This document shows positions 1-27,545 of a stretch of DNA of 27,545 bases, piece by piece. The stretch lies in the IMG/VR virus record IMGVR_UViG_3300042534_000281, positions 1-27,545 of that record. One strand, written 5' to 3'. The notes under the pieces were generated by a model. That model saw nothing but the letters and a program-made list of their open reading frames with translations. It made no database searches and was not told the DNA's origin. Source of the stretch: a virus. Both the position numbers and the translations under genes were made by a program. The number at the start of each line of letters is the position of its first letter. The first letter of the stretch is position 1.

Positions 1-5
1 TAGAG

Positions 6-380
6 ATGGAAACTAGCGAACTAGAAGCAGGCCAAATTACTGATGCGCTGGTAGCACTGGCGCAGGGGTGGGAATTAATAGACTTCCCTGGTGACGGGGC
101 GATGTATTGGGATGACCCTAATGGGTCATCCATCGAATTAGAGTACAAATACACCCCATCCACCACAGGCAAGGCGCAGTGCTTTGAGCTGATTGAGAAG
201 TTTCAATTCACTGTTGAATTTGTGCCAGCAATAGGGTGGCGATGCGCTTTAGATTTTATTGATGAACCGCAAGTCGAGATAGTAGGGTGCTCAACCCCCG
301 CCCTCGCTATCTGCAAGGCAGTGATAGCCTCTAAGTGGGGTGATATGATTCCTGATGAAATGTGGGAGAAAGTGAAATGA
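6..380 (+). CDS. Phage ABA-sandwich-like small protein
   Basis: This 124-aa acidic protein has the layout of the phage ABA sandwich domain group: an N-terminal helix ending in ALAQGWE, an aromatic stretch with YWDDPNG, a YTPSTTGKAQCFELIEK segment, and a C-terminal TPALAICKAVIASKWG helix. Family members are small phage proteins of unknown role, often in early or accessory operons. The ATG lies close to the window edge, so a longer upstream start cannot be excluded. Its stop overlaps the next start as ATGA, so translation is probably coupled to the Lar-like gene. The family assignment is by pattern recall only. Confidence 0.6.
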   Translation: METSELEAGQITDALVALAQGWELIDFPGDGAMYWDDPNGSSIELEYKYTPSTTGKAQCFELIEKFQFTVEFVPAIGWRCALDFIDEPQVEIVGCSTPALAICKAVIASKWGDMIPDEMWEKVK

Positions 381-583
381 CAGACCCAAAACAAACCAGC
401 GAGCAGGAGCTTTTGCCTTGTCCTTTTTGTGGCGGTGAGGCTGAATTAGATATTAACGACATGTCTATATACTGCAACACTTGTGATGGGCAGGTTACGA
501 ATTTCACTAAAACGAAAACCGGGTTACAAGAGGCATGGAACACCAGACCCAACCCAACCAACCCGACCAACCCGACAAAATGA
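377..583 (+). CDS. Lar-like zinc-ribbon protein (restriction alleviation family)
   Basis: The 68-aa product contains LLPCPFCGGEAEL, then YCNTCDGQV, then EAWNTR. This CPFCGG...CxxC...WNxR layout is the signature of the Lar restriction-alleviation family. Lar of the Rac prophage modulates EcoKI-type restriction, but many family members are untested. The ATG at 377 is chosen because it overlaps the upstream stop (ATGA) and follows a GGAGAAAG-type ribosome binding site. The C-terminus is an NPTNPTNPTK repeat encoded by tandem 9-bp units (about 547-578), unlike anything else in the window. The fold is well supported; restriction alleviation is inferred. Confidence 0.75.
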   Translation: MTDPKQTSEQELLPCPFCGGEAELDINDMSIYCNTCDGQVTNFTKTKTGLQEAWNTRPNPTNPTNPTK

Positions 584-619
584 GCCATTGTGGTTATGTT
601 GATATTGAAACGGTGAGTT

Positions 620-883
620 ATGATTGATGGATTTATGCCAGCATTTTCTCAGCCAGAAAGAGATCTAGAGGAGAAAAAACAGTTCTTTAAACGTGCTACG
701 TGGGAACATAAACGTTACTGGAAATGGCGTACATGTTATGCCTCTGGTAATCGTATCGCAATAAATGAAAAAGCGTATTTAGGAACTCGGCGGATTAGCG
801 GTCCGGGTAGCGATGTTGTTATTACGCATTGGGTCAGAGAAGAAGAATTTGTGTTTATGAAAATTCGCGGCGAGATAGGATAA
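620..883 (+). CDS. Unknown small protein, first of a diverged tandem pair
   Basis: This 87-aa basic protein is not recognised. It ends in HWVREEEFVFMKIRGEIG, which aligns with IWLTDEEYTFKKLKGEI at the end of the next protein (W-x3-EE-aromatic-x-F-x-K-hydrophobic-basic-GEI). Both also share an aromatic/basic middle and an Ile-rich strand before the tail, so they look like an old tandem duplication. The stop and the next start share TAATG. Confidence 0.75.
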   Translation: MIDGFMPAFSQPERDLEEKKQFFKRATWEHKRYWKWRTCYASGNRIAINEKAYLGTRRISGPGSDVVITHWVREEEFVFMKIRGEIG

Positions 884-1134
884 TGGCAAAGATTGCCAAT
901 TATAGCTACCCAACAATGTCTAAATTCTCCAATGCAGACAATGCCAGTGCTGAGGTAGCTAGTTACAACTGGCAACGTATCCGTACATTGTGGCCAAAGA
1001 CTAGTGCTGAAGGTACACATATTTCTATGCTTAGTATGGCATATTGCAGTAACAGATCCAAAGGCTCTATTAGAGATGAAATTTGGCTCACTGACGAAGA
1101 ATACACATTTAAAAAGTTAAAAGGTGAAATATAA
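883..1134 (+). CDS. Unknown small protein, second of a diverged tandem pair
   Basis: The 83-aa product starts MAKIANYSYP at the ATG overlapping the previous stop; an in-frame extension to 829 would run deep into the upstream gene and is not favoured. The C-terminal WLTDEEYTFKKLKGEI matches the tail of the preceding protein. No catalytic motif, signal peptide or membrane segment is visible. The next gene starts directly after its stop. Confidence 0.75.
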   Translation: MAKIANYSYPTMSKFSNADNASAEVASYNWQRIRTLWPKTSAEGTHISMLSMAYCSNRSKGSIRDEIWLTDEEYTFKKLKGEI

Positions 1135-1533
1135 ATGTTTAAAACAATAAAAGCAGCGTGGCGCGTACTACGTAACAAAGATATCAATGCAGAGCCCGGT
1201 CCTTCTAAGGAAGACATCGCGAAACACTACGCCACACTCAATGCAGAAAAAGAAAGAGCAACGGCAGCAGGCGAACCTTGGGTCGCTATTCTAGATATGA
1301 ATGTCGATTACGAAAATCTCGATAATGGAGAGATCGAGTTAGACTGGAACGATTTGTTCGTGGCACGACTAATGCGGGCGGGTTATCAAGGTAAAGCAGA
1401 TTCAGATCTAGTTGATCAATGGTTTACTAGCGTTTGTAGAAATATTGTAATGGAGACTTATGAGCAAGAACAAGCAGATGCTCATCCAGTGCAATCCAAA
1501 AATTTAGGCGGCGGAAGGAGAGAATACAAGTAA
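1135..1533 (+). CDS. Conserved-type phage protein of unknown function
   Basis: This 132-aa soluble acidic protein is not assigned to a function. It has a basic amphipathic N-terminus (MFKTIKAAWRVLRNK), a central EPWVAILDMNVDYENLDNGEIELDWND block and a cysteine near the end of a DLVDQWFTSVCRNIVMETYE helix. The style (PWV-x2-LD...ELDWN...AGY) resembles a protein I associate with T4-like phages, but no name can be given. It starts immediately after the previous stop and shares TAATG with the next gene. Confidence 0.8.
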   Translation: MFKTIKAAWRVLRNKDINAEPGPSKEDIAKHYATLNAEKERATAAGEPWVAILDMNVDYENLDNGEIELDWNDLFVARLMRAGYQGKADSDLVDQWFTSVCRNIVMETYEQEQADAHPVQSKNLGGGRREYK

Positions 1534-2036
1534 TGGGTATCGGTGGAGATTTAAAAGCAAAAGCAGAAGCAGAAAAGGTTGCAACAGAGGTTACAGATGA
1601 AGTAACGTTTAACCCAATTGGGGTTCCAAAAGACGAGATAATCGTCACGGAATCTAAGTCAGCAGAGTTCGATGTTAAGAAGGCAGTAAATGTAATTGAC
1701 GTAGCAGAAGGTAAGGAACCTAAGTACAAAATAGGTGATCCGTCAGAAGAAGCATTTAAAGGAGTTGTAAAAACTCTGCGAGACATCGACACAGGCGCTG
1801 CCGCACAAGAACTAAGCGATGGTAGTACAGCAAATTATTATGTCCTCCCAGAAGGCGCAACAGAATTATATCATTTAATTATTGCTAAAGATATGAACGC
1901 GCAGATGGGTGAGATTGGTAGAGCTTGGTACCGATATGGCCAAGTCGCGCATAGTCCTAAGAAGCGAGACATTAAAAAGATTATTGCATACGCACAGCAA
2001 GAGCTGGAGCGTTTAGAAAAGTACGGCGACTCATGA
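1533..2036 (+). CDS. Unknown protein with helical C-terminal domain
   Basis: This 167-aa protein has a low-complexity Ala/Glu/Lys/Val N-terminal half and a more ordered C-terminal half (about residues 105-165) containing TELYHLI, GEIGRAWYRYGQ and KRDIKKIIAYAQQELERLE. The last block loosely recalls the DUF3310 helical pattern (aromatic-R-x-G followed by DxKKAxxYxxxExE), but the evidence is weak. The gene follows a GGCGGAAGGAGAG-type ribosome binding site and overlaps the next gene by ATGA. Confidence 0.75.
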   Translation: MGIGGDLKAKAEAEKVATEVTDEVTFNPIGVPKDEIIVTESKSAEFDVKKAVNVIDVAEGKEPKYKIGDPSEEAFKGVVKTLRDIDTGAAAQELSDGSTANYYVLPEGATELYHLIIAKDMNAQMGEIGRAWYRYGQVAHSPKKRDIKKIIAYAQQELERLEKYGDS

Positions 2037-2752
2037 TACTTTATGTAAATGGCGATAGTCATACAGCAGCAGCGGAAGCAGTTAATCCGTTTTCATTTGC
2101 AGAGGACGATAAATTACACTGGGCGCTAAAGCGCAGGCCGCACCCTGACAACTTAGCAGTATCTTGGGGAGTAACTGTCGCAAGCATTCTTAAAATGGGA
2201 TTCCAAATTGATGCAGAAAGTGCAAGCAGTAATGCACGAATCATTAGGACTACTAAGGAATGGATTGAAAAAACGGCTGACACTATTCCAACGAGTGATG
2301 TGCTAATGATCATTCAGTGGAGTACTTGGGAACGTGAAGAATGGTTAATTGATGGCGAGTACTTTCAAGTTAATGCCAGCGGTGTTGATGACGTACCAGA
2401 AGATTACAAAGAAAAGTATAAAGAATACATCGTTAATATAGACTGGGATATCAAAACTGCAGAGGCGTACGAAGAAATTCAACACTTTCATACCTACTTG
2501 AACAAGTTAGGTTATAAACATATTTTCTTCAACGGTAATAATTCATTCCAGGATATCCCAGAAGAATACAGATCGGATTTTGGCGCCAGTTACATTAATC
2601 CATATCTTCCAGAAGGTGCGTTTGATGGATGGTTACAGCTTAACGGATATAATACTGTTATAACTTCAAACTACCATTATGGTCCAGCGGCACACTCGGC
2701 CTGGGCTAAACAGATAATCCAATATATTATAGAACACAAGGTAATTAAATGA
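2033..2752 (+). CDS. SGNH/GDSL-like hydrolase fold protein
   Basis: The 239-aa product opens with ILYVNGDSHT, the block I GDS motif of SGNH hydrolases, with Ser9 as predicted nucleophile. SSNARI near residue 64 may be block II, IIQWSTWERE near 95-105 sits where block III lies, and NYHYGPAAHSAWA near the C-terminus supplies a candidate catalytic His. SGNH enzymes act as esterases, lipases or carbohydrate deacetylases; the substrate here is unknown. There is no signal peptide, so it is cytoplasmic or packaged. It is translationally coupled (ATGA) to the exonuclease gene downstream. Confidence 0.7.
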   Translation: MILYVNGDSHTAAAEAVNPFSFAEDDKLHWALKRRPHPDNLAVSWGVTVASILKMGFQIDAESASSNARIIRTTKEWIEKTADTIPTSDVLMIIQWSTWEREEWLIDGEYFQVNASGVDDVPEDYKEKYKEYIVNIDWDIKTAEAYEEIQHFHTYLNKLGYKHIFFNGNNSFQDIPEEYRSDFGASYINPYLPEGAFDGWLQLNGYNTVITSNYHYGPAAHSAWAKQIIQYIIEHKVIK

Positions 2753-3822
2753 GATTTATTACAGTAGACACAATGAATTTATTTTTCCGCATGAAACACA
2801 TGGCGCATAGAGGAGCGGATCTGATGGATAAGATCGGCCTGAGTATGCACATGATGTTAGCATCGGCTAATAAAGTAGTTAAGACGTCAAATATTGATCA
2901 CGTGGTATTTGCGCTAGAGGGCGGGAACAACTGGCGCAAAACTTATTATGAGCCGTACAAAAAACCACGTGCAGCAGCACGACAATTACGAACAGAAGAA
3001 GAAGTAGAAGAGGATGAATTGTATTTTGAGATGTACAATGCACTGACTAAATACATTGCAGAGCACACTAATTGTTCAGTCATTGCAGCAGCCGGGGCCG
3101 AAGCAGATGATGTAATTGCACGTTTTATCCAACTCCACCCAGATGACGAACACGTTATCCTTAGCAGTGATACAGATTATTATCAACTCCTTTCACCGTC
3201 GGTGACACAATACAACGGTATTAACAAAGAACTAATTACAATCGATGGCGTGTACGATGACAACGGCAAAGCTGTCATCGACAAAAAGACACAAACGCAC
3301 AAGCATGTTGGTGATCCGGGGTGGATCTTATTCGAAAAGTGTATGCGGGGTGACAAGACTGATAATGTGTTTAGTGCATACCCTGGAGTCCGAACTAAAG
3401 GAACTAAGAACAAGGTCGGGTTACTCGAAGCGTATGCCGACAAAGATAAGAAAGGCTACAACTGGAACAATCTTATGTTACAGCGTTGGATCGACCACAA
3501 CGAAGAAGAGCACAGAGTTCTTGATGATTATGAACGCAACAAAGTACTAATTGATTTAACACAACAACCACGAGAAGTTATCAATGATGTTGACGAAGCA
3601 ATTATTAATTCTCTTCTTAACAGTACATTAACTCACACACCAGCAAAGAATGTTGGGTTTAAATTTATGAAGTTCTGCGCCGAGCACGATCTACAGCGAT
3701 TAGCAGAACACCCACAAGATATTATCTTGTGGTTGAACAAACCATATAATGGTCACATTATAAACATACCAGATTTAGGAGCATGGCAGGAATGGAAAAA
3801 ATTACAGCAAAACCAATTATAG
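2749..3822 (+). CDS. 5'-3' exonuclease / flap endonuclease (T4 RNase H type)
   Basis: This 357-aa protein has the FEN-family metal-binding pattern: MRFITVDTMN with Asp7, AGAEADDVIA (Glu118, Asp120, Asp121), SSDTDYYQLL (Asp141, Asp143) and RGDKTDNVFSAYPGV (Asp202, Asp205) leading into the helix-hairpin-helix DNA-binding region. In T4 and T5 such enzymes remove RNA primers and 5' flaps during lagging-strand synthesis. It is somewhat longer than T4 RNase H (about 305 aa), with extra sequence around residues 155-190. It is coupled by ATGA to the SGNH-like gene, and the next gene starts inside its 3' end. Confidence 0.9.
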   Translation: MRFITVDTMNLFFRMKHMAHRGADLMDKIGLSMHMMLASANKVVKTSNIDHVVFALEGGNNWRKTYYEPYKKPRAAARQLRTEEEVEEDELYFEMYNALTKYIAEHTNCSVIAAAGAEADDVIARFIQLHPDDEHVILSSDTDYYQLLSPSVTQYNGINKELITIDGVYDDNGKAVIDKKTQTHKHVGDPGWILFEKCMRGDKTDNVFSAYPGVRTKGTKNKVGLLEAYADKDKKGYNWNNLMLQRWIDHNEEEHRVLDDYERNKVLIDLTQQPREVINDVDEAIINSLLNSTLTHTPAKNVGFKFMKFCAEHDLQRLAEHPQDIILWLNKPYNGHIINIPDLGAWQEWKKLQQNQL

Positions 3823-4253
3823 AGGACCAATTCTGGATCCTTCGCAAGGACAATATTAAAGTGGGGGAGATGATGCACGATGTCAGTTCCGGCTACACTG
3901 TGAAACTCAAAGGTGAAGTAGAAGTAAGGTTCGATAGTCTCGATGCACTGAAAGGCACAATCGAATTCAAAGAGCTTCGCAAGCCCGCAGCAACTGAGTC
4001 CGATAATGTGCATGGATACTACTCTGAGGGCACAGCGTACAATGCGGTCTGGAACGTGCAATATGGTTTGCCATTATACACACAGACCAGTGACAGCAAA
4101 TCTTGGTACGCGGCTGGATATTACAAAGTTAACATTAGTGGCACCTGGATTATACAAGCTTGCCCTAAATTGATAACATTACAGCGCAATAAATATAAGG
4201 GTCCGTTTAAAGATAGTCCTAGTAACAACAAGTTTGCAGACCTGTACGAATGA
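3783..4253 (+). CDS. Unknown soluble phage protein
   Basis: This 156-aa protein of unknown role appears rich in beta strand, with a YTVKLKGEVEVRF strand block, a GYYSEGTAYNAVWNVQ segment and a C-terminal CPKLITLQRNKYKGPF block. Two starts are possible: ATG at 3783, and ATG at 3792 (MEKITAKP), which sits better relative to the upstream AGGAG. Either way it overlaps the exonuclease gene by 30-40 bp, consistent with one operon. Its stop overlaps the next start (ATGA). Confidence 0.8.
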   Translation: MAGMEKITAKPIIEDQFWILRKDNIKVGEMMHDVSSGYTVKLKGEVEVRFDSLDALKGTIEFKELRKPAATESDNVHGYYSEGTAYNAVWNVQYGLPLYTQTSDSKSWYAAGYYKVNISGTWIIQACPKLITLQRNKYKGPFKDSPSNNKFADLYE

Positions 4254-4462
4254 TTCATATAAATCGGTTCATTGACAAGATTGCAGCGGCAGAGTCTAAG
4301 CAGCAGAAGGTAATTGCGGTACCGATTAAGGACGCGAAAGGACTGCATAGTGACATTACTAAATTGTTATTAGTGCTACAAGAATTGCAGGGTCGGTCGA
4401 ACGCAGTGCAGGACAACGGTCTAGTAGAAAAGGTAGAGATCACCGGCGGAAACTTTACCTGA
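4250..4462 (+). CDS. Unknown 70-aa helical protein
   Basis: This small protein is predicted to be mostly helical (HINRFIDKIAAAESKQQKV and KGLHSDITKLLLVLQELQG) with a polar C-terminal tail. It overlaps the preceding gene by ATGA and closes this operon; the next gene lies behind a late-type promoter motif. No functional motif is seen. Confidence 0.75.
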   Translation: MIHINRFIDKIAAAESKQQKVIAVPIKDAKGLHSDITKLLLVLQELQGRSNAVQDNGLVEKVEITGGNFT

Positions 4463-4486
4463 TGAAACTTAAATAAAATCATTCTA

Positions 4487-4494
4487 AATAAATA
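4487..4494 (+). promoter_or_regulatory. T4-late-type promoter motif AATAAATA
   Basis: AATAAATA followed by G lies in the 58-bp gap after the 4250 gene. With T4 late spacing (motif at -13 to -6) transcription would start near 4500, giving a leader of about 21 nt with AAAGAGGT before the GTG at 4521. It matches the motif seen at 10223, 12164, 13014 and 18992. Confidence 0.55.
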
Positions 4495-4520
4495 GTACTT
4501 AGATAAAGAGGTATTATTGA

Positions 4521-4808
4521 GTGGCCAGACCAAAACCAGAAGTGCTTGCTGAAATTACAGACAAGAGTACATACAAATCAGAACAAGTCCTTGCAAGTGA
4601 TGGTATATGGGCTGTCTATTATTGTGCCCGTCCTATTAACATAAAGTCTCATAACATATTAGTTCAGTATCCTGGACCGAAATACAAGAAGGTTTCATTT
4701 AGTAATCCTGGACATGCCATCAACCTTGCCAAGAAGCTTAACAAACAATTCAATACAACAGATTTTTCTGTTGTTAAACTTTTCGAGGGTGACCAAGTTT
4801 ACCCATAA
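4521..4808 (+). CDS. Unknown 95-aa basic protein behind a late-type promoter
   Basis: The GTG start is preceded by AAAGAGGT at a suitable distance. The protein is basic and contains GIWAVYYCARP, HNILVQYPGPKYKKVSF and HAINLAKKLNKQF. The strand-then-helix layout (aromatic triplet, YPGPKYKKVSF strand, Ala/Leu/Lys helix) suggests a small alpha/beta fold. The motif upstream suggests late expression and so possibly a virion or assembly role, which is inference. Confidence 0.75.
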   Translation: MARPKPEVLAEITDKSTYKSEQVLASDGIWAVYYCARPINIKSHNILVQYPGPKYKKVSFSNPGHAINLAKKLNKQFNTTDFSVVKLFEGDQVYP

Positions 4809-4814
4809 TGGGAT

Positions 4815-5159
4815 ATGAATAAAGAAGAACTCACTGCTGAAATCATTGAACAGGGCAATCTAACAACTACGCTCGACGCAGCAATGAAGGACTGGTGGTG
4901 GCACAAAAAAGATCCTAAGAAGTTCAGATTACGATTTAAAGGTTTCACAGAATTTAAGAAAGTTGCACCGTGCTACGAGTTCTCCGTTGAGTTCACCGGG
5001 ACCGGCAATGATTATCGGAAGCTAGATAAATTGCCAGGTGTGTATTTCCTTAACGCAACATCAGCAACAGGCAGTACTCTTATTACTGTATTTTCACCCA
5101 AAATAAGTACTGTGGCTAATCTATTTAAGAATTTTAACGCATATCTGGACGCTCTCTAA
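4815..5159 (+). CDS. Unknown 114-aa protein
   Basis: The product has an acidic N-terminal helix (MNKEELTAEIIEQGN), a Trp cluster (MKDWWWHKKDPKKFRLRFKGF) and a beta-rich second half. It starts seven bases after the preceding stop, so it is probably co-transcribed. There are no recognisable motifs. It ends directly before the early promoter at 5172. Confidence 0.75.
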   Translation: MNKEELTAEIIEQGNLTTTLDAAMKDWWWHKKDPKKFRLRFKGFTEFKKVAPCYEFSVEFTGTGNDYRKLDKLPGVYFLNATSATGSTLITVFSPKISTVANLFKNFNAYLDAL

Positions 5160-5171
5160 CCAAAATAAAGG

Positions 5172-5200
5172 TTGACCTTTTACTACTGACCCCGTATAAT
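5172..5200 (+). promoter_or_regulatory. Strong sigma-70 (early-type) promoter with palindromic -35
   Basis: TTGACC (5172-5177), a 17-bp spacer and TATAAT (5195-5200). The -35 sits in the palindrome AAAGGTTGACCTTT. The 46 bp at 5160-5205 recur identically at 13792-13837. It drives the gene starting at 5227. Confidence 0.9.
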
Positions 5201-5226
5201 GTACATATAATCAACTAAGGTGTTGT

Positions 5227-5619
5227 ATGTTTAAGAATGAAGTATCAGTGGAACAAGTATGGGGTGCAGCAGCAACAGCACTTAGACTTAAAGACAGTGG
5301 TGATTGGGCATTAGCCAGGTTGTTTGACACAAGCCGCTCCGGACTTCCTAGTCTCACGATCCTTGCTGAGATCATAATTAACGAACAGCTATTAAATATT
5401 ACAATTGGTGATATACAACACGGTCGTAAGGTACGCAAGCACTTCGAAGTGCTAACATTTAAAGCACTGTCTAATAAGCCGTTGACTAACTATGAGCGGC
5501 GCCTTGCCGCAGCAGTAGCACTTGAAGATTGGAGCACGAGCGGAACTCCTGCAATGTTTACAGCAGTCTGTTTATCGTTACGAGTTCACAGGGTGAAAAC
5601 AGGCGAAATCAATGTCTGA
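5227..5619 (+). CDS. Unknown protein, first of a paralogous pair
   Basis: This 130-aa, mostly helical protein is the first gene behind an early-type promoter. Residues from about 62 onward (DIQHGRKVRKHFEVLTFKAL, then YERRLAAAVALEDW and AVCLSLRVHR) align with the following protein (DIQKGREMRQYYQGLIFKSI, FERRLLSVVERTDW). The common core is DIQ-x-GR-x3-(10)-F-K-(8)-ERRL-(8)-DW. No membrane segment or enzyme motif is visible. Confidence 0.8.
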   Translation: MFKNEVSVEQVWGAAATALRLKDSGDWALARLFDTSRSGLPSLTILAEIIINEQLLNITIGDIQHGRKVRKHFEVLTFKALSNKPLTNYERRLAAAVALEDWSTSGTPAMFTAVCLSLRVHRVKTGEINV

Positions 5620-6034
5620 TATTATTGCGGTCCCGGTCGAGGTTGATTTTCTGTGGGGAGCTGTGGTATATGCACAACGCAAGAACACCCGCTTCGTTAA
5701 CGCCAACAAGGACGAGTTTGAATCTCTAGTAACAGCTCACAGTGAGCATCCCATTAAGCAGGCAGCGATAAAATCTAATAGAAATTATGTTAAATTTGCA
5801 TTAGAATGTAAGCCAGAACTTATTACTGAAGAAGATATACAGAAAGGTCGAGAAATGCGCCAGTACTACCAAGGACTAATATTTAAAAGTATTTCCAATA
5901 CACTTTCAAAATTTGAACGACGATTGTTAAGTGTAGTTGAGCGCACAGATTGGAATGGTGAGTATCACTTAGAATTTGCCATCCTTTGTTCTATTCCACA
6001 CTCGTACTATCGGTACTTAGAAAGACAAGAATAA
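5612..6034 (+). CDS. Unknown protein, second of a paralogous pair
   Basis: This 140-aa paralog of the preceding protein shares the DIQKGR...ERRL...DW core, and its N-terminal EVDFLWGAVVYAQR corresponds to VEQVWGAAATALR of its neighbour. The start lies 8 bp inside the upstream gene. Function unknown; the duplication under one strong promoter suggests early, host-interacting proteins. Confidence 0.8.
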   Translation: MSDIIAVPVEVDFLWGAVVYAQRKNTRFVNANKDEFESLVTAHSEHPIKQAAIKSNRNYVKFALECKPELITEEDIQKGREMRQYYQGLIFKSISNTLSKFERRLLSVVERTDWNGEYHLEFAILCSIPHSYYRYLERQE

Positions 6035-6052
6035 TTATTAAAGGAGAATATC

Positions 6053-6154
6053 TTGCAAAAAGAACGAAATCTAAATATTGGACCAGCTGTACTTATGGTC
6101 TCCATTTTGGTTGTATCTTTTGGTTGTATTGTTGCAGCAGCTCTAGGCTACTAA
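6053..6154 (+). CDS. 33-aa single-pass membrane peptide (TTG start)
   Basis: An AAAGGAG ribosome binding site seven bases before TTG at 6053 opens a 33-codon frame ending TAA. The peptide has a short polar/basic N-terminus (MQKERNLNIGP) and one hydrophobic helix from about residue 12 to 32 containing SFGCIVAAALGY. It lies exactly between two genes with little spacing on either side. Small membrane peptides in this position often modulate host envelope proteins or lysis, but nothing specific is indicated. Confidence 0.65.
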   Translation: MQKERNLNIGPAVLMVSILVVSFGCIVAAALGY

Positions 6155-6155
6155 T

Positions 6156-6386
6156 ATGTTGAGTCCGGGCGGAAAAGTCATTTATTATTGCCCTAAATGC
6201 TGGAGTCTGAAGATCGATAAGACTGTATTGCCAAATTCCTATGCTGTATTAGCAAATTACAATATTAAAGGGTCTGCTGGAATTTGCAGGGACTGTAGTT
6301 CCATATTTAAGTGGTCACAGAGGGTAAAAATCTCCGTAAAAGCTGATAAGAAGAAGCTATGGGACAGAGTTTGTGGTGTGGCGTAA
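6156..6386 (+). CDS. Small zinc-ribbon protein
   Basis: The 76-aa product contains two CxxC knuckles, YYCPKCWSL and GICRDCSSI, about 32 residues apart, followed by a Lys-rich tail. This is a treble-clef or zinc-ribbon type fold; such small phage proteins may bind nucleic acid or host transcription/translation proteins. Its stop codon overlaps the first copy of the TAAGTCATTGA repeat, and the next 228 bp are non-coding. Confidence 0.75.
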   Translation: MLSPGGKVIYYCPKCWSLKIDKTVLPNSYAVLANYNIKGSAGICRDCSSIFKWSQRVKISVKADKKKLWDRVCGVA

Positions 6387-6466
6387 GTCATTGATTTATA
6401 TAGGATTAGTTCTATATGAGAATGATTCACTTAAACCGCTAAGTCATTGAAAAATAAAGGATTAGT
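6384..6466 (+). repeat. Tandem regulatory-type repeats TAAGTCATTGA ... GGATTAGT
   Basis: TAAGTCATTGA occurs at 6384-6394 and 6440-6450, each followed within about 20 bp by GGATTAGT (6403-6410 and 6459-6466). A third TAAGTCATTGA is at 20028-20038. Both loci precede a TTGACC promoter whose palindrome is followed by TTGGGC. The gap 6387-6614 holds nothing else visible apart from that promoter. Confidence 0.6.
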
Positions 6467-6552
6467 GGAAAATAATTTGCACAGAATCGCGCAAGGGGCG
6501 GTACTGCTACTGTAAACTAATAAAATTAAGGTATTCTTTTTGGCTAAAAAGG

Positions 6553-6581
6553 TTGACCTTTTGGGCCAGAACCTCTATAAT
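6553..6581 (+). promoter_or_regulatory. Strong sigma-70 (early-type) promoter
   Basis: TTGACC (6553-6558), a 17-bp spacer and TATAAT (6576-6581), with the -35 inside AAAAGGTTGACCTTTT. It precedes the SprT-like operon. The layout is nearly the same as at 20070. Confidence 0.9.
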
Positions 6582-6614
6582 GCACAGCATAAGTTAATTA
6601 AGGGGTAGCAAACA

Positions 6615-7442
6615 ATGTTAACAGTAGAACAAAAGCAAACAGTGATTAACCGTGTTAATCATTTTGTGGAATTTGCAAATGATCACTTTAATGTTAAAAT
6701 GGAACTTCCATTTGTTCGCTTTGAAAAGCGCGGCACAACTGCTGGTACTGCCAATCGTGTAAGCTGGGAAGTTAATTTCAACGCAGGCTTAATGGTTGAT
6801 AATTTTGATCTGTTTATGAATGACACTATTCCACACGAAGTAGCCCATTTAGTCACCGATTATGTATACGGTGCGCAAGTTAAAGGTTTCGTTCGCACCC
6901 GCAGTGGAATTCGTAAAGCGCGTCGCGAGTCACACGGTAAGCATTGGAAGAGCGTTATGGCTACCTTTGGTGTTGATCCAACTCGTTGTCATGATATGGA
7001 CGTTAGCAAGGTCGCGCAACATACTGGCAAGCACCTTTACTGTTGTTCAGCTTGCGGTACCGAAATGGTACTTACCCAAACCCGTCACAATAAACAGCAA
7101 CGCGGCCGCGCTAACTACAGTCATACCGGGTGTAACCGTGCAAAACTTAACTATGTTCGCGCAGTTGGTAAGGTGTCAATGCTTGAAGCTTACGACAACA
7201 AGGTTCCAGACTTTATGAATAAGCCTGCTCCAAAAAAGCCAGACGCTCCTAAAGCAGAGCGTCCAGCACGTTCACCAGCTGGAACTAAAATTGGACGAGC
7301 CATGGAAGTTTACATGGGCAACTTTGGCAAGTCACGTCAAGATATCATCACTTTGCTTGTAGAGGAATTTGCAGCAGACAATATCACTCGTGTACAAGCA
7401 GCAGGTTACTACCAGAACTGTAAAAAGAAGGCAGGTGAATAA
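6615..7442 (+). CDS. SprT-like zinc metalloprotease domain protein
   Basis: The 275-aa product has HEVAH at residues 74-78 (zinc ligands His74 and His78, catalytic Glu75) and SHGKHW near residue 107-111, which supplies the downstream histidine typical of SprT/Spartan proteins. A C-terminal zinc ribbon follows (YCCSACGTEM...HTGC, about 142-175). Spartan cleaves DNA-protein crosslinks; phage homologs are uncharacterised. After a Pro/Lys/Ala linker (about 204-225) comes an extra domain of about 50 aa (GRAMEVYMGNFGKSRQDIITLL...). It is the first gene of a long operon behind an early promoter, with an AGGGG ribosome binding site. Confidence 0.85.
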   Translation: MLTVEQKQTVINRVNHFVEFANDHFNVKMELPFVRFEKRGTTAGTANRVSWEVNFNAGLMVDNFDLFMNDTIPHEVAHLVTDYVYGAQVKGFVRTRSGIRKARRESHGKHWKSVMATFGVDPTRCHDMDVSKVAQHTGKHLYCCSACGTEMVLTQTRHNKQQRGRANYSHTGCNRAKLNYVRAVGKVSMLEAYDNKVPDFMNKPAPKKPDAPKAERPARSPAGTKIGRAMEVYMGNFGKSRQDIITLLVEEFAADNITRVQAAGYYQNCKKKAGE

Positions 7443-7612
7443 TGCCACGTTATAGAATAATTTATGTTAACTACAAGGGCGATCCTTGTCATTGGCAAGC
7501 GCAGGAAAGAAAGTATTTCTTCTTCTGGAAGGACCTGTTTGGGAATGTGTCTAGCGCAACCGCAGCAGCTAAAGGCATTACTAATGTAATGCTGGTACGA
7601 GGTGAATTATGA
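7442..7612 (+). CDS. Unknown 56-aa protein
   Basis: The frame starts at an ATG overlapping the SprT-like stop (TAATG) and ends in TGA overlapping the next start (ATGA), which strongly suggests a real coupled gene. The peptide MPRYRIIYVNYKGDP...KYFFFWKDLFG is basic and aromatic with a CHWQ segment, and ends ITNVMLVRGEL. No function is recognised. Confidence 0.75.
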   Translation: MPRYRIIYVNYKGDPCHWQAQERKYFFFWKDLFGNVSSATAAAKGITNVMLVRGEL

Positions 7613-7809
7613 ATAAATTCGGCAAGACAATTAATATGGACTCCACTGTAATTATTAAGCGTTACATTGGCACTATTAACGAGCGTGGTGTGGTTCGTGG
7701 ATTCGACCCGGCGAATAAAAAGTACTGGGTTACTAATATGAATATGCCTTTCCAGGGCACCGTTAGTAATTGGTTCTCGGAAGATGAACTTACAGAGGTA
7801 AAGTGGTAA
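7609..7809 (+). CDS. Unknown 66-aa beta-rich protein
   Basis: The product reads as a short beta barrel: VIIKRYIGTINERGVVRGF, then KKYWVTNMNM, then a NWFSEDELTEV end. The layout resembles small SH3- or KOW-like folds that start with a G-x-V-x-G-(F/Y) turn. It is coupled to both neighbours. Confidence 0.75.
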   Translation: MNKFGKTINMDSTVIIKRYIGTINERGVVRGFDPANKKYWVTNMNMPFQGTVSNWFSEDELTEVKW

Positions 7810-8066
7810 TGATGAATAAAAATGAGCGCCAATTATTGGCTAAGCTCGGGCTCATCTTAACTGATTTAGAACTCGGCCCCGAGCAAGACCGCAATGGCGA
7901 GTTCATCACAACCGGTTCATTTAAAATTGACAACGAAGTATTCAGATCAATGTGCTATTTGATTCGGTTGACTGAAATGATTGCCAATACCAAGAATCCT
8001 GCTTGCAACAAAATGTTCGAGCAGCTTGTAACAATGTTAGAACTTACTCGCAAGGAAGAAGGATAA
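7809..8066 (+). CDS. Unknown 85-aa helical protein
   Basis: The ATG at 7809 overlaps the previous stop (TAATG); ATG at 7812 is equally possible. The protein is helical: NERQLLAKLGLILTDLEL, FRSMCYLIRLTEMIA, CNKMFEQLVTMLEL. No motif is recognised. It overlaps the next gene as TAATG. Confidence 0.75.
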   Translation: MMNKNERQLLAKLGLILTDLELGPEQDRNGEFITTGSFKIDNEVFRSMCYLIRLTEMIANTKNPACNKMFEQLVTMLELTRKEEG

Positions 8067-8320
8067 TGGGATATCCAAAACCAGAAACAGCAGGCAAAGG
8101 TAAGAAAGGTGAGAACTGCAATGTTACGCATTGTCAAAAACCGGAGTCAGCATTCTATTACAACAGGGTTATGAATGCTTGGTACTGCGAAGATTGTGCT
8201 CTGAAGATCGAAGCATCGGCTAATGCACAAGGTAATTCATTTTATGATAACCTCGAAGAAAACATTCGCAAGAACAGACGAGTTGACTTCGAATTAAGTA
8301 AGGAGAAGAACAATGAATAA
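8066..8320 (+). CDS. Small zinc-finger-like protein
   Basis: This 84-aa basic protein contains ENCNVTHCQKP and WYCEDCALKI, giving four to five potential zinc-binding Cys/His residues separated by about 20 residues. A polar helical tail follows. The start is set by TAATG with the preceding stop and a GAAGAAGGA site. A role in nucleic-acid or protein binding is inferred from the finger alone. Confidence 0.75.
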   Translation: MGYPKPETAGKGKKGENCNVTHCQKPESAFYYNRVMNAWYCEDCALKIEASANAQGNSFYDNLEENIRKNRRVDFELSKEKNNE

Positions 8321-8612
8321 GAATCAGGTAGGCGATGTACTAAAGGATCCTAAGCTTGGCAAAGGGCAGTGGGTTGTTATTAAAACCAGAATGAGTGGTG
8401 GCGGCACAGGTCACGGGCCACATGACATTTATCCGGACGGCTGGACACTAACTCTTCGCAAGTTGCATAAAAAGTCCAATGACATTAACTGGAAGGTTCC
8501 GTCTCAAGAGTTTTACCAGTCTGGTTCCTTTACTAGTTCGTTTATGCTTGAGGATCCAGTACTAGTTCGCAAGGTTAAAGTTGTTAAAACTGTAACTCTA
8601 GAAGATATCTAA
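8313..8612 (+). CDS. Unknown 99-aa basic protein
   Basis: Preceded by AAGGAG at good spacing, 8 bp inside the upstream gene. The protein opens MNKNQVGDVLKDPKLGKGQWVVIKTRMSGG and contains a GGGTGHGPHD glycine/histidine loop and a WTLTLRKL strand. This looks like a compact beta domain with a flexible loop. It is coupled (TAATG) to the first member of the paralog array. Confidence 0.75.
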   Translation: MNKNQVGDVLKDPKLGKGQWVVIKTRMSGGGTGHGPHDIYPDGWTLTLRKLHKKSNDINWKVPSQEFYQSGSFTSSFMLEDPVLVRKVKVVKTVTLEDI

Positions 8613-8923
8613 TGAAAATTCGTCGAGTTTTTGATTGGCATGCGATAGCAGACTTTGCACCCATTGAGGTTGAAATTAAAAAGTCGATAGATTTCATCAC
8701 TGCCGCAAGCAAACTCGAATCAGTATATGGGCCGTATGGCACATATAAACCCACCACTGGGTTGCTGTCGGACACTAAATCAGAATTAGTTAGACAGTCA
8801 AAAGCTAATGTAAAGTGGTATGTACATGATGGTAGTGCCTTAGCTAGACTAGGATCGAACCACAATACACTTTATTTAACATCTGAAGATCAACTAACGT
8901 ACTTGCAGATGATAACAAAATGA
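8612..8923 (+). CDS. Array paralog 1: small alpha/beta protein with KWYV core
   Basis: This 103-aa protein is the first of four diverged neighbours sharing a helix ending AYG or VYGP, a central (K/L)WY motif and a C-terminal strand-helix of the form hydrophobic-L-T-S/T-x-E-x-x-x-Y. Here these are KLESVYGPYG, VKWYVHDG and TLYLTSEDQLTYLQMI. There is no known function. Each copy begins at or inside the stop of the previous one. Confidence 0.75.
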   Translation: MKIRRVFDWHAIADFAPIEVEIKKSIDFITAASKLESVYGPYGTYKPTTGLLSDTKSELVRQSKANVKWYVHDGSALARLGSNHNTLYLTSEDQLTYLQMITK

Positions 8924-9183
8924 ATATATTTAACTTAACTCCGGCTGCAGGGCGCCCGTTCCATGTCGCAAAGTACAGCCTGAGTTTTAGGTATAACGAA
9001 GACATTGCGCCTATCACTAGTGTATTGCAGCAGGCTTACGGGCCAGGAAAAAAATTAAGTATTGAGCCACTGGACCAGGAGGATGCTCTGTGGTATTGGC
9101 GCACCGGGAGCAAACGGACGTCTTGTACTACAATTTATTTAACGACTGCCGAACAATTATTTTATGTGAAGTTAGTGCAATGA
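8920..9183 (+). CDS. Array paralog 2: small alpha/beta protein with LWYW core
   Basis: The 87-aa protein has SVLQQAYGPGKK, ALWYWRTG and TIYLTTAEQLFYVKLV, aligning by pattern with its neighbours on both sides. It starts by ATGA overlap. The shared frame is a helix, a (Y/A)G-containing loop, (K/L)WY, then a strand and closing helix. Confidence 0.75.
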   Translation: MNIFNLTPAAGRPFHVAKYSLSFRYNEDIAPITSVLQQAYGPGKKLSIEPLDQEDALWYWRTGSKRTSCTTIYLTTAEQLFYVKLVQ

Positions 9184-9419
9184 TCGAACAATACGAATGG
9201 GATAAATGGCACATTCATTTAAGCCGTCGTGAAGATTTTGCCAAGCTTCGGAATATCTTCAATGCCGCGATAGGGGCTGGCGCGCCCATACCAGAAGATG
9301 GCCTGGCGTTCGGAGATAATAAATGGTACTACAGAATACCCTTGGCACCCGACGGTATAATTACTATATTTTTAATTACAGCAGAAGACGTAACTTATGC
9401 GAAGATGCTATTATGTTAA
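9180..9419 (+). CDS. Array paralog 3: small alpha/beta protein with KWYY core
   Basis: The 79-aa protein starts MIEQYEWDKW at an ATGA overlap. It contains IFNAAIGAGAP, NKWYYRIPLA and ITIFLITAEDVTYAKML, matching the array pattern. An in-frame start at 9090 would overlap paralog 2 by 90 bp and is not favoured. Confidence 0.75.
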   Translation: MIEQYEWDKWHIHLSRREDFAKLRNIFNAAIGAGAPIPEDGLAFGDNKWYYRIPLAPDGIITIFLITAEDVTYAKMLLC

Positions 9420-9649
9420 CAGTTGATAAACGATACAAGATGTATGGCATTGCGAAATATACAATCAACATGAGTCACCCAGAGTGGAGTAGAATTGGGG
9501 GCCAGATGATTTTAGCGTACGGGCGGCCGAGCGGGTTGCTGGGATACAAAGGTGCAGCTATTAAATGGTACATTAATTACCAGGACCATTTTGTTTCACT
9601 ATACTTTAACGATCCAGAAATTGGAACATTTTACGAATTGATAGTATAA
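9413..9649 (+). CDS. Array paralog 4: small alpha/beta protein with KWYI core
   Basis: The 78-aa protein starts MLTVDKRYKMYG 7 bp inside the preceding gene. It has GQMILAYGRPSG, IKWYINYQDH and SLYFNDPEIGTFYELI, again matching the array pattern. The loop and core are clearer than the tail, which has lost the LTxE sequence. Confidence 0.75.
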   Translation: MLTVDKRYKMYGIAKYTINMSHPEWSRIGGQMILAYGRPSGLLGYKGAAIKWYINYQDHFVSLYFNDPEIGTFYELIV

Positions 9650-9652
9650 ATT

Positions 9653-9934
9653 ATGTTATTAAGTATTTTAGAATTAGACGAAGCACGAAAGCAACCGGCC
9701 CTAGCCGAGCTATATAAGCGTATGAAAAAACGGTACGTGTTCGATAAAATGCCGAAGTCTTTCAAGGTTGCAACACTCTCTGGCCCCGGTGCTAGAAAAT
9801 CTCGAGTCTTTGAAGTTGTGGATCGGGTAACTACAGGACGGTTTGCATATGATCCATTGAATCAGAATACAATCGGCTTCGAATACCGATCTGATTTGAA
9901 TGCTTTTCTAACAGTATGGAATCTAACGAGATAA
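9653..9934 (+). CDS. Unknown basic protein with possible capsid-targeting N-terminus
   Basis: The 93-aa product starts MLLSILELDEARKQPA, where LDE followed by Ala fits an (L/I)xE cleavage site after about 10 residues as in T4 internal proteins; the match is weaker than for the genes at 10701, 11340 and 19005. The rest is basic (KRMKKRYVFDKMPKSFKV) with an aromatic C-terminus. It follows the paralog array by 3 bp and ends before a helix-forming gap. Confidence 0.7.
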   Translation: MLLSILELDEARKQPALAELYKRMKKRYVFDKMPKSFKVATLSGPGARKSRVFEVVDRVTTGRFAYDPLNQNTIGFEYRSDLNAFLTVWNLTR

Positions 9935-9947
9935 CTACTTATATCAT

Positions 9948-9989
9948 CTGTTAAGTGTCTTGCATTATGCACTTAATTTGCGTTAACAG
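9948..9989 (+). promoter_or_regulatory. Mutually exclusive helices in a leader
   Basis: TTAAGTG (9951-9957) can pair with CACTTAA (9970-9976), or CTGTTAA (9948-9954) with TTAACAG (9983-9989). The two helices share bases, an attenuator-like arrangement 15 bp before the ATG at 10005. This could also be a weak terminator for the operon before it. Confidence 0.4.
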
Positions 9990-10004
9990 CTTAAAGGAAT
10001 TACA

Positions 10005-10172
10005 ATGGTATATAAGTTTGCATCAAGTAATTGGAAACATCCAGAAGTGGAAGTAGAAGTAACCCGTGTTGGTCAGCGTACAATTAGTCGTAAGAAAGAA
10101 ACAGTGCCTACACTTAATAGTCACCCAGATTATGTCGACCCCGACGAGATAAATCCAAGCAGTGATAAATAG
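10005..10172 (+). CDS. Unknown 55-aa protein
   Basis: An AAAGGAA site seven bases before ATG opens a 55-codon frame ending TAG. The product MVYKFASSNWKHPEVEVEVTRVGQRTISRKKE... is basic in the middle and acidic at the end (YVDPDEINPSSDK). The clear ribosome binding site and the hairpin right over its stop support a real gene. No function is seen. Confidence 0.65.
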   Translation: MVYKFASSNWKHPEVEVEVTRVGQRTISRKKETVPTLNSHPDYVDPDEINPSSDK

Positions 10173-10194
10173 TTGTAGTACAAGTACTACAACT
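10171..10194 (+). terminator. Perfect hairpin over the stop codon, terminator-like
   Basis: An 11-bp inverted repeat (AGTTGTAGTAC / GTACTACAACT, 2-nt spacer) followed by ATTTTA. It is AT-rich, so termination may be weak. A GATAAATA motif (10164-10171) abuts its left arm. Confidence 0.55.
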
Positions 10195-10222
10195 ATTTTA
10201 GTGCGCCGTTTATTCTCATTAC

Positions 10223-10230
10223 GATAAATA
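10223..10230 (+). promoter_or_regulatory. T4-late-type promoter motif GATAAATA
   Basis: GATAAATAC lies upstream of the 10365-11651 gene cluster; predicted start near 10236. The RNA between 10236 and 10364 has no convincing gene but contains the perfect inverted repeat at 10308-10334. Confidence 0.5.
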
Positions 10231-10307
10231 CTTATAACTTTTAAGGGCGAGAAGTCTGCGGACGTAACAGAACAGTGGCACAAGTATTCGGCTCAGAAGG
10301 ATAAAAC

Positions 10308-10334
10308 ATTCTATTAGAACAGTTCTAATAGAAT
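10308..10334. repeat. 27-bp near-perfect palindrome (13-bp arms)
   Basis: ATTCTATTAGAAC and GTTCTAATAGAAT are separated by one base. It could be an operator for a dimeric regulator or form a 12-bp RNA hairpin with a 3-nt loop. It lies 31 bp before the GTG at 10365. Confidence 0.7.
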
Positions 10335-10364
10335 CCAATATACTGAAGAATATAGGATAATATC

Positions 10365-10523
10365 GTGACGTTTAGTGAAGAATTAGAGACAAAGTTAGAA
10401 CTGGTAAAACAATTAGTTGATTCTGTTAATGCTAGGTTTGCTAAAATTCACGATAGTATTAAAGTAGACGATGCTTCTCAAAAAAATATTCAAAGAAAGG
10501 ATGGGTATGAGAAAAGAAGTTGA
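10365..10523 (+). CDS. Unknown 52-aa helical protein (GTG start)
   Basis: A GTG start, preceded by a weak AGGA, opens a frame with a helical acidic N-terminus (TFSEELETKLELVKQLVDSVNARFAKIHDSI) of coiled-coil type and a basic tail. It overlaps the next gene by 17 bp. There is no other explanation for this stretch, but the support is modest. Confidence 0.5.
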   Translation: MTFSEELETKLELVKQLVDSVNARFAKIHDSIKVDDASQKNIQRKDGYEKRS

Positions 10524-10704
10524 TCGTATAACAGAGCTCGAGGAAAGACTCGACAAAGTCGACGCATTCTACGAAGCACTAATAACAGAATTTATGTCAC
10601 TGGCACCATCGGAGTTTAAGTGCAGCATCTGTCTCAAATTGAATTTATCAAATCTATGTCATGGTACCGACACATGCCAAATCTTAAAGGAAAATAACAA
10701 ATGA
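10507..10704 (+). CDS. Small coiled-coil plus Cys-cluster protein
   Basis: The start at ATG 10507 is chosen because AAAGAAAGG sits six bases upstream; ATG at 10471 or 10501 is possible. The product has a heptad-like acidic helix (VDRITELEERLDKVDAFYEAL) and a C-terminal Cys cluster, KCSICLKLNLSNLCHGTDTC, with a CxxC and a C-(6)-C spacing that could bind zinc. It is coupled to the 10701 gene by ATGA. Confidence 0.7.
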   Translation: MRKEVDRITELEERLDKVDAFYEALITEFMSLAPSEFKCSICLKLNLSNLCHGTDTCQILKENNK

Positions 10705-11339
10705 AGTCAAGAGAATTTATGACTGAATCGAGTCAGTATAACACCAACATTACTACCATTCGTGAAGAGTGGCCTAGGGTTTACAACTTTATAGAAAAGA
10801 TAGTTGGATCGACGGCGTTATTAAAACAATCCAAGTGCGGAATGTTTAATACTATTAGTTCACAGACAGTTTTTATTCACGTTCAACCATCAGCTGGTTT
10901 AGAAAATACTAAGCTTGCATTGGAAGAAGAAGATATTAACTACGATTTAAAGAAGGATGTAATGGGCAACGAAACCCTTAAAGGCAAAGCAGGCACAATG
11001 AAGTGGGAGGTTACCACCGACAAACAGCAACGTGGTAACTTAAAGGAAATGTGGACCTTTAACATAGCAACTGTGCCAACATTCGAAGACAGTGCCTCTG
11101 AGCCCAAAGACAAAGTATGGACTGACTTAGGGTACTCTCAAAAAGAAAGTGAGATGAATTTAAACACCAAAGTTAGATGGGCAATGCGCCACTTTAATAC
11201 AGAGATGTACATCGAAGAAATACTCGATGATCTATTACCATTTGCGCGCCGGAAAGGAATCGATCCAGACACAATGTCAGTGAAGCAAATTGTAGATTTT
11301 ATTAAGGGTGGCGACTTTGCAAGGCAAGGTTACTTATAA
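10701..11339 (+). CDS. Possible internal head protein with capsid-targeting-like N-terminus
   Basis: This 212-aa protein of unknown fold begins MKSREFMTESSQYN. The first nine residues resemble the T4 internal-protein targeting peptide (MKTYQEFIAE) and end in MTE followed by Ser, close to the gp21 prohead protease rule of (L/I)xE before a small residue. The mature part is mixed alpha/beta with a WTFNIATVPTFED strand block and a helical C-terminus (EEILDDLLPFARRKG). The next gene, adjacent with no gap, starts the same way. Packaging and injection are inferred from the N-terminus only. Confidence 0.75.
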   Translation: MKSREFMTESSQYNTNITTIREEWPRVYNFIEKIVGSTALLKQSKCGMFNTISSQTVFIHVQPSAGLENTKLALEEEDINYDLKKDVMGNETLKGKAGTMKWEVTTDKQQRGNLKEMWTFNIATVPTFEDSASEPKDKVWTDLGYSQKESEMNLNTKVRWAMRHFNTEMYIEEILDDLLPFARRKGIDPDTMSVKQIVDFIKGGDFARQGYL

Positions 11340-11651
11340 ATGAATTCGGCCGAATTCTTAAAAGAGGGCTCGCCAACATCACGCGCACAATTAGCAAGAG
11401 CAATCAGACATGCAATTGGGTTCGAGCGTTATGATTTTTCTCGTTCGTACAATACCCGCAACGGTAGTAGAGTTATTATGTACAGTGCCAATGAAAAATC
11501 AAAGAAACAAGTCGAACGAGAGTTAAAAAAGTTAGGAATTACCGATATCGAGGTTGAAATGGATTATGCACAAATTTCAGGTAGTGGTAGTACCGGACTC
11601 CAGCGGGTAGTCAGAATTACAATTCCAAGAACCTCTCCATTTTCGAAATAA
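11340..11651 (+). CDS. Possible internal head protein, small and basic
   Basis: The 103-aa product begins MNSAEFLKEGSPTS, another targeting-peptide-like start with FLKE followed by Gly. The remaining 94 residues are strongly basic (SRAQLARAIRHAIG, then KSKKQVERELKKLG) and end in a strand block IEVEMDYAQISGSGS...VRITIP, suggesting a small alpha/beta nucleic-acid-binding fold. It abuts the previous gene exactly. Small basic internal proteins co-injected with DNA are typical of T4-like phages; the role here is inferred. Confidence 0.75.
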   Translation: MNSAEFLKEGSPTSRAQLARAIRHAIGFERYDFSRSYNTRNGSRVIMYSANEKSKKQVERELKKLGITDIEVEMDYAQISGSGSTGLQRVVRITIPRTSPFSK

Positions 11652-11654
11652 AGA

Positions 11655-11683
11655 TTGACCTTTACTCAGAATTAGTATATAAT
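11655..11683 (+). promoter_or_regulatory. Strong sigma-70 (early-type) promoter for the ArfA-like gene
   Basis: TTGACC (11655-11660), a 17-bp spacer and TATAAT (11678-11683). The -35 palindrome has one mismatch (AAAGATTGACCTTTA). A late-type GCTAAATA follows at 11689-11696, with a predicted start near 11702, so the gene may be expressed throughout infection. Confidence 0.85.
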
Positions 11684-11715
11684 CCACTGCTAAATAGTAC
11701 TTTAGGAGAAAGGTT

Positions 11716-12024
11716 ATGAAGAGTAAACACAACAAAGAAACAAAGACTCTTGTTATGATACCACTGTATAAAATGAGGGTCGAGAAAGATAAAACGAAGT
11801 ACAATAAAAAAGTTAAGCATAAAGGAAAAGGGCCCGAAGGCCCTTTTTATTTGACTACAATTTCAGAATCTTATTCTTCTGGAGGATTGTGTTTAGGTCC
11901 TGAATTTACATATAAACCAAACCATGCTGCACCTGCGCCAGTAACTACAGAAATTAATCCTGCTTGCTCTAGTGTAGGGTTTGGCAATGCCATAAACCAC
12001 GTTACAGTCTTGTACAGTAGATAG
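11716..12024 (+). CDS. ArfA-like alternative ribosome-rescue factor with in-frame terminator
   Basis: The N-terminal ~45 residues align with E. coli ArfA: TLVMIPLYKMRVEKDKTKY followed by NKKVKH, against ALLHDPLFRQRVEKNKKGK with SYMRKGKH in ArfA. ArfA recruits RF2 to ribosomes stalled on non-stop mRNA when tmRNA fails, and its basic tail enters the empty mRNA channel. An intrinsic terminator (11826-11848) covers codons 37-44, so most transcripts should end without a stop codon, as in bacterial arfA. The functional product is probably about 44 aa. The remaining ORF (to 12024) runs antisense through the holin gene and has no character of its own. Strong AGGAG site and strong promoter. Confidence 0.75.
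   Translation: MKSKHNKETKTLVMIPLYKMRVEKDKTKYNKKVKHKGKGPEGPFYLTTISESYSSGGLCLGPEFTYKPNHAAPAPVTTEINPACSSVGFGNAINHVTVLYSR
11826..11848. terminator. Bidirectional intrinsic terminator inside the ArfA-like frame
   Basis: A perfect 9-bp stem AAAAGGGCC / GGCCCTTTT with loop CGAA (TTCG on the - strand), flanked by T-runs in both directions. On the + strand it cuts the ArfA-like frame at about codon 44; on the - strand it lies 23 bp past the holin stop and ends the lysis operon. Confidence 0.9.
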
Positions 12025-12128
12025 ATGTACATGCTGATAAAGATTCTTGGAAAGACTCTCCAAGAATCAAATGCCGCCGCAGCTCGTAAGATACTTCCGT
12101 ACCAGCCTATTTTCTTTTCATTTTCCAT
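11871..12128 (-). CDS. Probable holin, small membrane protein of the lysis cassette
   Basis: The 85-aa product starts MENEKKIGWYGSILRAAAAFDSWRVFPR, followed by a hydrophobic helix (IFISMYIYLLYKTVTWFMAL) and a second one (AGLISVVTGAGAAWFGLYV), ending in a short polar tail. Two transmembrane helices, small size and position next to a spanin pair fit a phage holin, which opens the inner membrane at lysis time. The start is set by GGGAG six bases upstream. Translation is probably gated by the hairpin at 12132-12171 and the internal late promoter. An antiholin or other membrane protein is the alternative. Confidence 0.7.
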   Translation of the reverse strand: MENEKKIGWYGSILRAAAAFDSWRVFPRIFISMYIYLLYKTVTWFMALPNPTLEQAGLISVVTGAGAAWFGLYVNSGPKHNPPEE

Positions 12129-12131
12129 GTT

Positions 12132-12171
12132 AAACTCCCATAAAACATTGTACACGTATTTATGGGAGTTT
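12132..12171 (-). promoter_or_regulatory. Hairpin hiding the holin ribosome binding site, with late promoter inside
   Basis: A 13-bp perfect inverted repeat (12132-12144 with 12159-12171, 14-nt spacer) includes the holin GGGAG site in one arm. The other arm overlaps the late motif CATAAATA (12164-12157, - strand), whose predicted start is 12151. Read-through RNA would form the hairpin; RNA started at 12151 lacks one arm and leaves the site open. T4 genes e and soc use this design. Confidence 0.75.
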
Positions 12172-12174
12172 TGG

Positions 12175-12531
12175 TTATTCTGCTTTTGGAGTTGGAGTTG
12201 TTTCGTAGTACGAAGTAAAGCCTGCAATGACAGCCTTCTGTTGTTTAATTAACTTCATTAAATCACTAGCATTAAGAGCCATGTTCTCGTAGCCCTCGGG
12301 AGTAATAGCAAACAGCGCAACACTCCCTTTTTTAAGCTCAGAGATTACGCGCTGATAATTATCCGGTGTAACAACTAACCACTCGACATTACGTGCCTGG
12401 TACTGGTCCACGGAAGGCAATGTTAGTGGTGCTCGTTCAATCGGCTTTGAAGTTACTTCAATCGGCTTGGTATTGAACAACGAACAACCACTCAAGAACA
12501 CAACGGTTAACAAAATTAATACTATTTTCAT
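12175..12531 (-). CDS. Probable o-spanin lipoprotein
   Basis: The 118-aa product has a lipoprotein signal peptide: MKIVLILLTVVFLSGCSLF, with LSGC as lipobox and Cys16 as the lipidated residue. A Pro/Thr-rich stretch follows (TKPIEVTSKPIERAPLTLPS), then a small globular part. It overlaps the i-spanin gene by 4 bp and precedes the holin, as expected for the outer-membrane subunit of a two-component spanin that fuses inner and outer membranes after peptidoglycan loss. It is longer than many Rz1-type o-spanins, so another lysis-linked lipoprotein remains possible. Confidence 0.7.
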   Translation of the reverse strand: MKIVLILLTVVFLSGCSLFNTKPIEVTSKPIERAPLTLPSVDQYQARNVEWLVVTPDNYQRVISELKKGSVALFAITPEGYENMALNASDLMKLIKQQKAVIAGFTSYYETTPTPKAE

Positions 12532-13001
12532 TTTGCTATCTCCCTATTAGGATTTGCAATTTCCGGACAACTTGTATTCAGCTGCGATTTCTTAGTAGCT
12601 TGGAGCTCTTGATCTGTTAACGGAGAACCACTTAGAATTTCAAAACAACGCTGAACATTCTCTGTTCCTTTCTTAGCTCGGTTCTGAATTAGTCCTGGCT
12701 TGCGTTCTGCAAGAAATCCGAGATCGTGCTTTGATAATAACTCACGAAGTCTTCCGTTGTCTTTGCGAGCAGCTTCGAACTTCGTATTGACTTCGGTGTG
12801 TACTTTTTTTGCTTTGTACACGTCTCGATACAAAGAGTCCAACGCTGCCTCGGACGTTTTGATTGCAATTTCAAGTTTTAGATTGTTATCGTTCAGAGTT
12901 GCTATCTCTTCTTGCGACCACGTGTAATACCATTTCGCAGCTCCTAGAACTGCGACGATGATAAGTATTCCTGCTATCTTAATGTATGTTGTTATTCCCA
13001 T
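12528..13001 (-). CDS. i-spanin (Rz-like)
   Basis: The 157-aa protein has a short N-terminus, one transmembrane helix (IKIAGILIIVAVLGAAKWYYTW, about residues 7-28) and a periplasmic part of coiled-coil type (EEIATLNDNNLKLEIAIKTS..., ARKDNGRLRELL). The block LSKHDLGFLAERKPGLIQNR is what I recall of phage i-spanins of the Rz type, and two periplasmic cysteines could cross-link dimers. It pairs with the overlapping lipoprotein gene. No ribosome binding site is visible; the late motif places the transcript start on the A of the ATG. Confidence 0.85.
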   Translation of the reverse strand: MGITTYIKIAGILIIVAVLGAAKWYYTWSQEEIATLNDNNLKLEIAIKTSEAALDSLYRDVYKAKKVHTEVNTKFEAARKDNGRLRELLSKHDLGFLAERKPGLIQNRAKKGTENVQRCFEILSGSPLTDQELQATKKSQLNTSCPEIANPNREIAK

Positions 13002-13006
13002 AGTAG

Positions 13007-13014
13007 TATTTATG
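13007..13014 (-). promoter_or_regulatory. T4-late-type promoter CATAAATA of the lysis operon
   Basis: On the - strand CATAAATAC is followed by four bases and the i-spanin ATG. T4 spacing puts +1 at 13001, the A of the start codon, predicting a leaderless mRNA. Confidence 0.65.
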
Positions 13015-13027
13015 TTTACCGAATTGG

Positions 13028-13055
13028 TTGAAGATAAATATTATGATGTTATAAT
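13028..13055 (+). promoter_or_regulatory. Sigma-70 promoter for the tRNA / structured RNA
   Basis: TTGAAG (13028-13033), a 16-bp spacer and TATAAT (13050-13055). It lies 52 bp before the tRNA and diverges from the lysis operon. Confidence 0.75.
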
Positions 13056-13106
13056 AGTGGCATTAGTTAAGCAGTCCGGCTTCTAATATAACAGTAGATT
13101 AAAATT

Positions 13107-13193
13107 GCCTTGGTGGAGAAATAGGTAAACTCATCAGACTTAAAATCTGACGCTCGAAAGGGCTTGCCGGTTCGACCCCGGCCTGAGGCACCA
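13107..13193 (+). tRNA. tRNA-Leu (anticodon UAA), CCA encoded
   Basis: The acceptor stem GCCTTGG pairs with CTGAGGC (two G-U pairs). The anticodon stem TCAGA/TCTGA closes the loop CTTAAAA with anticodon TAA. A long variable arm (class II, as in Leu) precedes the T-arm GCCGG-TTCGACC-CCGGC, and CCA is encoded. It reads UUA codons, which suit the AT-leaning genes here. A sigma-70 promoter lies upstream and a structured region directly downstream. Confidence 0.95.
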
Positions 13194-13199
13194 ATTTTA

Positions 13200-13790
13200 T
13201 TTTGTAGTCTGATGTCCATAGCTTATTAGTAATATGATGAAATATTACTATGTCGCAAACTACATAAACTTGACGGCACGTAGATGTGTAGAGGATTTGG
13301 GGTCGCCGTCCTTCCCCAAAAGCTGGACGATACCTAACCAGCACAGTTTTTGTCAGCAGACCTCTATATGCTGAAGGGAGAAGAGGTTGGTTCGTCCTCG
13401 GAAGAGGAAACGGTAATTGTGACTTATTGCGGTCACCCAGTAAACCCACAATTTATTCAAGCAAACGCACTCACGGTAGGTGGCGATGCTCACGTTATGC
13501 AGGTTGAAAGCCTTTACCTTCGGGACGACGTGGTTGTATGCCTGATACCGACCAAAGACAAAGCCTACTAATTTTGAAGGTACTTGCCCGAATCCCTGAA
13601 TGCGGTAAACAATAACCCGGTTAAGACAAGTACTTTATCGTCCGTGGACCACCGAAACGGTTGCAGTGGAGCTAAGGCCCTTATGCTTTGAAACTGCAAC
13701 TAGCCGTAAGGAATAGGGAGAATCGAAGCCAGATCTTGGGCTCAAATCGGCAAAAGGGGTGAAAAGCCCTTCAAATTCAAGCACATAGCA
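13200..13790 (+). ncRNA. Candidate large structured non-coding RNA next to a tRNA
   Basis: About 590 nt with no convincing gene but many perfect helices: 13203-13208/13259-13264; 13227-13234/13243-13250; 13272-13277/13305-13310; 13296-13302/13314-13320 (crossing the former, a pseudoknot); 13322-13326/13338-13342; 13353-13358/13369-13374; 13395-13399/13404-13408 with a GGAA tetraloop; 13419-13423/13432-13436; 13580-13586/13627-13633; 13660-13667/13693-13700; 13754-13758/13767-13771. Loop CCTCT (13361-13365) can pair with AGAGG (13382-13386). Size and position beside a phage tRNA recall the ROOL and GOLLD classes, though no consensus was recognised. A 73-codon TTG frame (13350-13571) is the main alternative. 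Confidence 0.6.
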
Positions 13791-13803
13791 TCCAAAATAA
13801 AGG

Positions 13804-13832
13804 TTGACCTTTTACTACTGACCCCGTATAAT
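13804..13832 (+). promoter_or_regulatory. Strong sigma-70 (early-type) promoter, duplicate of the one at 5172
   Basis: TTGACC (13804-13809), a 17-bp spacer and TATAAT (13827-13832). Positions 13792-13837 are identical to 5160-5205. It precedes the radical SAM/TPM/LemA gene cluster. Confidence 0.9.
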
Positions 13833-13859
13833 GTACACATAAATTAAGGTTTACCAAAA

Positions 13860-14069
13860 ATGTGTACATTTTTAGAACAACGGCAAAGTAAAATGAAAGC
13901 ATACCGCGAATTAGCAATAAAGTATCCGGCTCAGGCTAGATCGCTAAAATCATACCAGAGCTTCGGTTGGATCATAACCGGTTTAGGTTCTGGCAATTCA
14001 ATTAATATTGCACTTGCTAATGGTTCTGCTGGTTACATTAGAACTGACGGAACATTTAGATATGTCTGA
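13860..14069 (+). CDS. Unknown 69-aa basic protein
   Basis: This first gene after the promoter starts at ATG 13860, with AAGG ten bases upstream; a shorter start at 13893 (MKAYREL) is possible. It has a basic helical N-terminal part (KAYRELAIKYPAQARSLKSY) and a glycine/strand C-terminus (GWIITGLGSGNSINIALANG). No function is recognised. It overlaps the next gene by 8 bp. Confidence 0.7.
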   Translation: MCTFLEQRQSKMKAYRELAIKYPAQARSLKSYQSFGWIITGLGSGNSINIALANGSAGYIRTDGTFRYV

Positions 14070-14457
14070 TTTTTATGTCAGTGGTGGTGATTTTGAACTA
14101 ATGCGTGATCTGGTTAATGCGCGCATTAACTCTGATCGTACTGTAAACGAAAATTATTTTAATATGGTTGTCTTCAGCGCGTACCATAACGAAGAGAATA
14201 ATCTCTTCGAAGTACCTGTCACAGGTCGCGTTAAAATGGTTATGCCTGTGTCTGACTTTTTTAGTGATGGCACTAACTTTGAAAGCGAGATACTCAAAGA
14301 TCCAACTTGGATAGACCTTTGTGTTATCGCAAACGATATGATCAACGTCACTGGCGATAACCACCACACATTCTTCGAAAGTATTCATCTGGTACAAGAT
14401 TTTAATGTCGACGAAGATGGCTTCTTCAAAACTTACACATTTATGATGGGCTCTTAA
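14062..14457 (+). CDS. Unknown 131-aa acidic protein
   Basis: The ATG at 14062 (MSDFYVSGGDFELMRDL) is chosen over an in-frame ATG at 14008, which would overlap the upstream gene by 62 bp. The product is acidic with many Asp, Asn and Phe, a conserved-looking VPVTGRVKMVMPVSDFF block and a DGFFKTYTFMMGS tail. There is no membrane segment or known motif. It directly precedes the radical SAM gene by one base, so the two may be functionally linked. Confidence 0.75.
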   Translation: MSDFYVSGGDFELMRDLVNARINSDRTVNENYFNMVVFSAYHNEENNLFEVPVTGRVKMVMPVSDFFSDGTNFESEILKDPTWIDLCVIANDMINVTGDNHHTFFESIHLVQDFNVDEDGFFKTYTFMMGS

Positions 14458-14458
14458 G

Positions 14459-15040
14459 ATGAATCCAAAAGCAAGACTTATTATAACTTACGATTGTCAT
14501 CGCACCTGTTCAGGTTGCTGCAACGATTACACTTCCATTATGGAAGCAGTTAAGCCGGTTAACATGGAACAGCTCAGCAAATACAAATCAGTTATGATTA
14601 GCGGTGGGGAGCCATTGCTATATCCTAAAAAGCTAAAGGCGCTGATTCACCAACTACGCAAAAACAATCCAGAGCAAATTATTTCGCTCTACACTACACT
14701 GGCGTCTGACGCACTAATTGATATGCTTTGGATGTTTGATCGTATTCATTACACCTTACACGCGCCACATACTGCACAGGATCAGGAACGGTTTATTAAG
14801 TTCCAGGATGCGATTACTAATCCGCATTACAGCTATCGTCTGTACATTGATCCTGCTATCAAGGATGTTGCAATTCCAATTATTCCTAATCGTTGGAACA
14901 GGGTAGAGGTTAAACCCTGGATCGACGAGGGCGACTGTCCTGTGCCAGATGGCGAAGATCTTGTCGAACTTCGTGGCGCAGGCTTCAACGCAGTGTACTC
15001 GGATTATTTAATTTCAAAAGAAAATATTAACGTAGCATAA
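14459..15040 (+). CDS. Radical SAM domain protein
   Basis: The 193-aa protein has the Cys triad C13-x3-C17-x2-C20 (YDCHRTCSGCC) that binds a 4Fe-4S cluster, and SGGEPLLYP (GGEP at 49-52) for the SAM amino group. These two motifs define radical SAM enzymes, which make a 5'-deoxyadenosyl radical. At 193 aa it is compact, nearer activating-enzyme or QueE size than full-length maturases, but it does not show the usual NrdG sequence GCxxxCxxC. Substrate unknown; DNA or RNA modification or peptide modification are options. It sits in a coupled run with two unknown proteins. Confidence 0.85.
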   Translation: MNPKARLIITYDCHRTCSGCCNDYTSIMEAVKPVNMEQLSKYKSVMISGGEPLLYPKKLKALIHQLRKNNPEQIISLYTTLASDALIDMLWMFDRIHYTLHAPHTAQDQERFIKFQDAITNPHYSYRLYIDPAIKDVAIPIIPNRWNRVEVKPWIDEGDCPVPDGEDLVELRGAGFNAVYSDYLISKENINVA

Positions 15041-15330
15041 TGAAACCGCAAACAACAGACAATATAAACTTTAATCTAACTGGATGCACGGTTAAGTTCC
15101 TGGGAATGGATGACATCCTAGAAAGTACTGACTTCATGCGCGAGCTTTGCGAAACTGGTGAAGAAGGTGGATTTAATACGACTTGGAAGCCGGGCGGATG
15201 GCGCGGCACTTCATGGCATTTAGTCAATAATGATTTTACTGCCTGGGCTGGAAAAACTTACAGAGACTATCTGGATTTTGCCAAATACGATTCGCAGATG
15301 ACTCACGAAATTGCAAGGGTAATACAATAA
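15040..15330 (+). CDS. Unknown 96-aa protein
   Basis: Starts by TAATG overlap with the radical SAM gene. It contains NFNLTGCTVKFLGMDDIL, a Gly/Trp-rich loop (WKPGGWRGTSWHLVNND) and a C-terminal helix. Coupled to the membrane protein that follows. It could be a substrate or partner of the radical SAM protein, which is only a positional guess. Confidence 0.75.
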   Translation: MKPQTTDNINFNLTGCTVKFLGMDDILESTDFMRELCETGEEGGFNTTWKPGGWRGTSWHLVNNDFTAWAGKTYRDYLDFAKYDSQMTHEIARVIQ

Positions 15331-16475
15331 TGGAAAATCTACTTTGGCTGTTGATACTACCGGTAACCATTCCGTTTATTGCAGCAGCAGTCTTAAAGAA
15401 ATCAATTAACTATCAGGAAGCTATTGTCCAGGCAGTTATCATGTCGTTGCTTATTGCTAGTGCCTGGGCAGTAGGATCTTGGAATGCAACGTCCGACACA
15501 GAAGTATGGAATGGTTACATAATTTCAAAATCGCGTGTGCATGATACATACGAAGATCCTTATGATTGTATGTGTACAACCGATAAGGACGGTAACCGGT
15601 CTTGCCAAACTTGTTACGAAACTCGCTACACTGTTGATTGGACTGCTCAGAGCACAGTAGGCAACTTTACATTTAAAAGACTTGACACATCTAGCCGATC
15701 AGTTTATAATACACCGGACCCAGCTGATTATGCAGCTTGCAATAAAGGTGATCCCGCTTCACGTGAGCACTCGTATACAAACTACGTCCAAGCAGTGCCG
15801 GACAGTTTGTTTGCAAGTAACAAAGCTCTAGCTAGCCAGTTCGCAGGCAAGATTCCATCGCAACCGCGAGTATATGCGCATTACAATTATGATCGAGTTA
15901 TTAACCAAGGTGTGTTAACAGCAGCAGAGCAGAAGGTGCTCGAAGATGATATTGATAATGCACTGAAGTCGATGGGTGCGTCACATCAGGCCAACATTAT
16001 TGTTATCCTGACAGGAATTACAGACCCTAACTTCAAAGTAGCTGTTGAAAATACGTGGCTGGGTGGTGAAAAGAATGATGTTGTGGTATTTCTTGGAGTT
16101 AGTGGTAACCAGATTGTTTGGGTTGATGTAATGACCTGGGCACTAAACAGTGGTAATGAGCTCTTGCAGGTTAAGTTACGCAACGATCTATCTGCAATGA
16201 AAACAATGGATGCAGATGGAGTTAGTAAAACTATTGTCAGCAACGTCAAGGCGCATTACATACGTCCTAAGATGAAAGATTACGAGTACCTCGAGGATGC
16301 AGTGCAACCCTCGGACACAATGATTATTGTCATACTGCTACTGTCAATATTTGGGTCTGCAGGTATGACATACTTTTTCCATAAGAACGATGTGCGACCA
16401 TTTAGCGAAATGATACGTGGTACACTATTAGGTAACAAGTTAGGAGGTAGCAGTGGACGGAGGCGCAGATACTAA
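15330..16475 (+). CDS. TPM-domain membrane protein
   Basis: The 381-aa protein has two N-terminal hydrophobic helices (about 4-22 and 31-51), a Cys-rich segment (C80, C82, C92, C95), a TPM-type domain (about 190-315) starting GVLTAAEQKVLEDDIDNAL and including NIIVILTGI and NDVVVFLGVS, one C-terminal transmembrane helix (about 331-350) and a basic tail ending GRRRRY. TPM proteins (YgcG type) are envelope proteins that often pair with LemA in bacteria. LemA is two genes downstream here, so the pair has moved together. Its role in the phage is unknown; an effect on the host envelope is inferred. Confidence 0.75.
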   Translation: MENLLWLLILPVTIPFIAAAVLKKSINYQEAIVQAVIMSLLIASAWAVGSWNATSDTEVWNGYIISKSRVHDTYEDPYDCMCTTDKDGNRSCQTCYETRYTVDWTAQSTVGNFTFKRLDTSSRSVYNTPDPADYAACNKGDPASREHSYTNYVQAVPDSLFASNKALASQFAGKIPSQPRVYAHYNYDRVINQGVLTAAEQKVLEDDIDNALKSMGASHQANIIVILTGITDPNFKVAVENTWLGGEKNDVVVFLGVSGNQIVWVDVMTWALNSGNELLQVKLRNDLSAMKTMDADGVSKTIVSNVKAHYIRPKMKDYEYLEDAVQPSDTMIIVILLLSIFGSAGMTYFFHKNDVRPFSEMIRGTLLGNKLGGSSGRRRRY

Positions 16476-16662
16476 TCATCCTGACATCACTGCTCTGCTT
16501 TTAAAGTACAGTGATAATATGAACGGTGCCTGGGTTGCAAGTAAATTTTACCCGGAGAAGTTCACAGATGTACAGAAAGAGTATATAAACGGATTCTTTC
16601 GAACCGCAGGGTTCAGTAAAGAAGAGATAACACAAATTTTCAAAGATAACACAACTTTTTAA
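16453..16662 (+). CDS. Unknown 69-aa protein (GTG start)
   Basis: A strong AGGAGG site five bases before GTG at 16453 sets the start, 23 bp inside the TPM gene. The product is soluble, with DITALLLKYSDNMNGAWVASKFYPEKFTDVQKEYINGFF and a short helical end. It lies between TPM and LemA and may belong to their module. Confidence 0.75.
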   Translation: MDGGADTNHPDITALLLKYSDNMNGAWVASKFYPEKFTDVQKEYINGFFRTAGFSKEEITQIFKDNTTF

Positions 16663-16680
16663 TAAACGAGAGGTAGTAAA

Positions 16681-17247
16681 ATGAAAGTAGCAATCGCAAT
16701 TGGAGTATTTCTCCTGGTAATCATCGGCGTAGTAGTAGGATCGTATGTATCTAATGCTAACTACGGAAACCGCGCAGAAGCAGGTATCGTTAAAGAGTAC
16801 GAGAACTTGCAGAACATCCTGTCACAATACACTCTTAAAGTGTCTGAAGCAGCCCAAGTACCGGCAATGTATAAAGACGACTTGAAAGAGGTTATGACAA
16901 GCGTTATGGCGGCACGTATGGGCGAGGATGGCAGCAAAGCAGCATTCCAGTGGTTTAAAGAACACAATGTTAATATTGATGCTGCAATGTACACTAAGAT
17001 CCAAACGCTAATCGAAGCAGGCCGTAATCAGTTCCAGAATGCGCAGACACGCTTCCTGGACATCAAGACTACATACGTGGTTAACCTTGGCTATTTGTGG
17101 AAAGGCCTTTGGATGAATATTGCTGGTTACCCAAAACTTAAAGTTGGTTACCCTTACGGTACACAAGATGACTTTCCAATTGTTAAGTCAGCGCAAGCTG
17201 TCGAGACATTCAAGACTGGTATCGACACTGGGTTGAAACTACGCTAA
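16681..17247 (+). CDS. lemA: LemA family protein
   Basis: The 188-aa protein has an N-terminal transmembrane helix (about 3-22) followed by a long helical domain. YENLQNILSQYTLKVSEAAQVPAMYKDDLKEVM is the LemA pattern of a helix pair around a VP-x-Y turn, and the C-terminal AGYPKLKV is close to the usual end of LemA proteins. LemA is a membrane-anchored helical-bundle protein of unclear function that co-occurs with TPM proteins. It has an AGAGGTAG ribosome binding site and is followed by a strong terminator that closes the operon. Confidence 0.85.
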   Translation: MKVAIAIGVFLLVIIGVVVGSYVSNANYGNRAEAGIVKEYENLQNILSQYTLKVSEAAQVPAMYKDDLKEVMTSVMAARMGEDGSKAAFQWFKEHNVNIDAAMYTKIQTLIEAGRNQFQNAQTRFLDIKTTYVVNLGYLWKGLWMNIAGYPKLKVGYPYGTQDDFPIVKSAQAVETFKTGIDTGLKLR

Positions 17248-17265
17248 AATTTGTTGAAGAGCAGT

Positions 17266-17293
17266 ACCCGGGGCCTTTGGGCCCTTTTCGGGT
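17266..17293 (+). terminator. Intrinsic terminator after lemA
   Basis: Stem GGGCC (17271-17275) / GGCCC (17280-17284), loop TTTG, then TTTT. Outer bases ACCCG (17266-17270) and CGGGT (17289-17293) can extend it. Confidence 0.85.
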
Positions 17294-17314
17294 GGCTAAA
17301 CCAAAGGAACTTTT

Positions 17315-17512
17315 ATGTGTAAAACTAGAGCGACATTCGTATACGATCTCAGAAATATCGAACAAATGGCGGTGGTTTGCGTAATCAGCGGCAAGCCGAT
17401 TACAGTTAGTAATAAGCGTGGCACGTTCTGCGAAGATATGTGCGACTTCAACGAACTGCAAGAACAGTACGATAAAGCTATGCGGTTAATGAAAGAAAAA
17501 TTCGGAGAATAA
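17315..17512 (+). CDS. Small Cys-containing protein
   Basis: The 65-aa product follows AAAGGAAC and has VVCVISGKPITVSNKRGTFCEDMCDF then a charged helix. Three cysteines in a C-(17)-C-(3)-C arrangement might hold a metal. No known family. It sits right after the terminator, so it needs its own promoter, which was not found, or relies on read-through. Confidence 0.7.
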   Translation: MCKTRATFVYDLRNIEQMAVVCVISGKPITVSNKRGTFCEDMCDFNELQEQYDKAMRLMKEKFGE

Positions 17513-17513
17513 G

Positions 17514-17816
17514 GTGAGATACATTAGCATTCTATTAATCGGACTATTAGCTGGGTGCGATATCGGTTTCAAAAACGAAACCGGTGTACTTAATAGCGGC
17601 ACATTAGTTGATTTTCGATATCACGTACATAACAGACTCAGGCAGCCAGTCTCTGAAGTCAATGGAAAGTTGATGGCAGTAGCAACGTGGAAGATAAGTT
17701 ACGTTGATGTCAATGGTAAATTCGGTACGTGCGATTACTTCACCGAATCAGGCAGTGGATCACTAAAGCGTAATACGTTTGTGAAGTGCAGTGATCAACC
17801 ACTACTGTTTAATTAG
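17514..17816 (+). CDS. Small predicted lipoprotein (GTG start)
   Basis: The GTG start follows GGAG by eight bases. The product has a type II signal peptide, MRYISILLIGLLAGCDIGF, with LAGC as lipobox (Cys15) and Asp after it, which in enterobacteria favours retention in the inner membrane. The mature part of about 85 aa is strand-rich with two further cysteines (TCDYF, KCSDQ). Surface lipoproteins of phages often act in superinfection exclusion, but nothing specific is shown here. Confidence 0.75.
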   Translation: MRYISILLIGLLAGCDIGFKNETGVLNSGTLVDFRYHVHNRLRQPVSEVNGKLMAVATWKISYVDVNGKFGTCDYFTESGSGSLKRNTFVKCSDQPLLFN

Positions 17817-17825
17817 GAGAGAACA

Positions 17826-18089
17826 ATGTCGGCAGGCCCATGGGCAGCAGTACTAGGAAATTTGTTTTGGAACAAAACAAAAGAAAAACCACTTCCGAAA
17901 GAGAAGCTTGTCCACTGGACAAGCTTCGAAAGTTTAGACAGGAAATACCGTGTTGATTTCTCCGAGTCAGACAAAGATTTTGTAGAGGGTATAACACTGC
18001 CAAATGGGAACATTACACATCACGGCATAGAGTTCAGATTAAGTAAAAAGTACTCAAGAGATAGTCGTGGAAACTATTTAGATTTATGA
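17826..18089 (+). CDS. Unknown 87-aa protein
   Basis: Preceded by TTAGGAGAGAACA. It starts MSAGPWAAVLGNLFWNKTKEK, a short hydrophobic segment that may be membrane-associated, then a strand-rich domain (DRKYRVDFSES, GITLPNGNITHHGIEFRLSKKY). Coupled by ATGA to the next gene. Confidence 0.7.
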   Translation: MSAGPWAAVLGNLFWNKTKEKPLPKEKLVHWTSFESLDRKYRVDFSESDKDFVEGITLPNGNITHHGIEFRLSKKYSRDSRGNYLDL

Positions 18090-18301
18090 TCACTTGGTGG
18101 CAGAAATTTAAAAACCTGTTCAGGAGTAAGCACGTGGTTAGAATGGAGGAGCGTGACTTCTGGCATAAACTTAAAGGAGGCGACCCTGAATTTGCACCGT
18201 CATTAGCATTAGATGCAGAGTACTACGTAAGCCTCGGCTCAACAGATCGCAAAGTTTATCTTTACGAGTTAGTACGTAGACGCAACAAGGCACACAAATG
18301 A
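18086..18301 (+). CDS. Unknown 71-aa basic protein
   Basis: The product starts MITWWQKFKNLFRSKH, an amphipathic basic/aromatic helix that may bind membrane, followed by an acidic middle and a basic tail ending VRRRNKAHK. It is coupled on both sides by ATGA. Confidence 0.75.
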   Translation: MITWWQKFKNLFRSKHVVRMEERDFWHKLKGGDPEFAPSLALDAEYYVSLGSTDRKVYLYELVRRRNKAHK

Positions 18302-18996
18302 AAAAGATATACGTATTCGATGTCGACGGCACACTTACTCCATCGCGTAGCACAATAGATCCAGCGTTCAAAGAGTTCATGCTAGAGTGGCTAGATGATC
18401 ACGAAGCATATCTCGTTAGCGGTTCCGATTATGAAAAGACAAAAGAACAACTCGGTGATGATCTAGCTGCTAAGTTCGCTAAATGCTTTAGTTGCTCAGG
18501 ATCGTCCATTTACCAATTTGGCATGGAAGTATATGCTGAACAATGGGAACCTAGTGAAACATTGATAAAAACGTTGGAAAGCATTTTAGCAATGCACGAA
18601 TACAAAGTCCGCACGGGCATGCACATCGAAATCAGAACTGGTATGATTAATTTCTCTATACCAGGGCGTGGTGCTACAACAAAGCAACGAGCAGATTTTA
18701 TTAAAGCTGATGCAAGAGGCGGGTACCGAGAATACATCGCAGAGGCACTTAGACTGAAGTTCTGGGACCTGGATTTTGTTATTGGCGGAGAGACAGGAAT
18801 TGACATTCATCCGAAGGGTGCAGACAAAAGCCAAATACTCGTTCACTTGCCCAAGGCAGATAGCATATACTTCTTAGGAGACTCAATGCACAAGGGCGGT
18901 AATGATTATAGCCTCGCGCACTCCAATGGTATAACTGCAATACCAGTTCAGAATTGGGAAGACACTCTTAACTACTTACTTCGCAACGACTCATAA
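18298..18996 (+). CDS. PMM2-type HAD phosphomannomutase
   Basis: The 232-aa protein matches the eukaryote-type phosphomannomutase (HAD type IIb) along its length: FDVDGTLTPSRSTI (Asp8 nucleophile, Asp10 acid/base), LVSGSDYEKTKEQLGDD, a cap with TGMHIEIRTGMINFSIPGRG, then GGETGIDIHPKGADKSQIL and YFLGDSMHKGGNDYSLA. PMM interconverts mannose-6-phosphate and mannose-1-phosphate, the step before GDP-mannose. Bacteria usually use an unrelated phosphohexomutase, so this is noteworthy in a phage. Sugar synthesis for virion or DNA glycosylation, or host surface change, is inference. Coupled by ATGA. Confidence 0.85.
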   Translation: MKKIYVFDVDGTLTPSRSTIDPAFKEFMLEWLDDHEAYLVSGSDYEKTKEQLGDDLAAKFAKCFSCSGSSIYQFGMEVYAEQWEPSETLIKTLESILAMHEYKVRTGMHIEIRTGMINFSIPGRGATTKQRADFIKADARGGYREYIAEALRLKFWDLDFVIGGETGIDIHPKGADKSQILVHLPKADSIYFLGDSMHKGGNDYSLAHSNGITAIPVQNWEDTLNYLLRNDS

Positions 18997-18999
18997 ATA
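18992..18999 (+). promoter_or_regulatory. T4-late-type promoter CATAAATA, predicted leaderless
   Basis: CATAAATAC overlaps the PMM stop codon and is followed by four bases and ATG. T4 spacing puts +1 at 19005, the A of the next start codon. No ribosome binding site is present. It mirrors the i-spanin arrangement at 13001. Confidence 0.65.
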
Positions 19000-19004
19000 C
19001 ACTT

Positions 19005-19970
19005 ATGAACGTTTCAGAGATACTTACAGAAGGTGGATGGGCATCTGCTTCTACACAAGACACTATAATTACACCACAAACAATTGCAGATGCTATTCCT
19101 GTTATGCAACAGTTCCAGGATTCACTTAATAAGCACTTGACAAGCGATGGCCTTCAACCAATTAAGATTGGTAATCCTGTAGGATCGGGCACATACTACA
19201 AACGTGATCTAGTGAACAACCCTGATAAAGAGTACGGTGATATCGATGTGCAATTTATTATGCCCAGGGGAGACGGTGGATCCACCAACCAAGTACAAGG
19301 TACTTACTTTGAATCTATTAAAGAGTTCTGCAGAATGAATGCGAACTTCGAAACAGATAACGGTAAGAATGTTATATTTCAAATCGGTCCAGACTTTATT
19401 CAAGTTGACTTAGTTGCCATCTTTGATGATAGAGTAGAATTTACAAAAGCGTTAGCACCGGAGCACGGAACCAAAGGCGTGCTCTCCGGAAGCTTATATT
19501 CTGCTCTTGCCCAGGCGCTTGATATTAGTATCAGCGACGCTGGAATCCAAGGTAAAACGGTAGACGGAAAACTTGTAAGCTACAGAAAGGCCAAAGGAAC
19601 AACGTTGAATCTCATATCCTCGGATCACAAGAACTGGGCAGTAGACATTGCTAAGTTCTTTGGGGCTAAGAAAGCTTCACCAATATTAAAACAATATCCA
19701 GGTACAAAGGATGAAGTACGTATCCAGGATATCGTTAACTCTTTCAAGGGCATTGCACAAACTCTAGAGATGAATGGTGTACTGCCAGCGAAGTACAGTA
19801 GTGCAGCAGAGCTCCTGCAAGAAATTAAGGCTATATACCTTGGAAAGATCAGTGCTATTGCAGGATCCAGCAAATTCGACAAAGCTGAGAGCGCAAGTGC
19901 TAAGAAAAAGGCCCAGGATACCAAAGATATGCTTACTAAGCGCAGTTCCGAGATTGCCCAGCTATTCTAA
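19005..19970 (+). CDS. Nucleotidyltransferase-fold protein with capsid-targeting-like N-terminus
   Basis: The 321-aa product has the polymerase-beta-type NTase pattern: GNPVGSGTYYKRD (Gly60-Ser61), EYGDIDVQFIMP (Asp79, Asp81) and FIQVDLVAIF (Asp135, third carboxylate). Such enzymes transfer nucleotides to RNA, protein or small molecules. A helical C-terminal half with a Ser/Ala/Lys-rich tail follows. The N-terminus MNVSEILTEGGW resembles the T4 internal-protein targeting peptide with cleavage after LTE. A late motif directly precedes the ATG. An injected nucleotidyltransferase acting on a host target is a plausible but untested reading. Confidence 0.75.
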   Translation: MNVSEILTEGGWASASTQDTIITPQTIADAIPVMQQFQDSLNKHLTSDGLQPIKIGNPVGSGTYYKRDLVNNPDKEYGDIDVQFIMPRGDGGSTNQVQGTYFESIKEFCRMNANFETDNGKNVIFQIGPDFIQVDLVAIFDDRVEFTKALAPEHGTKGVLSGSLYSALAQALDISISDAGIQGKTVDGKLVSYRKAKGTTLNLISSDHKNWAVDIAKFFGAKKASPILKQYPGTKDEVRIQDIVNSFKGIAQTLEMNGVLPAKYSSAAELLQEIKAIYLGKISAIAGSSKFDKAESASAKKKAQDTKDMLTKRSSEIAQLF

Positions 19971-20027
19971 CCCTGTAATCCGCTAGAACCGCTTAGAGAC
20001 GCTTATATTAGCTCTAACCCCCATACG

Positions 20028-20038
20028 TAAGTCATTGA
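20028..20038 (+). repeat. Third copy of TAAGTCATTGA
   Basis: Identical to 6384-6394 including the following TTTAT, and again upstream of a TTGACC...TATAAT promoter with the TTGGGC variant. The 159-bp gap 19971-20129 otherwise holds CCGCTTAG-like short repeats and that promoter. Confidence 0.55.
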
Positions 20039-20069
20039 TTTATTAACCGTAAAATAGTTGCGAAAAAGG

Positions 20070-20098
20070 TTGACCTTTTGGGCAAATCCCTCTATAAT
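20070..20098 (+). promoter_or_regulatory. Strong sigma-70 (early-type) promoter
   Basis: TTGACC (20070-20075), a 17-bp spacer and TATAAT (20093-20098), with the palindromic -35 AAAAGGTTGACCTTTT as at 6553. Drives the gene at 20130. Confidence 0.9.
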
Positions 20099-20129
20099 GT
20101 ACACATAAATTAGATAAAGGGTAAAAGAA

Positions 20130-20498
20130 ATGCCACGTACTACACAAGATTACCAGGATATGTACAGCGACTTCTACAAGGATGCAATGGGCTTCCGTCC
20201 ACGCTTCGACACCGATGACTGGACACTCGAGTCGTGGGAGTCAGAATTTGATTACCTTCGTCGTGTGTGCGAGGAGAATGAAGGGCAGGAGCGTACATTA
20301 CAGGCTGCTGCCATTGAGACTATCGAAGCCCGTATTGCTAACCTGATCAGCATTGGTGCTGACGATCGTGCTACTGCTATTAAATGGCTCATGGATGGCG
20401 ACAATGTCGCCGGTGACGAAGGCTTCTTCGAGTACCTAAACGATCTCCCATATGGTTACATCACTGGTACTAAGCCAGGCATGAAGGAGGCAGTATAA
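20130..20498 (+). CDS. Unknown 122-aa acidic protein
   Basis: First gene behind the promoter, with AAAGGG upstream of ATG. The protein is acidic and helical: YQDMYSDFYKDAMGFRPRF, WTLESWESEFDYLRRVCEENEGQ, IETIEARIANLISIGADDRATAIKWLMDGD, ending in an acidic GDEGFFEYLNDLPYG. The charge and size are reminiscent of host-takeover or DNA-mimic proteins, but no family is recognised. Overlaps the next gene as TAATG. Confidence 0.8.
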   Translation: MPRTTQDYQDMYSDFYKDAMGFRPRFDTDDWTLESWESEFDYLRRVCEENEGQERTLQAAAIETIEARIANLISIGADDRATAIKWLMDGDNVAGDEGFFEYLNDLPYGYITGTKPGMKEAV

Positions 20499-20668
20499 TG
20501 AAAAACCAATACAAACGTCCGACGGTTGTTGAAGAGCGAGTTCGCATTAGCGGCAGTCTGGCACAAGCAAAGGCCGAGATTCAACAGCTTATTAGTAAGT
20601 ACGGCCCAGACGCGCAGATTACATTGCAGAATGGGCAATTGGTTGTATCTAAAGAAACAGAAATCTAA
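20498..20668 (+). CDS. Unknown 56-aa protein
   Basis: TAATG overlap, with GAAGGAGG nine bases upstream, makes this a confident small gene. The peptide has a basic N-terminus (MKNQYKRPTVVEERVRISG), a helix (AQAKAEIQQLISKYG) and a final strand (ITLQNGQLVVSKETEI). No function is recognised. Confidence 0.75.
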   Translation: MKNQYKRPTVVEERVRISGSLAQAKAEIQQLISKYGPDAQITLQNGQLVVSKETEI

Positions 20669-20682
20669 CGGGACGGGATAAT

Positions 20683-21345
20683 ATGCTTTCAAAATTTTCA
20701 TACGAAGATTTACTAAAATTGTGCTCGGGGGTAATAGTACACCAAAAAGTTCAGACTGGCACCATGCGCCACGGTGTTGACAGAAAGTACATCGAGATTG
20801 AACCGGCCCCAGGACCTATTCTACCGCCGGACCGCGAATTCTTTATCGAGATTAGAAGCACCGCAACTAAAGGAACAATCGGCCGCTTAGTTGGCATTGA
20901 CCCGATGATCTTCGATACCAAAGACTACAAAAAGATTTCAACGTACTCTGGTTCGTATGTGTACGAAGTTGATGGTCGACCATCAAAAGGTCGAATTCAA
21001 ATTCAAAATGCAACTATCCTAGTAAATCATACGGGTAAGACAAAGTACATTCGTGCTGTTAAACCTCCCGCAGAAAAACCAAAAATTCCGGCTCCTGTTA
21101 ACAAGTTCAAGCAAGAACTTAAAGTTGGTGATTGGATAATTGGAGTTCAACCTGGTAAGGTACTAGGAATTGGACGAGTTACTCGATGGACTGCTCACAC
21201 TATTTGGGCAACCAGATGCGAAGATCTTAAAGACAAAACCTCCGAGATTAAATTCGATACAATTAAAGAAACATTTTTACTACCAAATGAAGACCATTTA
21301 CAATTGCTAACAATGGCAACACTCAAAGGGTGGAAAGGCCGCTAG
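20683..21345 (+). CDS. Unknown 220-aa two-domain beta-rich protein
   Basis: The N-terminal half (about 1-130) is strand-rich with repeated YIEIE and FFIEIRSTATKGTIGRLVG blocks. A Pro/Lys linker (VKPPAEKPKIPAPVNKFK) leads to a second domain (about 145-220) that opens LKVGDWIIGVQPGKVLGIGRVTRWTAHTIWATRCE, which looks like an SH3/KOW-type barrel. No enzyme motif is visible. It has a weak GGACGGGA ribosome binding site. Confidence 0.75.
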   Translation: MLSKFSYEDLLKLCSGVIVHQKVQTGTMRHGVDRKYIEIEPAPGPILPPDREFFIEIRSTATKGTIGRLVGIDPMIFDTKDYKKISTYSGSYVYEVDGRPSKGRIQIQNATILVNHTGKTKYIRAVKPPAEKPKIPAPVNKFKQELKVGDWIIGVQPGKVLGIGRVTRWTAHTIWATRCEDLKDKTSEIKFDTIKETFLLPNEDHLQLLTMATLKGWKGR

Positions 21346-21354
21346 CCAAATTGG

Positions 21355-21404
21355 TTGGCAAATGTGTATTAGTAAAGTATAATATGCTAAATAAACTTTA
21401 CTAA
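21355..21404 (+). promoter_or_regulatory. Sigma-70 promoter with an operator-like inverted repeat
   Basis: TTGGCA (21355-21360), a 17-bp spacer and TATAAT (21378-21383). A perfect 9-bp inverted repeat, TTAGTAAAG (21369-21377) and CTTTACTAA (21396-21404), brackets the -10. A late-type GCTAAATA (21386-21393) lies inside it, with a predicted start near 21399. Confidence 0.7.
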
Positions 21405-21416
21405 TGAGGAAATAAT

Positions 21417-21686
21417 ATGTTTAATTGCACAAATATTAACAAATTCGATTGCGTAATTGATGTACGTACACCAATTGAATTCGCACAAGGTTCAGTCAAG
21501 GGAGCGATTAATGTTCCGCTTAATCAACTACATGAACACATTCCAAACCTATCAAAAGATGAAAGCATTGGAGTTTTCTGCCGCAGTGGCGCACGTTCAT
21601 ATTATGCCGAAATGGCCTTAAGGCAGCACGGATTCGACGCTACTAATATAGGCGGTATTATACAATACGCAGGTTGTATTCAGTAA
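21417..21686 (+). CDS. Rhodanese-like domain protein
   Basis: The 89-aa single-domain rhodanese has DVRTPIEFAQGSVKGAINVPL (the CH2-type entry motif) and the active-site loop FCRSGARS with Cys55 as the persulfide-carrying residue. It compares well with short GlpE/PspE-type sulfurtransferases. In the phage it could move sulfur to tRNA thiolation or iron-sulfur repair; the radical SAM protein in this window needs a cluster, but a link is speculative. GAGGAAATA precedes the ATG. Confidence 0.9.
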   Translation: MFNCTNINKFDCVIDVRTPIEFAQGSVKGAINVPLNQLHEHIPNLSKDESIGVFCRSGARSYYAEMALRQHGFDATNIGGIIQYAGCIQ

Positions 21687-21754
21687 CCAGAACGCTCGCA
21701 CGAGCACCCTTTTAATGTTATACTAGTTTCAATTTAACAACAAAGGACAACACA

Positions 21755-22231
21755 ATGGGACTCGAAATTGAACGCAAGTTTCTCATAGCAAATGACAAGT
21801 GGCATCAGACTGTTGATCGCTCAGTTACTATCCGCCAGGGATATTTCGAAACATCCAGAGCAGCAACAATCCGAATACGCACTTACGATGATGATGCCTG
21901 CATTACTATCAAGAGTCCTGCTAAAGAAGATGGAATTACTCGCGACGAGTACGAATACCCAATTCCAATTAGTGAAGCAAATCACATGCTCGACAGTCTT
22001 TGCCAGCAACCTATCATTGAAAAGATTCGTAGCTACGTTACAGTAGATGGACACTTGTGGGAGATTGACGAGTTCAAGGGAGACAATGCAGGATTAGTTA
22101 TTGCCGAAATTGAATTGCACGATGCAGCTGAACGATTCGAAAAACCTGATTGGTTGGGCGTTGAAGTAACACACGATGAGCGTTACATTAACGCATGTCT
22201 AATTAAAAATCCTTACAAGGAGTGGAGGTAA
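21755..22231 (+). CDS. CYTH-domain (triphosphate tunnel) protein
   Basis: The 158-aa protein starts MGLEIERKFLI, the ExExK motif of CYTH enzymes, and continues with IRIRTYDDDACITIKSP, EYEYPIP, KIRSYVTVDGHLWEIDEFKGDNAGLVIAEIEL. These alternating charged strands form the triphosphate tunnel. Known activities are inorganic triphosphatase, thiamine triphosphatase and class IV adenylyl cyclase; for short bacterial members triphosphatase is most common. Substrate here is unknown; turnover of an immune or alarmone triphosphate would be one possibility. AAAGGA site upstream; TAATG with the next small frame. Confidence 0.85.
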   Translation: MGLEIERKFLIANDKWHQTVDRSVTIRQGYFETSRAATIRIRTYDDDACITIKSPAKEDGITRDEYEYPIPISEANHMLDSLCQQPIIEKIRSYVTVDGHLWEIDEFKGDNAGLVIAEIELHDAAERFEKPDWLGVEVTHDERYINACLIKNPYKEWR

Positions 22232-22299
22232 TGGGAATACAGGTAGGTTTAGATTTAGACGATATTGATGGGTACAAATGCAGCAAAGGAATGAAATGA
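22231..22299 (+). CDS. Very small ORF (22 aa) between CYTH and the next gene
   Basis: Starts at TAATG with GGAGG upstream and ends by ATGA overlap with the next gene. The peptide MGIQVGLDLDDIDGYKCSKGMK has no recognisable features. The translational coupling on both sides is the only support; it may be a leader that couples the two genes. Confidence 0.45.
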   Translation: MGIQVGLDLDDIDGYKCSKGMK

Positions 22300-22703
22300 A
22301 ACAATTTAAACAAACAGATTACCCAAGCGAAGCAGCAATGTATTTTGCCAAAGCCGAGTACTTCAAAGAAATGGCAACCAAGTCAAAGGCGCGTGAGCGT
22401 GACCTCTTAGAGGCACTTGCGTTTTATGCGCATCCTGAAACTTACGCAGGAGTTAATTTTGAAATATCAAAAGATTGGGATGCTGAGCCAGACTTCATCA
22501 ATGACTTCCATCAAACGGATAATGGCATGGCACCTGGCAAAATGGCGCACGATACTATCATTGCTAATCCTAATATCCGTCTCTGGGCCGCACAACAAGA
22601 TGTTATCGGCGCATCAATTGAATGGTACCAAGAAGATGGAGCGAAAGAAGAGATGAACTACGTAATTGAATCGCTAATTGAGGTAATGAAAGACGATGAA
22701 TGA
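22296..22703 (+). CDS. Unknown 135-aa acidic protein
   Basis: The ATG at 22296 is preferred over ATG 22278 because AAAGGA sits at the right distance and it overlaps the small frame before it. The protein is helical and acidic: KQTDYPSEAAMYFAKAEYFKEMATKSKARERDLLEALAFYA, then an Asp/Met-rich middle and a C-terminal helix EEMNYVIESLIEVMKDDE. No known motif. Overlaps the membrane protein gene by 8 bp. Confidence 0.75.
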   Translation: MKQFKQTDYPSEAAMYFAKAEYFKEMATKSKARERDLLEALAFYAHPETYAGVNFEISKDWDAEPDFINDFHQTDNGMAPGKMAHDTIIANPNIRLWAAQQDVIGASIEWYQEDGAKEEMNYVIESLIEVMKDDE

Positions 22704-22878
22704 TCCAATGTTATCTGTAATGCTCGCCAGCTTTGTTGCCGGTGTTTGGATAGTTAAGGGTACCTGGGACTTCTTCAAGAGTAAACAACGATGGGAACGT
22801 ATATTCGGCGGAGTGTTTGCAGGTGTAGGTGTAGGTCTTTTGGCTTCATTGTATATTATTTACGGCATAATTGCTTGA
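22696..22878 (+). CDS. 60-aa protein with two transmembrane helices
   Basis: Hydrophobic helices at about 5-22 (MLSVMLASFVAGVWIVKG) and 38-60 (IFGGVFAGVGVGLLASLYII), joined by a basic loop (FFKSKQRWER), give a hairpin in the inner membrane with both ends outside or both inside. Possible holin-like or superinfection-exclusion protein; there is no direct evidence. It ends just before the promoter of the NAD gene. Confidence 0.7.
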   Translation: MNDPMLSVMLASFVAGVWIVKGTWDFFKSKQRWERIFGGVFAGVGVGLLASLYIIYGIIA

Positions 22879-22903
22879 CAAAACATTTAATTTAGTGTAT
22901 CGT
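22875..22903 (+). promoter_or_regulatory. Sigma-70 promoter of the NMN adenylyltransferase/Nudix gene
   Basis: TTGACA (22875-22880), a 17-bp spacer and TATCGT (22898-22903). A near-palindrome TAGTGTA-TCG-TATACTA overlaps the -10 and may be an operator; a late-type ACTAAATA follows. Confidence 0.65.
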
Positions 22904-22915
22904 ATACTAAATACT

Positions 22916-22972
22916 TAAACTGTCAGAGGGGCTCTACAGTTTACTACAGCACATATATAGGGAGACTATATC
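22916..22972 (+). promoter_or_regulatory. Structured leader of the NadM/Nudix gene, copy 1
   Basis: Outer stem AAACTGT/ACAGTTT, inner AGA/TCT and a G-rich loop GGGGC; then, after an A/C-rich spacer, a second hairpin ATATAG-GGAGA-CTATAT with the ribosome binding site in its loop. The last 27 nt before and across the ATG are identical to the nadV leader. Candidate riboswitch or coordinated translational control element. Confidence 0.6.
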
Positions 22973-24052
22973 ATGAATAAACAATACGACCTCGTCGTTT
23001 TCATCGGAAGGTTCCAACCTTTCCACAATGCACACAAACAAATACTCAAACAGGCACGAGAATTGTCTGACAATGTTCTGGTCCTAATAGGGTCGATGAA
23101 CAGTCCGCGCACAATTAAGAATCCCTGGACATACGAAGAACGAAAGTTCATGATTATGACCAGCGCGTATGATGATTATGTGCCTTACGTCGGAGGCATC
23201 AAAGATCACACATACGATGACAACGCCTGGATCACCGAGGTCGGTGAGACCGTTGCTACTTTTATTGATGGAACTGCCATCAAAAAGATTGCAGTTATCG
23301 GTCACGATAAAGATCACTCCTCATTCTATCTGAACTATTTCCCACAGTGGGATTTTATTCCAGTGCCATCATATCCCGAACACAGCGTTAGCATTGACGC
23401 AACTAAGATTCGTAGACTAATGTTCGAGAACGACATTGAGTTTATTAAAGGGGTTGTTCCTCCAGAAGTTTTCGAACAGTTTGTAGATAAAAATCAATAC
23501 GCCGATCCGTTTCTATACTCAGAAAATTTTGCACTGTTACAAAAAGAATGGGACTTTATTAAGGCTTACAAAGACTCGTGGGCAGGTGCTCCATACGAAC
23601 CAACATTTGTTACTGTAGATGGGGTTGTTATACAGTCCGGTCACATCCTCCTTATTCAACGAGGTGAATTCCCAGGTAACGGCTTATGGGCAATGCCTGG
23701 AGGGTTTGTTAATCCCAAAGAACGTGTACGAACAGCAGTAACACGCGAGCTCCGCGAAGAGACTGGACTTAAACTTCCTGTTAAAGTCTTAGACCGTGCC
23801 ATTGATGCTTACGAAATGTTTGATGACCCAGGTCGCAGTACACGCGGACGCACCATCACGCACACTTACAGAATTACACTTGACCCTACGCAGAAGCTGC
23901 CTAAAGTAAAAGGCATGGATGATGCTAAGGATGCAGAGTGGGTGCCACTTAGTAAAATTGCAGACATGGAAAATGTAATGTACGAGGATCATTATTATAT
24001 TATTCGTCACATGCTGGCACTACCTGCAACGGCGGTTAGAGGAGGTATCTAA
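22973..24052 (+). CDS. nadM: Bifunctional NMN adenylyltransferase / Nudix hydrolase
   Basis: This 359-aa fusion has an N-terminal NMNAT domain with GRFQPFHNAH (residues 12-21, the (H/N)xGH nucleotidyltransferase motif) and SIDATKIRR (140-148, the ISSTxxR equivalent). It makes NAD+ from NMN and ATP. The C-terminal Nudix domain (about 210-350) holds a full Nudix box GFVNPKERVRTAVTRELREE followed by TGL, and probably hydrolyses ADP-ribose or a related nucleotide. Same layout as phage KVP40 NatV. With NadV it forms a two-step NAD+ salvage route. Confidence 0.93.
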   Translation: MNKQYDLVVFIGRFQPFHNAHKQILKQARELSDNVLVLIGSMNSPRTIKNPWTYEERKFMIMTSAYDDYVPYVGGIKDHTYDDNAWITEVGETVATFIDGTAIKKIAVIGHDKDHSSFYLNYFPQWDFIPVPSYPEHSVSIDATKIRRLMFENDIEFIKGVVPPEVFEQFVDKNQYADPFLYSENFALLQKEWDFIKAYKDSWAGAPYEPTFVTVDGVVIQSGHILLIQRGEFPGNGLWAMPGGFVNPKERVRTAVTRELREETGLKLPVKVLDRAIDAYEMFDDPGRSTRGRTITHTYRITLDPTQKLPKVKGMDDAKDAEWVPLSKIADMENVMYEDHYYIIRHMLALPATAVRGGI

Positions 24053-24053
24053 T

Positions 24054-24350
24054 ATGACTGAAGAGATTACATTATTTGATATTATTAGAATCTCGAGCTA
24101 CTCGTCGGACGAAAAGATCGGGTTGCTTGATGATAGTCGATGGCACAACATATTAGCGACCGACGACAGTATGTCAGTAAGACTGCGGGCAAAACGCGCA
24201 CGTAAAAATCTATATACCGTTGATGAAGCTAACAAACGTAAACTTGAAGAAACTCAACAAGGTATGATGCTAGAGAAAGAAGCACAGTCCGATGATTTCT
24301 CTACTAGGGTACGAGCGAAAGCTCGCATTAGAAGATTAAAGGGGGAGTGA
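24054..24350 (+). CDS. Unknown 98-aa charged protein
   Basis: Starts one base after the NadM stop with AGAGGAGG upstream. Strongly charged and helical: SSDEKIGLLDDSRWHNILATDD, SVRLRAKRARKNLYTVDEANKRKLEETQQG, FSTRVRAKARIRRLKGE. Two SxRxRAKxR repeats (SVRLRAKRAR and STRVRAKARI) suggest an internal duplication. Sits inside the NAD cluster but has no NAD-related motif. Confidence 0.75.
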   Translation: MTEEITLFDIIRISSYSSDEKIGLLDDSRWHNILATDDSMSVRLRAKRARKNLYTVDEANKRKLEETQQGMMLEKEAQSDDFSTRVRAKARIRRLKGE

Positions 24351-24351
24351 G

Positions 24352-24732
24352 ATGGATAGGCGGCAAGTAGAGCAAGATATATTCTTAGGAACGTACAGCG
24401 GACGTGAACTGCTAAAGAAGCATAATATGGACGAGACCGGAATATGGGAAGTACGTGGAGAAGATCCAAACTGCGACATGGGTGGCAGCCATCACCAACC
24501 GTACCTTGGCACTTACGAAGGAACACTTCGTGACGTAGCAGAAGCAGCAGTTGAAATGAGCGGATTCTGGCAATGGGGTGGCGGTGGATCTATTAAGAAA
24601 CTTAAGATTCAAAAGCCAACACGTATAGCCGAAGCAGAGAAGCTTGCTATTTTGGGCAAATTGAACCAGCGAGAGCGGGTTTTATTGGATTTAGAAGACG
24701 AATATCAAGTATTAATCGCAAATAGTGATTGA
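24352..24732 (+). CDS. Unknown 126-aa protein with Gly/Trp-rich core
   Basis: The product has an N-terminal helix (RRQVEQDIFLGTYSGRELLKKHNM), a core WEVRGEDPNCDMGGSHHQPYLGTYEGTLRDVAEAAVEMSGFWQWGGGG, and a helical tail (ERVLLDLEDEYQVLI). The middle resembles DUF-type phage proteins of the form W-x-V-x-GED-x4-G...LGxYEGxLxDV, which I associate with T4-like phages; function unknown. It is the last gene before the nadV promoter, inside the NAD cluster. Confidence 0.75.
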   Translation: MDRRQVEQDIFLGTYSGRELLKKHNMDETGIWEVRGEDPNCDMGGSHHQPYLGTYEGTLRDVAEAAVEMSGFWQWGGGGSIKKLKIQKPTRIAEAEKLAILGKLNQRERVLLDLEDEYQVLIANSD

Positions 24733-24756
24733 CAATTGATCTACTTGTGTTATAAT
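24729..24756 (+). promoter_or_regulatory. Sigma-70 promoter of nadV
   Basis: TTGACA (24729-24734), a 16-bp spacer and TATAAT (24751-24756), overlapping the stop of the previous gene. Confidence 0.85.
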
Positions 24757-24771
24757 TAGCATAAGTATTAC

Positions 24772-24828
24772 ATATGGACAGGGGGTCTGTTCCATATTTT
24801 ACAACAACATATATAGGGAGACTATATC
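24772..24828 (+). promoter_or_regulatory. Structured leader of nadV, copy 2
   Basis: Outer stem ATATGGA/TCCATAT, inner CAG/CTG with a bulged T, loop GGGGT, then the ATATAG-GGAGA-CTATAT hairpin. The outer stem bases differ from copy 1 but remain paired, a compensatory pattern that supports a real structure. Confidence 0.6.
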
Positions 24829-26220
24829 ATGAACTACAATAACGCAAACTTCATACTGATGGCCGACAGTTACAAATACAGCCACGCACCACAGATTCCA
24901 GCAGGAACTGAATACACCACAGCATATTTCGAATCACGTGGATCGGACGATCCTGATTTTACTGATACAGTAAACTTCGGAATGCAGATGATGCTGATGA
25001 AATACTTCCTTACTCCAATTACAATGGATGACGTGGAAGAAGCAAAAGCAATTATCGAAGCTCACGGCGAACCATTTAACTACGAGGGCTGGAAAATTAT
25101 TGCTACCGAGCTTGGTGGCAAGCTTCCAATTTCAATCGAAGCAGTAGCAGAAGGAACTGTTATTCCACTTCGCAATGTACTATATCAAGTTACCAACACT
25201 GATCCACGCTTCCCTTGGATGCCTGCATTCGTTGAGACAATTATGGTACGTGATGGCGGTTGGTACCCAACTACAGTAGCAACTCTTAGCTACACTATTA
25301 AAAAGTTCATGAAGGAAACTTATGATCGTACCGGCTCAGTGCAAGGTCTGGACTTTAAACTTCACGACTTCGGTTACAGAGGCGTAAGCTCAAACGAGTC
25401 AGCTGAGATGGGTGGCATTGCACACCTTGTTAACTTCATGGGCACTGACACAGTTGGCGCTCTTATTGCAGGTCGCAGATACTACAATGAACCTATTGCT
25501 GGTTTCAGTATTCCAGCAGCAGAACACAGCACCATCACAAGCTGGGGTGAAGAGAATGAAGTCGAAGCATATCGCAATATGCTTAAACAGTTCGGCGGCA
25601 AAGGCAAGATGCTTGCTGTTGTATCAGACAGTTATGATATGATGAATGCGGCTGGTGAAATTTGGGGTAATGAGCTAAAACAGGAAGTTATTGATAGCGG
25701 TGCTACCGTTGTGGTTCGTCCAGACAGCGGCGATCCTACACAGGTCCCGATTGATGTAATTGAGATTCTTATGCAGAAGTATGGTTACACTACAAACGAA
25801 CTTGGCTTCCGTACACTTCCTGGTTGCATCCGTGTTATCCAAGGCGACGGTATTACTAAAGATAGCATCAAAATTATTCTTGCCAATCTTGAAGCTAACA
25901 AGATGACACTCGATAACCTGGCATTTGGCATGGGGGGCGGCCTGCTCCAACAAGTTAATCGTGATACTCTTAAGTTTGCCCAAAAGGCTAACAGTAACAC
26001 AGTTAACGGAGTTAAGAAGGATCTTTACAAGCGTCCAAAAACAGACGATGGTAAAGCATCTAAAGCGGGTGAGCAAGCTCTTATTATCGAAGATGGACAA
26101 TACAAAACCATCCGAAAAGACGAACTTAACGGACGAGAGAACCAACTTAGAGAAGTTTACCGAAATGGTGAGCTCCTTATTAAGGACGATTTTGCTACAA
26201 TCCGAGCTCGCGCAGCTTAA
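24829..26220 (+). CDS. nadV: Nicotinamide phosphoribosyltransferase
   Basis: This 463-aa protein is full length for the NAMPT/NadV family and carries its signatures: FGYRGVSSNESAEMGG, FMGTDTVGAL (Asp207, substrate pocket), IPAAEHSTITSWG with the catalytic His233, VVVRPDSGDP (Arg297, Asp299) and IQGDGI then FGMGGGLLQQ. It makes NMN from nicotinamide and PRPP. With the upstream NadM it rebuilds NAD+, as in KVP40-like phages and in the NARP2 pathway that counters NAD+-depleting defences. Own promoter and a leader shared with nadM indicate co-regulation. Confidence 0.95.
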   Translation: MNYNNANFILMADSYKYSHAPQIPAGTEYTTAYFESRGSDDPDFTDTVNFGMQMMLMKYFLTPITMDDVEEAKAIIEAHGEPFNYEGWKIIATELGGKLPISIEAVAEGTVIPLRNVLYQVTNTDPRFPWMPAFVETIMVRDGGWYPTTVATLSYTIKKFMKETYDRTGSVQGLDFKLHDFGYRGVSSNESAEMGGIAHLVNFMGTDTVGALIAGRRYYNEPIAGFSIPAAEHSTITSWGEENEVEAYRNMLKQFGGKGKMLAVVSDSYDMMNAAGEIWGNELKQEVIDSGATVVVRPDSGDPTQVPIDVIEILMQKYGYTTNELGFRTLPGCIRVIQGDGITKDSIKIILANLEANKMTLDNLAFGMGGGLLQQVNRDTLKFAQKANSNTVNGVKKDLYKRPKTDDGKASKAGEQALIIEDGQYKTIRKDELNGRENQLREVYRNGELLIKDDFATIRARAA

Positions 26221-26229
26221 CCAAAACCA

Positions 26230-26258
26230 TTGATAATCCTGGCTAGTACTGTTATAAT
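26230..26258 (+). promoter_or_regulatory. Sigma-70 promoter after nadV
   Basis: TTGATA (26230-26235), a 17-bp spacer and TATAAT (26253-26258), 35 bp before the ATG at 26293. Confidence 0.8.
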
Positions 26259-26292
26259 AACTTTATTAGTCAGTGATTTTACGGAGTACCAG

Positions 26293-26820
26293 ATGGAACG
26301 ATTAAAAACTATTTCGCGCGGTACCAAAAGCAAAGCATACAATTTCATTAAATCATTGTTAGCTGATGGAGCCGATGGCACCGACGTTCACAATCTAGTC
26401 ACGGCCATCTCCGACAATATCAGCGCAGATATTGGTGGTACTATTCTTATTGATCTTATTAAGAATGCAGACGACGTTCACGCTGAGGTGACACACCACA
26501 GTACTTGGTTTGGTCCTGTTAAATTTAATTACTTCTATTGGATTGTTGGAGACTGGGCTGACTACTGTGCCAATACCGACCTGCGCGGATCATTCAGATT
26601 CGGCTCAATGGCAGACTGGAAAAAATGGAACAAGCAGCTAGACAAACCACTCAGCACTGCGGAGCTCGAAAAAGTAAGTCAAGGTGCAGCAGAACAGCTC
26701 TGTGTTTTTGAATGGTGGTCAGACGCGCTAATGGCTAAAGACGCAACTGATGCCATTGACAGACTGTATAAAAATGTAACCGCCAGCATTAAAGAAGAAA
26801 AAAAGAAGGCTAAAAAGTAA
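26293..26820 (+). CDS. Unknown 175-aa protein
   Basis: The ATG at 26293 (MERLKTISRGTKSKAYNF) is preceded by GGAG at seven bases; the longer in-frame TTG start at 26230 falls in the -35 box and is rejected. The protein is helical with a Trp/Tyr-rich middle (STWFGPVKFNYFYWIVGDWADYC), a DLRGSFRFGSMADWKKWNKQLDKPLS segment and a Lys-rich tail ending EEKKKAKK. No catalytic motif is recognised. TAATG overlap with the next gene. Confidence 0.8.
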   Translation: MERLKTISRGTKSKAYNFIKSLLADGADGTDVHNLVTAISDNISADIGGTILIDLIKNADDVHAEVTHHSTWFGPVKFNYFYWIVGDWADYCANTDLRGSFRFGSMADWKKWNKQLDKPLSTAELEKVSQGAAEQLCVFEWWSDALMAKDATDAIDRLYKNVTASIKEEKKKAKK

Positions 26821-27005
26821 TGTCACTGAAAGAAGAAAAAGTTAAAGCAACGCTAACCGAGCTGTTAAATGAATGTCTAGCGGGGCAGTATCAGGATAAT
26901 AGCTTTACTGTTACAAACGTCGATTTGGATAACATGAAGTTTTCGGTAGATTTTGATATTGTTGAAGTTCCGGAAGATGACTACATCGGGTTTCAAGGTT
27001 ATTAA
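26820..27005 (+). CDS. Unknown 61-aa acidic protein
   Basis: Begins by TAATG overlap and ends by TAATG with the next gene. An N-terminal helix (LKEEKVKATLTELLNECLAG) is followed by strands (SFTVTNVDLDNMKFSVDFDIVEVPEDDYIGFQG), suggesting a small alpha/beta fold. No known family. Confidence 0.75.
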   Translation: MSLKEEKVKATLTELLNECLAGQYQDNSFTVTNVDLDNMKFSVDFDIVEVPEDDYIGFQGY

Positions 27006-27391
27006 TGTCTAGAAGAAAGAAGCCTGTTAATAAAGGAATCCGGTACGAGCGCACCAAGTGCGTAACTCCTCCTGGTTGGACTCACTCCCTGAACAAAGAA
27101 AAGATCTTTGCTGATAGGTGGGAAGAAGAAAACGAAGAAAGGGCTTGGTTAAACCACGGCAACGGAATTCTTCAAGATCTATTTATTGATAACCACGGCA
27201 ATTGGGTACACGAAATTACAGACCAAGAACGGGTTGTTGCTGCTACTGTTGTTCAGTGGTTAGGTACTAACTGTGGATGGGCTTGGTTAGAAGAAACATT
27301 AAAGCAATGTGAATACAAACTAGAACCTATTGAGAAATGCAACGAATGCGAAATGCGGACGTACAGAAAACTCTGTCAGACATCGAATTAG
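27005..27391 (+). CDS. Unknown 128-aa protein with C-terminal Cys motif
   Basis: A basic start (MSRRKKPVNKGIRYERTKCVTPPGW) is followed by a Trp-rich acidic middle containing QWLGTNCGWAWLEETLKQC and a final KCNECEMRTYRKLC. The middle resembles a V-x-WLGTNxG-x2-(F/W)L block that I recall from other phage small proteins, with no assigned function. The C-terminal CxxC plus Cys may bind zinc. Confidence 0.75.
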   Translation: MSRRKKPVNKGIRYERTKCVTPPGWTHSLNKEKIFADRWEEENEERAWLNHGNGILQDLFIDNHGNWVHEITDQERVVAATVVQWLGTNCGWAWLEETLKQCEYKLEPIEKCNECEMRTYRKLCQTSN

Positions 27392-27522
27392 TACTGTGTA
27401 TCAAGTACGGTAGTATGCACGATGCGTACATCGCCTGGGATTTTAATTACATGAAGTACAAATTCACCAGAGAGGAAGACGGTGTGATTGCCGATTACTA
27501 CGCGAAGCGAGTTGAAAAATGA
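27337..27522 (+). CDS. Possible 61-aa protein overlapping its neighbour
   Basis: The frame starts at ATG 27337 or 27346, 45-55 bp inside the previous gene, and ends in TGA overlapping the start of the next frame. The product has LSDIELVLCIKYGSMHDAYIAWDFNYMKYKF and an acidic/aromatic end. The long overlap lowers confidence, but the stretch after 27391 has no other gene. Confidence 0.5.
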   Translation: MQRMRNADVQKTLSDIELVLCIKYGSMHDAYIAWDFNYMKYKFTREEDGVIADYYAKRVEK

Positions 27523-27545
27523 ATACCACTGCAATTATATTTTTT
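27519..27545 (+). CDS. Start of a gene cut by the window end
   Basis: ATG at 27519 overlaps the preceding stop (ATGA) and opens MNTTAIIFF, a hydrophobic beginning that could be a signal or membrane segment. Only nine codons are inside the window. Confidence 0.45.

Follow-up and report, generated by a model that had tools for sequence, protein, structure and literature searches.

A predicted kissing-loop RNA of about 80 nucleotides in the tRNA clusters of unrelated phages

The locus and its source

The DNA analysed here (the window) comprises the complete 27,545 bases of one IMG/VR virus record. It represents part of the genome of a large tailed phage and carries NAMPT, NadM-Nudix and 5'-3' exonuclease genes. 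On its plus strand, a tRNA-Leu gene is followed by a conserved RNA element, a small open reading frame (ORF) and a stretch in which neither coding, conservation nor supported structure was found (Table 1). A minus-strand lysis cassette (11871-13001) borders the non-coding stretch; it contains matches to o-spanin and i-spanin (12175-12531, 12528-13001) and, at 11871-12227 on the minus strand, a holin-like small membrane protein, judged from its sequence.

Two promoters had been predicted around this region, one of the sigma-70 type before the tRNA and a new one where the proposed structure ends, and both were recovered by a consensus scan. The upstream site, whose consensus match does not by itself demonstrate function, is the probable start of a transcript that bears both the tRNA-Leu and the element. 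The downstream site, of early type, carries a palindromic box, AAAGGTTGACCTTTT, that is also found in the 250-kb phage contig L003 (at about 12770 and 20796).

Table 1. Features of the window around the tRNA-Leu gene
Feature	Position	Strand	Basis and details
Promoter-like site, sigma-70 type, 5' of tRNA-Leu	13028..13055	+	TTGAAG-16-TATAAT; consensus scan, 10/12 matches
tRNA-Leu, anticodon UAA	13107..13193	+	ARAGORN; Rfam RF00005, 53.7 bits
Conserved kissing-loop (pseudoknot) RNA element, about 80 nt	13264..13344	+	Model R1, BLAST and pattern relatives, covariation
Hairpin P1	13268..13281	+	13268-13270 ACT with 13278 and 13280-13281 (A, GT); C13279 bulged; loop contains kissing strand 1
Kissing strand 1, GACGGC	13272..13277	+	Pairs with 13305-13310 GCCGTC; 5 of 6 pairs change two-sidedly
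Hairpin P2	13296..13320	+	Stem 13296-13302/13314-13320; loop TC-GCCGTC-CTT carries kissing strand 2 (13305-13310)
Hairpin P3, GCTGG-ACGATACCTAA-CCAGC	13322..13342	+	Retained in relatives; C-G/U-A covariation
Small ORF, 73 aa from TTG 13350	13350..13571	+	Other starts ATG 13368, GTG 13419; codon score 0.084
Stretch without coding, conservation or supported structure	13572..13803	+	No blastn relative; folding at shuffle level
Promoter-like site, next transcription unit	13804..13832	+	TTGACC-17-TATAAT; consensus scan, 11/12 matches

Extent of the structured RNA

The original prediction was of a single structured RNA of about 590 nt, covering 13200-13790, with at least eleven perfect helices and no convincing gene. 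An RNA of this size is unsupported, because both its helices and its folding are at the level of chance and a gene-like ORF lies inside it. When the span was limited to 60 nt, 8 perfect helices of 6 bp or more were counted, versus 4.7 +/- 2.3 in shuffled sequences (5 of the 60 shuffles reached 8), and when no limit was set on the span, the whole stretch held 28 versus 30.3 in shuffles; the helix count is thus ordinary. The segment 13194-13800 is not more stable than its shuffles (z -0.21), and the local folding z-scores of the stretch equal the average for the 27,545-base window on both strands. Conservation is confined to 13264-13344, and blastn detected no conservation of 13346-13800 elsewhere. 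The predicted GGAA tetraloop hairpin does exist as CCTC-GGAA-GAGG, but it sits inside the ORF, and the other helices that were put forward lie where the sequence is not conserved or is probably coding.

The absence of a gene is itself doubtful, as the codon use of the ORF resembles that of the phage's own genes. Its codon score ranks 2nd among 83 ORFs of 50-120 aa that are outside the gene list; the median for genes is about 0.10, and nearly all non-gene ORFs score negative. Homologue searches with the encoded protein, IMG/VR included, gave none. Judging from this codon use, the ORF is probably a real phage gene that is separate from the RNA.

It might still be argued that a large ornate RNA spans 13200-13790 and that the 80-nt element is one of its domains, as the gene-poor stretch adjoining the tRNA is long and abundant non-coding RNAs of 0.6-0.8 kb exist in other phages (ICP1, PMC7567579). 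We regard this as very improbable in view of the chance-level helices and folding, the probable gene within the stretch, the narrow limits of the conservation, and the relatives, in which the 80-nt element occurs by itself, fitted closely between tRNAs.

Fold of the conserved element

The pseudoknot singled out at the start proved exact to the base: GACGGC with GCCGTC crosses the helix TTTGGGG/CCCCAAA (Table 1), and it is the core of the conserved element. Because the P1 stem flanks GACGGC, both strands of the knot are hairpin loops, GACGGC in P1 and GCCGTC in P2, and the pseudoknot is almost certainly a loop-loop kiss. The two hairpins are connected by a conserved linker, AGAUGUGUAA. Downstream, P3 follows the consensus GCYGG-ACGAUACSUAA-CCRGC in most members, with a conserved loop, ACGAUACSUAA. 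An additional arm extends P3 in L042, L048, L123 and phage My1 (relatives are cited by their L numbers). L005, L007, L008 and L081 lack P3 or have something else in its stead; in L081 this is a hairpin resembling a terminator, with a T run, immediately 3' of P2. A contact between the linker and the P3 loop (GUGU with AUAC or ACAC) was considered and rejected, since it fails in some members. The family thus delineated would consist of small structured RNAs of about 70-115 nt that live mainly in phage tRNA clusters.

Relatives of the element

The element was found in 18 distinct settings, which comprise IMG/VR phage contigs, the Pectobacterium phages My1 (L245) and DU_PP_V (L283), both Demerecviridae, and the tRNA arrays of large Vibrio replicons. 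With 13194-13860 as the query, BLAST against large replicons returned four intergenic Vibrio hits (E 4e-3), all of which cover window positions 13266-13312, that is, the pseudoknot, and are located within long tRNA arrays. A scan with the core pattern yielded L005 and L007, of which L005 has GTTGGGG/CCCCAAC where the window has TTTGGGG/CCCCAAA. A wider pattern combined with a P2 filter added L031, L042, L048, L061, L081, L088, L093, L110, L123 and L124, some of these contigs coming with near-identical duplicates; this wide scan was flooded by chance matches in GC-rich genes, which were cleared by the P2 filter and the covariance model. A pattern that described the third hairpin only, and was therefore blind to the pseudoknot, retrieved nine contigs, and the pseudoknot lay upstream in all nine, including one in which the stem was fully replaced. 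The L088 element used as a BLAST query led to My1, and the My1 element led to DU_PP_V.

Other searches delimit this distribution. The pattern scan of genome contigs gave no member that stood out, the element occurred in 0 of 369 genomes of one class, and it was not found in E. coli genomes. It was likewise not found in ten further phages that are large or carry tRNAs (phiKZ, CBB, XbC2, XacN1, RcXuper, DSS3_MAL1, BcepSauron, KVP40, LucasX and phiAS5), among which a single chance hit reached 15 bits. ICP1, whose lysis genes lie near an abundant long non-coding RNA, gave none either. A weak BLAST hit pointed to Acinetobacter phage Acba_22, which is not a member. Relatives were sought in IMG/VR through the neighbouring radical-SAM gene, the 73-aa ORF and the phrog_2087 protein, and none were found; the NAMPT search gave one distant contig, L003, that is without the element. 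The element is a rare, phage-centred RNA.

Covariation and the covariance model

Comparison of the homologous regions, as proposed with the original prediction, gave strong covariation for 13264-13344 and no homology beyond it. Alignment A3, with 18 distinct sequences and 20 pairs, has standard pairs in 96.8% of its cells, versus 28.6-55.4% when the partners are slid by 1-3 columns. Two-sided changes occur in 15 of the 20 pairs, and the observed values were reached by none of 500 shuffles. All eight alignment pairs of P2 change on both sides, with 93.8% of their cells paired, and the kissing helix changes likewise (Table 1), being swapped to GGGATA/TATCCC in L278/L279 and to GACGGT/ACCGTC in DU_PP_V. 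Part of this agreement was selected, as stem 1 was held constant in the pattern scans and P2 was filtered for, which is how most of the sequences were gathered; the covariation of stem 1 and P2 is therefore firmest in L008, L245, L281, L278 and L280, which were found without that selection.

The P1 stem played no part in any search or filter and ranks with these members as the strictest evidence. Among 12 CGY-type members, its pair (-4,+10) is A-U in six, G-C in five and G-U in one, its pair (-3,+9) is C-G in ten and U-G in one with one mismatch, and its pair (-2,+7) is divided equally between A-U and U-A (six each). Six members that have TGA after the kissing strand retain (-2,+7), and five of these six show U-A at (-3,+9). 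On the tRNA strand, G-U cells number 9 versus 2 A-C cells; an excess of G-U over A-C is what RNA predicts, and DNA or the other strand does not, so this strand is read as the RNA strand.

Covariance model R1 was trained on 14 sequences, which match by construction; it gives 71.6 bits for the window, itself in the training set, and 51-78 bits for the training relatives. The independent L245, L251, L280 and L281 score 44-69 bits, and chance matches of the scan pattern score at most 23 bits. L278/L279, in which stem 1 is replaced, reach only 16.7 bits because R1 treats stem 1 as sequence; their P1, P2, P3 and compensatory stem nevertheless assign them, on comparative grounds, to the family. The folding energy of the element (z about -0.4) does not set it apart. 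RNAs of this sort escape folding energy alone and are exposed by covariation.

Genomic context

A tRNA gene on the same strand lies within 500 nt of the element in 13 of the 18 settings, and in every case the tRNAs and the element occupy one strand; no tRNA was seen near the element in the DNA examined for L110, L123, L061, L278 and L081. In the window the element lies 70 nt 3' of the tRNA-Leu, in L088 it occupies the entire gap between tRNA-Met and tRNA-Gly, and in five backgrounds (L088, L093, L031, L042 and L048) about 4-11 nt separate the end of P3 from the tRNA that follows. The Vibrio arrays (L008-L010), on replicons of about 0.9 Mb, hold 9 to 18 or more tRNAs each, with duplicated Arg/Met blocks, and V. 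vulnificus has two copies of the element. When the 2.5-kb flanks of different phages were compared, their common content was the element, the tRNAs and a few small modules; the element therefore moves or persists as a module, since these flanks otherwise share little.

Other units were observed in the same clusters. A second recurrent non-coding module has an outer stem, TGATGGTGAATGCG ... CACCATCA, and an inner GCCGG..CCGGC hairpin, and is located in L110 (1647-1761), L280 (minus strand, oriented 7939-8062 and 8394 onward) and L042 (minus strand, oriented 791-889). In L042 and L280 it adjoins the kissing-loop element, and in L280 also a tRNA; it would seem to be a further RNA of tRNA arrays that has not been described. 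Directly 3' of the element, L110 and L061 have long perfect stems (of the GGAAGCGG..CCGCTTCC type) around 90-120 nt, which suggests strings of ORF-free structured RNA units. A 54-nt module, 98% alike in My1 (L245 2388-2441) and DU_PP_V, precedes the element in the former and follows it in the latter; since it switches sides, the non-tRNA units of these clusters shuffle. With the kissing-loop element, tRNA arrays are shown to move structured cassettes other than tRNAs.

Possible roles

The element would be transcribed together with the tRNAs, in the window from the promoter at 13028-13055. Its release may fall to the enzymes that trim tRNAs, with RNase P acting at the next tRNA and 3' trimming at the previous one, or alternatively to a terminator of its own, and the freed RNA would stay stable through its compact fold. 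From its context, we infer that it may act in trans during infection, presenting a host factor with the conserved linker and the P3 loop, with an effect on host take-over, tRNA economy or counter-defence. Taken as a whole, a family of tRNA-cluster kissing-loop RNAs that work as trans-acting small RNAs is the best explanation and one that we consider rather probable; that the RNA acts in trans as a stand-alone molecule is, by itself, slightly favoured, and any particular target has to be rated unlikely at best. It is conceivable, though we do not expect it, that this tRNA-sized cassette is a regulatory or counter-defence RNA that binds a host enzyme that handles RNA or cuts tRNAs, or else a self-cleaving ribozyme that processes tRNA precursors. 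In the former case, which would be a new class of RNA, the built-in kissing-loop fold would serve to disarm or redirect the host enzyme, and the cassette would have spread via phage and Vibrio tRNA arrays, a combination that we put forward tentatively.

The main rival is a role in cis, in which the knot blocks exonucleases on the tRNA precursor, or positions RNase P or RNase E there, and the RNA has no further task. Compact pseudoknots are able to block nucleases, and the close approach of P3 to the next tRNA in five backgrounds fits such a function. This proposal is weakened by members that come after a tRNA, as in the window and My1, or that have none near, as in L081, where the element is followed by a terminator; in addition, the conserved loop letters (AUGUGUAA, ACSUAA) go beyond the needs of a simple roadblock, and we consider a purely cis-acting element unlikely. 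The precursor could also be cut between tRNAs by the element itself, acting as a self-cleaving ribozyme. Its size, pseudoknot and conserved unpaired letters recall small ribozymes in general, and the P1-loop pseudoknot recalls pistol in particular, but neither the element nor its relatives match any ribozyme family of Rfam, pistol, twister, hatchet, HDV-like and hammerhead included, no cleavage site is recognisable, and the helix order presumably differs from that of pistol, all of which makes self-cleavage improbable.

Pairing of the kissing loops between molecules, rather than within one, would turn the element into an assembly module that forms dimers or rings, comparable to the phi29 pRNA or to the GOLLD and ROOL cages. 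The perfectly complementary 6-bp loop pair would also permit pairing between copies, and quaternary kissing loops are present in ROOL and GOLLD (PMC12286853); the short conserved linker and the adjacent loops favour intramolecular pairing, however, and there is as a rule one copy per locus, so that we hold assembly to be quite improbable. Lastly, the conserved unit might function as DNA, for example as a recombination site that folds as a single strand and aids the shuffling of tRNA cassettes. Its presence in modular, shuffling tRNA arrays and, for V. vulnificus, a gene of the recombinase family in the region would agree with this, but the one-strand G-U pairs, the constant orientation with the tRNAs, the conservation of the loops and the lack of a breakpoint at the element all point away from it, and a DNA-level site appears very improbable.

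Comparison with known RNA families

The forecast of a structured RNA beside a phage tRNA has been borne out for the element of about 80 nt, which is outside every Rfam class. Searched with Rfam 15 at the gathering threshold, the window and the 18 loci with relatives gave tRNA only, and relaxed E values added nothing meaningful. Identity with a tRNA or tmRNA was rejected, as ARAGORN and Rfam detect only the neighbouring tRNA-Leu. The open-access papers that were searched contain no description of the element.

Divergent membership of ROOL or GOLLD, which had been suggested together with the search that could reveal it, does not hold. The ROOL covariance model (RF03087) finds no match in the window at E<=10, and neither does that of GOLLD (RF02032), its 3' domain included, which gives none in the relatives either. 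A 580-nt conserved ornate structure, as in ROOL, is absent, the conservation and the whole-stretch folding being as described above. Both RNAs occur in phages or prophages near tRNA islands, contain kissing loops and are of unknown function (PMC12286853). The element resembles them in its phage hosts, its proximity to tRNAs and its kissing loops; the GOLLD trait of lying in phage tRNA islands, seen in 13 of the 18 settings, is a common context only. Unlike them, it measures about 80 nt versus about 580 to over 800, and it differs in sequence and architecture.

Among smaller RNAs, the ToxI-type antitoxins of type III systems are short H-type pseudoknots that act in trans, as the element may; unlike ToxI, which forms tandem repeats beside a toxin gene, the element is single, lies among tRNAs with no toxin seen, and has no Rfam match. 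In the phi29 packaging RNA and the pistol ribozyme, a hairpin loop takes part in a loop pseudoknot; the element differs from both in helix order, context and conserved letters, again with no Rfam match.

The closest parallel in setting is provided by the stable RNAs that are annotated in the tRNA clusters of T5 (rnaI, rnaIII, rnaIV, rna1, rna2, rna2H, rna3 and rnaX) and T4 (rnaC and rnaD), long-known small RNAs whose function is unknown. Like them, the element is a small non-coding unit between or beside phage tRNA genes and on the same strand, and My1 and DU_PP_V share the family of T5, Demerecviridae. No sequence or loop motif common to both was seen, and a search of the T5 and T4 genomes with model R1 gave no member; with filters off, their clusters gave none either, the best chance hit being 5.2 bits. 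The element gives an RNA of this sort a firm fold, a search model and a spread that takes in bacterial tRNA arrays as well as unrelated phages; because these are known and two isolated phages carry it, its role is now testable. With it, the known but unexplained small RNAs of phage tRNA clusters gain a new family.

Follow-up and report, generated by a model that had tools for sequence, protein, structure and literature searches.

A two-hairpin leader of phage NAD+ salvage genes as a candidate translational control element

What is the role of the closely similar leaders that precede two NAD+ salvage genes in a 27,545-nucleotide stretch of viral DNA (IMG/VR record IMGVR_UViG_3300042534_000281; hereinafter the window)? 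Anti-phage defences commonly end in the depletion of NAD+, which phage NAD+ salvage counters (PMC9503650, PMC12774641), and we found no report on how phages control the salvage genes. The first of the two, nadM-Nudix (22973..24052, plus strand, as are all features given here), codes for a bifunctional NMN adenylyltransferase/ADP-ribose pyrophosphatase of 359 aa with the Pfam domains CTP_transf_like and NUDIX (phrog_395); the second, nadV (24829..26220), codes for a nicotinamide phosphoribosyltransferase of 463 aa with the Pfam domains NAPRTase and NAMPT_N (phrog_448). Downstream of nadM lie two ORFs with no assigned function, one of 98 aa (24054..24350), which matched neither Pfam nor PHROG, and one of 126 aa (24352..24732; phrog_33851). 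An apparent relative of the latter in the phage of locus L101, a kinship judged by eye from a shared GIW-VRGED-NCD-GG motif, has a leader of its own. Sigma70-like promoters are predicted both for the nadM transcript (22875..22903; TTGACA-17-TATCGT, 10 of 12 consensus matches) and for nadV (24729..24756; TTGACA-16-TATAAT, 12 of 12); the former would put the first hairpin of the nadM leader close to the 5' terminus of the mRNA.

The preliminary description had assigned a common architecture to the two leaders, at 22916-22972 and 24772-24828, and both the architecture and the coordinates are borne out by the letters and by RNAfold: a hairpin A with an outer stem of 7-8 bp and a GGGGC/GGGGU pentaloop, an A/C-rich linker, and a hairpin B, UAUAG-GGAGA-CUAUA, whose loop is the Shine-Dalgarno sequence. 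Hairpin A of the nadM leader (22916..22943) combines an AAACUGU/ACAGUUU outer stem with a bulged C22924, AGA/UCU inner pairs and the pentaloop GGGGC (22928-22932); that of the nadV leader (24772..24797) has an AUAUGGA/UCCAUAU outer stem, CAG/CUG inner pairs, the pentaloop GGGGU (24782-24786) and a bulged U24790, so that the outer stem indeed differs in sequence and keeps its pairing. The linkers (22944..22954 and 24798..24810) lead into hairpin B (22955..22971, -3.7 kcal/mol, and 24811..24827), which with its outermost pair reads AUAUAG-GGAGA-CUAUAU in both. RNAfold predicts both hairpins in each leader, at -14.1 kcal/mol (z = -2.7) for nadM and -13.0 kcal/mol (z = -2.3) for nadV, and the last 27 nt are identical, as had been noted (22951-22977 and 24807-24833). 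In the window TATATAGGGAGACTATATC has exactly two matches at up to 3 mismatches versus 0 expected, and hairpin B occurs at 2 of the 32 SD-bearing ORF starts. R1, a covariance model whose input came from other phages and left out the window's own sequences, likewise retrieved the two leaders and nothing else from the whole 27.5 kb at E<=10; the match to the nadV leader (24772-24826, E 3.5e-5) is stronger than that to the nadM leader (22917-22970, E 0.12) because of the bulged C in hairpin A of the latter. The suggestion that the G-rich loop arm pairs with the ribosome-binding loop fared less well: such pairing is feasible in the window (3-4 bp), but across the family it is no commoner than chance (mean longest run 3.64 versus 3.77 shuffled). 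Neither leader matched any of the 4227 families of Rfam 15 even at E<=10, in line with the earlier remark that they resemble no described NAD+ riboswitch; the scans returned only tRNAs and one chance snoRNA, and we found no paper describing the leader.

Is this leader, then, a plain translational enhancer shared by various genes, as the preliminary description had allowed, or is it tied to NAD+ metabolism? We picked test loci solely by similarity to the NadV and NadM proteins (76 nadV, 71 nadM and 547 other genes), which frees the counts from the pairing bias of our first alignment, A3, whose covariation is partly circular since it was chosen for pairing; one further set of loci was selected for the presence of leaders. 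In the protein-picked loci hairpin B lies upstream of 62 of the 76 nadV (Fisher p 2e-61), 37 of the 71 nadM and 9 of the 547 other genes, and hairpin A upstream of 85 of the 147 NAD genes versus 23 of the 547 others; these 85, detected by the strict rule, comprise only 49 of 76 nadV and 36 of 71 nadM. Both hairpins in strict order precede 57 of the 147 NAD genes versus 2 of the 547 others, and when the RNRG loop found at these 57 is replaced by RNRC, RNRA or RNRT each control yields 3-4. We also counted hairpin B in eight records, namely the window plus seven phage isolates (Roseobacter DSS3P8, Ochrobactrum phiOC, Synechococcus B23, Stenotrophomonas Moby, Cronobacter D6b, Klebsiella K64-1 and most of Xanthomonas LucasX), where about 2,640 SD-bearing starts include 15 sites, 13 of them at nadM or nadV; in Cronobacter D6b the two genes so marked lie 70 kb apart on opposite strands. 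LucasX contributes no site to this count because its B stems have only 4 bp and its last 5.7 kb fall outside the data; AUAGA hairpins do occur in its leaders.

In whole records R1 finds 1-3 sites each, and the gene that follows is nearly always nadV, nadM, pnuC or a small one in the neighbourhood of nadM. The leader recurs in many unrelated phages in front of nadV, nadM and also pnuC. A scan with the PnuC protein matched only the already known contig; the carriers of the leader are phages of alpha- and gammaproteobacteria and of Synechococcus. Occurrence before many unrelated genes, named beforehand as the finding that would speak against a NAD link, did not emerge from the search of whole phage genomes. 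Since NAD genes are preferred both in the protein-picked loci and in whole records, the sequence comparisons strongly support a leader specific to NAD genes, and this specificity disfavours the plain enhancer. Among the listed matches of an AUAGA-type pattern in bacterial genomes, no examined one precedes NAMPT; the pattern is narrow, which leaves absence of the leader from bacteria unproven. Searching isolate phages by DNA similarity of the leader gave nothing useful, the primary sequence being too variable.

What is conserved in the family is mainly structure. In hairpin A the stem varies with covariation of its two sides, and the pentaloop reads RNRG[A/U], its G being invariant; hairpin B has a covarying 5-bp stem presenting the Shine-Dalgarno sequence as a GGANN loop; two-sided changes occur at 13 of 13 pairs (score 0.877 versus 0.178 shuffled). 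Invariant bases are few, namely the G of loop A (120/120) and the GGA of loop B (119-120/120), the latter loop being GGAG in 85, GGAU in 20 and GGAA in 14 of 120. The linker spans 3-17 nt with 80% A+U and 5% G, and we saw no consistent pairing between it and loop A. At about -0.4 to -3.7 kcal/mol hairpin B has only marginal stability, and in some phages it stands without hairpin A. The two genes of one phage share their loop type in 32 of 37 cases versus 26.1 shuffled, with relatedness and possible gene conversion as confounders; the B stem is also common to both. Covarying structure in the leaders of one pathway, with the ribosome-binding site involved, places the element among riboswitch-like cis-regulatory RNAs.

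Our main reading, to which we give a probability of roughly 0.5, is that the leader is a translational control element dedicated to the phage NAD+ salvage genes and worked by a trans-acting repressor, for which NadM-Nudix is the best candidate. Given its marginal stability, hairpin B alone would admit ribosomes; a trans-acting factor would read the A loop together with hairpin B, clamp the latter shut and block translation. This factor is most likely a protein that is present in all leader-bearing phages and tied to NAD+ supply, and the NMN adenylyltransferase NadM-Nudix might act in the way that T4 DNA polymerase acts on its own operator. The salvage genes would be repressed while NAD+ is plentiful, and a host defence that drains NAD+ would lift the repression. 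Of 30 records searched, 29 encode a high-scoring NadM, a presence that is expected anyway where nadM itself has the leader. Four NadV-encoding phages lack NadM, and none of the three nadV leaders read in them has the element; conversely, Aeromonas phages 31 and L9-6 and Caulobacter Ccr10 encode both NadM and NadV without it, so NadM does not require the element.

The strongest rival, which we regard as possible and somewhat unlikely, dispenses with the protein: NAD+ or a precursor or product (NMN, nicotinamide, ADP-ribose) would bind hairpin A and/or B and stabilise the latter, turning translation off when NAD+ suffices. Pathway specificity across three mutually non-homologous families (nadV, nadM and pnuC) fits it well, as do the inclusion of the Shine-Dalgarno sequence in the structure, the marginal stability of hairpin B and the very different hosts of the carriers, by which any sensed signal must be widespread; NAD+-II riboswitches, too, involve the ribosome-binding site and precede pnuC (PMC7749635). 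However, the conserved bases are very few for an aptamer, the 3-17-nt linker is not conserved, phages with hairpin B only would require an aptamer of 15 nt, and the sharing of loop variants within a phage suggests a partner that evolves along with them; on these grounds we favour a trans-acting factor, and a protein operator appears to fit several features better than a direct NAD+ aptamer. Nor did the NAD+-I (nadA motif) model RF03013 match the window, in a search whose control had no positive genome, or any other Rfam family. In its most specific form, a phage riboswitch class not seen among the bacterial matches examined here, sensing NAD+ (or NMN/ADP-ribose) directly through the two small hairpins and opening nadV, nadM and pnuC when defence drains NAD+, this explanation is still tentative and rather doubtful.

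Hairpins around a Shine-Dalgarno sequence can tune translation, and a constitutive device, in which A protects the mRNA 5' end, B tunes ribosome loading (S1-dependent initiation) and the genes need equal expression with no sensing, would suit the position of hairpin A, which closely follows a predicted sigma70 promoter both in the window and in many relatives. We consider it improbable, since it gives no role to the conserved RNRG loop and the feature is confined to NAD genes amid hundreds of other SD-bearing genes. Very improbable is a target for a RegB-like endoribonuclease that would inactivate early mRNA at the GGAG or GGAU of loop B: these do dominate the loop counts given above, but GGAA occurs too, NAD-only occurrence is left without a reason, and the RegB family was unmatched in 20 leader-bearing or related records, as was the positive control. 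Scarcely credible is a phage RNA polymerase promoter, for although TATAGGGAGA resembles a T7-type initiation sequence and both leaders of the window share TATAGGGAGAC letter for letter with five leaders of two related contigs, a T7-type promoter keeps its sequence irrespective of structure and serves many genes, whereas other phages retain the hairpin through compensatory changes and not the sequence, the match is missing elsewhere in the window and the related contigs and stands only at NAD genes, and predicted sigma70 promoters lie directly upstream in the window.

Taken together, the comparisons suggest a so far undescribed way in which phages control their NAD+ supply at the level of translation. 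A pathway-specific control RNA before nadV, nadM and pnuC is a defined and small target, available in isolates with laboratory hosts (DSS3P8, Synechococcus phage BUCT-ZZ01 and, for hairpin B, RB43), and two small gene families of unassigned function with the same leader are candidates for new NAD-related functions.

Among known systems, the NAD+-I (nadA motif) riboswitch also lies upstream of NAD genes; its 62-position model, however, is unmatched in the window. In leaders bound by CsrA/RsmA, as in hairpin B, the hairpin loop that covers the Shine-Dalgarno sequence contains GGA, but the hairpin A loops (AUAGA, GUAGU or GGGGU) lack GGA in nearly all cases, and CsrA sites also occur at genes outside NAD metabolism, unlike the nearly NAD-only phage leader. 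A search of 19 phage records found no phage-encoded CsrA (the control matched), and we regard a CsrA regulon leader as unlikely, with a part for host CsrA still conceivable. The NAD+-II riboswitch (pnuC motif) shares with our leader the NAD pathway, a place before pnuC and a ribosome-binding site within the structure; as described, it is set apart by its occurrence in Streptococcus, a proposed P1/P1a/pseudoknot structure and highly conserved positions, whereas the leader occurs in phages and has two simple hairpins with no conserved pseudoknot found (PMC7749635). The gene 43 operator of T4/RB69 consists of an upstream hairpin, whose loop matters for binding and varies between phages, and a sequence overlapping the ribosome-binding site (PMC3014915). 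The NAD leader differs from it in its loop, in its second hairpin with the Shine-Dalgarno sequence in the loop, in being common to several NAD salvage genes and in having only a candidate for its binding protein; it resembles the operator in its upstream hairpin with a conserved loop, its part overlapping the ribosome-binding site, its presence in T4-type phages and a loop sequence that varies from phage to phage.

The preliminary description had claimed that nadM-Nudix (NMN adenylyltransferase/ADP-ribose pyrophosphatase; 22973-24052) and nadV (nicotinamide phosphoribosyltransferase, NAMPT; 24829-26220) of this 27.5-kb IMG/VR virus fragment share a leader architecture, and this was borne out: each leader (~57 nt) comprises an upstream hairpin A, an A/C-rich linker and a second hairpin B, and the final 27 nt of the two, which it had called conserved, are identical. 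The pentaloops of hairpin A are GGGGC/GGGGU, and the Shine-Dalgarno (SD) of both genes is the 5-nt loop GGAGA of hairpin B. The hairpin B sequence has no further copy in the window. Sigma70 promoters are predicted before nadM-Nudix (22875-22903; 10/12 consensus matches) and nadV (24729-24756; 12/12). The window also contains a tRNA-Leu with anticodon TAA (13107-13193) and four repeated sigma70-type promoters (5160-5210, 6541-6591, 13792-13842 and 20058-20108; copies 63-98% alike), whose -35 region sits within the inverted repeat AAAGGTTGACCTTT; these are possibly promoters with an operator.

To find relatives, we scanned IMG/VR for TATAGGGAGACTATA-N-ATG, which recovered unrelated chance matches and two more phage contigs where all matches precede NAD genes. 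In 3300013101_000088 these genes are nadM and nadV; 3300046534_001481 adds to this pair a pnuC gene, whose identity Pfam NMN_transporter confirmed. Every leader in both has a hairpin A with a GKGGH-type loop and stems that are unrelated in sequence yet paired. The locus in the latter record (L026, minus strand) encodes pnuC, a NadR-like gene, nadM-Nudix and nadV, with three leaders in total. Regions upstream of nadV relatives, chosen by protein similarity, showed the same architecture with another loop, namely AAGUCC-stem-AUAGA-stem-GGCA, a linker and a palindromic SD hairpin (e.g., GAUAAGGAGUUUAUC and UCAAGGGAGACUUGA). Among the matches listed from an IMG/VR scan with this pattern, many have a complete leader and a NAMPT gene follows every one of them, including very divergent NAMPTs and a few genes cut by the contig end; in bacterial genomes this narrow pattern gave none before NAMPT among the matches listed and examined. 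A search of the open-access literature found no description of a two-hairpin NAD leader.

A covariance model built from 36 leaders, with those of the window left out, retrieved the window's two leaders and nothing else there. It also placed 1-3 sites in most of the IMG/VR records, which run to 518 kb, and nearly all of these sites stand ahead of nadV, nadM, pnuC or a small gene close to nadM. Across 12 isolate genomes it matched DSS3P8 and B23 confidently and failed on variant leaders recognised by eye. The 129-match alignment has 90.4% paired cells and a covariation of 0.877, versus 0.178 when shuffled and at most 0.156 with slid partners.

Specificity was gauged in loci picked for encoding NadV or NadM relatives, with no selection for structure. 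Of 76 nadV genes, 62 have hairpin B in front, 49 hairpin A and 31 both in strict order; the corresponding counts are 37, 36 and 26 for 71 nadM genes and 9, 23 and 2 for 547 other genes. One of these last two is a small gene near nadM (locus L064), with a leader almost the same as one that stands before nadM elsewhere. At the level of whole genomes, about 2,640 SD-bearing starts in eight records were scanned for a hairpin B with five Watson-Crick pairs. This gave 15 sites, 13 of them before nadM or nadV: 2/2 each in the window, DSS3P8, phiOC, B23 and Moby, 1/1 in K64-1 and 2/4 in D6b, with none in LucasX. In D6b, nadM is at 68.9 kb on the minus strand and nadV at 139.6 kb on the plus strand, a separation that excludes a single leader travelling with an operon.

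By reading the variant leaders of named phages, we assigned both hairpins or a close variant to Roseobacter phage DSS3P8, Synechococcus phages B23 and BUCT-ZZ01 (with AAAGA loops and a shifted register of the SD hairpin), Xanthomonas LucasX, Ochrobactrum phiOC (with GGGGU loops like the window), Klebsiella K64-1 and Erwinia pEa_SNUABM_50 (6-nt loops, e.g., GAUGUA), nadM of Stenotrophomonas DLP_6 and Salicola SCTP-2 (only hairpin A clear). RB43, Klebsiella Roth26, Cronobacter D6b and Stenotrophomonas Moby have hairpin B only, and KVP40 relatives have short B-like hairpins. Among the leaders read, those of Aeromonas phages 31 and L9-6, of Caulobacter Ccr10 and of the NadM-less Staphylococcus 812, ICP1 and KhF2 have neither hairpin.

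Several small genes share the leader. The 108-109-aa family phrog_12218 (motif LAKELHGMLCT-NHTDGC-W-YE) carries it in four viral loci (L064 1557, L393 1501, L399 101 and L062 2552), upstream of nadM wherever downstream DNA was read. Proteins of 155 and 118 aa, with no PHROG match, have it directly upstream of nadM (L396 101-150; L403 1657-1703, minus). Between nadM and nadV the window encodes a 126-aa protein (phrog_33851; 24352-24732), an apparent relative of which has its own AUAGA-type leader in another phage (L101, near 1204-1252).

When all viral loci are taken together, the hairpin A pentaloops that precede NAD genes are AUAGA, GUAGU, GUGGU, AGAGA, GGGGU, GUGGA, GCAGU and ACGGU, which gives the loop consensus RNRG[A/U]. 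Position 4 is G in 120/120, with positions 1 and 5 A..A in 102 and G..U in 16. Swapping this G for C, A or T in the search lowered the count of A+B at NAD genes from 57 to 4, 3 and 3.

That the leader is a classical aptamer is argued against by its few invariant bases, by a linker of 3-17 nt with no conserved sequence and by the retention of hairpin B alone in some phages. Hairpin B is by itself marginally stable (-0.4 to -3.7 kcal/mol), as would be expected of a gate needing something else to close it. Of 37 phages that have a leader on each gene, 32 carry the same A loop on both, versus 26.1 expected by shuffling (0/5,000 shuffles reached 32), and the B stems of the two genes resemble each other more than shuffled pairs do (p 0.0004), although kinship among these phages weakens the p-values; rare loops, such as the C-AGAGA-G and GGGGU types, are common to both genes of a phage. 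We count this sharing in favor of a co-evolving trans factor. NadM-Nudix, strongly matched in 29/30 records, would be the natural suspect for such a factor acting on the leader. The nearest known design is the T4 gene 43 operator, which has a hairpin about 40 nt upstream, overlaps the RBS and has a loop that varies among phages (PMC3014915).
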